From: Branchiostoma floridae
Taxonomy: Eukaryota; Chordata; Leptocardii; Amphioxiformes; Branchiostomatidae
Length of the DNA stretch: 64,000 bases
NCBI RefSeq assembly: GCF_000003815.2
Contig: NC_049980.1
Coordinates: 24,423,808-24,487,807, forward strand
Direction of reading: 5' to 3'
Made by a program: the position numbers and the translations under genes. The notes under the pieces are model-generated. The model ran no database searches and was not told where the DNA came from. It saw nothing but the letters and a program-made list of their open reading frames with translations. Within the stretch, counting starts at the first letter, position 1. Every line of letters starts with the position of its first letter. This document shows positions 1 to 64,000 of this stretch, one piece after another.

Positions 1-446
1 TCCTCAGTCTGAGAGTGGCCATTTGCACCTGGGAAAAAGAAGTACATGTATGTTTATTTTCACCTCAGTGACACAAGATACAGATAGGAACATACTATAA
101 CATGACAGGAGAATGCATGTTGTGTACCATACTAGTCAACCAATACCAACAATGCACAAATCGTTTGACAAAGACTACAATGTTACATATAAACTGTAAC
201 CACAAACAACCCACAACATCTACAGTAAATTATTCTACTATTTCAACTAATAAGGGTGATGTGGCGATATCCAGAGACAGTCCAAAGGAATTTACTTTTT
301 CCTCTATTCATTTACCAGTATCATCATCATGCATCCAGTCTACATAACATCCATTGGCATAATACCGGTCGGTTTACTGCAATTTCTCAAGCAATGCTAA
401 TTTGGCAAATGATCAACGCATCATTTTCTCCAGTTACATGTTGCTG
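1..446 (-). other. NSMCE1 3' UTR and flank
   Basis: No convincing coding exon is visible on either strand. If the proposed last NSMCE1 exon is right, most of this stretch is its 3' UTR. It also holds the left arm (338-370) of a long inverted repeat. Confidence 0.4.
53..58 (-). terminator. NSMCE1: Candidate poly(A) signal of NSMCE1
   Basis: The minus strand reads AATAAA here, about 390 bases past the proposed NSMCE1 stop codon. It is the first canonical signal I noticed downstream. It would give a 3' UTR of roughly 0.4 kb. Its use depends on the last exon being placed correctly. Confidence 0.35.
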
Positions 447-1241
447 TTACAGCTGACCTTTGCCACTTCTTCTGTGTAAATTATTTTGTCTCTCTGGTCC
501 TGCTAAAAACATAATATCGTAATTGGAACACACCGCGGAATTGCACGGAAAACGGGCGCGTGGTTGGAAGGGGGTGCACTATACCGGTCGAACGAAACAC
601 GGCACAATTAACTGCCGCTATGTACCTTTATACATCCTCTGTTGTTCCTTTCTTTCCTGTTAGTAGTTGCACAAAACAAAAATCTGCATGAGCATACAAA
701 AAGTCATGAGAAAATGGGCGTATACTGACAAGAATTTTCATTTAATTTTGATCCGTCACAACCGCTATGACGTAAAACTTTACTGCTAGCCGTAGCATTA
801 AAAATGGCGGGAAAATGGCGGCGTACGTTCAATTTGACCCATTCAGCCGTAGATCCGGGCGATAATGCAACGGTTCCTCACACTTTTACACGAGTTGTAG
901 GTCACCAAAAGAAATTCAAGATTGCTGTTGAATCATGCTCGTCTTGTGCCGTGAGCACATGTGATTATTATCTACAAATCTGGCGATGAACGTGACAGTG
1001 TGTTTGTCCCACGACGAGCTCGCCTGCCCCGAAAATGACCTGAAAACTTTTGGCCTTGTTGTCTTCGAATGCATTGTTATCGATGCTTTGTAAATTATGT
1101 ATTGGACACCCAGATGTCTGAAGTGTGCATACCTCAGAAATAGCTATTGTTGCATGTGTAGATCTCTTTAAGTTCCACTATTTTTAATCGACCGGTATAA
1201 GGCTTATGACCGGTATTATGCCAATGCATGTTATAGTCTAC
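338..1241. repeat. Inverted-repeat-bounded segment around NSMCE1 last exon
   Basis: Bases 338-370 and 1208-1241 are nearly perfect inverted copies of about 33 bases containing ACCGGTATTATGCCAATG. A second, shorter inverted pair with TATACCGGTCG lies inside, near 574 and 1190. The pattern resembles the ends of a non-autonomous DNA element of about 0.9 kb. I could not see a clear target-site duplication. The segment includes the proposed last NSMCE1 exon and a CpG-rich stretch, so it is either an old insertion later used by the gene or a coincidental pair of short repeats. Confidence 0.45.
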
Positions 1242-4104
1242 AGGTATAAAGTGACTTTTATCTATCATATAACTCAAGAAACAGAAACATCCATATTCAC
1301 CTTGGCTGATGACCATGTGGTCCCACTCTGCCTTACAGCGCGGGCAGCGGGGCTGGTCCTTGTCTCGGAAGTACCGGTTGGCACAGAAGTAGTGCATCTT
1401 AGCCTCACAGGTGTCAGACTGGCAGAGTTGGCCCTGACAAAATATTTTAATGGGTAAGAAACTGCACTGACTAGAATGAAGAATGGAGCTGCAAAATCAA
1501 ACTACTCATACATACAAACCAACATACATTAACCTCCCCCTTTAACAGAAGCAAACAATATGTGTCCTTAATGAGAGTTAAGGATTTCTACACTCTTTCC
1601 TGCTGTGGGTAGAAAGTCATACTTGCACAGCATCAATGTAAAGGTAGTTCGAGAAAGCAGGTGAAACCACTCGGTGAAACAAACAGCAGACCATACATTT
1701 ACACTTTATTTACCTGCCCAAACACCAATGTGGTACAACCTTTCTGTGTAACATCTAGGCAGAACACAGTACAGACAGACATCCTTTTTTCCATGAACTG
1801 TATCTGAGTGGAACTTGCTACCTGTAGAGATGGTGACTGCCCCATCCCTGGAATCCTTCAGGGATAAGGTGTCATCTGCACTAACACTTCAGGGCTCGAA
1901 ATACTTTTTTCTGTCTACCTGCACTGGTGCAGGTAGCTTTTGAAATTACCTGCACCAGAGAAATTTTACCTGCACTATTCAAAAATAATCAAAAAGTAGA
2001 TAAAACAACCCACACTTTATACACATATTTACTACCTTCTTTACTAACAAAATAGGTATACCGGTATTTACGGATTTTATTATGAAAAATCACACTTCAT
2101 TTGACATCTTTATTATTTATTGCATCTCTTTTTTGCAGAATAACAATAAGTACAGCAAAGTGAAAACTACTTTTCAATAATACATGGTGCATAACTTGGT
2201 GCAGGTTAGGTGCAGGTAGACATCAGAAATACCTGCACAGCAAAAAAATCACCTGCACTAATGTGCATATGCAGGTAGTATTTCGAGCCCTGCACTTACA
2301 GTAGACCCCCAATTTCAAGACCTACCATTACCTGGAACTTCAAAGACAAACTCATTTACGTGTCATTACAAAGTCATTTTACGTGTGGCAGAAACATAAA
2401 CAAGATGATGGTGGCCACCTAACACAAAGAAGAACATCAGCTACCAACCTTAAGAGCTATCTGCTCACACAGACAGCACTGCCTGATGTCCTCCTTGTAG
2501 TGATCTGTCAGGTAAGGCTTCAGCTCCAGGATACCTCGCACACTCAGAGAGATCTCACCTTGGTGCTGGGGACAAGGACGAAATGTGTGGCTTTTAATTT
2601 TCAATTCTTAAAAACATACAATTGGATATGATCTCAATTGAATCAATAGTTTACAGGAACCTACTATGATAACAAAAAATGTTTGTGTGTAGATTCAACG
2701 TACAATGTACAAAGGAATTTTTACAAGTATGAAATAAATAAATAAAATACATGTACAATGATCAGTGTCAAAGATTTCAACCCTTTCTAGTAGTATGTAA
2801 GTCAAACAACAACAGGCCAGAGTTTAAAAGCTTGCTAATTACTAATGTACCAGGCAAGCCACTTTATGTTGGATAATGCAATTTCAGTCTCCAGTACCAG
2901 TAATGAGAAAGTTATATCCCAAAATACTTAAAAATACTTCTTGCCACAGTGTTGACTACATGAAACTCACCTCGTTCAGCCACCTGTCTCGGACCATCCT
3001 CCTGATGACATCCTCTGCCTCCTTCTTCCTCATCTTCCTGTTCTGTTCCTCGTACAGCTGGTCTGTCAGGTTCAGGACGTCTGTTGAAGAGGCCACGCCT
3101 GTGTCCGAGTCAACTATCAGATCCAGCACCTTCTTGAAGAACTCCAGTTCTGTCTCCGTGTAGTCTGAGGCCAGACGGGTGATGTCACTCTCCATCATGT
3201 TCACCTGGAAATGGACACACAATCTTTCTCACTCCACATGACAAGATCAGAAGGCTAAATGAATGCTACAGATTAATGTGAACAGTAATGACAATGACAA
3301 CTTAATTNNNNNNNNNNNNNNNNNNNNNNNNNNNNNNNNNNNNNNNNNNNNNNNNNNNNNNNNNNNNNNNNNNNNNNNNNNNNNNNNNNNNNNNNNNNNN
3401 NNNNNNNNNNNNNNNNNNNNNNNNNNNNNNNNNNNNNNNNNNNNNNNNNNNNNNNNNNNNNNNNNNNNNNNNNNNNNNNNNNNNNNNNNNNNGCATTAAA
3501 TCTCTCTGCCGCAGTCATTGAGAGCATGTTCTTGATTTTCAGCATTAAATCTGTCATATTAAGCTTTAAAAAATTTTTTCTACAGTTTCATGTCATGAGG
3601 TTCGAATATTTCTGAGGGACTGATGAGAAGTTTCATTCTCCCTGCAAGTTTAACACAAAATTTGCAACTGAAACAGAAACAGTGACTTTCAAATGCTGCC
3701 TTTATTTTACTGTACTACTTTTCTGTAGCACCTACCAGTGCATAATACTGCACCCCATCCTCTTCTGACACACCCTTCTGTATCATCATGGAGAAGGGGC
3801 CCACATGGTGGTTGATTTCGTTCACAAACTTTCCCAGATTGTCATGTTCCAAAGGTCCTGGAAAAGAATAACAATGCTAAACAAGATGCAAATCAACAAT
3901 CAGCAAATCCTTCCTTTCGAATAAAAATGGCAGAAAACAAATGACAGTAGTGAGGTACAAGTATCACAATGTACAGTATAACTCACTGCGGAAGGTCTCA
4001 CAACACTTCTTGTACAGTGCCTTGACCTCGCGTGCCTTCAGCGCCCCGTGGGTCATAATGGACTGGAGGAACATGCGGTGGGCATCAGTCATAGCAGTTG
4101 CCAT
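447..4104 (-). CDS. NSMCE1: NSMCE1: RING-like ubiquitin ligase subunit of the SMC5/6 complex
   Basis: NSE1 pairs with a MAGE-family NSE3 subunit in the nuclear SMC5/6 complex, which acts in recombination repair. Coding exons in transcript order are 4104-3987, 3857-3736, 3204-2971, 2565-2449, 1433-1301 and 502-447, giving 259 aa (human NSE1 is about 266). Phases agree at every junction. The first exon encodes an MTDAHRMFLQ segment like the human N-terminus. The third carries ELEFFKKVLDLIVDSDTG and ASSTDVLNL, both close to human. The RING-like domain has CCLC, a C-x4-C pair, MHYFC and CPRC; the second pair is two residues wider than the human C-x2-C. An acceptor-like AG before 4122 implies a 5' UTR exon upstream. 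The last exon (18 residues, basic) is the least certain part and has a tandem NAGNAG acceptor (502 or 499). The gene lies head-to-head with DDX24. Confidence 0.9.
801..822 (+). promoter_or_regulatory. Tandem YY1-like motifs in a CpG-rich stretch
   Basis: AAAATGGCGGG and AAAATGGCGGC lie back to back. The AAnATGGCGGC form is the known YY1 motif often found at transcription starts. The surroundings (about 530-1050) are CpG-richer than the flanks. A 61-codon open frame starts at 804 but resembles nothing I know. No start of a known gene is expected here, because the site falls in the last NSMCE1 intron. Confidence 0.35.
1797..1889 (+). mobile_element. Fragment of a non-LTR retrotransposon ORF2 C-terminus
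   Basis: In the plus frame this reads TVSEWNLLPVEMVTAPSLES and continues FRDKVSSAL. It matches the WNxLP...APSLxxF pattern found at the C-terminal end of CR1/L2/Jockey-like polyproteins. It is a short decayed relic with a stop just upstream. A DNA transposon (1890-2292) appears to have landed directly after it. Confidence 0.6.
1890..2292. mobile_element. Short non-autonomous DNA transposon (hAT-like ends)
   Basis: The element begins CAGGGCTCGAAATAC and ends with its perfect 15-base inverse complement. CACTT flanks both sides (1885-1889 and 2293-2297), consistent with a 5-base target duplication. Inside each end are several copies of TACCTGCAC or its complement, as in transposase-binding subterminal repeats. 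It has no transposase. CAGGG...CCCTG ends recall hAT elements, but an 8-base duplication would be expected for hAT, so the family is uncertain. It lies in NSMCE1 intron 4. Confidence 0.75.
3308..3492. other. Assembly gap (run of N)
   Basis: There are 185 consecutive N inside the NSMCE1 intron between coding exons 2 and 3. Apparent open frames across it are artefacts. The exons on either side join in phase, so no coding exon needs to be missing. Confidence 0.99.
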
Positions 4105-4122
4105 GGTAACAGTTGATTGGTA

Positions 4123-5198
4123 CTGAGGAAAAAAAAACAAAAAATACCCAAAAGGTCAGAAATACTGCTACAGTGAATGATGATGATAGTTTACAGTATC
4201 CAGCCCTAAAGCAACTTTAAAGCTAATGGTGGGTGCATAAAATGACTCACGAATACAACTGTACATGCACTGGTCAATGTTGAAAGCCCCTGGATTGTTA
4301 TGCAGAACGACTGACAAACACAAAGGCTATATAACCATTGCATTCCAACATATAAAAAGAATACTAGTGAAGACAAGAACTGTCAACAAGTCATGAGCCT
4401 TCACATTTGACCTGCGCTGCGAATGGATTCTTGAAAGGGATTATTGTTTATGCCCAAGCAAATATAATATAGTAACTTTTCAGGCCTTTAATAATGTTTT
4501 ATTGCAAATTTAATATCTATCCATCATGGCTGTTACACTATTGTTTAATAATTGATGATCAAAATTAACCTGTTGATTCTTCTTGTTTTCCAATTTTCTG
4601 ACAAGACACGATCTATTCTTTCTTTTACTTCTCCTGTCCTCTGTCTAATATGTGGAAATAAGGGTCAAATATCATACGTGGCATGATATAACAACAAACA
4701 GCTGTGAGTGGGAGGGGGGCAATTCTGCCAAAGCTGCATCCCAACCTCATCGATATCCAAAACGATGACTCAACGATATCGTAAAAGTTTTACCTGGTGT
4801 TTGCAAGTCTAACGTTACCCTTATCTATGTCTTATCTGTCTTATCTATCTAAAGATCGGGATTCTACTGCAGATAAGCCTCCTGCTTCGTACCTTTTCCC
4901 ACTGCAAGCTTCTGGCGTCTTCGCTTTCGCTTCCTCTTCGTGTTTTTCGCGCCAGACCAATTATCATAACCATTGGACGAGTTCATTCTTATATAAGGGT
5001 ACTTTTTGTTGAATAAGCTCTTGAAGCGAGTTTTCTTCAAAATATAAACAATATTCCTGCTTATTATTTAATTATGGATATAAATTATTTTATGTCAAAT
5101 ACGTAAGTTGAAAATTTGAGCCTTGATATCCTTTCAACCAACCGTCGCCTGTAACAAATAAAACCCCCAATATCTGAGTGGTGTGTCCTGTTCCCAAG
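4123..5198. promoter_or_regulatory. Divergent intergenic region between NSMCE1 and DDX24
   Basis: About 1.1 kb separates the two start codons. The NSMCE1 start codon follows an acceptor-like AG, so its 5' UTR exon and promoter should lie in this stretch, probably toward 4900-5150. No extra coding exon is evident. A shared bidirectional promoter is an inference from the head-to-head layout. Confidence 0.5.
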
Positions 5199-5206
5199 AT
5201 GGCTGC
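5196..5206 (+). promoter_or_regulatory. DDX24: YY1-like motif overlapping the DDX24 start codon
   Basis: AAGATGGCTGC has the DDX24 ATG (5199) as its core. YY1-type AAnATGGC elements often sit at transcription or translation starts of animal housekeeping genes. Here one sequence may serve both as a regulatory site and as a start-codon context. Confidence 0.5.
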
Positions 5207-8200
5207 GCCCTACGCAAAAAATCGCGGAAGCAAGCGAAAAGGGAAGAAATCGAAGTCTGCAAGCATGAAGGTGCGTATTTGTCGGTTTCCATGTTTTGGG
5301 CAAGCTGTACCTATGGCAATCAGTGATCTTGGATTGGCAGAAAGGCTAACAGTGCGCTGGATAATCGAAGACACACGTTGTGGGGGAGGGGGGCAAATTC
5401 CACATGTGTGCGCGTGACCGTGGATTTAATTTTGTACAACAGAAATGAATTCCGTCATGATTTGTTTTTGTACCACAAAATATGTACGTCTCTGATATAA
5501 AACGTAACTGCCAAGCTACGCTGTCAACTACAAAACTCTAAAATTGAGCTTACAACTTACAAGAGTTTTGTTCAAAAATCTTGTTGTTGTGGTGACCTTA
5601 CTTAAGTGTAGTGTTGTGTTAGATTTGGTTGCTTGGAGCTCTTCTGACTTGGTGCTTACCGCTTAGCCTTTTCTAGAGGTGTCATATTTCGCTTTTATTA
5701 TTAATATTTACATAGTATACACTATCAGTTGTAGTTTATACTGTAAAACTGATTTATATATCACTTCATGACATAAAAAATTTCAGAATGAAATGTCTAA
5801 AACTTCAGATGTTCTGCACTTTGTAGGATCTGTTCAGCAATGTAGAAGCAGACTACCCAGTTCCTCGGCGGACCAAAGGAACAGCCATCCTGGAACATGG
5901 TGCATGGAAGCCTGTCAGGGTTGACCAATCGCTTTGCTCATCAGATGATCTCTCCGGGTTTGTTGGGTTGGAAGAATTGACAGATTATGAGCTCTGTCAA
6001 GAGGGAAAGCAAAAACAGCAAAAAACTACAAAGAAACAAAAGAAGAAAGGTCAAGAACAGAAGTCCAAAGGCCACGATGAAGAAAACTTGGAGGGAGATA
6101 CAACCAAGCCCAAGAAGGAGATGAAAGTGCTTGGCATAGAAGAAAAGAATGCCAAACTCAAGATCCAAAAGCCAGCAAAGAAACTGAAAAGAAAAGCTCA
6201 GGTAGATGAGGAGGGAGAAGCACTAAAGATGAGCAGCAGCCAATCAGATGAAGGATCAGAGGACAACACTAACATTAACAAAGAGGTCACTGAACCTTTG
6301 AAGAAGAAGCAAAGGACGGAGTTGTCTTCACAGAAGGATGGAGACTGTAAAGATGAAAGTGTTGATGAACCTGGAACAGATGCTGCAACAGAAGGTGTGA
6401 CAAAGAAGTCACGGAAGGAAAGGAGAAATGAAAGAAGGAAACAGAGACTAGAATCGCTTAAAAGACAGAGAGAAGAAAAGAGAGAAAGGAAGAAGCAAGA
6501 AAGGAAGATGCCACTTGCACAAGGCCATAGCTGTAAGCCTCAGTCTGTAGCCAAGAAAAGCGTGGATGCAGGTAAGTTTAAGACAGAAAACCAGTATACA
6601 TCCATTTTGTGAAAGCTTGTATACACGTTTTTTGCACTAAAAGGTTAGACATTGTCTTGCATTTCCATCAAAGCTGTGGTCAACAAGGATGTGGGAAGTG
6701 AATATCCCCAAATGTTTTATGAGGTGTAAAAATTGTTTTTCTTGCTGTTTGTGTTTCTATGCAGACATGACCCCCTGGACTCCGCTGTTTGTCCCTGATG
6801 TGGTGTTGAGAGGTTTGGCTGACCAAGGCTTTACACAGCCGACACCCATACAGGCCCAGACTATCCCACAGGCCATACAAGCCCACAAGGATGTGGTGGG
6901 AGCAGCAGAAACAGTGAGTGTTATTCATGTCTCATACATTTGTTAACAGCCGCAAAAAATGTCCGGTCCAGTAAAATACAGGAATTTTTTTCAAAAGAAT
7001 TGAATTTGTTTGGAGATGCTTGACTTTGTCATTTGTATAATTTGTTTCTCTTCTTCAGGGAAGTGGGAAAACCCTGGCTTTTGGGATCCCAATTTTACAC
7101 AGGATACTAGAGTGGAAGGAGAGAAACCTTCAAACAGAGGAGGGTGACCTTGGAAACAAGGATGAGGAAGTAGTAGACGATGCAGCTGATGATGATGATG
7201 ACCAGGAGATGGAAGTACCTGATGAAGAGGACGACAAAGTTGAGGAGGAGGAGGAAGATGATGAAGAAGAGTTGGTCTTAGATGTAAGTTAGCCTTACTA
7301 TTATTTTCAAGAACAATAATAACATTGTCATGGAATGGGATGAATACTGTTCTAGATTCACAATTTAAAGATTCTTTGATGACCTTCTTATGTTGTAAGT
7401 TTATGCCGTAATGACAAGACAAGACATCCCTACTGTCTGCTTGTTCAGAATGCAGGTTTGGGGTGTGTACATGTGGAAGATGACATCACACTGCCTCCAG
7501 AGTTAGAGGCTCTACAGGAGGCCCCTCCCCTGTCAGCCCCCACCCCCCAGAAGGTAGTCTCCCCCCTCCTGGCACTGGTGCTCACCCCCACCCGGGAACT
7601 GGCTGTGCAGGTGGCCAATCACATCAAGGCTGCTGCCAAGTACACCAATGTTAAGGTAATCAAGTGTGTTCATAGCATCACTTTACAAAATAGATTGAAT
7701 AATGACAGAAATTGTCAGACACTACTTCTATTCCATATCTATTCCATATAGAACTTAGAAACCTTCACCACATGGCAGTAATATTTATTATAGATTACTC
7801 GTATCATATCTTACTCATTTGAATGTGTTGCACATAAATAGTTCTCTTTGCCAACATCATCTGTGCTTGTATGTGGTCAGTTGGCGTCAAATGCACTTAC
7901 CGTCTACTGTAGTAATTGAATATGTGTGGTTTTATGACAGGTGGCTGTACTGGTTGGAGGCATGGCGCCTCAGAAACAGAAGAGAGTGTTGGACAGACAG
8001 CCTGAGATCATTGTGGCAACTCCAGGTAGACTCTGGGAGATGGTGGAACAGGTAGGATGTAGATTGGACTTCTCTTTGCTCATTTTTAATAGGATTCAAA
8101 GTCTGTGACTTGGTATATCATCCTAAAGAAGGTAGAAGCACCAGGTGGAACAAAAGTCAAAATCCTTGCCATGAATGCCATGACGCATGTTCATAGTCAA

Positions 8201-11200
8201 CTGCAATGTCTGTGACTGAGTGTACTGAAGTTGTCTTGGAAAGAAAGGTTTAAACTTTGGCTAAGAATATTGATACTATTCTATTATCTTGTTCATGTCC
8301 AATTCCATTTCTATTGTCCTTGTCTCTGTTAGCAGGGCTAGCCCTTTGTAAAAGCCACAGGCTGTGTGTGCTGAACAGCCAAGTCAATAAATGAATAGAT
8401 AAACTTTGCCTGGGAGCCCTGACCCCTTATGTGTGTTGCAGAGCCATCCCCACCTGAGTGACCTGAACCAGCTGCAGTGCCTGGTGATTGACGAGGCTGA
8501 CAGGATGGTGGAGAAGGGACACTTCGCAGAGCTGGGCAATCTGCTGGACAAGATCAATGGGTGAGGACATGTTACCTCTCTTAATAACTGCTGAATCAAG
8601 ACTCTAAGTCATCTTAACATTCTTCCTGCTGCCTAACCCATAGACAAGAGAGAACTATTAGCTACTTCAGTACCTACTTCCAAATGGCTACTTCAGCATG
8701 CCGAAGCTTAAAATTAAAAAAAATAGAATCTGTTTCTTTTACATTTGAAGTGTTCATTCTTTTTGACATATTGTATCTCCATATGTTTGTGTAGGGAAGG
8801 CAGAAACCTTAGAAGGCAGACATTTGTCTTCTCTGCCACACTTACCATGGTGCACTCTGGGCCACAGAGGAAGATAATGAAGAAAAAGTTTAAGATGGAC
8901 AAAGATAAGAAACTTGGTAAGGATGGATAAACTTGAGGTTAGACTATCTGGTGTTGAAGTCTGGACTGGAGTCTTGCAACAGACTGTGCATTGAAGCGTG
9001 TTCATCTGTGCTTGATGGGTGTGATTAGTGGCAAACCTTGTACCATCATGTATTGGAAGAAGTCTAGGCCTCACATGAATGATGTAAATGAAGTGTATTG
9101 AATCCTTCATAGATCATGGAGGTATTATATTAGCTTAGGTTTTTTGAGTCTGAGATATAAAGATATATTGATGTAAGAACATGTAAACTCATTGCTGTAT
9201 TTTCAAAGACGACAAAGTACCCATGTTGTTCCAGGTCAGCTGATGGACAGAGTAGGCATCAGGAGTAAACCCTTAGTGGTGGACCTGAGTCGACAGCAGG
9301 GGACGGTGGACACACTGACTGAGGCCAGGATAACCTGTTCTACAGAGGAAAAGGTACAACAGGGTTTTCAACAACTGTTTAACAATCACCTGTCTACTGT
9401 CACTCAAACATGGCTCAAGATATTTGGCCTACAGTTAGTTGAGAGCCGTTGTAACTCTGCACTTTGTTCTTCCAGGATATCTACCTGTACTACTTCCTGC
9501 TGCAGTACCCGGGCAGGACGCTAGTCTTTGCCAACAGCATTGACTGTATCCGTAGGCTGACGTCTCTCCTGGGGTTGCTGCAGAAGAGCCCCCTACCTCT
9601 CCATGCAAACATGCACCAGAAACAGAGGCTGAAGAATCTGGAGAGGTCAGCTTGAATTTTGAATAAAGTGGAGGACTGGAACAAATTTAGGAAAAGAAGA
9701 ACTTAACGGTAGAATTAGGCTGTCTAAGCATTTGTAGGGTTAAATGACAGGTGCATCTTGAATTGTATAATAGGCAATATCCACTGCAAAAAAGATTGAC
9801 ACATCTACATGATCTTGTAGGTTCTCAGCCAATGAGAATGGTCTGCTCCTGGCGACTGATGTGGCAGCTCGAGGGTTGGACATCCCTGATGTGCAGCATG
9901 TCATTCACTACCAGGTTCCTCGCACTTCAGAGGTAATGTGTGTCATGTACAGTTCTACACAATCTTTGAGTATGGATTCATTACCCTAGAACGTGCTGAG
10001 CTGGAGCTGGGCAGCTGGTCTCGGGGCTATAATTAGGGCAATGTTTCATGTGCAAAGTAAATCAACCCAAGGAAACAGTACTCGTGTGTGTTTGTTTATT
10101 ACTCTATGACCACTATAACATTGTATGACTTAAGTGTTTTGGAAAGTTGCAGATTTGATACTGACCAACAGAAATGAAAGTTTTAGAGCAATCTGCCTTA
10201 AGACAAGAGCTAACAATGGTTGTTTCTCCCCCCCATATAGACGTATGTACACCGCAGTGGGCGTACTGCACGTGCCCAGAAGGAAGGGCTGACGCTCCTC
10301 CTGACTGGGCCGGAGGATGCCCAGTACTACAAGAGGATCTGTAAGACTCTCGGCAAAGGTCAGGCACTCTTGAGCAGTTTTCTTTGTCCCTATTGTTTGA
10401 CTTTGACTTTGACTTTATTCAGATCCACTTTTAGCTATTACAACATTATGCCAGCTATTCTTCCAGTGGTCTACATAAAATACATTAATACACGCACAAC
10501 ATAACATACATACAAACATAATATGTACATTGCAAACTATACACCTGAGAGAAAAACAAGTTCATTTAGTAACTGTGTTCCTGTGGCAAGCCGTTCGGTA
10601 GAGGAAGCACTTCCTTTCTGCATTGGTGCTAGGTTTTGACAGTTTGATTTAGTTTGTTGTTGTTGACCGTGTTTGGTACCGACTGTTGGTTGACTGGAAT
10701 GTGAGTTGGTTGTACAGTGGTTTTGGTAGTCCTGTGTGCACTATCCTGCAGAATGTGGCAAAACTTCTTTGTTGTATTCTTTCCTTTACTGGTGACCAAC
10801 CCAAGATGTGTAACCTTGTTGCACTGTCCGTCTTGTTATCACATCCAAGGGCAAACCTTGCTGCTCTGTTTTGTACCACTTGGAGACGTTTGATGTTCTT
10901 GGCTGTTGTGTTTCCCCACACTGGAGAACAATAATCCAAGTGAGAGAGTACCAGGGTTTGTGCCAGGTCCTTCCTTATCCTAGGAGGTAGTTTGTTTCTT
11001 ATCCTGTTCAGTTGACACATGCTTGAGTTACACTTCTTCACTTTGTTAGTGATGTGAACGTCCCAAGTCAGGTACTGATCCACATACACTCCTAGTAGCT
11101 TTGCGGCTGGGACCTGTTCTAACTGTTGTCCCCTGAGCTCTAGTTGTAGTGGTGGAGCCTTCCCTGCTCGCTTGGCTGTTCCAACTAGCAGCGGATTTTG

Positions 11201-12825
11201 TTTTGCCATTGTTCAACTTAAGCAAGTTGTGATCAGACCATTATTGTGACTTATTATGTAACAGTAACACCTTTTATACTTGTATTTGTTGCCGGTTTCA
11301 ATTTTGTTTGTTTATGTATGTTATTGCTGGAAAATAGAATGCTCCTTTGTGTTGAATATCATTGAAACTATGTAGGTATATCAAGGTGCAAGATAAAACC
11401 ATTCTGAGCAGGCCCTACCTTCACTACTGGTCTTTTGTCACTGTCATAAATGAAGAACTGAAGACTTTTTTATGAGAAAATGTATGGAATATCTGTTTGC
11501 TAAAACCGCGGGTTTTCTGTTCTGTTCCAGACGAGGACCTGCCAGTGTTCCCCACGGAGCCCCAGCACCTGGCTGCAGTGAAGGCCAGGGTTGCAGCAGG
11601 GCGCAGGATTGACGTGGAAGAACATCGCTATATGAAGAAGAAACATCACAATGATTGGTTCTTACAGCAGGTCGGAAGGCTATTGACCTTGACTTCAGCA
11701 ACAATTCGTAACCTACACTTAGAAAAAAAATAACAGAGTAGTCTGAGTTCTCCATTTTTGCATTGGTAAGCTAATCACCAATCAAATACTAGTACAAATG
11801 TAACATGTTTAGGTTAGCTTCAATTAGATTAAACATGTGACTTACTTAAACTAAGTTAAAGCTTCTTATCCTTAGCCTTCACTCCTAACTTTACTGTTCC
11901 AGGCCAAAGAGATGGACATAGAGCTGGATGAAGACGAGGTCCTACATGACCTTGGAGACACACAGGAGCAGGATAAGGTCCTTAGTGAGCTCAAGGACAT
12001 GAAAAGTAAGTGCTTAGGCCTGTCAACAAATGTGAACACTGCTGTCTGTGTCATTATATCAAGCCTGGAAGATATAATGATGTGCAATCTTTTCATTACT
12101 GTATGAAGGGATTATTCCTAGGGCAAATTGTACAAGATATGACACAATAATTTCATTTATGAATTTTTTCAGGTTTCTAGTTATTACGTTGATCTTTTTT
12201 TTAGTACATCTGTGGTTTTGCTGAAGCTGTTTTGGATTGTTTGTTCTTCCCCTGCACAGAGAGCCTGAGTAAGATGCTGAAGGCCCCAATCTTTCCCAAA
12301 GGCTTCTCAGGGCTCTACCCCATCCAGTATGGTCAGCCCAACCTCCCAAGGCTTCCCAGTATGTAACTCTACTTGTTCATGTTCATGATAGCTTGTTGTG
12401 TACAGTTGATGAGTTGACTGCGTATTGGACCCCAACATCTTCTACCTGGACCTCCTAGAAGTTAATAAGATGGCCGTGGCCTGGCTGCAGTACTGACAAG
12501 GAATGATATGATGATCTGTGACACTGTATTTGTGTGAAAGTCAGAGAGACCTTCTCTCTTTTATCCACACTATTTATATTATGCTGCTATCAGTGAGTGC
12601 TCAATCATGGCACAAATTCTTATGGACAAGTGAACATGTAGAATCAGATCCAATACTACATACTTACATGGCTGTGACTTTGTAGTACAATGTAGTAAGT
12701 TCTGCTGGTTTTCAACTTCCATAGTACATTGTATTTTCATTTAATACACATCTTTTTCCCACCCAGATGCTGTAGCAGCCACCCTTGCAGTGAACAACAG
12801 TCGCAAGAAGAAACACAAACCTTAA
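5199..12825 (+). CDS. DDX24: DDX24: DEAD-box ATP-dependent RNA helicase
   Basis: DDX24 is a nuclear/nucleolar RNA helicase linked to ribosome biogenesis. Sixteen exons join in phase: 5199-5270, 5827-6571, 6765-6913, 7059-7283, 7449-7655, 7941-8051, 8442-8560, 8795-8916, 9235-9353, 9476-9645, 9821-9932, 10241-10358, 11531-11670, 11903-12005, 12260-12358 and 12767-12825. The product is 889 aa (human about 859). The N-terminus has the family stretch around LEELTDYEL, then a long Lys-rich tail. Helicase motifs are intact: Q (PTPIQ), I (AAETGSGKT, split by an intron), Ia (PTRELAVQ), TPGR, II (DEAD, about 520), III (SAT), IV (LVFANS), V ([12 protein letters not shown]) and VI (HRSGRTAR). An acidic insert at about 340-397 separates motifs I and Ia, where human DDX24 also has a long insert. 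The ATG at 5199 was chosen because the frame upstream offers only a GTG. The C-terminus ends RKKKHKP. Confidence 0.95.
10396..11215 (-). mobile_element. 5'-truncated CR1/L2-like retrotransposon in DDX24 intron 12
   Basis: A minus-strand open frame at 10649-11209 (186 codons) encodes the end of a non-LTR reverse transcriptase and its C-terminal region: [16 protein letters not shown], then [12 protein letters not shown] and VQNRAARF. Downstream, near 10396-10416, a short TTTGAC repeat on the plus strand looks like the element's 3' terminal repeat. The catalytic part of the reverse transcriptase is missing, so it is a dead 5'-truncated copy lying antisense to DDX24. The frame is nearly intact, which suggests a fairly recent insertion. 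The right boundary is approximate. Confidence 0.8.
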
Positions 12826-12991
12826 GCTGGAGTATTTTGGATAGCAAATTGCCTTTTTTACCTTTTCAGCAATGTTAATTAGACTCAAGTATATTCTCGC
12901 AGATTGGAGTGTGATGTTCTAAGAAGCAGATGTTGGAAACAAAAGTATCTAACTGATCTACTTTCTGTAACAATATCAAGCTTGTGATTTA

Positions 12992-12997
12992 AATAAA
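12992..12997 (+). terminator. DDX24: DDX24 poly(A) signal
   Basis: AATAAA lies 167 bases past the DDX24 stop codon, the expected distance for a short 3' UTR. Confidence 0.7.
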
Positions 12998-13160
12998 CTT
13001 CCTTTATTCAGTGTCTACTGTGTAGTATTAAATTTCTTCCAAAAATCTGTTGCCATAGACTAAGGACTTTCTATTGATGCTGAGACATTGGGCCAATTAG
13101 AACAAGTTGAAATCAGGACTACTTCATGAGAAACAAGGCAGATCTGAGTGGATCACAGAA

Positions 13161-13166
13161 TTTATT
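13161..13166 (-). terminator. NUP153: Candidate distal poly(A) signal of NUP153
   Basis: The minus strand reads AATAAA here and again at 13219-13224. If used, the NUP153 and DDX24 transcripts would end within about 200 bases of each other on opposite strands. A closer signal could have been missed. Confidence 0.35.
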
Positions 13167-15485
13167 GACTACATTATGACAATAGTGCAAACCCAAATAT
13201 TTTAAGTACAAGGTTCTCTTTATTTGACCTAACAGATAACCCATCTGACAGCCATCTGACTATCTGTAGACTTTCAAATTTACAGTGTCACTAATCAAAA
13301 CTGAAAATGCTGCACATTTATGATATGATATGATACATCAGATGACTGTTAGCTTGGTTATGTTTCCACACTACAGTATACACTATGGCTGGTACATATT
13401 TCTTAGACATAAAATCTGTGCTCTGAGGAGAATCTGATTTTCAGATCCACCATCAGCAACAGAACTTTACACAATAATAATATAGGTCTAACATATATTC
13501 ATAACAATCAAGACACCATCATGGGTGGTTTCATACTTGGATGTACAAAAAGGTTTGCTGGTGATTATTATATACCATGTACAGAACCTGGTAACATTGA
13601 AATAGGATAATAGCTGCTGAAGTAGTGGTTTAAAGAACATATTCCATTTAACCTTTTCCTTGCTGCCTAACCCTGTAACCAATGCACCTTTGGTGCCAGA
13701 TGCCTATCTCAGCAGGGAAATGGTTAATAGGATGAGTGTTATAGAGACCGAGACTATGTATGGCTACTATCCAGTGTGATGATCTCACATACTGAACCTG
13801 GGCAATGCAAACCCAGAACATATGCTTCACCAATTGTAAATTCAACTTCATGAAACCAACCTTGCTCTATACAAATTTTACATCCACGTGTGCTTACCTG
13901 TGTCCACCCTACCTATCAGTACGTGTACCTACAGAACACTACAGATCTAACGAAAGAGAAATTGCCACTGTAGCACCTGGTGCAGTCCTGTTCTGAGTTG
14001 TGTGAAAAATTCCATTTTCCACACTGATATCTTATAGATAACTTCACCTGAGTTGACTCACTCACACAAATATTTCATACCAATCATAGTTTCACTCCAA
14101 GAATTCACTCATACAGTTTCTCAAAGGGGCATCCAAACGTCAAAATTTTCACATCTTTGTACAAAAATAGTTACTTTTGGAAATTTCAGAATTCTTTTCT
14201 TTACCCTCAGAACAAGTCTGCATGTGTATTGTACATATTTTACAGTCAAGCAATGCAACATCCCAACAATCAAGTCACTGCTACTTTCTTATCATTTACA
14301 GGGGGCGGGTCAACTCTCAGTGACCGTAACAGCTTTTAGTGGGATCAAACAATTGTCTAAAGTCATGTTTACTTACAAATCGGGTAAATATTAAAGTTAA
14401 TAGACTATATGACAGTAATAGAACAGCTAATTGTTGAGGGGTTGAACACAATGAATAAAAGCACTACCATCTACATTGTAGTCAAACATACCAGAGATTT
14501 TAGGACCAACTAACCAATGAATATTTAGGTTTTTTTAAATCATAAATCTGCCACTTTTTGATAATGTCTTTTCCACAGTTAAGGTTTTGGATTACAGTTC
14601 TCTGATTTGTCCCTCCACTGGGATGTTTGAAAAGTAAACACTAAAATCTATCAATATCAACTCTGAAGGAGAGTATGTGCTGAGCATCTTTCCTGTTACA
14701 GAGGATTCTCCAAAAGGTTGCTCTATGCTCCCTGGTCCCTCAGACCAGGCTCTACAAGTGTATATATATACTACTGATGAAGCATACAATACAATACCTG
14801 TTAATAAAAATGGTCAGTGGTACTAGTTTCATTCATAATTACTGATACATCTAGTTTGTGTTGTTCAGTCAGTGCCTACTGCATTTGGGACAATGTCAGA
14901 CAGGCATTCAAGGTTTGTTTTTGTTTAACTATTACTGTTAAGAGCTATGGTGAGTAGTAATGGTGACCATTTTGTGGTACAAGAGCTTGTCTTAATATTT
15001 AACACTACATATCATGCATGACTCGCCACATATACAGTTTAAAGCAACTAGTACTAGACACTGATACACATGTTTGGAAGTGACTTCTCTACAGCATTCA
15101 GGTAAATATTCAAGGTTAAAAAACGTTTTTGGTATGCCAATCATTTGTTTTGTATTGTTCATCCATCCAATTCATGGCACTTCTGGCTTTATCAAATGTA
15201 CAATGAACCGAATTGAAGCAGCAAAATTGCACTGGGTTTTCCATAGTGTCCCTCTTGTAAGTTGGTCAAGAGAGCAGCTACTGTACCAAATCCTTTGTTA
15301 ACATATACAGTATACTTTTGCTTTCGCTGAGGTTGGATAGAGTAAAATTTTGCTGCTCCCGCAACAATAATTTCATGAATTGTTAAGCAAATTTAAATCT
15401 ACCTACTGAAGATTAAGCTTAAACAGTAAGTTCAGTACAGATGTGACTGATAGATAGAACTTGATCTGACACCCCTGCTAGAGGA

Positions 15486-18400
15486 TCATCTCTTCCTGCG
15501 CTGAGCCTTCTTGATGACCCGTCTGCCACCAGGGGAGGCACTGGGAGTACTCTGGATACTGAAGGGGTTTCCGCCTGGCTGTGCCCCAGCACTGTGGGGG
15601 AAACAAAACCACTTGTCTCAGCTCAGCCAAAAAAGCATACATGATTTAAAAATGGAGGAAAGCTCATCAACCTTCAACAATTTCTCAGACAGCCTTCAGT
15701 ACCTGTTCAACTAAGGTACACAGTAGGGACATCCTCCCTAAATGGCTTTAAACTATGCTTTCAACTTGTGCAGAAGTTATGTGTGACGGTTCCTTTAAGT
15801 GTAATATAACCAGCTGTGTCACTGAAAAGCTGATCAGTTACACCAAAGGGCAGTTAAACAGATACAGAATTTGAAGGATGCCATGTCAATAAGGTTAAAC
15901 CTATTCAACAAATTTAAAACAGCAAATGTTATTAATATTCAATATTCCTGAGTTCTTCCAAGTCAGGCTGCACTACCAAAGATACAGACAGCAGAGAAAC
16001 AGAGTGTACAAATGTCTGCTACATCTAACATCACCATTTTGTTCAAAAGAACTGTATTGGCATAGAAGAATATTTCCTGAGGATCACCAGAGTTGTACTT
16101 ACCTGAAGTTAAAAGGAGCAGCAGGCTGCGGTGCTGGAGCTGCTGTCCCAGCCCCTGCAGCGAAGTTGAACCCCCCACCAGGTGCTGCCGCTGCAGGGGC
16201 TGCCGCACCAAAGTTAAACACTGCAGGGCTCTGCTGGGAGCCTGCACCAAACTGGAACGTGGGCTGGCTGGGTGCGTTGAAGTTAAAACCTACGAGGTGT
16301 GTAATGATAGGAGATTAAAATCCTCGGGCAAATCACTGCTTGGCAGCATACAAGGGAAATGCGCTGTTGAGGGGACAAAGCTTTCAAGAAGTGTTACCTT
16401 TGAAGATACTAGATGGACATGGGGAAAGATGTGATAATGCATCCACAGAAGTCAATACAAGATGCTGCTAAGTGCAGCTAACATGCAGTTGAACTAGGCA
16501 ATCCTTGTCAATACAGAATCAACCCTACAGAGAGATAGATAAAAATCAAGCTTGTAGTTGTGGGAATACATCAGTGCAACTTAAAGCTGAGTTGGAAGCT
16601 GAAGAAAACTCACCAGCAGTTGGGGCTGGCTGTGCAGCACTTGCACCAAACACTGGGCCACTGCTCGGTGCTGAGGTGGTCTGCACACCGAAGCTAGTGG
16701 CTCCCCCGAACGGAGTAGCTCCTCCGGACACCGCGGTGGTGGCTGGTGCGAAGGGTGTGCTTGCTGCTGGGGTGGGGTTGGCTCCAAAGGCTGGAGTGCC
16801 AAAACTGGGGGCGGTCGTTGTAGCAGGGGGTGCTGTCTGTCCTCCACTGAAGTTGAACCCCCCAGTTGAGCCACTGTAAAAGAATCAACACAAGAGGTAC
16901 AGATTACACTTGCTTCGGCATGACTGTTAACTTTCTGCTTGTCATCTTTCTCATTAGAACCAAATGTCTTGATTACACACAGAAAATGCCAAAAATAGTA
17001 AGATAAAAAAAAGCACCATCCTTAGATTGTGCTTGTATAGAAGCTATTTGTCTGCATGTCTACTTGCATTGTTAAAATCATTTTTGTATAGATGATGAAA
17101 AACACTTACCCTGGGGCTGAGGATGCTCCTCCCCCAAACACAAATGGAGCAGATGCTGTGGCAGCTGTAGTTGCGGCAGGGGGCGCCCCTGCACCAAAGC
17201 TGAAGGGTGCAGGAGTCGTACTAGCCGCCGTGCTGGACGAGCCAGTACCAAACGTGAAGCCTGATGTGGTGGCTGCTGCACTGCCTGTAGCAGAGGCTGC
17301 TGCTGCTGGTGCACCAAAGGTGAGTCCAGAGCTGGGCGCAGCTGATGTACCAGCTCCAAACACTGGAGGGTTAGCGCCAGTGGTGGATCCAAAACTTGGT
17401 GCCGTGCTGGGATTGGCTGAGCCAAAGGGGGTGCCAGAGCCGAAGGCAGAAGACAGGTTCACCTTGGCCGGAGTGCTGTTGTCTGTGAAACAGTGACAAT
17501 AGGTTTAAAGTGGCATATTAACTGTACACATCTAACTGCCATAAGAATAATAGCAATGGTATCAAGCAAAGCAATCACAGAAAATCAAAAATATTAGCTG
17601 TAGCCAGACCAGATAAATATCCCCACTATCTTTTACAACACTCCTCAGAAATGAATACACAATGCACTAGTGTGCTAGGAACGGTTAAAAAAGCGTCTAC
17701 ATTCAATTACAAAGATGCAAAAGACATTGACCAATACTCCAAGCCTTTTCTTTGAAGATGAAAGGTTTGAAAGACACAAGTTGTGCACATCACCAGTCAT
17801 GTGTAGACGTACCCGATTCCAGACTCCTTTTTGCTGTGGACTGACCGGCTGCAGGTTTGGGTACACTCAGCTGACCTGCCTTGGCTAAGTCAGCTATGCT
17901 TGTCATCTTGGGAGCTGAAGTAGATGAGAAACATGGTTCAACGTGGGGTCAAACTTGGGGGCATCTACTGACATGCAGGTAGCATTATCATGTCCAACCT
18001 TTACTACATGATTACGCTTTATTTCAAATGCTTTACAATAGAAAACAATGGTAGAAAGAAAAAAAAAGGACAGAAATGCCCCTATTTACGGGTCAACATT
18101 ACCAGATACTAATACTACTACTGCTACTACTTTTACTACCATTTCTTTATGGTAATTATCGATAAGCTGCTAACTCACCTGCATCAGGCTGTTGAGAGGC
18201 TGTTCCAGCTCCGAACTTGAACCCAGCAGAAGCAGCAGCACCAGCAGCTGAACTTCCCGTCCCGAATGTGAAACCTCCGGTGGCAGCAGGCACCGAGGCA
18301 GCAGCCCCAGATGTCGTCCCTGTGCCGAACGTGAAGCCTCCGCTGGCTGACGATGTGGCGTTGGATGTCGTGGTGGCAGCTCCAGACGCAGAGCTGGCTG

Positions 18401-21400
18401 CTCCAAACGTGAACCCGCCAGTACTGGCTGTCGTCGTCCCTGCTCCAAACGACAACCCACCACTGGGGGTGGTGCTGGCTGCAGTTGTTCCTGCACCAAA
18501 CTGGAGACCACCACTGGTGGCGGTGCTTGGAGCAGATTCTGCACCTCCACTGCCAAACTTGAACCCTGGAGAGGTCATACCAAAGACAGTTTTGCTTTAT
18601 TAAAGCCTCATAAAGGTTTCGTCTGTGCAGAACTAATCGTACTAACAACATGTACAACCAAAGGCAAAAACTGTGATGGAAAATTGTATATACCTGAAAA
18701 TGTGGGTTTGGAATCTGTCGCTGTTTCAGTTGAGGCAGGTTTTGGTGCCCCAAACTGGAACCCTCCAGTACTGCTTCCAAAGGAGGCCGTTTTCCCTGTT
18801 GATGTTGACTGGGAGCCAAACTGGAACCCCCCTGTTCCTGAAGATGATTGGGCACTGCCCGGCTTCGGTGTTTCACAGGCGAGGCATTTTGTCGCATCCT
18901 TGTCATTCTGGACCATACAGGTTTCACACTCCCATTTGGACTGCTGTGCAGATATTGCTGCTGCCAGGCCTGAACTGTTCGTACCTAGGGAAAAACCACC
19001 ACTCCCACTTGCACCGACTGCTGGGGTAGACTTGTTTTGGCTACCAGGCTTGGGCGTTTCACATGCTGCACATTTAGTCTTGTCGTCGGTGTTGTACACT
19101 AAACAAGTCTGGCATTCCCACTTCTGTCCGTTATTAGCTGCTGCTAACAGTGACCCAGATGAACTTGAAGTCGACTTGAAAGCACTTGATGTCCCAAAGT
19201 TCACAGCAGGTGTAGATGCAGCTGTTTTAGACTCACTGCCAGGTTTAGGGGACTCACATGCAGCACATTTTGTTGACTCGTTCTTGTTTTCTACAAGACA
19301 AGTATCACAGGTCCATTTATTTCCTGATGCTGCCTTTGACCATATAGATTTACTAGCATCTTGTGTATTAGCATTAGTGGATACAAAGTCTGTGGTGCCT
19401 TTCTTCAAGCCACCCAAAGTGTTGGAGTCCTGTTCAGATGCAGCGGTAGAAGCACTACTACTCCCAAACGTGAAACCAGAGCTGGTAGAGTTCACAGCGC
19501 TTCCAGATCCAAACTTAAATCCACTGTTAGCGCTGCCTCCCTCCGCTGTGGTGCCCAGTTTAAAACCATTGGTTTTGGGGGCTGCATCAGTACCAAAACT
19601 GACAGGGGGAACTGTATGGGAAGATATGACAGCATTTGCATGGTCACAAAGGAGATAAAAACTAACATACTGGCTGCAAGAGAATTTCTACCTCTTTTAA
19701 AATAGTCTCAAACCCATTTTTCACATCATTCATGTTACATTGAAAAAATGCTAATGCACATCTATTTACTGTCATCATTAGGCGAATTGCACAACTCTAT
19801 GTTATCATGAGTAATCCTTCTTTGTACCTCATTGAAACAAAGCCAAAATGAGACAAAATGACATTACGTACTATTGTACCACATACTGAAGGATGGGCGA
19901 AGAAGTATTAACAGGAACAAAACCAGAGAAGCACAGACACTTACCAGTGGTGGGCACGGTTAGCTTAGGCTGGCTCCCAGGCTTGGGGGTGTCACAGGCC
20001 ACACACCGGCTGGCTGCAGCTGTGTTCTGCACCATGCAGGTGTCACAGTCCCAGCCACCTGACGGCTTCTTGAACTGGTCCCCCAGAGAGGGTAATGATG
20101 CAGTCTGGGAATAAGGGATCAAATCTTGTATACAGAGACCTGGCCATTTAATAAAATACATTCAAAACTGTCCGAGAAGACGACCCAGCATACCAATAAA
20201 ATATGGACAGGTGGTCACTATAGACAGGATCCTTAATTTTTGTGTCAACAGAACAAGATCTTCGTGATCACCAAAAACGTGGTCACTTCTACAGGTTTGA
20301 CTGACACATGCCTGAGAGGCCCATATTTATTACAAACACCAGAAATTACAACAATATCATTCAAAGGAACCAACCTTTGTGTTAGCTGCAGCAGATCCCT
20401 CCCCAGTGGTTTTCCTTTCCTCGAGTTTTTCTTTTGTTGTTTCTGGCTTACTAACCAGTGGCCCTCCTTTCAGTGCATCGAGCACACTGCCTGACTTGAG
20501 TGGCAGAGGCTCTGCCTTCAGGGCATCCAGGACGCTGCCTTGCTTCAGAGGTGGTGGAGAGGCTGCGGCACTGGGGCTAACAACGGGCTCTGGTGCCTTC
20601 CGCTTGGGCTGGAAGCCCGACCCTGCACCAGTCGTCAGGAAGGTAGAACTGCCCGCAGAGACTGCTGAGGATGTGCCCAACCCCTGACTGGGGAAGGACT
20701 TGCCTGGAGATGCAGGCTGGCTGAACTGGAATTTGGGCTGTAAAGAATATGTAAAGAAAATGTGTGTTTAGGACTGTAAAAATACTTGACACAAGGGAAA
20801 GAGAACTTGAAAAGACAGCAGCTTGTCTTACTTAACCTCCACAAACATTAAGCCCAATTTCCCTATCCCTGTAAGAAGTTTTACCCTATTTCACACTTTT
20901 CTTTACCTTTAGCCACCATCATATCTTCCACCTGGTTAATCGCGGTTATTACATCACAATAATATATCTTGCAACAGTTTATATCAGAAACACAGTCCTA
21001 CTCACTGTTTCAGTATTGCTAACTGCTGGGGTGCTGTCCTCTGGGCTGGACATGACTATGGGAGATGCGAAGGTGAACTGGGGTGATGACGTCACACTGC
21101 TCACCTGTGGGGTGGTGCTGACCTTTGAACCCTCGCTCAGGGGTTTGGATGGCGCAGGAGAGAAGTCAAACTTGGGGAGGCTGGCTATTGGGAGGGCAAT
21201 CTCTGGTAGGACTGGTACCTCAACCTTGTGTGGAAAAAGGAAAGCAGTGGCTTTAAGTTAGGATCACACCAACAATGGACCTTTCAAAAACTCTGGCACA
21301 TTGGAACTGGTTGGTAGACATTTTTATACACGTATGTGAATTTCATAACTTTACTATGTACATTGTTTAACGGCCTGATCAACCTAGCCCTATAGCCTAA

Positions 21401-24400
21401 GATACATTTCTTATTACTTAACCCTTCGTAACCTAAAAAGGACAGGTATGCGGAAACGGGACACAAACTAACCTCTTCCTCATCCTGCACAGCATGTGCA
21501 CGCTGCGTGCCGTATGATCTCTCCCTGCGAATCTTGCCCCCACTACCAATAGGCAGCTGGGCAGGTGGAGTCCACGTGGAGGCAGCCTGGCTGCTGGGCT
21601 TGGTGACAGGTGCTGGCCGAGACTCAGCTGGCTTACTGGCTGGCTTGCTGATTACTTTGAGAGGAGATGGTTCCCTGTCTCGGGCTACAGATGTTGCTGG
21701 TTCGCTGTCAGGAACCAAAATTTCCTACAACAGATGTAAGGTACTTTCAACTTTGCAGGAAGCAGCAATTAAATGGAATCAATGAAAGTGCCTTTTACTT
21801 AAACTCGACTGCTCCAGTCAGCCGTACGAACAAGATAACATGTAAGAATAGCTGATGATAGAGACTGATGACTAATACAACCTTTACTGCAAACCCCAGG
21901 GGATAGCATGAAACATTCTCCTACCTCTTTAGCCAGTACTGCAGATTTCCTGGGCCTGTAAGTAGAATGAGTCTGTGCCCTGTTGGTAGCTATGGAGGCA
22001 GGTGTGGACAGGTTTAGTCTCTGCACCGGGGGCTGTCCTGCAAGACGACCCTCCAACCTCGAGGTGCCTGGTTCAAGGAAACTGCCACCCATCACCCTGC
22101 GCTTTTTAGTGGAGGGCTGCAGGGCACAGGGAAATGAAAAGTAAGCATTTTTGAATTACAGTAATAAAGCATTTCTGAACAATAGTGAGCAGTCATGGTA
22201 CAATAGTCTTTTCTTACAACTAGTGGGCTATTAAATGCAAACAATGGTTGCCACTTGGCTGGATATCATTACAGATACACTAAGAACTCAATTTACAAAA
22301 CATCAATGCCAACTGCTTGAGCTGTGCTAACCAATAAAGTCATCTGTCCTTAAAGCCTACATAAAAAAGATGATCTCAAAAGATGATCTACATACCGTAA
22401 AACCCAGCGGTGACTCGTCCGTGGACAGAGTGAGTGAGGGAATCCTCTTGGCATCAGAGATGGGTGTTGACATCCTCTCCAGGGTGTGGAGAATCCTCTG
22501 TGCTGTGACAGACATGACCCCAGACCCGCGGCTGCTGCTGGCGGGCTTCGGGCGCACCTGCTGTCTCATGGTGTGGGGCGCGACCTGGTGGGGCAAAACA
22601 ATCAAGGATATTGCCTTACACAATGAACACACATCAGTTCTGTTGTTTTTAACAATAGGTTCCAGATACTTCCTTCCTGGCTTAAAAGAAACTCGCACCT
22701 TAATCATTGTTAAGCTGTCAGAATGGTACATGTTCCAGTCTACATAGAATAATTTCTAAACTTCTGTTTTACCTGCAGGGGTGAGACCGTCCTGCCACGT
22801 TTCTGGCCATGTTTTTGTGCAGATGCTCCTCCATAGGTCGTCCTCCCCTCGTAGAAAGGAGACTCAGTGATGGGGCTCCCAAACAGGGATGAGGAGTCAT
22901 TCTGGAGAAATTCAAATATCAGTTTCTCACTTTGCATTTTTTTCAAGAGGATGTGAAGAATATTGTACAAATGGCTCAAGTATCTTCTCCATTCTCCATT
23001 TACTTGTCAACAATTGTTAGCAGATTGTGTTTAGACAGGGAGGGTTATAATCAAGATCACATGTCTGCTTACATAACACAACAAATGGCTCCACAGGTCT
23101 GCTACATTCCATTAACAAGATGTTACTTTAAAATGACATGGGATCCTTACCAGTGCCGGGGAGCCGAAGACAGAGTAGTTGAAAGCCGGCCTCCTGGCAG
23201 ATCGTGCAGGTTGTTGGGGCACTGACATTCTGGTCTCACGTTCTTCTGACCACAGAGACTTTGGTCTGGCTATGTCTGAAGCAGGTTGCCACAAATTAAC
23301 ATAAACAAAGACTTCTACATAAGGCAGTAGAGTAGAAAGAAATTTGAAAACTTAAGGAACATGTATAGCAATTTGTATCTGTACCTATATAGCCGGTGTA
23401 ACCGCTCTTCTGCACAACACACCTGCTTTGCAGGCACGCGGTGCGACAGCTGCTTGTTATATTACACTGAACGACCTGTCATACCTAGCTTTTCCAGATC
23501 TATCTGCAAGTGTTCTTTAAAACTATCCAGAGAAGATACCCCTACTGTGCTTGGTGATAACATATTCCACCCTACAATAGTTCTGCACAAATGCAAAATA
23601 AGCCCCTACATACCTCTAACAACCTCTTCTGTTGTTGTTTCACTCCTTCTCTCACTCTGGTCCACTTGTGGGACGTTGGAGAAGCTGACACTGGTGGAGG
23701 CAGAGTCTTCTGAGAACTTATCTTCCTCAGCAGCTGAAAAAGAGCAAGTCATGTTAATTACAAGTAGTGCTGCGTGCCGGTATGCCGAACAGGTACTGGA
23801 CTAAAATTTTGGTTCAAGTCTGGTTAAAACAGGAATGTCAAGAACCGGTGCTTGGACTAAAAACTACCACTTGTGTATATTCTCTTTCTTTGTTGTAAAT
23901 CATCTGAAACCTTCCATAAATCGAGAAATTTGCGCTGGGAAATGACGAAAAACATCATACAACTTACACAAGCCATGGGATCAGGTCCGAACTTGTAACC
24001 TGAGTCTCTGGACTCGAGTCCGGACCTGAACCTGACTGTGAGCTCAGGTATGCAGCACTTATTACATTTACAAGTCTTCAAAATGGAATGATTTTACAAC
24101 TAAACACTGTCCTTACAGTCGCTTCCACAAAATAGGAAACACTGCTATACGACTAAGTTATAGGCACATTTGTTTGAAATGACCCCTTACCGTGTAAGCC
24201 TGGATTAGATGGTGCCTCCCGTGTGTATGTTGTGGTGTAGGATGAAGTAGCTGGTAAAGACTGTGGCCTCTGTGCATGGATTGACCCCCGTGTCAGTGGG
24301 ATCTGACTGAAGTATCCAGGCCCGTGACGAGCATCATCAGAACCTGTATAAAAACATGGGTTGTATCTATGAACTTTAAAGGCGCCTAATGCAATTTTAG

Positions 24401-25683
24401 AGCATTAAAATTGGAAATATTCTGGATAAGACAAATGGTGCAATATTGACCTTCACTTCACCATACTACCACATTTGTATCATTATTTTGTAAAAAAAAA
24501 TAAATAAAAAATTGAATTTGAAAAAATGAGATTCAAGGCCAAAAAATTACATTGGGTGGCACCATGCATTTAATTCAGTGCAGGATGGAAACACACAGAA
24601 AACAGTTTGAACTGCAGGACTTTTGTTCCCAGAGAATTGAAGTGGGGAAATCATACCTTGTACAGATGGATCCTGGTGATGCGTCAGTCTATTTTTTGTG
24701 ACACGAACTGGAGGTACCTCTGTCTCTTCCTCCTCCTCCTCTTCGTCCAGTCCATTCTGATCTTCCCGCACATGCACCACAGGAACATGGGCAGGTTTTC
24801 CTCTTGTGTTCGGCCTCTCTGTCAGTGTGGTGGGCTGTGCACCACTCTCATCCTGTCTCCACATACCTTTCAGCCATGATGGCGTCAGGTACTCCGTCAC
24901 ACTGCTTAATATGGACTGCAAGGAAAGAACGCAATAAAACCAGAATCAGTCATGTGCTCATCCATGCACAAAATTTGGACACCACCCAAGAGCAAGCCTA
25001 TTTGTACTTTCAACCATAGCTGTTGACCACACATAACGTTAAACTTCATGTAACGTTACACATAGCGTTAAACTTCATGTTCACTTGGTTAAAAAGTTGC
25101 GTGTACATGATTTGTTGAGAAGTATCTGTACATCTGATCCATACCAGCGTTTTATTAAAACAAGCTTTCAAAAATTTGCATTTTTCTAAAGTTACCCTTG
25201 GCCTTGAAAATGGAATGGTCCATAAATTTTGATAAAATTCAGCACTTGTCCAAAGTGAACTTAATTATTACAAGTTTGAGATAAAGATCATGATATTATT
25301 GAATATCAATTTAGTGGAATTCCACGCTTGTTATGACGTCTGATACCATAATTTCTATTTCATGCGTAGTTAACGGCAGAGTTGCTGCATACATGACGAA
25401 AAATGATGTCCAAACGATTCCGGCACAAAATTATGTTCAGTCCTTTTGACACATTCACCGCTAAATTAGCCATATACTGCGTGCATGTAAAAATACCACC
25501 ATGTCCACGATACCCCGTTACCTTGACTCCTGGCTACCTGTGAGATTTTTATCATCCCAGGCTGCACATGCCTGTCGGCGCCCTCCCCAGTCCCATGCCT
25601 ACCTTTCTCCCGCCGGATCTTGCGTATGGCTTCGGCGCGTGTGACCGCCGGCTACGAGCCTTCCCAGCACCGGAGGTCGCCAT
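15486..25683 (-). CDS. NUP153: NUP153: nuclear pore basket nucleoporin
   Basis: Nup153 sits on the nuclear basket, binds Ran through zinc fingers and transport receptors through FG repeats. Nineteen exons in transcript order: 25683-25603, 24915-24657, 24343-24191, 23733-23614, 23275-23151, 22901-22773, 22584-22396, 22116-21925, 21724-21473, 21224-21006, 20737-20375, 20104-19945, 19611-18694, 18565-18179, 17914-17813, 17482-17110, 16873-16614, 16289-16103 and 15591-15486. All phases agree; the product is 1524 aa (human 1475). A basic N-terminus is followed by the SILSSVTEYLTPSWLKGMW segment, SPFYEGRTTYGGA, QRILHTLERMS...DAKRIPS, PPVQRL...SIATNR and GGKIRRER, each matching a human Nup153 stretch. 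Four RanBP2-type zinc fingers (W-x-C-x2-C...C-x2-C, ending PKPG) start near residue 711; the other three share exon 13. Then come GFxFG repeats and the basic end IKKAQRRKR. An ATG 54 bases upstream is in frame; MATSGAG was preferred by similarity to human MASGAG. Confidence 0.95.
23370..23600 (-). mobile_element. 3' end of a CR1-like retrotransposon in a NUP153 intron
   Basis: On the minus strand, 23584-23462 reads RTIVGWNMLSPSTVGVSSLD and continues SFKEHL...LGMTGRSV to a stop. This is the typical C-terminal end of CR1/L2-like polyproteins. The following 90 bases look like its 3' UTR. It lies in the same orientation as NUP153, between exons 4 and 5. It is inert. Confidence 0.65.
23766..24059. 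repeat. Possible short DNA element with an internal palindromic core
   Basis: AGTGCTGC at 23766-23773 is repeated inverted at 24052-24059. The flanks ATTACAAGT and ATTACATTT match at 7 of 9 bases. Near its right end it holds GTCCGGACCTGAACCTGA (24018-24035), which recurs exactly inside the element at 37302-37735. This suggests the two are related. The ends are short, so the boundaries are tentative. Confidence 0.4.
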
Positions 25684-25870
25684 GCTGTTCTTGGGAGGTA
25701 CCGTCAGCTCTCGCGCTGACAAATTACTCTCCAAACGGCGCCCAAACTTTGCGATTTCTTGAAGGATTTCAAATTTTTCCCCTCGTCAGGAGTACTTCCC
25801 GACCAAAGATGGCGGCAATCTGAGCTTCTTCGCTATTGGTGGAACAAATCACGTGATTGCTAACTTTGAC
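25684..25870 (-). promoter_or_regulatory. NUP153: NUP153 promoter region with YY1-like motif
   Basis: The stretch just upstream of the NUP153 start codon is CpG-rich compared with its surroundings. It contains AAGATGGCGGC at 25806-25816 on the plus strand, a full match to the YY1 consensus. No TATA box is evident, as expected for a housekeeping gene. Confidence 0.45.
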
Positions 25871-26487
25871 CTGTCACAATCGGTTGGTGCGTCATCTAGC
25901 GGTAGACTTCAAATTGCAGTCAAGTCAACATTGATGATCACCCAGACATTTGTAGTCATATGAAAATGCAGTAGAACATGGCCAGACATAGGGTAAATTC
26001 TTTGCCAGGGGAGTTAACTGGCAACAGAAGTAGCAGCTAGTCAATACTATTGTTCCAGATACAAACAGAGCTCTCTCTAACCAAGGAGTCTTTCTCCAAC
26101 TAATCTCCAAGCAGATCCTATGGTGCCATATTAAAGATACAAAGCTGGCATATGCTACTTTAGGATCTGCTTGGAGATTGGCCCTAACCTGCTTGCCTTG
26201 GTAATAACAATGACCTTATATAACGTCATTGCTAATAAGTAATGTTACTGTCATGAGTTGGATCAAGGAGGTTAACGGTTATATCCTATATAACCTCCTT
26301 GGTTGGATTGAATAACCAAAGGCTCTAAAAATTCACGAATAAATAAATGAGGAAAAAATACCAGTCAGTAATTTGGTAAAGCAGTGACTTTATTGATCAT
26401 CTCAACAAAAGTCATATCTTTTTGTTGGTCAGTTCCAAATATATTCTGCCTTGCTTTTACAGTAGTCTCTACCAAAGTAGTCCCAGC
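25871..26487. repeat. Spacer with a 19-base perfect inverted repeat
   Basis: AATCTCCAAGCAGATCCTA (26102-26120) and its exact inverse complement (26161-26179) flank a 40-base loop, like a MITE or foldback element. A smaller hairpin with CAAGGAGGTTA arms lies at 26264-26301. The rest is spacer and TMEM14C 3' flank; I see no gene. Confidence 0.6.
26389..26394 (-). terminator. TMEM14C: TMEM14C poly(A) signal
   Basis: AATAAA on the minus strand, 94 bases past the TMEM14C stop codon. Confidence 0.65.
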
Positions 26488-27762
26488 TCAGTTGGAGATG
26501 GCCCTGTACCCAAACCTGGCCACCATCAGGAGACTCAGCCCTGCCACCAGGCCTGCAGGCATGAACTTCCCAGAGTTGATGAACCTTGAACCCATCACAG
26601 CAGTCAGTACTCCAGAAGTTCCTGAGGAATGGAGAAAAAAAGGCAGAGTGTTTATATCTCATTTACTTCATATTGAACAATGACCAGTGTGAGGAAAAAG
26701 GATCAACACTTCCTGAAGATGCATGGTTGTATTTAGTCATCATCAACATAATCAGTCCTTTTCATCATGACGGATGCTCCGTTCATCGCCGACAAGGCCA
26801 GCTAGACTTCTGCAGGGCTTTCCACGTGTCTCACAACAATTTTATTGTTTGACATGGTTCATGTCTCTTCCTTCTTCTGTATTTATTATTTAGTATGACA
26901 AATCATACATATGATATAATCAAATTAGTTACCCTGTAGACAGAGTACACCACCTTTGTTTCCCAACCCCCAACAAAAACAGCATAAGGTACCAGTATAG
27001 TATATATCAGTGCACCTGTATGTCTATAATGTTGTTACCTTACCCAGAGACAGCAGGTAGTTGTTGGGGTTGACAGATGTCTGGTATGCTCCCACACCCA
27101 TCAGTCCCCCAAACACCAGGCCTGCTCCCAGCGACATGACACTGCCTGGACAGCACATGGGACAGAAGAGAAGTATGTAGATCACATGTAATAATCCACT
27201 GGGTGCTACATGTATGTAGATTTGTTCTATCAATCTATGACCAAGTAATTAAAGAAATGATTGAGTCATTCCAATACTGTCTAGTACTATCAATATTCAA
27301 TTAGGAAATACCAACCATCGCATTGAATCTGCTTTCTAAATCTAATCAAACATTTTCATTTAAGAAAAAGATTCATCACAGCTTATTCACTTGATTGAAA
27401 GTGCTGGTAATGACATACATGTAGCATATCAGTCATGATAGTCAGCTAAAGTAATGCCTTACCTTAATTTACTTTATACTATAGGCATGCACTTAACCTT
27501 CTCGATCTACCCACACTTACCTGCCCTTACATATCCCGAGATCCCACCTGCAGCAACAGCGACTGCATATCCGATGGAGATGAAGTCAGTCATGGTGATC
27601 AGCTGGCACTTCTACGACGGGCTCAAACCTGTGTAAGATTGTAATGTTATACTGGGGAATGTAATTCGTAAGGAGACACACTAACTCACCTTTCCTTACA
27701 TAGCCTAGGATCCCACCCGCAGCCACAACAAGTGCAAACCCAATGGAGACAAAGTCAGTCAT
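26488..27762 (-). CDS. TMEM14C: TMEM14C-like small mitochondrial membrane protein
   Basis: TMEM14 proteins are small multi-span membrane proteins; TMEM14C of the mitochondrial inner membrane supports porphyrin import in erythroid heme synthesis. The model uses exon 1A (27762-27690), exon 2 (27145-27044) and exon 3 (26621-26488), giving 102 aa; vertebrate TMEM14A/C have about 99-112. Exon 1A encodes a hydrophobic helix with [10 protein letters not shown], exon 2 [17 protein letters not shown], and exon 3 [20 protein letters not shown]. These match the human VASGGIIGYV, SLAAGLLFGSLAGLGAY and [20 protein letters not shown] stretches. A second copy of the first coding exon (1B) lies 62 bases downstream and can replace 1A in phase. 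Assignment to 14C rather than 14A is by overall similarity. The gene is divergent to PPP1R8. Confidence 0.88.
27521..27628 (-). CDS. TMEM14C: TMEM14C alternative first coding exon 1B
   Basis: This exon duplicates exon 1A (27690-27804). From the ATG at 27593 to the donor after 27521 it encodes 24 residues plus one base, exactly as 1A does. Eighteen of 24 residues are identical, including MTDF and AVAAGGI versus VVAAGGI. Both copies keep a GT donor and an upstream acceptor-like CAG before a short leader resembling the other's (TGAGCCC). Six of the shared residues use different codons, so the copy is old and the protein sequence appears conserved. Splicing 1A to 1B would hit a TAG after five codons, which predicts mutually exclusive use. 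Confidence 0.75.
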
Positions 27763-27804
27763 GGTGATCACCTTTGCCTGGTACTCTCACAACAGGGCTC
27801 ACAC

Positions 27805-28442
27805 CTGTATGAATAGTGTGGATTAGTGGTGAGACCAGGAGGTATTTTGCTATTTAAAGGGTCAATGTTGTTAGTTGTGCGAGTCTTTCTCGATCAATAC
27901 TTGTTCGTGACCTAGGAATATTTCTCACACAAAGTATATGTTATACCTGGGATAATATTCAGAATTGACACAGACAAACTTTCACACCTTCAGTTACATA
28001 TGGTTAACGTTAACTGGAACAATACAGTTTAACGTTACTATGACGGTTGCAATCTTGTTTTTCAGCTCTGAGTTACTGACTTAGTATTGTTGCTGTTGTT
28101 AACACACAAACAGATAAAATTAATATGAAAAACAATCAAAAATTCACAAAAATTGCAGCAGACCCCACCACTCCCCCTTCCCTCACCTCACAGATGGGAA
28201 AACTATCCCAACATGCAACACGACACATGTTTATCTGCCTCTACCGCAGTAAAATGAAAATGTACTGAAGATACTGAAAGTTCTCTTTTCGACAGTAAAC
28301 AGCTCAAATAACTTAGCAATATGGGCTCTGTATTAATTTATAACGACAGTACCTTTTGTTCTGACATGATATGCTTATGTTGACTACATGAGGGAAAGTG
28401 TCATTGCCGTCGTTGCGTTTGTAATTAGGTTCACTGAGCAAA
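27805..28442. promoter_or_regulatory. Divergent promoter interval between TMEM14C and PPP1R8
   Basis: The start codons of TMEM14C exon 1A and PPP1R8 are 681 bases apart on opposite strands. Because both TMEM14C first coding exons follow acceptor-like sites, a noncoding 5' exon of TMEM14C should lie here. AAAATGGCGTC at 28440-28450 overlaps the PPP1R8 ATG and resembles a YY1 site. No coding exon is visible. Confidence 0.5.
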
Positions 28443-31400
28443 ATGGCGTCGGAAAAAAGCCAGAAACGAGAGAAGCAGCAGAGTAGAGCGGAGCCCGACC
28501 CTCTTCTGCCTCCACCTTTCGATGTGCCGTCCTGGTAAGTCGTAACTTGATTATTGACAAGAACATCATAGTTAACCAGGAAAACTTCTGTTCGCAGATG
28601 CGCGGTGACGGGACGTATTTCTCTTTCGAATGTTGGCTCAACAAAAACACCACATTTGCCGCGCATAAAAATGATACACACATGCACATGTGTACGTGGT
28701 GCAACAGCTCGGAGACTTTGGACAATGGCTTTACGTCTTCACTGCCTCTTCAGGGCTTCAAGCTTCAAGATAAATCATTAGTCTTTTAGCAAAGTCCAAA
28801 CCACAGGACTGTTGCGTGCCCAAGCTTGTTGCCCTTCACCAAATTATCTTCACTCCGTGATCAACCACAGCATGCCATGATAATCACCTTACCTGCACGC
28901 ACGTAGGGCACGTCTGCCTCTTGTTTGTTATTTCATAAATACGCAATATTATTTCTATGTTTGTATCATCTATTTGTATGCAGAGAGTTAACATTTAGAT
29001 GAAGCCCATCTATGATATGCATGTTGGAATTTAACAGTTTCTCGAGTCTACTCTTAGTCTAATGAAGTTTGGCATACATGTGTTCATGAGACCTACTCTA
29101 CTCATTATTTATCATGGAGGGTTCACAACATAATTTACTGTATTACATGCTCCAGGGCTGGGAAACCTCCAGCAGGGCTCCACTTAGATGTCATCAAAGG
29201 AGACAAGATGATAGAGGTGAGTTTTTGCAAGAGCATATAATTATTGTTACAAATGTAGCATATTCAGGAAATTACATTTTTTTCAATTCAGAAGGTCCCA
29301 CGTCAGAGTGGGTTTGTGAATACTAGTAATCTTGGTACATAATTTTATATATTGTTGTCGCAAAAAAAAGGCAGAGATATGTTTTTCTTTGAAGGAACTT
29401 TTTACATAGATCTTTATTTCTCAATTTCTTCTTATTTCAGAAACTGATCATTGACGAGAAGAAGTACTACCTTTTCGGGAGGAACTCCAAGATGTGTGAC
29501 TTCTGTATTGATCACCAGTCCTGCTCCAGATGCCATGCAGCCTTGGTCTGGCACAAGCACCTCAACAGAGCTTTTCTCATAGACTTGAACAGCAGTGAGT
29601 ATATATTCTAGCCTGGTAGCACATTTTTCTTTATTACACTGCAGAGATGAGATGAGTACACTGTCAGTTTCCACTTAAGCTTCCTGATGGTTTTTCTGTT
29701 TAATTTCACCAGAGGAAATGTCACTCATTTGTGTTACAACCCCAGGATATCAACATCAAATGAAATCAGCAATTCAAGAAATTTATTCATTCATTTCATG
29801 GCTGGGTAGAGGTCATAGTAATCTTCATAATTTTCTTTCTGCACCATTCTAGACAAATTCTGCTACATATTCTGTGTTCTCTGTAATATATAAATCTGTT
29901 ACTTTAGAACTGTTGTTACATTACACATTTTACACACTTTCCAGCACACGGTACCCACATTGGTAACATCCGCCTGGAGCCAAGCAAACCCCAGCAAGTT
30001 CCCCTGGACTCTGTCCTGAGGTTTGGAGCCTCCACTCGGACCTACGTCCTGCGTGAGAAGCCACAGACAGTCACTACTGTAAAGTCAGACGACACAGAAA
30101 CAGTTGGAGAGGAAGAGATTTCCACAGGATTGCTGGGGCTACCGGAAGAGGAGACGGAATTGGATGTAAATTACTTGCATCTTACATGTTACATATATAA
30201 CTACTGTATATGCATAGTGAGAGATACTGGTATTACAAAGTGTCATTTCTTCAGGTACAGATTGCAAAATATCTTTTAACTGCATCATAACATTTGATAC
30301 CAACTTTTCTAGTGAGCAAAGTGCAGTGTTTATTACTTCAATTGTCAACACTGTCTCAGAGACTTTCCGCTGTTTTATCGTTGAAGCAACATGCTATCTT
30401 GTGATAAAGAGAGTACCTTGCAACATATTAAGCATATTCTTTTCTTTTGTATATTTTATCATTTAAATGCAGAACTTGACAGAATTCAACACAGCCCATA
30501 ACAAGAGAATCACAGTATACAGTGTGGAAGAGCCCAACCTAGAAGTCACTCCCTCTCCCATCAAGAGAAAGAGAAAAAGCATGCAGTCAGTCAGATTCAT
30601 GGATGATGAAGAGGTTATTAACCCAGAGGACGTTGACCCCAGTGTGGGCAGGTTCAGAAACTTGGTATCCACAGAGGTTATTCCAGTCAAGGTGAGTGGG
30701 AAACTTAACATCTTAGTGGGTGCAAGATTTAGTTCAATTGCCTGTTTCATCGGTTCATAATAGCATGATAAAGGTAATAGAAATCATGCGTACTGTATCT
30801 TTTTTAAAAAGTGGCTTTTGAGAGGGGAAGTGTTAGATTACTACCAGCTCCTTGCTGTCTGAACCAATGCAAATTTGGTGTCAGCAGGATTCTAATAGAA
30901 GGCTTGATGCATTGTAAGGAAGACAGTTCTCTGAATAAGGAGGGAAGGATTAATGCATTTATACCAAATCATCATAAAGGAACCTGTGGCTAACAAAATG
31001 TTATATCCTACAGAAAAGGAAAGCAGAAGACATCCCCACTTCACCAGATTCCATGGCCAAACGTATGCAGCAATTCTACACACCAGGTATGTGTGGGCTC
31101 AGTCTGTTATAGTTTAAGCACTGTCTTCTGACATAATGTGTGCTCTTTCATTGTTTCCTAGGAGCAAAAGGACAACTTATCAAAGACATGTCCAGTAATT
31201 GGTTTTGTACTCATTTGACCTATGTTTCTCAAAGTTTGATTTGATGTCATTGTAATTATGATGCAAAATGTACAGACACAAAAATCATGCATTAGAAATT
31301 TGAATTGGAAACTAGCCATGATTTACACTTGAAAACTATCAGAAACTGGCCTCGATTGAAAGTCAGTTTGTTTCTTAATGATAATTTCAACTGCGAAACT

Positions 31401-31686
31401 TAATATGACTTCTGTATCTGATGCAGGTTTGTACAGTGATCTGTCATCCTCGGGTGATGCACACACTCCTACATCTCCAACAGCTGGGATGATCGGTTCC
31501 TCTGTCTTCAGCGGATTCAGACCAAACTTGGCACCAGAAGTTGACTTGACACCTGTGCCTGAACTTCCCGCTACCCACCATGCCACAGTTATCAGTACAG
31601 AAGTCTCATCCTCTGAACCAAAGAAAAAGAAATATGCGAAGGAAGCTTGGCCAGGAAAGAAGCCCACACCTTCACTACTGGTTTAG
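28443..31686 (+). CDS. PPP1R8: PPP1R8 (NIPP1): nuclear inhibitor of protein phosphatase 1
   Basis: NIPP1 binds PP1 in the nucleus and, through its FHA domain, phosphorylated splicing and cell-cycle proteins. Seven exons join in phase: 28443-28534, 29156-29216, 29441-29594, 29945-30165, 30473-30691, 31014-31086 and 31427-31686. The product is 359 aa (human 351). The FHA domain spans about residues 50-125, with LFGRN, DHQSCSR and LNSTHGTHIG as phosphopeptide-binding landmarks. A Lys/Arg-rich patch precedes SVRF, the PP1-docking motif (human RVTF), followed by the conserved INPEDVDPSVGRFRN. The C-terminus keeps KKKKYAKEAWPGKKPTPSLL. The N-terminus is about 11 residues longer than human and charged. 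No frame damage is seen. Confidence 0.95.
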
Positions 31687-33850
31687 GAGAGGTCTATGGT
31701 TTCTTCAGTTCAGCACTTTCTGTTTTTCATTTTGTATTCAAAATACTGCTGGTTGTGCTGACAACTATGCAGGCACCTGAATTGTCTTTCTTTTGCCATC
31801 GTTTTGTTTCATGCACAAGGAGCTATCAGGAAGAAACCATTTCCATTTGTGGGGGTGAGCTGTTGTTGATTTGCCAAGTGATATTCCTGTGGAGCTTTTC
31901 CCAAGTGAGGATGTCAAGAATAAGAAGGCAAAAATCATGACCCAGGAATTCACAGTCTGGTGCCAGCAGATGAGAGGCTCAACACTGAAATTTGGACTGC
32001 AGTACAGACTAAAGGCATTGTGACAGACTCCTTCAAGATTTATAGAAGATTTATATGTAAACATGTACCTATAGCCCAGAGACATTGGACATGTGATAAC
32101 TGTGATATCTAACTGTGGTGTTACATACTTCATTTGGCAGCTCTGCCCTGAAGTGTGATTGACAGATACTAGTAACCTGCTAGTCATAAGTGTAAATGGT
32201 AAATAAATTTGCAGTTTTTGTAGACATCACTATTTTCCAATGTGTCCTATTGACAATGACTCAAATAAAAAAAAATACTACTAGTAGCAATATTGGGTTC
32301 AGGTGTGACTATGAAGGGGTACTTGTAGTACATTATTCCAAAAGTTTGTATCGTAAGGATCTCTATTGTATGAAACAATATTAAAAGACTGTGAAAACAT
32401 GTATGGGGCCAGTCCTCTGATAAGATCCTTGGATGTGTGGGACAGCATAAATCACCAAATTATCATGTAGACATCCTTTGTGTTTAAAGGTCATTCTCTT
32501 ATTCCAATTCATCAGATTATGAATGGATTACTTTGTTGCCTATGTGATTGAGCCATTCAGTACAACTGAACAGAATGTACATGCAAGCACAACAAATTCC
32601 TGTACTCCATGATGCCTGAAATTTTGGTCCTCTTAAGATCCTGGGTTCCAGACTAAACCATTCCCTTGTGACTGTCAATTTAATGCACATGTATGATGTA
32701 GTATATCTGTATGAATCCTAACAGATCCTAAATCTTACATAGTCCATTTTTTAACGATTGCATTCTGTCTGCAGCACAACTTAACATATGTTTCTAGTTT
32801 TTGCAAAGAAATATTTTATGTCAGTTCCTGACATTAACTGGTAGAAACACCTATAAGAATGAAGTTATTTAGGCACAAAGTATGTTGGAGCATGGGACAG
32901 GTATATTATGCTTCATCTTTCATCAAAGGGAAATAAAATGTTTTTGTGTCAACCCAGTATTTTCATCCTGGACCCAAGGTGTGTAAGATGTAAATGATAC
33001 TCTGAGTAAATGGTTACTCTGACATGTGCTACATGTAATTTTATAAGCCCAGCTTCGGAGAATACAAATTGTTGCAAATTTGTAGCAGTTCTCATATTGT
33101 GATTCAATCGACCAGTTAGATTTAGGACTTCTTAGATTCAATATCAAGAACCAAAAGATATACTGTACTGTGTTGTAACTTGCTCTTCTGTCAACGTTTG
33201 TGCCACCCTTCTTATGATATCTACATTTCATACTATTATAAGTGTTACTCTTAAAATAAAACATGTTCCACTCTTGTAAAGCACCGCTTCCCAGTCTCTA
33301 CCTTATTTTGAAGTATGTCTCTGCTGCATGAAGTATTAATTATGATGTTTAACTTCACAGAAGGGAAACATTGTTTTTGCTCCATTTCTAGTTTATTTTT
33401 CTGTGCCAGAACTAGCCCACTATTGGAATAAAAAAAACGCAGAGTTCTGGTATTGGAGAAATTGATACTCCCTGCATAATCCATCGCTAATAGATGCCAT
33501 CAAGCTATTTTTCTAACCGAATCTGGTAATTTCTGTACAATCATGTGTAACATCAACTCTCATATTTGGGTCATATTTAACTCCACCAGGAGCTGAAATA
33601 CGGCCACAGAAAAAATGTTATATAGACGTACTGAAGATTGTCTTGAACACCCAAATATCTGAATTGCTGATACATCAGGATTACTTTATAAATCACTTAA
33701 ATTTCATGATTTTTTTTCTAGTGGCAGTATTATGGCAACCTGCAGAATTATGAGAATTTATTTTTATTATATAAATAGAAAGGAGGTTCAGTTTTCTGCA
33801 GTTGTTCAATATCCAATCACAATCTTCTTTCAGTTCGACTTTCTGCAATT
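31687..33850. other. PPP1R8 3' UTR and spacer
   Basis: The first half kilobase is probably PPP1R8 3' UTR. The remainder is AT-rich with only short random open frames. I see no gene. Confidence 0.5.
32202..32207 (+). terminator. PPP1R8: PPP1R8 poly(A) signal
   Basis: AATAAA lies about 520 bases past the stop codon; a second copy at 32264-32269 runs into an A-rich stretch. Either could end the transcript. Confidence 0.5.
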
Positions 33851-33854
33851 GCTG

Positions 33855-34145
33855 CTATCCAGTCATACCCTTCTTTCGCTTTTCTTTACCCCAAACATTC
33901 TTAGCTTTCAAATACAGTACTAGTACTAGTGAACTGGATTGCTGTAGCGTCCCCCCTGTTTTGACGGTAAACATCCGTTGTGTGGCGCTGTTGCACATGC
34001 TTGACCTTTGCAGGCCTAACTCATTATCATCTGCTGGGGGTGGCGGGGCGAGCAGGGCCATCTCAGCGTGCTGCAGCGGGCTGAGCTGCCGACGAGAGAG
34101 CTGGCCGGGATTGCTAATGGCCCGGTTCGTAAGTTCTGAACTCAT
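33855..34145 (-). CDS. Unrecognised open frame in CpG-rich region
   Basis: A 96-codon minus-strand frame opens with ATG at 34145. It reads MSSELTNRAISNPGQLSRRQ, then LSPLQHAEMALLAPPPPADD. The first 60 codons are GC-rich and low in rare codons; the end becomes random-looking. It could be a first exon of an unknown minus-strand gene, or chance in a CpG-rich promoter. I recognise no family. Confidence 0.2.
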   Translation of the reverse strand: MSSELTNRAISNPGQLSRRQLSPLQHAEMALLAPPPPADDNELGLQRSSMCNSATQRMFTVKTGGTLQQSSSLVLVLYLKAKNVWGKEKRKKGMTG

Positions 34146-34960
34146 GTGATTAGAAAGCCAATAATCGGGGAAGTAAGTAATTCTGAGTGCGCGATAAGGC
34201 GAGATCTGTGGGCGGGAGAGACGTCAGTCTCCGGAAGTAATCACTAGGCTGAGAGAGGCAGATTCGGCGGAACGACAACACTTCGGGCAACAAAAGTATG
34301 TATTTTCGATTCCTCAGGGTAATTTGGAGACCTCGAAGAGTATCATGATATCACGCAACATAGCTGCTAAGCCTCTCTCTCCGACTTAGCATTCCGTTGA
34401 GGAGCTTTCATCTTTCTTCCATGTCTTGGAGAAATGAGTTTGGATGGGGATAGCAGGGGAGGGGTCAGATACTGTGGAGGTCCCTCCACCCCCGATCCTC
34501 CAGTTCAACTATCCAAACTCTGGCGTGTTTGATACGTTGTCGCCACGCATTCCTGATTTTGTCCCACATTTCTGTCTGACACTTGAGGAATCTCTCGACA
34601 TTTTTTCTGATTAATCATTTGGGTCTTCCGCGCATAAACAAACACGGGCGTGAAAAACCAGGCCACGTAGCCAGCTGGAAAATGCAACCAGTGGTTTCCG
34701 CCTGTCTGATTCCTCCGTGTTAGTACTCGTCAATTGGACTGCCTATTTCGCTGTATTTCTCAGCGGTGAGGGACGTTTGTAGTGTGCAAGGGGGCCAGAT
34801 GGGGGCCTAGGCGTGATGAAGCATGGCCTCCCGCCAGCCAAACTTGGCTTATCAGGATTATAACGGTACCCTTCGCCCGGGGGAGGGAGAGGGTTGGCCG
34901 CTCCGCCATTTGGCCTGGGGGTGTGGGTCAGAACAACATGGTAGGGGTGTTGACCATTTT
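33940..34960 (+). promoter_or_regulatory. CpG-rich block, possible promoter and 5' exon of dystrobrevin
   Basis: This is the most GC- and CpG-rich noncoding stretch between PPP1R8 and the dystrobrevin coding start. A donor-like GTATGT follows at about 34296. A distant noncoding first exon is common for dystrobrevin genes. The assignment to dystrobrevin rests only on position and orientation. Confidence 0.3.
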
Positions 34961-35063
34961 GCGTTGTGCTACATTGACAGAGACCTCAAACAATCACAGT
35001 GAGGTGATATATGAAACGTTGGAAATTGGTAGAACAGTCCAAGACCTCGACTTCGTTTTGCAG

Positions 35064-35241
35064 CGAATGCTGGTGTGCAGACAGATGTACACTGCGGCAC
35101 CGCCATCCCCCAACAGTTCCGGACGCCCCCCTCCCACTTTGTTTACATGGTAAAGACCCACATGCCAGACATTCCTGGCCACTGGTGCACCATGGGAGGC
35201 TGCTGCAAACATTACACCAATCATGGCAAGGTGTTGATGGG
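35064..35241 (+). CDS. Orphan coding-like exon, Cys/His-rich
   Basis: An acceptor-like TTTTGCAG precedes a 60-codon open stretch, and GTACAG follows at 35242. The frame includes GVQTDVHCGTAIPQQFRTPP, then FVYMVKTHMPDIPGHWCTMG and GCCKHYTNHGKVLMG. Third codon positions are mostly G or C, as in the true exons of this window and unlike the flanks. I do not recognise the family. It may be one exon of an unannotated gene, a remnant, or an alternative upstream exon. Partner exons were not found. Confidence 0.35.
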
Positions 35242-35562
35242 GTACAGGTGTTTGCATGAATGTTGGACACCAGATCATAAAACTGTTGCAATGTATTCTT
35301 TATTGTTAGTGTCCATTTTCATCATAATCACTAACTATTTCACAACACAGGTGTGCTGGTGACAGAAGTGTCCAAATAATCTTTAAAATTTCACCTTTCC
35401 TAGTTTTAGTTTTACAGCCCTGTCAATCAACTGCAATGGAAGATTACTTCAGCACATTCAGTACACACTTTGATCTATTACTCTAAGATGCAATGCCATT
35501 TTCTGAGGTCAAAATAAAAAAAAAACTAGTTCTCACTCAGTCACTGTACTGTAGCCGTATTA

Positions 35563-35633
35563 TACCGGGGCTCCTTACACTCGCTAGTCGCTACCCTATT
35601 TTTTTAGGGAAGTGAGTGTAAAGAGCCCCGGTA
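35563..35633. repeat. Hairpin-forming inverted repeat (MITE-like)
   Basis: Arms 35563-35582 and 35614-35633 are 20 bases with a single mismatch (TACCGGGGCTCCTTACACTC on the left), around a 31-base loop. Partial complementarity continues outward. ACTGTACTGTA occurs on both sides (near 35543 and 35657) and may be a target duplication. The element was probably a small foldback transposon. Confidence 0.6.
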
Positions 35634-36900
35634 GAAATAGGATGGTACCCAGGCTAACTGTACTGTACCCTAGATTCCAAATAGCTACAAACTATGTTTG
35701 ATTAAAACATATGATACCCTTGAGCTGTGCAGGACAGGTTTGTTTACATTCTTCAAAATGCAGGTCACGATTTTTCTGTCCGATGGCAAACAAAGTACAT
35801 TATCTTGGAATGTTGAATTTTGGATGGAATGCAGCCATTTCACTCAGTTGTATCTTTTCCTGGGAATGTGTAAGTTATTGAAAAAGTCAGAATTCAAATT
35901 TTAAGTGAACTAGTTCCAGACATGTCCCCATTTAGGGTACTACTACTAGCCTGAAGTTGGTGTTGGTTTTTGACATAAGATTGGATTTCCACTTTGAAGA
36001 TGCCAGACTTTGACCCATTCTGATCAGGGTCCTGACCCAAATTACTTTGGATCTTGCCCAATTTTGGTCCAGTATAAACATTATTGACAAGGACTCTTGA
36101 AGGAGAAGATAGATACACCATACCAAGGAACTCAAAGGGATAACCTTTACTTGTCAGTGAAAAGCACTCCATAGTGTGAGTAGCCAAGCTCACACTGCCA
36201 ATTCCTACCATTCTTGCAAAAGTATTGGAAGCAACCACGCAGGAATCGTGACCCCTGAACACCAATTTACAACCATCTAGTGAGGCAGTGATTACAAGAC
36301 CAAAATGCTTAGAACTCAGGTTCTTGTGGGAGATTCTTTACAGAAATACCTTTGCAATGAAAGTGGTCTTGGACCGGACTGAAATCCATCACTATTTAAA
36401 TGTAATATAATGTAGAATATCGTTAAGTCCCGATGCAACAAGGGAGCAGTAGTCTGAAAGCAGGAATCAAAGAGGAACTGAGTATGGGAATCCTGTGAAC
36501 TGCAGTTCTCAATGCTGAATTTGGCACCACCACCACCCCACTAGACATGGGTAAAGCATTAGAATTGTTATTTTTGGATGAAGACTGGTTATGTGCAACC
36601 CACTGTGGGAAACAAAGAGAAGCAATATAAGCCACAGGTGTGGTAAATACCAGAGACCCTCAAGTCTATTTCCAAAATAGCTCCTATTTCACCAGCAAAA
36701 AAAAGGAACAAGTTGTTTACTCCTACATTTACTGAACCACCCAGATGGAGCTAGTGTTTATGTTTAGAGAAGTTCAGAAGAGGTCAACAGCCATACTTCA
36801 CTTGCAGGAAGCCCAAGTCTAAACACAAGACCTCCTGCTGACTTCTCCAAGTTGTCCTTGTTAAAGTGCCATTCCATATGTTGAAGCTAGCTATACATTT

Positions 36901-37018
36901 AGGCTGCAAATTGCAGGGTTCTGCACAGTGTTTTACTGTAATGAAGACCCAGGGTCTGCAAATAATGCCAAGGACTTCAATAGACGCAGCATGTGCAGGA
37001 AATTAAAGACACAGGACG
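36901..37018 (+). repeat. Copy 1 of a dispersed 118-base repeat
   Basis: This stretch is about 90% identical to 38561-38679 in the same orientation. Both contain CCCAGGGTCTGCAAATAATG and end in a GTGCAGGAAATTAAAG motif. The unit has no coding capacity that I can see. Confidence 0.75.
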
Positions 37019-37301
37019 GAATGAGAATGGAAAGGTCTGTACCGACTTCTCCCAATAAATACTAAGTAGACATGCATACAGGAGTTTATGTGTCCCAGCT
37101 TTCTACAATGAATACTTGCCAGATTTGGTGGGTCCAGTTCAGTACTTGTCCTTGTGATATGATGTACTGCACACATGCCTTATTGTAGCATTGCAATAGA
37201 TAGGAGTTAAAGGATGAAATGTTGTATAGATGTTCAATCCATTTCTGCCTGGTTGCCATCTCATGTGGGATCAATGTGCTGAGGCTTTCAACATTCATCA
37301 A

Positions 37302-37735
37302 TACGGGTGGGTACCAGTACAAAACCGTTTTTTCTTGTTGGACCGGTCCAGAAAAACTGGACCTGAAAAAATTCAGTGGATCGGATCGATGTTGGACCAA
37401 TTAGAAAATGAACAAATACGAGCACTACAGTGGCAGGCGTTCATGTGTTTTTAGGCTTATCGGAGCAACAAAATAATAAGAGCACCAAAGAGAATTGAGT
37501 CATTTTTATCAAGTTTTCACCGTTAAACTTGGTGTAACTTAACAGAGGCGTTGTTTACGTGAAGATAGGATACTCCACCAAGCAGATTTCTTTGTAGTGA
37601 AATGGACCATTGTTTTGAGTATTGGCCATTCACAAACAATTACTAGTAGGTCCAGGTTCAGGTCCGGACCTGAACCTGATCCTCTAGACCTGGATCGTAC
37701 CTGGACCTGAATTTTCTGTACCAGTACCCACCCCT
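37302..37735. mobile_element. 434-base non-autonomous DNA transposon, 9-base target duplication
   Basis: The ends share GGGTGGGTAC in inverted orientation and are flanked by perfect ATTCATCAA copies (37293-37301 and 37736-37744). A 9-base duplication suits a Mutator-like element. Inside, 37653-37678 is a perfect 26-base palindrome centred on GGTCCGGACC. No transposase is present. Confidence 0.75.
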
Positions 37736-38560
37736 ATTCATCAAGCCATAGCTATAGTCTTGATAATTTTTTCTGGGTGTTCTATTACTTTAATTATTGG
37801 GCAAGCTGTCAGCCACTGCCTTGACTGTGGAATATCAAGCTTGTCACAAAGTCTACAGTTACCTGTACAAGTTTGTAAGTGATACAGCAGCATGAAATGA
37901 GCCCATTTAATTCTGGGTTCCAACATCTGTTGCTAATATAATCCAATATATGGCAATGCTGCAGGTATTTTGACTTGACTGTGGCTTTGTTATCTTTGGT
38001 CTTCCAGCTGATGAACTTGGACTTCCAAAATGAAGTTTCTATGCACTCATGGTTGGATCTATAGTCTGAAAGATAAGGGCTAGCTTGTGGCTTAGTTTTA
38101 CCACAAAAACTGTGTATTATAGATTTTAGCAATAATTTTTTTTTCAAATTGTCTTATTAGAGGGACTGACAGTTGACTCCAGCCACCCCACCCCCTCCTC
38201 CCATTGGAAGTGAGAATTGCCCCAGGACAACCCTCTGCCCAGGAGCAGTCATCACAGTTGTAGTGACATCACAGGATGCATGATAAAGGTCAGAGGTTCC
38301 ACCATTACATCAGCCAAATGTACATTTAATGCCATATAGCAAGTAATGGACTTGCATTAAACATCTGAACATTCAGTTCAGTGAGTTTGAGTGAGCATGA
38401 TCTGAAGAAATCCTACTCAGATTAATTCCTGACGAACCATGATGGAACAAACTAACTATACGCTATAGGATCAATGTCATGGCAAAGCAGGTGGCTTGAA
38501 TTACCGGTAGTGCTCTTGAGTCTTGTGTTGGAATGCAAATATGAATTTAAGTATATATTC

Positions 38561-38679
38561 CGGCTGTAAATTGCAGGGCTCTGCACAATGATTTATTGTA
38601 ATTTAAGACCCAGGGTCTGCAAATAATGCTAAGGACTTCAATAGACACAGCATGTGCAGGAAATTAAAGGCACCGGACT
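38561..38679 (+). repeat. Copy 2 of the dispersed 118-base repeat
   Basis: Direct copy of 36901-37018, 1.66 kb away. Sequence outside the unit does not match, so it is a dispersed element or the ends of a larger decayed one, not a simple segmental duplication. Confidence 0.75.
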
Positions 38680-38736
38680 TAAAATGTACTGACTTCAACT
38701 AAAGTTGAATTTGTGAAGTTGATATTGGTTTTCTTC

Positions 38737-38752
38737 GGGGGGGGGGGGGGGG
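38737..38752 (+). repeat. Run of 16 G
   Basis: Sixteen consecutive G sit in an AT-rich context. They could fold as a quadruplex or simply be an error-prone homopolymer in the assembly. Confidence 0.9.
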
Positions 38753-38844
38753 ATTTTTCTTCAGTATTCTGGTAGGTATTTTTACCTCGCAATTTGTGCT
38801 CATGTAACGTTACTTGTATTGGGTGATGTATGCAGGTCACTAAC

Positions 38845-39164
38845 AGGGTTCTAGCTAGTGCATTTTAGCGTAGTGGGCCACTACGCTAAAATTTGTGACC
38901 CCTACGCTAAAATAAGGGCCACTACGCTAATTTTTAACAAGTGTAGTGGTGTTTTGCTGTCATTTGCTTGTTCAACAATGAATAATCAATGTCTGAACAA
39001 TGAAAAGTGATGATATGCCACTCAAAACTGACCCAAAAATCCTAACTTTTAACTCTACATCTTCAAATCTCACCGTGGAAGGACCAAGACCCCCCCCTTC
39101 CACACCAATCTCCTGATTTGTCGCTTTGCTACCGTGCCATTCCCACTATGCTAAAATAAATTGA
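38845..39164. mobile_element. Short inverted-repeat element flanked by 22-base direct repeats
   Basis: Near the left end, ATTTTAGCGTAGTG and its exact inverse lie three bases apart (38862-38892). Near the right end a diverged inverted copy of TTTTAGCGTAGTGGG appears (39140-39157). The segment is bounded by direct repeats of about 22 bases containing TATGCAGGTCACTAAC (38823-38844 and 39165-39186). The direct repeats are longer than a usual target duplication. Confidence 0.5.
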
Positions 39165-39186
39165 GTGATATATGCAGGTCACTAAC

Positions 39187-42100
39187 TGATGTTATTTATG
39201 TGGTTGAGAGCTACCAAAGGGCTTTAAATGGGGAAAGTCATGGCTTGAAGGGTCTCCAAACAAATTTAGAGCATTGTACGTGTATTTTCCAGCAGCGCTT
39301 CAGGCAATTCAAGTGCTTCCATTTAAGTGCTAGTACGTTATGTAAGGATGGGCACTGTGAATGTTATGGAGACAGATAGCTGTGAGTGAGCAGGGTTAGT
39401 GCTTGTGGAATCAATAAGTGGTATGCTATGGTACCTACAGACGTGTGACCACCAGAAAATACGACCTTCACAGACAATTACCTGCGCAGCCCTCTCTCCT
39501 ACAGTATGCATACCTTTCTGATCCTCCCTAATAACAAAGGGGGAGGTTGGATTTCCAGTGATGCCTGGTGGATAAAACTGTGAGTCAATCTATAAAACTT
39601 CTCTCTAAACAAACGATTATAGATATGGCGTATCACTGTCAGGGACTAAATGGTTGGCCATTGCTAGTGATCTGTCTACGTCAGGCACACTAAACTCTGG
39701 GTCTGCTGTCGGACTGCAGATGCTGTTTATGTGAGCAGAATGGTAATGTCGGGAGTAGATTTATGTTGGGCTACTTACAATCGGAAATAGATTTTCAACC
39801 TTTTCATGTTCTTTTTGATTCAATTTTGTACATGCTCAATAATATCATATAGATAGTACAAGTGATAGCCTGTACTACCGGTATTTTGAAAATAAACTGA
39901 ACTTAAATTTCCAGACGTTTGCCAATATAACTCAAGCATTACGTCATGCAATGTATGGTAGGGTTCAAATATTAGGTATACTGTCCTGTCAGCTGTCATA
40001 AAAACATTTTAGGGTATAGTTCTCTACATGCTATTTAGCACCACAAGTTTTGATGTCTCACCAGGTCTTGGAACAAAACTTACAAAAACAAACAATAACG
40101 AAAGTAGCCCCCATGTGAAGGATACAGAAATGCTCACAAAATATGTTATGGGCAGTTTATGTAGTTTCCATGACATTTATGGGTCTTTTCATGAGCTTTT
40201 CATCAAGTCATTGTATTTTACCATTTTTCCCATTCCATCATTTAGCCTCAAAAAGGAATTATTTTGTTTTGACCTTGCAACACCCATTTTAATCAGGATA
40301 ATTGATGGTAGTGTGAGGACAGTTAGGTTGCCTCATTTACATAATTAATGTGATGACAGTAATTGCAGATCAATAAGTCTGATGATAGTTGCAGATAGGA
40401 GAAGTTGATAAATGGTCTGTCAAGCCAATTGTCCCACAGTTTGTTAGAACTGTCAGTTATGTATACAGCACATGATCATGAACAGAACAAAGTGGTTTGA
40501 ATTTTATTACTTCAAGAGTCCAAAGTTGTCTTTGACAAACTGACCTATGGCTATAGGTTTCTGAGAGGTATTTTTGTGGAATATGCTTCACACACCACAG
40601 TACGATTCCGCAGAAATTTGTGTGTGTCACAGAGCTCTCACACATTTATTCACAGCAATTTCTGACAGGATTCGCTCTTCAAACTTGTTCCATGATGCTA
40701 CAATTGCTTCCTGCTGATATATAAATGTGTGTACGTGTATTGCCTGAAGGCTGTGGCAATCTTCAACTATGATAATGTTTTTTGCTCCTGAAAATTCATT
40801 TATTGCCATACAGAACACAGTTATCTATCGCATCTTTTTTTTCCATTTGTACTGCTCTACCAGGATGTTCCACTACTGGTAGAAACATAACACGATTTAT
40901 TGTACGTATCGTCACAATTCATAAATACATAATAAGGTTTTGCAAACCCCCAGAGACCTGGCTCCCCCAGGGCAGTATAGGTAATGTGTTACTGTAAGCA
41001 GAAGGCCAGGCAAATTGGCCAGAGATGGATCCTGTTCTGATAGATCCATCCATCGGGGACTGAGCTGCCAGCCTGAATCTAATGTCCATACATCCTGTGG
41101 GACTGCACCATTCCAGCTCATTGGATCGTCATATTGGGAGATATGCCCCGCCCTCTTCTCCATGGCAACAAGATTGTGGTATTGATTTTACAGGTCATTT
41201 AGTTTATTGTCGGGTTTGGCATCTGCAGATGTCCATTGGAGCGGCCAAAAGAGGCCACGCCCCCTTCTGTACCGACCCCCCTCCTTTTTAGAGTGGTTTC
41301 ATCCGGTTACCATTGCTTCTCATTTGTAATTCTGCATCCATGCAGTGTATGTGACCGCATTGCACCGGCATCTCAAAACCCGTGCTGGATATCTAGCTCG
41401 CGAGGATTGCAAGTACATCTGTCGACTCCATTCTCCGTCCTAGAGGAAAGGTGGATTTTAGCAGAGCTAGTCATCATTACCTCTGGAATCTCACGGTTCA
41501 AATACACCTGTATTATCCATCATTTGGGATATTACAGTGGGACAGCTTCAGTGACAGTGGACGTGGGATTCACCCTCCTCACCTCTGACTTAGCCAAGCT
41601 TGGTCTCATTGTACTAATCATGGATTAACGATAGGAGGACCTCTGGTGATGCTACGTGATACAGTGTGGTGGAGACGACACCTTCGCTCCAGTACTGAGG
41701 GATTTTGACAAGACACCCATCAAGAGGATGCATCCATGCATTACTATATTCTCATTAGGTGGTGCTCTGTCAATTGAATATTTTGACTGTGCTTAAAAGA
41801 TTAACATCAAACTTTTGGGACACGCTTAAAAAGTGAGAAAAAATTTTTAGTGAAAGAAGGGAGTTGTCCTCCAGCTTTCTTGTATGCCATTTCTCTACTG
41901 ATGCCACTGCCAGCAGCTGTGTTACAGCAAGATTCCAGACTGTTCAGCCTACTTGTGCTGTCCTGCAGCTGTTTTACTCAGACTCTTCGGGCAGCTGTGC
42001 CAGTACAGTAAGATTTCAAACTGCATCTTGATACATGCTGGATCTTAGCTGACATCTCTTACGCAACTGTGTCAGGATTGCAGCATTTCATTCAACCTGA

Positions 42101-42219
42101 CTCTTAAGTATCCAGGCCACTGGTACTTTTCCTTAGCTGTCACCTTCTCGGACAGCTGTGCCAGCACAGCGAAGCTTCAGTCTTAACTTTAAGTCTGCAG
42201 ACCACTGGAACTGTCCATC
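39187..42219. other. Spacer and probable 5' flank of dystrobrevin
   Basis: No exon can be supported. Near the dystrobrevin start codon, 41974-42016 and 42140-42180 are diverged direct repeats sharing CAGCTGTGCCAG. They lie in what is probably the 5' UTR of the first coding exon. A 130-codon frame at 41236-41628 has no recognisable features. Confidence 0.4.
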
Positions 42220-45200
42220 ATGTCCCAGGTGCTGACCTGCTCCTACTCTGCCTCCAACTTTGCTAACCTGATGCAGAACCTGCAGGATGACCTCCAAAAA
42301 GGTACAGGTACTCATAATCATACACAGATCTTCCTCTAACCCCTCTGACACGGTCAACAAGCTTTGACGGTATTTATATATTGCCAGAAAGTGTCTGACT
42401 CACAAAATCTACTCAAAAGGGCTTATTGACCTGCAAATGTTGACTGGTCCCTATAAATTGTGCAATGATCGAGAGAATACTGCCGAAAATGCCAATTACA
42501 GCTCACACACTCAATGGTAGTTCGATTTTCCTGCTGTGTGACAGGGGCTTTAGCACAAAACTTACCTGGATTTCTGACACAGAATGAGGCAATGATTTAG
42601 CGATGCTGCCCAGCTTATTTCTTTGGATAATTGGAGGATGATAAGGTTTTAAGTGGTATGTGATTATCATTATAATTCTGTTTGTGTTTATGTATGTTTG
42701 AAGACAGAATACATCTGGAAGACAAGAAAAGAATGCTATTTGATAACCTTTATTGATAACCCTTACTTGAATCCTTGACCTTAAATGAGGAATAATTTTG
42801 CAAATAATATGTAAATAAACATTCAATGGTAGCAAATCACAAAAATTGGATAATTTTTATGACTAAGGTCTTGCAGGCCTGATGGTGACAATTTTTCCTT
42901 GCCTGACTTTTAAAATTTCATCTCATGGAGTTTTGCTTCCATAGCATTCTTTTCCCCGGAGCTGTTTGCATATCAATGTCCCGAAACTGACGTCGGTTCT
43001 TCTGAGGATTACTGTTAATGCTTTTCAGAAGATTGAGGTCATCGTAGGCTAATAGAAGTAGATAACCCATCAGCTTAGTTCTACATTTTGGTCCAGTCAT
43101 GGCAGCTGAAAGATCATGTCAGTCTGCCATGAGTCGTTTATAAGACAAAGAGGATAAAAGGTAGTCTCCACCAGATCACTTGCTGGACTGCAAAAATAGC
43201 AGTCTATTTTGCCAGAGGATTTGATTGGCCATGGTGGATGGCTGTACACTTCTTTGGACAGTTAACTCTTCTGGAAAAATAGACCTCCTGTTTTGGCCAT
43301 TTTTTATTTATTTTTCCAGTCTACACTGAGAAGTGGTGGATACTACATACAAAAGGGCTATCTGAGGGAAACATCACTCCAAAGACAAAAAACATTTTGA
43401 TAAAGGATTACCTCATACGTGTGTCTATGGTCAATTTAAAGATAATTCTTATTAGATAAACCATGAAAAAGGAGGCTACCTAATGTTTGTAATTATGTGG
43501 ATGACTTGTGAAGTGCTTCACATGGAATATTCAATTATATGTTACACATGCATGGAAAGTGCTGCTATTAATCAATGGGTTTATGCTATGCATGGGAAGT
43601 TCAGCATTAAAAGCACTGGCAATAGTGCACAGATATACATTTGTTTATATGTTACAGTGGATGTAATGTTGTAGATCTAGTTTCTTAATGTTATTTAATG
43701 ATAAATTTCAGGGAATACCTGAAGTTAAAATACAAGGCGGGATTTGTATCTGCTTCGAATGAAGCCCTAGTGTCCATGGTTGACCAAGAAGTTTAGCATA
43801 GAATATCTTAACCTTCTTGGGTAGCCAACATTCTGTAGACAAACATACAATGTGAGGAAGGTGACATTCACTTTCAGCTGGCCCCTGTTCCTGGCTCCCC
43901 TGTGAACATGATATGTAAGGTCAGGGACATGCTTATATTTTTGTACATGCCCAAAATGGTGCTCAGTAAAGTGGAAACAGAACACCAGCTGGTCCCTGTT
44001 GTAGCATGGTAATGATGTGACATTTATGGTTGTTTGTCTTGTCTCCATGGCAACAGGTAGCTACATCATTTATAGCATGGAGGTAATGAATGCATAATTA
44101 TGTGGCACAAACTGATTGTTGTATCTACTCGTTTATGCATACTATTGAAAGAGCATTGTTATCAGATATATGTAACTGTGGAACATATATGCCTGTAGAT
44201 TTTCCATTCCATGAAAGTATGCCAATCTATTTCACTGATTGAATTCATATTGGAAAAACTATTCTATTTGATTCATTTTGGTAATCGGAAATTGAATATG
44301 GGCCATTGTAGAATGATGGACATCCCCAACCCTTCAGATGACCCTATGATTCTGAATCCTAGTGATTTTTAGTACTAATAGTAATAGCCCAATTTACCAT
44401 CCTTCACATACTCCATACCATACCATACGTAGGATGGAATGACTACATGACTACATATGAGCCTGTTAACGTTGATGTTGATGTACATGTAGTGATATGA
44501 CTTTAGTAACATACATTTTTAATGATGACCAGATCTAGAAAAGTCAATTTCACCTACCCTGGTGTATTCAGTTTAGAGGGTATCAAATTCTCTTTGAAGG
44601 ATTCAAGGCTTTGCTGATTGTGATTATTCAAGAGCATGGACCAATTAAAACAACAAATCTATTATTAAGTTACATGTGATGTCTTCTGTTATTTAGAGGA
44701 AGATAGGACTTCTATGAGAAGGAAAGAATGAAATGAGACCAGGGCAATACAGTAGAAAGAAAGAGATTCAAAACCTCAAAATGCAAAAATGGCAGTTCAA
44801 CAGCAACCACATTCAAACTATGTAGTTTTATTGATGACCCCTCTACCCTTAGTTTTGGTTTTGCTTGCAGTCTTGCCTGCTATGTATCAGTATGAATTTT
44901 TATTAATGTAAAAGTCCCAAGCAAATAATTGGTACATTTTGTGTCCAAGTTTACCCCTAACATCCCATCCTTCAAGCTGGCTTATGGCAATACCTTACTT
45001 GATTGAGGTGTAAGGGCAGGCTGATGACAGCCTCAGGACACACAGCCAATGTTCAATAATAGCAGTAGGACTTAACAAACTGATAAAGAGATTACACTGT
45101 GACCTACATGCAAAATGAAGACTTCAAAGATCATTTCAGGGGATTAAGAAAGAAAGGCCTTGGAGCAAGTATTCTGGCTGGAGTTGATGGAATATATATT

Positions 45201-48200
45201 GACCTTAATCTGTCCAATATATTTTATTTCACTATTTCTTTCATGTCTGTGCAATGAATATTATTGTATCATGCATTTTCTATAACATGGGATTTGCTGC
45301 CTATCTAAATATGGATTAACTTAAAGTCTGAAATTGAACAGAAAGAGTGGCTGCCTGGAAATGTGGCTGTTAAAGAGAATTTAGTCTCTATATTGATGTG
45401 ATGTTTCTTGGTGCTCCCACCACAAAAGGTGTAGAAACAGTTAATTTCAATGTTCCAAGTTAATTTACTTGGGCTGTGTCATACTCCATTGAGTGGACAA
45501 TATAGACACATAGGATATGTACATGATGTAGTGTTTGATGATCAATGGGTGGGAACATGTCCATGTCCCAAGCTTCCCTTCTGCTATGTCCCAAGCTTCC
45601 CTTTTCCTTATTAAATTCTTATTAGAGTATATATATTAAGATTTATTAGATCTTAACTAGATCTTCATCAATTTCTTTTCACCCTACAGGGCAACTGGCC
45701 ATGGAGGACAGTCCAGCATCCATGCAGTAAGTATTATTAATTATTAAATCCAGAATTTTTATAAAGAAAATAAGTACTCATCCTGCATTCTACAGAACTT
45801 TCCTAGCCATATGGTTTCTCTTGCAGTCTTGTCCAGTTGGTGTATTGACATGAGCCACTTCTGAAATATTGTACAAGAAAAATATGCATCCACTTACTAA
45901 TAGTCTATTTAAACTGTTTATTTTTGCTGCATATCTAATACCTGGGGCTGTTTTATTTTCATAAGTCATAGTGTTACACTAGTACAAATGTACATACTGG
46001 TGGACATTGCCCTGCAAGCAGCTGTGAAACTTGTGCTGTAATTGATTCAATCACGGTGCACACGTCCGCCAGATTTGGTCTTGGCTTAAGCCTTATCAGT
46101 CATGGACAGAGCCATTGCCTCCAGGCCTTTTCATAGATTTAAGCCCAACTTTAATAGGATCTGTGATTAAGGTCACCAAATGGTGTTTTCAGTGGGTGAA
46201 TGTAAAAGGTTTTTCACAAAGATGTGTCCAGTCAGCTTGACTGAAATTTTATTTTTTTATTATTCCCTTTGACAGATAAGACAGACATAGTGGTGCCGCA
46301 CTCAGGTTATCAACTTATATTCACGCCACCACTATACATATATATACAAAGACATAAGCATAACCAAACTAAGGGAAATATACAAAAAGAAGGAAGATGT
46401 AAATGAAAACTGAAAAGTTATGACGGAAGGCTGTCTATGAGGAGTCTGCCCAGAAAGCTGTTGGACATGACATGCATGAAACACCATTCAGGTCTACCAA
46501 TTCCTACCATTTAGCACACTGAGGAACAACTCAGCCCTCAGGCTTTGATATCACAAAAGGTGTTTTAGCCATTTTGGAGGGTTCAGAAGCAAGAACATCA
46601 CCCAAGCCTGCAGGCATGCAGAATTTGCACTGCTCATGAGAAATTATATATTATAAGCACCAAGCTTTAATAAGGAGGTTAACCTCTGTGCAAGCACTGC
46701 TGAGGAATCATGCATTCCTTTAGAATATTCTGGAGGGGGATATTTCTGACTTCAGTAATCACTGGTGTTCAGATGCAATTTTGACTTTTTACTTTTGAAT
46801 CTCAAGTTACAAACACTGTTGAATGCTCGTAGGTATGTATTATTTACATGTAATATGTACATGTTCGAATCAAAGCAGAATACATTGTATATATCTAAAG
46901 CATGGCGCAGTACATGTATGTACAAACATGTGGCATGGATCTGTCAACAATGGTATTATGACTTAACTGATCGGACATGTACCTGCTGTTCCAGGGTGCT
47001 TGAGGGAAACCCAGCGCATCGAGCCATGGTGGAACGCAGACAACTCATGACAGAAATGAGTAAGTACAGATTCTACGTTTGAATATTGACTTGAAAAATG
47101 AAGAATCATTTTTTTTCATAAGAACACATGTTTTGTCTGAAAGTTTCTTTTTTGTAACCCTTAATGTTGAAACAGATTGTCAGCAACCTGGTCAGAAGAC
47201 TAGTACAGTACATAAACAACAACATCATGAAACAACACAAAGTCAGTTTAAGGCATTGATACCTAATGACAGCGTTCCCGAAGAAATGCTACAAGCTTAA
47301 ACTTTGGCTTGTGATTCATACTGATATTCCCAGGTGATTTTAGATTTGATCCATTTCATCCTTAGTCCTAGTTAACTGTGCTTGAACTGTCCAAGGATTG
47401 TGTATTATACTAGTTCCCATGTCTGCAGTATCATTTGCTTGTCCCTCTTTCCTCAGGAACACAAAACTTTGATGTGATTCGCCTTGGGACCTATCGAACA
47501 GCATGCAAGCTGCGATTTGTGCAGAAGAAGACGAACTGTAAGTAAGGTTTACTGTTAATCCGACAGAATGTGTTTCAGTGCATGGTGTGTGAGATATCAA
47601 ATGTGTCTGATGACAAAGTCAGCCATGAGACTATCTGTGAAATCCCTAAATGCACAAGATAAATGATTTAGAAGCTTTATCTGGAACAGCAGGTCTTGCT
47701 TATGGCATACATTTTTGTAAATACATTTTTTTGCACTTTCGAGGCTATAAGTAAGTCAAATCAGGGCTATAAAGTATGATATAGTAAAAATCTCAAACAG
47801 TGGCATGTCAGTACAAAGATGTAATACTAATAGTATGTAGCCTTTGAAATGTGAAATGTGCCGAATATGCTTTTTCCTCTGTTGCATGGGGGTCTGTCCA
47901 AGGCTTTAAAAGGGATGTCAGCGAACCTTCTACAGACTTAAGAAGACTTGGTATCTTACTTGGACACGTTACACAGTTATGGTTCCTCAAATCAAATCAA
48001 TAGTTTGATTACCATGTTCGTTGTATGATTTTCTTCCCCATTGCAGTGCATTTAGTAGACATCTGGAACATGATCGAGGCGTTTCGCGAGAACGGACTGA
48101 ACACGCTGGAGCTGACCACGGAGCTGAACGTGTCTCGGGTGGAGTCCATCGTGTCGTCCATCATGTACCAGCTCAACAAGCGCCTGCCGTCCACCCACCA

Positions 48201-51200
48201 GATCAACGTGGACCAGTCCATCTCCCTGCTGCTCAACTGGCTCATGAGCGCGTACGACCCGGAGGCGCTCGCCAAGATGTCGGTGTTCTCCATCAAGATG
48301 GCGCTGTCCACCATGTGTGCAGGGAAGCTGGTGGACAAACTCAGATGTGAGGATCTTGCTGTTCTTGTTGATATGAACTTCCTGCTTTAGAAAGTGTAGT
48401 GTGTCCTGAAACAACACTCACTATCCTGTTTAGCATCTGTTCTTCCCTGTCTTGCCGAGGTTGGACGTGTCGCCAAGACGTTTTATGAACTTCCTGCTTT
48501 AGAAAGTGTAGTGTGTCCTTGAAACAACAATCTTATGACCTTGATGAGAAAGTTTAAAACCTTTTGTACAGTGGAAGGAATCTGATATAAATAATGGAAT
48601 GCAATTTAGAAGGCTACATTTTAGAAAACACATTCTATAGCAAAAGACTCTAGGATATGACACTTTGGTACAAGCCCAACAAGTATGAGGAATAAGAAGA
48701 GCATTTTTCTTTGCAAAAAGGATTGCGGTTTTGTAATGGCAGCATCACCAATGTATCCAGAAAGTTTTTGTAATTTTTTTTTGTAATCACCGTTCTAATT
48801 TACCCTGTGTTCCATAACATAAAACTACATGTACATCATTTATCACATCTTCTTCAGATATCTTCTCACAGATCTCGGACTCACGAGGACAGCTGGTGTA
48901 CCCCAAGTTTGACCAGTTCCTACAGGAAGCCCTGGCCCTGCCGTCAGCCGTGTACGAGGGGCCCAGCTTCGGCTACAACGAGACAGCAGCCAAGTCATGC
49001 TTCCAATCGGCCCAGGTACAAGACCCTGAAGTTAGTCACTCTTTTCTTATCTATTCATAGGCAGTAGATGGGTGAATGCCGGATGTCCCATCCCTAACCA
49101 GAGGTAATGTAACAAACAGGCCTTGAAATACCACTTCCTTTCATGCATCATTACCATAGGTAATTTGATGAATGCTCATGCCATGGCTGTCACAAAAATG
49201 ATTGTCTAAATTTGAAAAAAAATGTTTCTCCAAATCATGGATCATCAGCTGATCTATTGTTGTACGATATGACACAATTTTGTGGGTAGCTACATGAAGC
49301 CCTCCTACAAAGTTGTGTCCCTCTGGCTATCTATACACGTGTTTACAGTTTTGTGCAGTAAAAGTATTTCAAGGCCGAATTTAGCCTATAACAACCACCC
49401 TGGCTCTTTTTAACAAAGCATACACATCACGTATATATTACATATATAACCAAATAATGAGTTAATTCACACCCTTAATTGCTTCCCAACCTCACACAAG
49501 TGTAACCAACCCCATAATGCACATGTACTAGAAACCACATAGTCACTGAGTCTGCATTATTTCTCGTTGCATGTGCATGACAACAACTTTTTTCCTTCAT
49601 GCATCACCACTCATTAGACATCAATAGTATTTCCATCTCAGATATGAATGGTGATTTAACTCTTGTTTGAATGCTGTATGACTGTGAAATGAATAAAAAC
49701 AGAATGAAAACCTGAAAACTTCCTTTTTTTGTATCAATATGTTTGTAGACAGCATTAGTATACCAAATAATAGTTATCCAAGTAAAGCTAAGGGCACAAC
49801 CCACTGTACGTGCAATTTGTCCGTACGTTTTTTTGGAGGCCATGTCTGCCACATATTTCTGAAACGTTCAGGCTGTACAGGGCAGGCGCGTTGCCCGTAC
49901 TGGCAGGTACGTGGGGTGAATCCACAGCCCAATGGCACACAAAGTTTTGCCTGCACGTAAAGTTCTACAGCGTGTCTGCGTGCTCCAAAATCCGTCAAAT
50001 TCCCCACGAGTTTGTAGGTAGGCAGTACTTACCACTTATGTTTTGGCACGTAGACAGCACATATTTGCATGTACGGCGGGATATGCCCTTAGCTTTACTG
50101 GATATGATTTTTTTCAAATTTCAGACAGTATTTGCTGTCTGTGTGACATTGGATGATGTCTGAAAAGTCTGACTGTTTTCCAAATCAGTAACTTTTGTTC
50201 TTCATTTTTACTGGTGAAGACTTGTGTGAGGAAAGGAAGGTAACAGTTCTCTGCCTTTCACACAGTAGCTATTTATTTAAAGCTGAAATATGGCATTGGG
50301 CTAAAACTGCAATTTGTAAAAAAACGAATAGGCAGTCAATGAAAACAGGCTCAGAGAGTTAGAGAATAGAAATAAGGTTTTCTGAACCCTGGACTGTATC
50401 GAGAATGAACTTGAATGTGCTGATAGGAAACTTTCTTTCTTCTCCTTCAGCGTGTGACCATCAATGACTTCCTGGATGTGATGATGGCAGACCCTGGCCC
50501 CCCCTGCCTGGTGTGGCTGCCTCTCATGCATCGGATGGCCAATGTGGAGAATGGTAGGGACTTCCCTTATGTTATAATTTTTTTTTATATACTGTAAAGA
50601 TAGACAAGGCCTTTATAATAATACAGACTCACCATTCCCATGGTATGGTATGTTACAACTTACATAATGTACCATGAGAATAGTGACTCTGCTAGATTTT
50701 GTTTCTTGTTTCAAGTACATTCTAACATTTTGTTTTTGTCGTTATTTTTGTTGTTGTTGTACGTAGTATATATGTTGGACCATTTTATACCTTTACGACT
50801 AGCAATTTTCAATTAGTTTTTACATTAATGACGGTCAGACCAGATACATTGTTTGTAACAGCACCCTATCCCTTTATGCCTTCATGAGATAAATGTACTG
50901 TAGTGTTGCTACCCTTTACCATACCCTTTCACTAGCTACTTACATGAATGTTTGAAACTTTTGAAAAAAATTATCTTTAGTAAGCGAAAATTGCTTGGTC
51001 TCTACTGTAGTTTTCCACCCAGTGGAATGTGCATACTGCCAACGGGAGTCCATGATGGGGTTCCGGTACAAGTGCCAACGGTGTTTCAACTACCAGCTGT
51101 GTCAGAACTGCTTCTGGCGCGGCTACACCAGCGGGAACCACACCACGGACCACGAGATGAAGGAGTACTCATCCTGGGTTAGTCAGATATCCAGCCATTT

Positions 51201-54200
51201 TAGTTGCATGTAGTAGCATGTAGTAGGAACCTAACATTAGTTCACCTTTATCTGTGAGGTAACCTATATCCGTTGTGTTGCTAAACAGGGTATCCAGGGA
51301 TATCAAGTCGATGGACGGTAGTTTCAACTTGTGATATTTTCAAAATTTTCAAAATTTTGCAGTTTGAAGCCATCATCTGTCGACCCCTGAATACATTGTT
51401 CTTAAAAAGAATGGATAAAGGTTACCCTACGGATAAAGGTGAAATAGCGTTAACTACATGTAACAAGTAGTAATCTGAAAATAGTGAGTTGTAGCCACAA
51501 CAGGACTTCACTTTACAGGACTCTAAGATACCTACCTGCGTTTTGTGAAAGTATTGAAAACCTGCAATTCTTAGGTATGCCTTTAAGTAGAGCAGGAACA
51601 ATGTCTTGCGTATTTGCAATAAGTTTTTTCAGTCTTAAATACATGTATGTCACATAGTAGAGTAGGAATATTTGCAGTTTTCTCCCAGTTGCTAGTAAAA
51701 CTTCTGTAGGTAACAGTAAAAAGGATTTTGAATTATGCGACATTTGGACAAATTTTTAAAAGATCAAATGACTATAATAAGGTTGGACATCCACAGGTTC
51801 TGCATAGAAATGTACACGTAAAGTTCTTGAGAAAGTTCTTCACCAGGTGTTCGTGCCATGATTAGCAGCCTGGTCACACAGAAAGTCAACTCTGAATGCC
51901 AAGTGCAGATTCCTGAGTTTACAAGCTGTGTGCTTCCATCCCAGAAATCCCCAGCCAAACAGTTTGGACATGCTCTGAAGAAGTCCTTCCGCTGTGTGCC
52001 AAAACACGCCGAGCCAAACCACCCCAGGTTCCCTGACGAGCCAGAACAGACCCTGGACCTCTCCAACATCGTGTAAGTTCTCACATCTGCCCAGTGGCCT
52101 TGTACATTGCAGCTGTTTATCAGCCCCAAACCTTGATGGAGTAGGAGATGATGAGGATGTGTAGAATTTACAGAAATATATAAACCCATCTCAGTGTGAC
52201 GTCATTCCTGTCTCCCTAGATCTAAGAGTTAAGTTACATCTGTCAAGAAGTAGTAAATACATCAGGTCTTGGAACTGCTCCAGGAAAAGCACTTTGAGTA
52301 ATAAGAGCAAGAGAGCAAGTTGACAATGACCCTTCCTTCAGTGTGTAACAGTATTTTAAAGCAATCCCATTGGTGTTTCTAAAAAACCTTGTGTTTTCAT
52401 TCCCTTTGATTAAACTCGCATACTGAAGTCACAAGATATTTTTATGGGGTATAGCGGGTATACGATCACTCTCATGGTTTATTCAAGTTAGTATTTATAC
52501 ATGTGGAATGTAAATCTAGTTTCTGATTTTAATCTTTTATGAGCCTGGAACAAGTCCAAAAATTTTCTAGCAGACAGACTTTGAAAGCTTAAAACCATGG
52601 CTTTGTACATGTACAAATTAGCACGTACCTTGTGAACTGCTTGACATGACTACTTTCAATGGCAAGCAACTAGGTTTCTAAGCCTAACCTGTTCTGTGCA
52701 ATTATTTTCAGGCCACCCTCTCCACCCCCAGCTCTAGCTAATGAGTCAGCCCTAGCCACCAGTATCTCTTCAGAGCACACCACACCTACAAAAAGGTAAG
52801 TCTCTATCATGCTGTACTTCCAAGCTCACATAGGTGAAATTCATGACAGGAGAGTTGTTCATGTATGTAGCTGTGTTCTACACTATTTAGGATGGAAACA
52901 GTTCTGTCCCAAGCATTTTGAGAAGTCTTTAACCTTTTGTAATATGCAAATACATCAAATGCAAAAGTTGATCACAACATTTGCTTTGTGACATGCAATT
53001 GTAAGTTTTGATTGCAACACACACGGTTTCAGCTTTGTTACAAGACTTATGAAAAAACTTAAGTTTAAGTTACATGGGTGAAAGCTTCTCTCATGGTATG
53101 CTCCAGTCATCCTGGAATTCAGTTTTTTTAGTCATATACTGTACAACATATTCTTGAAAAGATGTGTCCAGTGTTTTTACAGAACTTGATCTACCAGAGC
53201 TGACGCATTGTTGTGAGCTTACAATACTGGGTATGGCTACAATAGGAGTAAAGTCACATCACTTATGCAACCTACTGCTGTTCTCCTTGTCATGTGAGAC
53301 TGAAAAAGATACCAGCCAATTTTTCTGTACTCCATTCAACAATTTCTAATTAAAAGGCTGTCATCAAAGATTTAGAGGTAGTTCTAGGTACAGCAAGAAT
53401 AAATGTACCTGTATATAGCAGCAACATATTAATTTGTCTTAACTTCCCACATGTAGGCATGTACATAAGTCTGGTTCTTTTGAAACATCTAGAAAATTGA
53501 TTAATGCGCAGAACTGTACAAATGTCAAATGTGAACATATTTGTCACCCCTGTACATTTCCAGTAAAGTACATGAACATGATTGCTATGCTTCCTCCATC
53601 ATCTATCATATGCCAGTGCTCTATCACGAATCTTGCTGTTTGCCTTGGTCTCTGGGGTGGCTGGAAAAGGATTTGGAGCATTTCATCCTTGTACCCCATG
53701 TTGTGAAACATTTCCAGGGCAGACAGCCAGGCACCAGCTCGCATTCGTATAGCCCCTGCTATACTTGCAGTGTCGTGGAACTATTACTTCAGCTTATCAA
53801 CCAAAAACATACAGACATGTTGTCAGATACATGTACTGTTTGGTATTCTTGTCCTGTACACAGTATTGTATTGTAGGTTGGTGGAAGTAATGGTACTTCA
53901 GGCAGTCCTCTGCATCTTTGTTTCTCCATAAACAAGTATGTACCAGATATAATGTTTTAGCTATAGAGCATGTACATGTTCTGCCAGTGAAGGGATGTTT
54001 ATTTTTTTATGATGATGATCAATGACTTCCTTAATATAAATACAGAAACATCTATAAATAGACACAGTTATTCAAATGACACAAAGGGGTGTCTTGTCCC
54101 AATATAGGCATTTCAAAATCTCTATTTTCCTGACTGAATCAGCTTACAAGGATGTTAGTTGTCCTGGCGTTTGAATGTCTCTCAATGTTAGGGACTGTCA

Positions 54201-57200
54201 GTTGTTAGTGTTACTGATCTATTTGGTTTTAGTATTGGCACATCCATGTCAACAAAAGGATTAAGTGTTTACATTAATATAACTGCACCTCTTTGTTTTC
54301 TCATTCTTCATTTCTCTGTCCATTCCACCCCATTCCCCTGTATTGAAGAGTACCTGAAGTTTACCAACCCAGGATTGCCTCGTCTCCTCCCAAGTTGCGT
54401 ATACAGAGGAAGTGAGGCCTGTTAAACTGTCTGAAGGGTGATTCCCCCTGAGACTTACCAGCTGTTCAGTCCCCCTAACCATTAACTGCATTCTGCCGTT
54501 TGGTTGAGCTTGTTTTGATGTTGCATTATCCCTGTATCTGAAGATAGACTGCCATTTTAGAGTGTTTGCATGACCGTCAGTAGGGTTGCAATTTGTAAGA
54601 CATGGCATGGAAAATGTAAAGGAAATCTGTAGTTACAGTGCCTTGGACATTGACTATCGGACATGATGTGTCTAAGCTTGTCTTTTATCAAGAATGCTCC
54701 TTTATACTACCAGAGGTATGATTTGTCACTATATCCTGTAACTTCAGTTCTGTGCCCATCAATCCATACAGTATACCTCATGATCACTTGAAACATGCAG
54801 GAAATGTAGTCATTGATGCACACTTCCAAGTGACAAATGTTCTTAGAAACAAGAGATCACCACTTTGTGCATCTGTCAGATGTGTTCTTCTTGTGTGTTC
54901 CTATCTATCAGTGTAGTGAGGCATTGCTACATTTTTTTTTATATTCATGTTCGTCACATGCCATAAGCAGTACATGTACTGTTCAGTGTTACTCACTTAC
55001 TGCTTATATATTTGTATTCCACTAGTTTAGGAGCACCATCATACCACTGCTTCTTTTGCATGTGTATGAAATAGATGCCAACAGCTTGGTGAAGAACATC
55101 CCTGATTCACATTTCTGTCCAATTTCAGAGCCTTCCCTGTGGACACCATGGACTCTACCACTCGGATGGATGACGAACATCGCCTGATCGCCCGCTATGC
55201 AGCACGCTTAGCTGCGGAACAGAACGAACAGGTAGGCTTCCATGTGCCTGTTGTGGCAGTCTCACTAGCTTGAGCATGCATGTTGGTGTGAAACAAATAC
55301 TCTGTTAGTCGAAACATTGAAAAGTAAGTTAAAATCCGTATACATGTAGATATATACTAGATATGTCCAAATGTACTGCCACTTTTGATAAAGCCTACTC
55401 CCTCTCTCTTTGACTGTTGAATGTTAGAAGAAGAAAAAATTCCACAGTAAAAATATGCCAGACATCAAGAAATGCGATGTTAAAGATAAGTGAATTCAAT
55501 GCAGCATCAAGCTTCAGATACCCAGATATATTCCTGAGAAAGCCTTCTGTTTAAACATTGCAGTTTTATGGTACCCTGTAGAATTATGAGAGTTGATGTT
55601 ACCTGATGAGTATCCTTGTAATTGATGCCGTAGGAAAGTTTTTGACACAGCATGTTGTTTCCCCTAGAACACGACTCCTGTAGATGTGAGTCCCTTGTTA
55701 CACCAGTCCCGTAGTCCAGGGACGGAACTCGCCCTCAACTTGGATGCCAACCGGCAGCAGCGAGAGCTCATTGCTGAGCTGGAGCACAAGAACAGGTGGG
55801 TGATAGCTGCACATGTATCATCATTGGTTGTTTGTCAGCAATTACTCAGCCTTAAGTCAAGGAAAGTTTGTTAACGTGGGATTAAGGCTTCAAGTGTTAC
55901 TGAGAGTTTCCTGTTGCAAGCTACAAAAAGTTTCACACACAGAAATACAGAAATGTAAAAGATCATTTGTTTGTATGATGCTGATGTTACAGTCATTTTG
56001 ATGATTCCTTGTGTAGAGAAACAGAGGACAGAGAAAGAAAGGAAAACTATATCAGAAAGAAAAATGACTGAAATTTATACGGGTGGATGTGGGTTGTACG
56101 TATGTTGCATACTTCGATTAAAATTGCATGTAGTTATTTCCTAATGATCCTGCGCTTTATGTTTCCTGTTGTCAAAAATCACAGCTTCTGCTGCAAAGCT
56201 ATACCTGATGAGTGGAAGTAACTGTCTGTGTAAACCTTCTGTGTAAACCTGTTGTGTCACCTTGTGTGTATAGTGTCTTCAGTTTCCCTTCAGGGTTCCA
56301 TTGTCCAGCTGCACAAGTTTTAAAAATGATGTAGATGCATTTGCCAACATTTGTCAGGGTTCAAGATTCACTCCACCACAGTAGTGTTTCCCAGATTCCC
56401 TGCATGCATTTTCAGGGCTCCACATACATGTACATCATGGACTTTGTCATTTTCAATATCTGTCAAAGCCAGAAAATGAACCATTGGTCCACTCACTTAT
56501 CTGTACATATCAATGTGTATCCCCCATCCCTATTGTATAAGATTGTTTTCTTACAACTTCTAGACAATCTAGCCTTATTCTAGGTCTGTCCAAAGCTACT
56601 ACAGGAAAGAATGCTTAGGATAGGATAGGAACATTATCATTGGCAATACTAAATAGTCATCAAGATTGATAATATCCTCTTTGAGACAATATTTGGCCAT
56701 GATTTGTTCTTCCTGACTGGAGTTGTTTGTGCGTGCACCCCCAGCCCCCGCGAGGTGGCTGAAAAACTGGCCCAGTGGCTGAGAGAACAGACTGATCTCT
56801 TGTCAGAGTGTCAGCACAAGAATAGGTAGGCTGCCAGTCTGGTTCCACTAACAGAGTGAGCAGCCTATTAAATCAAACGTAGAAACCCGCTGACTTCCTT
56901 TTTTTGCATACGAAGCTTTCAAGGCTGGACATTAATTCCCAGAAGGGAGACTTTTCTCTCTCTTGCAAAGGCACTAACCCTTCCAAGCTGGTGCTAACAA
57001 CCTGCTGCAGGGGTAAGGGCTTCTCCTGTGCTGTCTTGCATGAGCAGAGTTTCTTGGTGCATGAGCATTAAGAAATTTTTTGTTTCATTTAAGACGTTCT
57101 GTATTTGATGTCAGAGGATCTATGGATAATGGGTGCTGTAAATTTGAGGGCATGTTTTTCACACTGACCTACTCCTGTCAGATTGAAAAAGTACAGCCTT

Positions 57201-60200
57201 CACTTCCACTTCCAATGTACGTGTATACGGTTTTGCATTTTGCATAATACCTCGATGTACACATGTATCCAAGAAGGTTGCACCTGTTGTGCAATGTCTT
57301 GTGGTACTTTAAGTACTTGATTCCAAATTCAAGGTTAAAATCAGCAGCTCTTAATGTCTTTGGTAAGTCAGACACAACTTTCTCAATGAAGATGTGGAGC
57401 CCTCTCCCCCTTCAACAGCCAGCAGTAACATAAATGCTGAGAATGACTCCCACCCCCTCCCTAAATGTGAGTGAAGATTGCCTTGATCGTGATGATATTT
57501 CACTATCTCTCGGCACTTTGTGTTGAAAAAAATAATCCAAAAAGAGTGACCAGTCCTGTTTCTATGTGTGGAGCCCTGAAAGAAATGTGTGACCACTTTA
57601 AGTATCAAGTACTGGTAATGTGTCCAAATACATAAATCGCTGCAAAAGGAGGGGTCATAGTTTTCTGACACCGTCTTCTTGCTGACTCCTGCTATTTTCC
57701 AAGAGCACATGGGTAGAAAAGCCTTCTGCAGGAAGAAGGCTCAAACTTGTAATCAACCCTAGTGAGGAGGTCAGAAGCAATGGCAGTGCAGCCACACTAG
57801 CCATGTGCAGTTGGCTAGACTAATGTTATACCTATTACTTGTGAGTTCAACTTAAAGATGCCTTTGACATGCAATGTGCAGCTGGCTTTCAGCAGCCAAG
57901 TCAGTATACAATGTTAACATGCCAAAATAATCAAAGAAGCGGATGCAAAATCCATAGGTCTGTGAAAAAATGAATTGTCCTCCCAGCCCTATTGGTTGGG
58001 TGTTAGGATCATAAGGAAAATCTGTGTCTGGTTGCCTGTGTTCGTACAGGGAGATCATGCGCGAGATCCAGCGCCTGCGGCAGGAACACGACGAGGCGTC
58101 ACGGGGGATGGACGAGTCACGAAACCCGACACTGCTGGCCGAGCTCAGGCTCCTCAGGTACTCACTGTCATCACAGACTCATCTACATGTAGCTCTGTGT
58201 TGGTTGTTAAGTGCTACAGCATTTTCAGTCCTTGAACTCTTGATCCAGAATGTAGACAAGCCCAAACCTACACTACTTCTTAAAAGTGGTGTAACGTTAG
58301 GTTTGGGCTCTGTAGCCAAAGAATGAAAGCTTTCTGCTTCCAAAAGAATTAAGGCCATAGCATGTCTGGAAAAGATACAAAAATCTGATGTGCTGCTGTA
58401 GTGCCAAAGCAGACTGCCAGGAGGCCCATAGTCAACCTTGACCTTTGTCTTCCCAAGACCCCAGGGATCAATTCTGGGACCCTTATTGTTTTTAATATAT
58501 GTTAATGATCTTGCTGAAGCATCCAAAATATTCTTTTTTATCCTATTTGCTGATGATACAAATCTCTTCCTCTCACATGCAGACTATGATTCGTTAATAC
58601 GTCTAACCAATCAGGAATTAGAAAAAGTCATCACATGGTTCGAAACCAACAAGCTATCTGTTAATATTAAAAAGACGTACTATCTTATCTTTTGTAGTAA
58701 AAACAAGACTTATGATAAGAAAAATACCAATATCTTCCTAAAGAACCTTCCTCTCTCCCAAGAATGCCAGGCTAAGTTCCTAGGAGTACTTATTGATGAT
58801 CGGCTAACATGGAAACCCCACATTGCTATGATATTAAATAAAATTTCAAAAACTATCGGGATCATAGGGAAAATTAGACATATTTTATCCCAGAGAACCT
58901 TGATAACCATATATAACAGTCTAATCTATCCATATCTCATTTATTGTAATATTGTTTGGGGAAACGCCTACAAAACTTCTCTACACCCTTTATTAATTCT
59001 ACAGAAAAAATTTCTACGCATTGCGACATGTTCGAGTTTCTATACTCACTCTTCACCACTATTTGAGAAACTTAGAATTTTGAATATCTATGACGTTAAC
59101 AGATTTTAGCTTGCTCTATTCACAGCCCAACACATAAACCATACTCTCCCCGAGACCTTTGACAGCTTTCTTAATTTTCGCTCGCAGTTTCACAATTATC
59201 AAACTCGCCAAAGCACAAATCTGCACATCCCCCTATTCAGAACCTCTCTTGCCCAAATGTCTGTTAAATACAAGTGTGTTAAAATATGGAACGATCTTCC
59301 CCCCTCCCTTAAGAATCTTACCTCCTCTCTCCTGACTTTTAAACGTAATCTGAAAATCCATCTGTTAATCCATCCGAGCCCCCTGTAGTAGCCACAGTTT
59401 TTTTTAAATCATATTATCTTAATTCATTCCATTATTTGATCATCCTTATTGCACTATTATCATTTTCTAAGTATTATGCTGATTTATTATTTATTGTTAA
59501 GTCAAATCATTAATTACATGGTTTTCCTTATTGCATCATTATCATTTTCTACATATTACGTTACTTTATCATTCATTGTTAATTCATACCATTAATTACT
59601 TGTTTATCCTTATTGTATCATTATTATTCTATGTATTACTTTACTTTATTATTATATATCATAATCAATTTTGTTTAGTTTAAAGGAGGAGGGCTAAGTA
59701 TAAGCTTCCCAAGCTTTTTCCCTCCTCCTGCACCTGTTTTATCCATTGTTTTCGTTTTGTGTTTTAATGTAACACTTGTGTGCGAATAAACAAACAAACA
59801 AACAAACCTACCCACATACTAAATATCATCACAATTCATCCAGAAGTTGTGTTTACCACAAATAGTTGGAAGTTCGGACACGCAAAACAGTAACTACCTC
59901 CATTTTTCATTGAGGTGATGAGGAAGATATGTTACAGTCTGAAATTGGTGATTACGTTTTCCTTCATATGTTTGATTTGGTGATTAAGATATAAACTCAG
60001 CTTCTTCTTTGTGTTAAAAATAATATTCTCTGAAAAATGCATGTTATCTTTTAATGCATTCAACTTAGTCGCTCAATGGGGAGAAAGTTGAATCACAACA
60101 ACAGTATTACCCTTGAAGTGATTTTAAGTATGAAGTTGTGTTGTCCCCCAGGCAGAGGAAGGATGAGTTGGAGCTGCGCATGTCGGCTCTGCAGGAGTCT

Positions 60201-63040
60201 CGCCGGGAGCTCATGGTGCAGCTGGAGGGGCTCATGAAGCTCTTAAAGAGCCACGGCAGCTCCCCCACCCCCCGCTCCACCCCGGGGGGGTCCCCGCTCA
60301 CTGGTAGTGCCAAATCCCCCCCTGCTCCTCCCCCTCGCACCACCCCCTCCACGCCGGGGTCGGACAGCCTGAGCGGTGTGGGCGGGGACGTGCGGCAGGC
60401 CTTCGGGCCGGGCCAGGCCAACTCGGGGAGGAACCTGCGGAACGACCTGCTGGTGGCGGCGGACTCTGTGACCAACGCTATGTCTTCTCTGGTCAAGGAA
60501 CTAAATTCTGGTGTGTGTTGATACTAATTTAAGTAGATGATGTAAGATAAGTTTCAATTTAAGGCTATACCAAAGTTTTTCTAGCAGAGAAGCCTGGAAA
60601 TGTCTGCATGATTAATGAACAGGGAGAAAATGTTCGCAAACAGCATTTTACTATGTTGGATACATTCAGAATTTTTAGTAACAAGTAAGAGGTGTACAGT
60701 TCAGCTGTACTTTTGGTAGAATGTACATTTATACTTATTTTTACATATAGTGACTTTCTGTCTGACCTGGAACTTCTGTCCCATCTTCTCCAAACAGAGG
60801 CTGAAGACAGCGATGAAGAAGACGATAGGCAAAATGGTTCCATCACGGAGGCAGAGACCTTACCTCGGGAGAAACGGGGGGCACTGATGGGGAAACACGG
60901 GAACGGGCGGAGTCACGGGCCACAGGGGCAGGACGCAGACTTCCTGGGGCGGACAGACGATGAGAGTGTGGATCCCTCGGGCACTGACGAGGACAGCTAC
61001 ATCAGAAGCACAGACGAGGAGCGGTGGAACCGCAACACGACAGACGATGAGATGTACGAGAGAGAGCGTCAGGTGAGATGATGGGAGGAGGGTTATATGT
61101 TCTTTCCAGTTTTGAGACTCTGCATTTGGGATAAAACTATGTTTCCAACTGTTACCTGGTATCATTCGGAACATTGCACATGTTGAAAAGAAATGACTGG
61201 CTGGGTAGAGAAATTTTGGCATGTGTAAAAACAGGTACTTAATGGTAAGTAGCATGTACATTTTGCACAGATAAATTTGCAGGGTCAGAGTTTGGCAACC
61301 AGAAGGTTGAGTGAACTTGTTTAGACCTCCATTGTTACAGGGGTCACTGCTATAATTAAATGTTTTTTTAACGACTTCTAGTAGTTTGATCGTTCTTCTG
61401 TCTCATCTTCTCTTCACTGTGTCTCTCTGATTTCCTATCATGCTGTCTGAATTAGGGAGGTCACCAGTACACTTACACCTTCTAGGTAAGTAAAATATGG
61501 AAGTGTTTGCCAGCTGCCCCCCTCCCCCTGCTCCTGGCCTGCTCCAGGGCTGTGGCTGCAACTGCGACTTTTTATTTGTTCAGCATGAGTTTGCATCTCG
61601 CTGCATTTTTTTTTACCCCCGGGTCAATAGATTTGCATTCTTACAATGTGTTGCGCTGCAAAGTATTGCAATGACTGTAACACCTACATGTGTATGTTGT
61701 AAGATTCCTTGCTTGTGTGGGTATGAAGGCAATGTTGAGTTTGGATTTTGCTTGCCATTATAAATGATTATTTCTGCACAAATATCAATAGTTACTGTGC
61801 CCTAGACTTAACATGTGCAAAAGTGTGCTTCCAACCTGAAGAAAGCCTGCTTTTCCATTTGACTTTACATTAACCTGAATCTGATTCAGCAAATATTTAT
61901 TTTATCAAGGCTGATGACTGTGTATGGATGTATGTCATATAGTGATATGATTGAGTGCTTACCAGCAGGTAGATAAAGTATCATCCCCAGACCTTTTTCA
62001 GCCTTTACCATGTATTGTCTGACTGTATCGTACAATATTCTTAGTTCCTGTGTGCTTGGGCCTTGCGGCTTGCTTGCTGTGATGTCTGTGCATATTGAGT
62101 TCCCACTAGTACTCTATCCCCGAGCTGTGTGCATAGCAGGAATGAACTTTAACATCATAGCCACTTTTAATCAGGCAAAAGCAGCTATATGTAATCAATC
62201 AGTCATTACCCACATGGTACCAAGTGTGTGATTAGTAATCGTATAGGCCAGAGGGATACTCGTACGTACATTGTTAAGCCATCTGTCATGACAGCTTCCG
62301 CTTTCCAGATAACAAAGTAAACCCTCAGGAATAGTGGTACAGATTTAGACACATTAAAATGTCACTTTTGTAGACAGGAATGACTTTGTTCTTGAAGAAA
62401 AACAACTTTCAAAGGATGGGTGTGCATGGACATTTCCGAGCCAGTGATATATTGTTTTAAGTTAATACTTATGTATGGTTTACTTTATAAGTGCTAGTAA
62501 ATACAATAAAAAATACTGCTGCAATGATTGTGAAATACTGCTGCATTATATTTTATATTATGCCCATAGTGCTAGGATGCAGCAATAAATACATGCATGT
62601 CTTGCTTTCTTTCCTGTTGTATACATGTAATGGCGAGTAGGGTGTAGTTTTTCTCCTGTAAAACTACCCATGCACTTGACAAGTCATAACCTGTTGTATG
62701 TTTACCTTTATCAATAAGGATATGTTTGTATGTGTGTGTGTCTGTGTGTTTGTGAATAGCGTAACTCCAAAAGTTGTGGATGGATATTTATTAAATTTGG
62801 TCTGTTGGAAGAAAGGATTAGGTTTGAGCCCCCTGGCTACAGCAGAACTTCTGTTGTGACATCTTGAGATATTTGCTGATGTTTTGTTGTGCACCTCTAC
62901 AGCGGGGGATGAGGCTGAGCACACAGACAGACGAGGAGAGCTACGTACAGACAGACGACGCGGAGAGTTACATCCGGACTGACGACGAGGACGGGGGCAC
63001 GGACTGGGAGGAGACGATGCGGCGCTGGGTGACTCGCTAG
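42220..63040 (+). CDS. DTNA/DTNB: Dystrobrevin, cytoplasmic dystrophin-complex adaptor
   Basis: Dystrobrevin binds dystrophin by coiled coils and recruits syntrophins at the membrane. Exons: 42220-42301, 45690-45726, 46995-47059, 47457-47537, 48047-48346, 48858-49015, 50451-50553, 51011-51177, 51945-52072, 52712-52795, 55129-55231, 55668-55795, 56745-56825 (cassette), 58050-58157, 60152-60510, 60798-61072 and 62903-63040. All phases agree; 798 aa with the cassette. EF-hand-like region: residues about 62-280 ([33 protein letters not shown]). ZZ zinc finger (about 280-330): CAYC, CQRC, CQNC and a late His pair. Then [17 protein letters not shown]-like helix, two coiled coils ([30 protein letters not shown]) and [16 protein letters not shown], matching vertebrates. 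The first two exons are not conserved with human and rest on phase, splice sites and an upstream in-frame stop. An acidic T-D repeat tail follows. It is the apparent single orthologue of DTNA and DTNB. Confidence 0.92.
46240..46400. other. Possible retrotransposon 3' relic in intron 2
   Basis: A stretch around TTTGACAGATAAGACAGACA followed by short TATA repeats resembles the 3' ends of CR1-like elements, but I found no protein match. The remaining large introns of this gene (42302-45689, 45727-46994, 52796-55128) show nothing else I can support. Confidence 0.2.
48373..48529 (+). repeat. Direct repeat copying the end of an exon-5 readthrough segment
   Basis: ATGAACTTCCTGCTTTAGAA and about 24 further bases (48373-48416) recur at 48485-48529 with one inserted base. 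The units are 112 bases apart in dystrobrevin intron 5, pointing to a local tandem duplication. Confidence 0.8.
49781..50099. mobile_element. Short DNA transposon (MITE) in dystrobrevin intron 6
   Basis: AGTAAAGCTAAGGGCA at 49781-49796 is perfectly inverted at 50084-50099, and ATCCA continues the match outward. The 319-base interior is CpG-richer than the host intron and repeats GTACG-like and CACGTA-like words. It has no coding capacity. I found no certain target duplication. Confidence 0.75.
56745..56825 (+). CDS. DTNA/DTNB: Dystrobrevin cassette exon 13 in the coiled coil
   Basis: This 81-base exon has a C-rich acceptor and a GTAGGC donor. It reads [27 protein letters not shown] across its junctions. 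It enters and leaves in the same phase as the junction it interrupts, so skipping it keeps the frame. It ends in HKNR, the same residues that end exon 12 (EHKNR), and adds 27 residues of likely helix. I know of no counterpart in vertebrate dystrobrevins. Confidence 0.65.
58456..59808 (+). mobile_element. 5'-truncated non-LTR retrotransposon in dystrobrevin intron 14
   Basis: Homology starts abruptly at the reverse-transcriptase motif [18 protein letters not shown], then FADDTNLF (catalytic box), LSVNIKKT and [12 protein letters not shown]. The frame has a TAG at 59107 but continues to a second TAG at 59386 with YQTRQS and [11 protein letters not shown], a usual ORF2 ending. A long 3' UTR ends in about five CAAA units (59788-59808). 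It is in the host gene's orientation. The abrupt start and single stop suggest a recent, dead CR1/Jockey-group copy. Confidence 0.85.
59441..59665 (+). repeat. Tandem repeat, about 82-base period, in the retrotransposon 3' UTR
   Basis: Units starting CCTTATTGCACTATTATCAT (59444), CCTTATTGCATCATTATCAT (59526) and CCTTATTGTATCATTATTAT (59608) give about 2.7 copies. They lie between the ORF end and the CAAA tail, so they belong to the element. Confidence 0.75.
61456..61485 (+). CDS. DTNA/DTNB: Candidate 30-nt dystrobrevin microexon ending in a stop codon
   Basis: A long pyrimidine-rich tract (about 61388-61440) leads to GAATTAG, then 30 bases, then GTAAGTA, a near-perfect donor. Joined in phase to exon 16 it reads GGHQYTYTF and stops at TAG, the last three bases of the exon. 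Inclusion would give a shorter C-terminus and replace the 45 residues of exon 17. Skipping gives the full tail. It was found by sequence only. Confidence 0.5.
   Translation, partial: GGHQYTYTF
62725..62870. repeat. TG-rich stretch and likely dispersed repeat
   Basis: A short (TG)n run leads into GTGAATAGCGTAACTCCAAA followed by a TGGATGGATATTTATTAAAT segment. I recall similar TG-run plus 'AACTCAAAA...GGATGGAT' units as dispersed repeats in many marine invertebrates. This is memory-based and unverified. Confidence 0.3.
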
Positions 63041-64000
63041 ACACGGCAGGAGGAGACGCTACAGGAGGGTTTCTTTTTTACAAGCTTCAGCCAAACATAA
63101 GGAACAAAAGCCAAAGTGATATGCCCATATTTATATTCCACAGCATGGAGCCTATATATTGAGGTAGAAAACTGGCTGTATTTTAGTTATGCATATGCAC
63201 AAGGAAACTACATGCTGCCATGTGTTTGCCATTCTTAAGGTAGCTACCTGCCTCACTTATACACATTATTAAGGCAAAGCTTAAGTTATTTCTAGATACG
63301 TCTTAGGAATGTAAATCTGGTCACTTCATGCCTTACATAAGACCTTTCTCCTTTACTGTAATCAGTAATTACATAACATAATCAGTTCATATAGTGCCTC
63401 TTAATTAAGCTGTGTTTAATCACCTTAGAGTCCTTCTCCCAAACAAAAGACTTATGCAGGTGTTGAATACTGCACATATTTTCAACCCATTACTAAAACC
63501 AGCTTTGGTAGATTGGACAGAATATTTGCTTTGCCACGCCTCGTGTAAAGAACCAGACATTGATTAATCTCACCGAAATACATTATCTGAGTCACCGTAT
63601 TTCCTTACATGTCTCATCATACCTTAATTCCTTCAGCTAAATTTTACTACAAAACATTTGGCTCCAGGTTGAGTTGTTTTTAATTGGAAGGTAAGAGGTA
63701 GATGGTGGAAGAGCGAGAGGGGTGCATGGAAAATGTAGGAAAGTGATTTTATGGCATGGCATGAAAAGGGAGGAACAATGTCAGGGATGCATGATCTTTA
63801 TGTTTGTAGGATATGGTGTTAGTGGTACGTCAGTACATGTAGGTGACTGTGATATAGACCGCAAAAGTAAACCCAAGAAAAAAATAATAACTGATAATGT
63901 TTATGTTGTACAACCAAAGCAAAGTCTTCGTTAGCATCAATAGCAAAGATGTAAAGTAACTGTTGGTTATTAATATTCATTTGATCCTAATGCTGCTTGT
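63041..64000 (+). other. Dystrobrevin 3' UTR and flank
   Basis: No AATAAA was noticed before the window end, so the 3' UTR may continue beyond it. No further gene is visible. Short open frames here look random. Confidence 0.45.

Follow-up and report, generated by a model that had tools for sequence, protein, structure and literature searches.

The window, i.e. the whole stretch of 64,000 nucleotides of Branchiostoma floridae DNA analysed here (NC_049980.1, positions 24,423,808 to 24,487,807), contains a TMEM14 gene on its minus strand, which is flanked by a PPP1R8/NIPP1-like gene in head-to-head orientation and, downstream, by a zinc-finger gene. The features of the TMEM14 locus, with positions counted from the first base of the window, are as follows.

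28187..28430, minus strand: putative promoter and shared non-coding exon 1 region; best exon-1 donor candidate GAG/GTGAGG, with the intron starting at 28186
27690..27804, minus strand: exon a; 42 nt of 5'UTR, ATG at 27762, helix 1, donor AAG/GTGAGT
27629..27689, minus strand: intron between the exon copies, 61 nt
27521..27628, minus strand: exon b; 35 nt of 5'UTR, ATG at 27593, helix 1, donor CAG/GTAAGT
27044..27145, minus strand: exon 3, common to both forms, with an in-frame ATG at residue 28
26488..26621, minus strand: exon 4, common to both forms; coding part up to the TGA stop, read directly in the sequence
26389..26394, minus strand: AATAAA polyadenylation-like signal, read directly in the sequence

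The PPP1R8/NIPP1-like gene occupies 28431-30180 on the plus strand, and its FHA piece matches 2JPE with an E-value of 3.7e-47. Its ATG and the candidate TMEM14 exon-1 donor are possibly less than 250 bases apart, and a two-way promoter common to the two genes is therefore likely. The candidate donor scores 11.1 bits and ranks in the top 0.3% of the GTs on the strand; a second strong donor-like site is found at 28892, inside or behind the start of the neighbouring gene. The shared non-coding exon upstream of a and b is a candidate. Three stretches of RanBP-type zinc fingers were recognised in the minus-strand gene downstream of TMEM14 (18611-19687 and 24550-25682), which has an N-terminal exon resembling NUP153. 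Between TMEM14 and this gene lies an inverted repeat (26102-26179) with 30-nt arms, 87% complementary, and an 18-nt loop. Elsewhere in the window, an open frame at 58432-59106 (plus strand) matches the RVT_1 reverse transcriptase profile with 39.7 bits and is, judged by this match, a retroelement remnant; a tandem repeat with a spacing of about 82 bases between copies occupies 59419-59653, a 48-base sequence occurs twice within 48372-48532, the copies being 96% similar and separated by 112 bases, and a run of N covers 3308-3492. The match of an open frame at 10652-11212 (minus strand) to DUF1539, at 18.8 bits and below the cut-off of 23.8, is probably due to chance.

Joining of either a or b to exons 3 and 4 gives a complete TMEM14 protein of 102 residues. 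Both spliced proteins are matched by the Pfam profile Tmemb_14 over positions 2-92 of its 92 positions, with 95.0 bits for the a-form and 93.6 bits for the b-form against a cut-off of 24.8. Human TMEM14C (2LOS) aligns to the a- and b-forms with 106.7 and 108.4 bits, respectively, and human TMEM14A (2LOO) with 73.1 and 73.3 bits. A search of the genome (513 Mb in 431 contigs) with the Tmemb_14 profile matched only the TMEM14 locus, at exons 4, 3 and a, with b not listed separately and all six of the six candidates scored. A second, TMEM14A-like gene was considered and rejected, as a fragment of human TMEM14A matched only exon 4 of the same locus. Both genome searches score the best candidates exon by exon, so that short or divergent TMEM14 exons elsewhere could escape them; within this scope, the genome apparently holds a single TMEM14 locus. 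The name TMEM14C, used in the preliminary description of this DNA, agrees with the higher bit scores against TMEM14C than against TMEM14A; it is slightly too narrow for the one locus found, and plain TMEM14 is the safer name.

The preliminary description had drawn attention to two adjacent exons, each carrying a start codon and the first transmembrane helix, ending in the same phase at a GT donor and following a CAG, and its coordinates and anatomy proved to be right. Exons a and b are 115 and 108 nt long, respectively, with a coding part of 73 nt in each and the same phase. As had been described, 18 of 24 residues are common to both and many codon differences are silent (12 of the 24 codons differ, six of them silently). 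At the nucleotide level, 16 of 72 coding bases differ, and the two exons are 80% identical over 90 nt without a gap. Comparison of the window with itself matches 27515-27632 to 27684-27808 with an E-value of 1.8e-16, the similarity extending past the splice sites by only a few bases. This E-value, together with the 80% identity over 90 nt, rules out a chance repeat. An artefact of assembly through collapsed or duplicated haplotypes was judged improbable, on the grounds that the copies are 169 bases apart and differ at 16 of 72 coding bases. A 501-base query matched only itself in the genome.

Outside the exons the resemblance is lost. Ungapped identities in the two intronic parts of the duplicated unit are 15/54 and 14/54, i.e. 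chance level, and the local similarity of these parts was reached by 161 and 496 of 500 shuffles, which is not above random. An alignment with MAFFT brings out one AGTATAA run common to the introns downstream of a and b, which may thus be partly related. Since the similarity ends at the splice sites and the intron flanks are random-like, the tandem duplication of the TMEM14 start-codon exon looks old and both exons look as if they were maintained by selection. Provided that a single event duplicated the whole unit, its neutral sequence would be saturated with changes, and the exons, the UTR ends and the splice sites would not. To look for a third exon copy, a and b were compared with the remainder of the gene region. 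In five of the six comparisons the score was unremarkable, being reached by 18 to 172 of 200 shuffles; the remaining one, exon b against the intron after b, gave a weak similarity whose score was reached by 3 of 200 shuffles, uncorrected for the six comparisons.

The comparison of dN/dS between the copies that the preliminary description had proposed gave, by the Nei-Gojobori method, Ka 0.16 and Ks 0.68, the latter from 19 synonymous sites, and a ratio of 0.23; Fisher's test on the substitutions between a and b, with counts truncated to whole numbers, gave P 0.016. In simulations of drift of both copies, the probability that the frames remained intact and no more than six residues changed was 0.002-0.05, which disfavours neutral drift of both under the mutation model assumed. 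A different possibility is that one copy is unused or decaying and the other alone is spliced in, the intact frame being a leftover. The residue changes taken alone fit a single drifting copy (P 0.11-0.39), and the a copy is the less like the human proteins, agreeing with TMEM14C at 11 of 21 aligned residues as against 13 of 21 for b, and with TMEM14A at 10 of 23 as against 12 of 23. However, the probability that one drifting copy jointly keeps its frame, a donor of at least 12 bits and its AG falls to 0.0001-0.076 over the four distances (0.15 to 0.34) and two start copies simulated, with splice criteria taken from vertebrate weight matrices and mutations drawn under an assumed model, and the introns have reached chance level with both exons still alike. 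Once the splice sites are counted, drift of one copy is unlikely in these simulations, and we consider the disuse of one copy to be correspondingly unlikely.

The AG and the GT are intact at both exons. Scored with weight matrices of vertebrate values, the donors of a and b rank in the top 0.13% and 0.10%, respectively, of the 3917 GTs on the strand, and the acceptors are moderate at best, in the top 5.7% and 12.6% of the 4179 AGs. The intron separating the exons is 61 nt long; the few readable introns nearby are much longer: the one after b measures 375 nt, the one separating exons 3 and 4 measures 422 nt, and in the PPP1R8-like gene the length exceeds 200 nt. Measured from the donor of a, branch-point-like cores occur in the 61-nt intron at 20, 27, 42, 47 and 55 nt. 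The last of these, only 6 nt before exon b, is by its position too close to serve as a branch point, and the TAAC at 42 nt (19 nt before exon b) appears to be the best placed candidate, so that the plausible candidates, identified by motif match, all lie within 47 nt of the donor. A steric threshold of about 50 nt has been described for mutually exclusive exons in mammals (passages of PMC7969005 and PMC5740500), and potential steric interference, at less than 50 bp, is given for 57 human clusters (9%) in the latter. As the plausible branch points at 20-47 nt fall below this mammalian threshold, inclusion of both exons would be discouraged. The early TAG expected from an a-b join was also observed; the joined frame reads MTDF...RKGLSPS and ends at the TAG after 29 codons, before the ATG of b. 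Skipping of both exons would leave the ATG of exon 3 (residue 28), predicting a protein that is devoid of helix 1.

These features are best accounted for by mutually exclusive exons spliced from a common non-coding exon 1, a reading to which we assign a probability of about 0.6. According to this model, an old tandem duplication would have copied the second exon of a single TMEM14 gene, from its 3' splice site and the last part of the 5'UTR through the ATG to helix 1, and both copies would have been retained. The non-coding exon 1 would be joined to either a or b and the chosen copy then to exon 3, the outcome being two 102-residue proteins with six differing positions in the N-terminal helix region. 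Within the 61-nt intron the branch points would lie too near the donor of a for the two splice sites to be used at the same time, and an a-b join, if made, would lead the frame of a into the TAG in the former 5'UTR of b, leaving the mRNA unproductive or decayed. The proposal of the preliminary description that mutually exclusive exons allow one gene to make two proteins is upheld in part, as to the duplication, the intact frames, the same phase, the geometry of the 61-nt intron and the TAG acting as a fail-safe; we infer the use of both exons, as well as exon 1, the branch point, the steric exclusion and any functional difference between the products.

The position of the acceptors bears on whether the choice between a and b is made by splicing. 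In human TMEM14C a 3' splice site lies inside the 5'UTR, where mis-splicing in SF3B1-mutant cells adds 14 bp (PMC5029572), and this site has been dissected by minigene, as noted in a portion of PMC4743009. Given that the duplicated piece includes the acceptor and that the human gene has such a site, the exon was probably an internal one before its duplication, preceded by a non-coding exon 1. A table of PMC5029572 also lists a mutually-exclusive-exon event for human TMEM14C on chr6 in SF3B1-mutant versus healthy samples. Alternatively, transcription rather than splicing could make the choice, with starts just upstream of a yielding the a-form and starts elsewhere the b-form. Duplicated ATG-bearing initial exons mostly reflect multiple promoters, according to an excerpt of PMC3228551; the weak acceptors fit a partial use of a and b as first exons, and a run of TTTAAATAG can be read about 55 nt upstream of exon a. 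Alternative promoters would nevertheless have to be reconciled with an acceptor AG in both copies and a similarity that reaches just beyond it (to 27632 and 27808), with the human 3' splice site occupying the corresponding position of the 5'UTR (PMC5029572) and with the mere 61 nt between a and b, which offer b scant space for a promoter of its own, and we hold them to be distinctly unlikely. That exon a is frequently included along with b and serves as a regulatory upstream frame, whose 29 codons end ahead of the b start codon and reduce output or provoke decay, is very improbable, for although a frame of precisely this kind, with the b start codon after it, results from the join and the donor of a is near-consensus, the helix 1 residues and the exact length kept in a would stay unexplained and the 61-nt intron may be too short for splicing.

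If both exons are used in a mutually exclusive manner, the two proteins would differ at six residues, which from a to b are V5I, F9Y, L11V, V12A, L19S and K24A. Five of the six substitutions are mild and lie within one hydrophobic helix, the mean hydropathy of residues 4-22 being 2.14 in a and 1.59 in b, and charge changes only at position 24. Here the a-form has K and the b-form A; of the human proteins, TMEM14C has A and TMEM14A has R, a parallel that is suggestive only. The five substitutions that fall in helix 1 are not significantly clustered on one helix face (P = 0.074). As the substitutions are mostly conservative and those in the helix show no significant preference for one face, the different mitochondrial targeting or porphyrin handling of the two forms raised in the preliminary description is a guess.

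To our knowledge, it is not settled which parts of the tiny TMEM14C protein decide its substrate, and a natural isoform pair whose sole differences are six residues in the vicinity of helix 1 would constitute a ready-made experiment on TMEM14. TMEM14C is required for the import of protoporphyrinogen IX into the matrix and for heme synthesis in vertebrate erythroid cells (PMC4673221). The duplicated lancelet 3' splice site corresponds to the human 5'UTR site mis-spliced in SF3B1-mutant disease (PMC5029572), which makes for a curious comparison. Among open-licence papers on mutually exclusive exons in amphioxus, tandem exon duplication and TMEM14, no earlier report of the lancelet TMEM14 exons was found; the kind of arrangement is known and its occurrence in lancelet TMEM14 appears to be undescribed so far. 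Taken from its sequence, the tandem exon duplication in TMEM14 is probably functional, with a mutually exclusive geometry.

Humans possess separate TMEM14 genes, whereas one locus with an exon duplication was found in the lancelet. Human TMEM14C (2LOS) and TMEM14A (2LOO) share a family likeness with both lancelet spliced proteins, which are full-length members. The wider proposition that the apparently single lancelet TMEM14 gene, through two exclusive start-codon exons, gives rise to two inner-membrane proteins that differ in their first helix, splicing thus doing what the separate TMEM14 genes do in vertebrates, is rather improbable. Among the known systems, exons 4a/4b of OGDH and the human clusters described in parts of PMC5740500 are alike in having neighbouring homologous exons of the same phase that encode the same segment, with branch points, in TMEM14 candidate ones, lying under about 50 nt away from the upstream exon's donor, and with a double inclusion that is unproductive, in TMEM14 by prediction. 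They differ in that distant branch points have been mapped for OGDH 4a/4b, whereas those of TMEM14 are motif matches, and in that the TMEM14 pair, unlike this type, carries the start codon and the end of the 5'UTR and is exclusive by prediction. The IIIb/IIIc exons of Fgfr in chordates including amphioxus (PMC5703972) resemble the TMEM14 pair in tandem exon duplication and mutually exclusive use; they are, however, internal exons of an extracellular domain with known regulators, in contrast to the start-codon exon of a small membrane protein, for which exclusivity is predicted.
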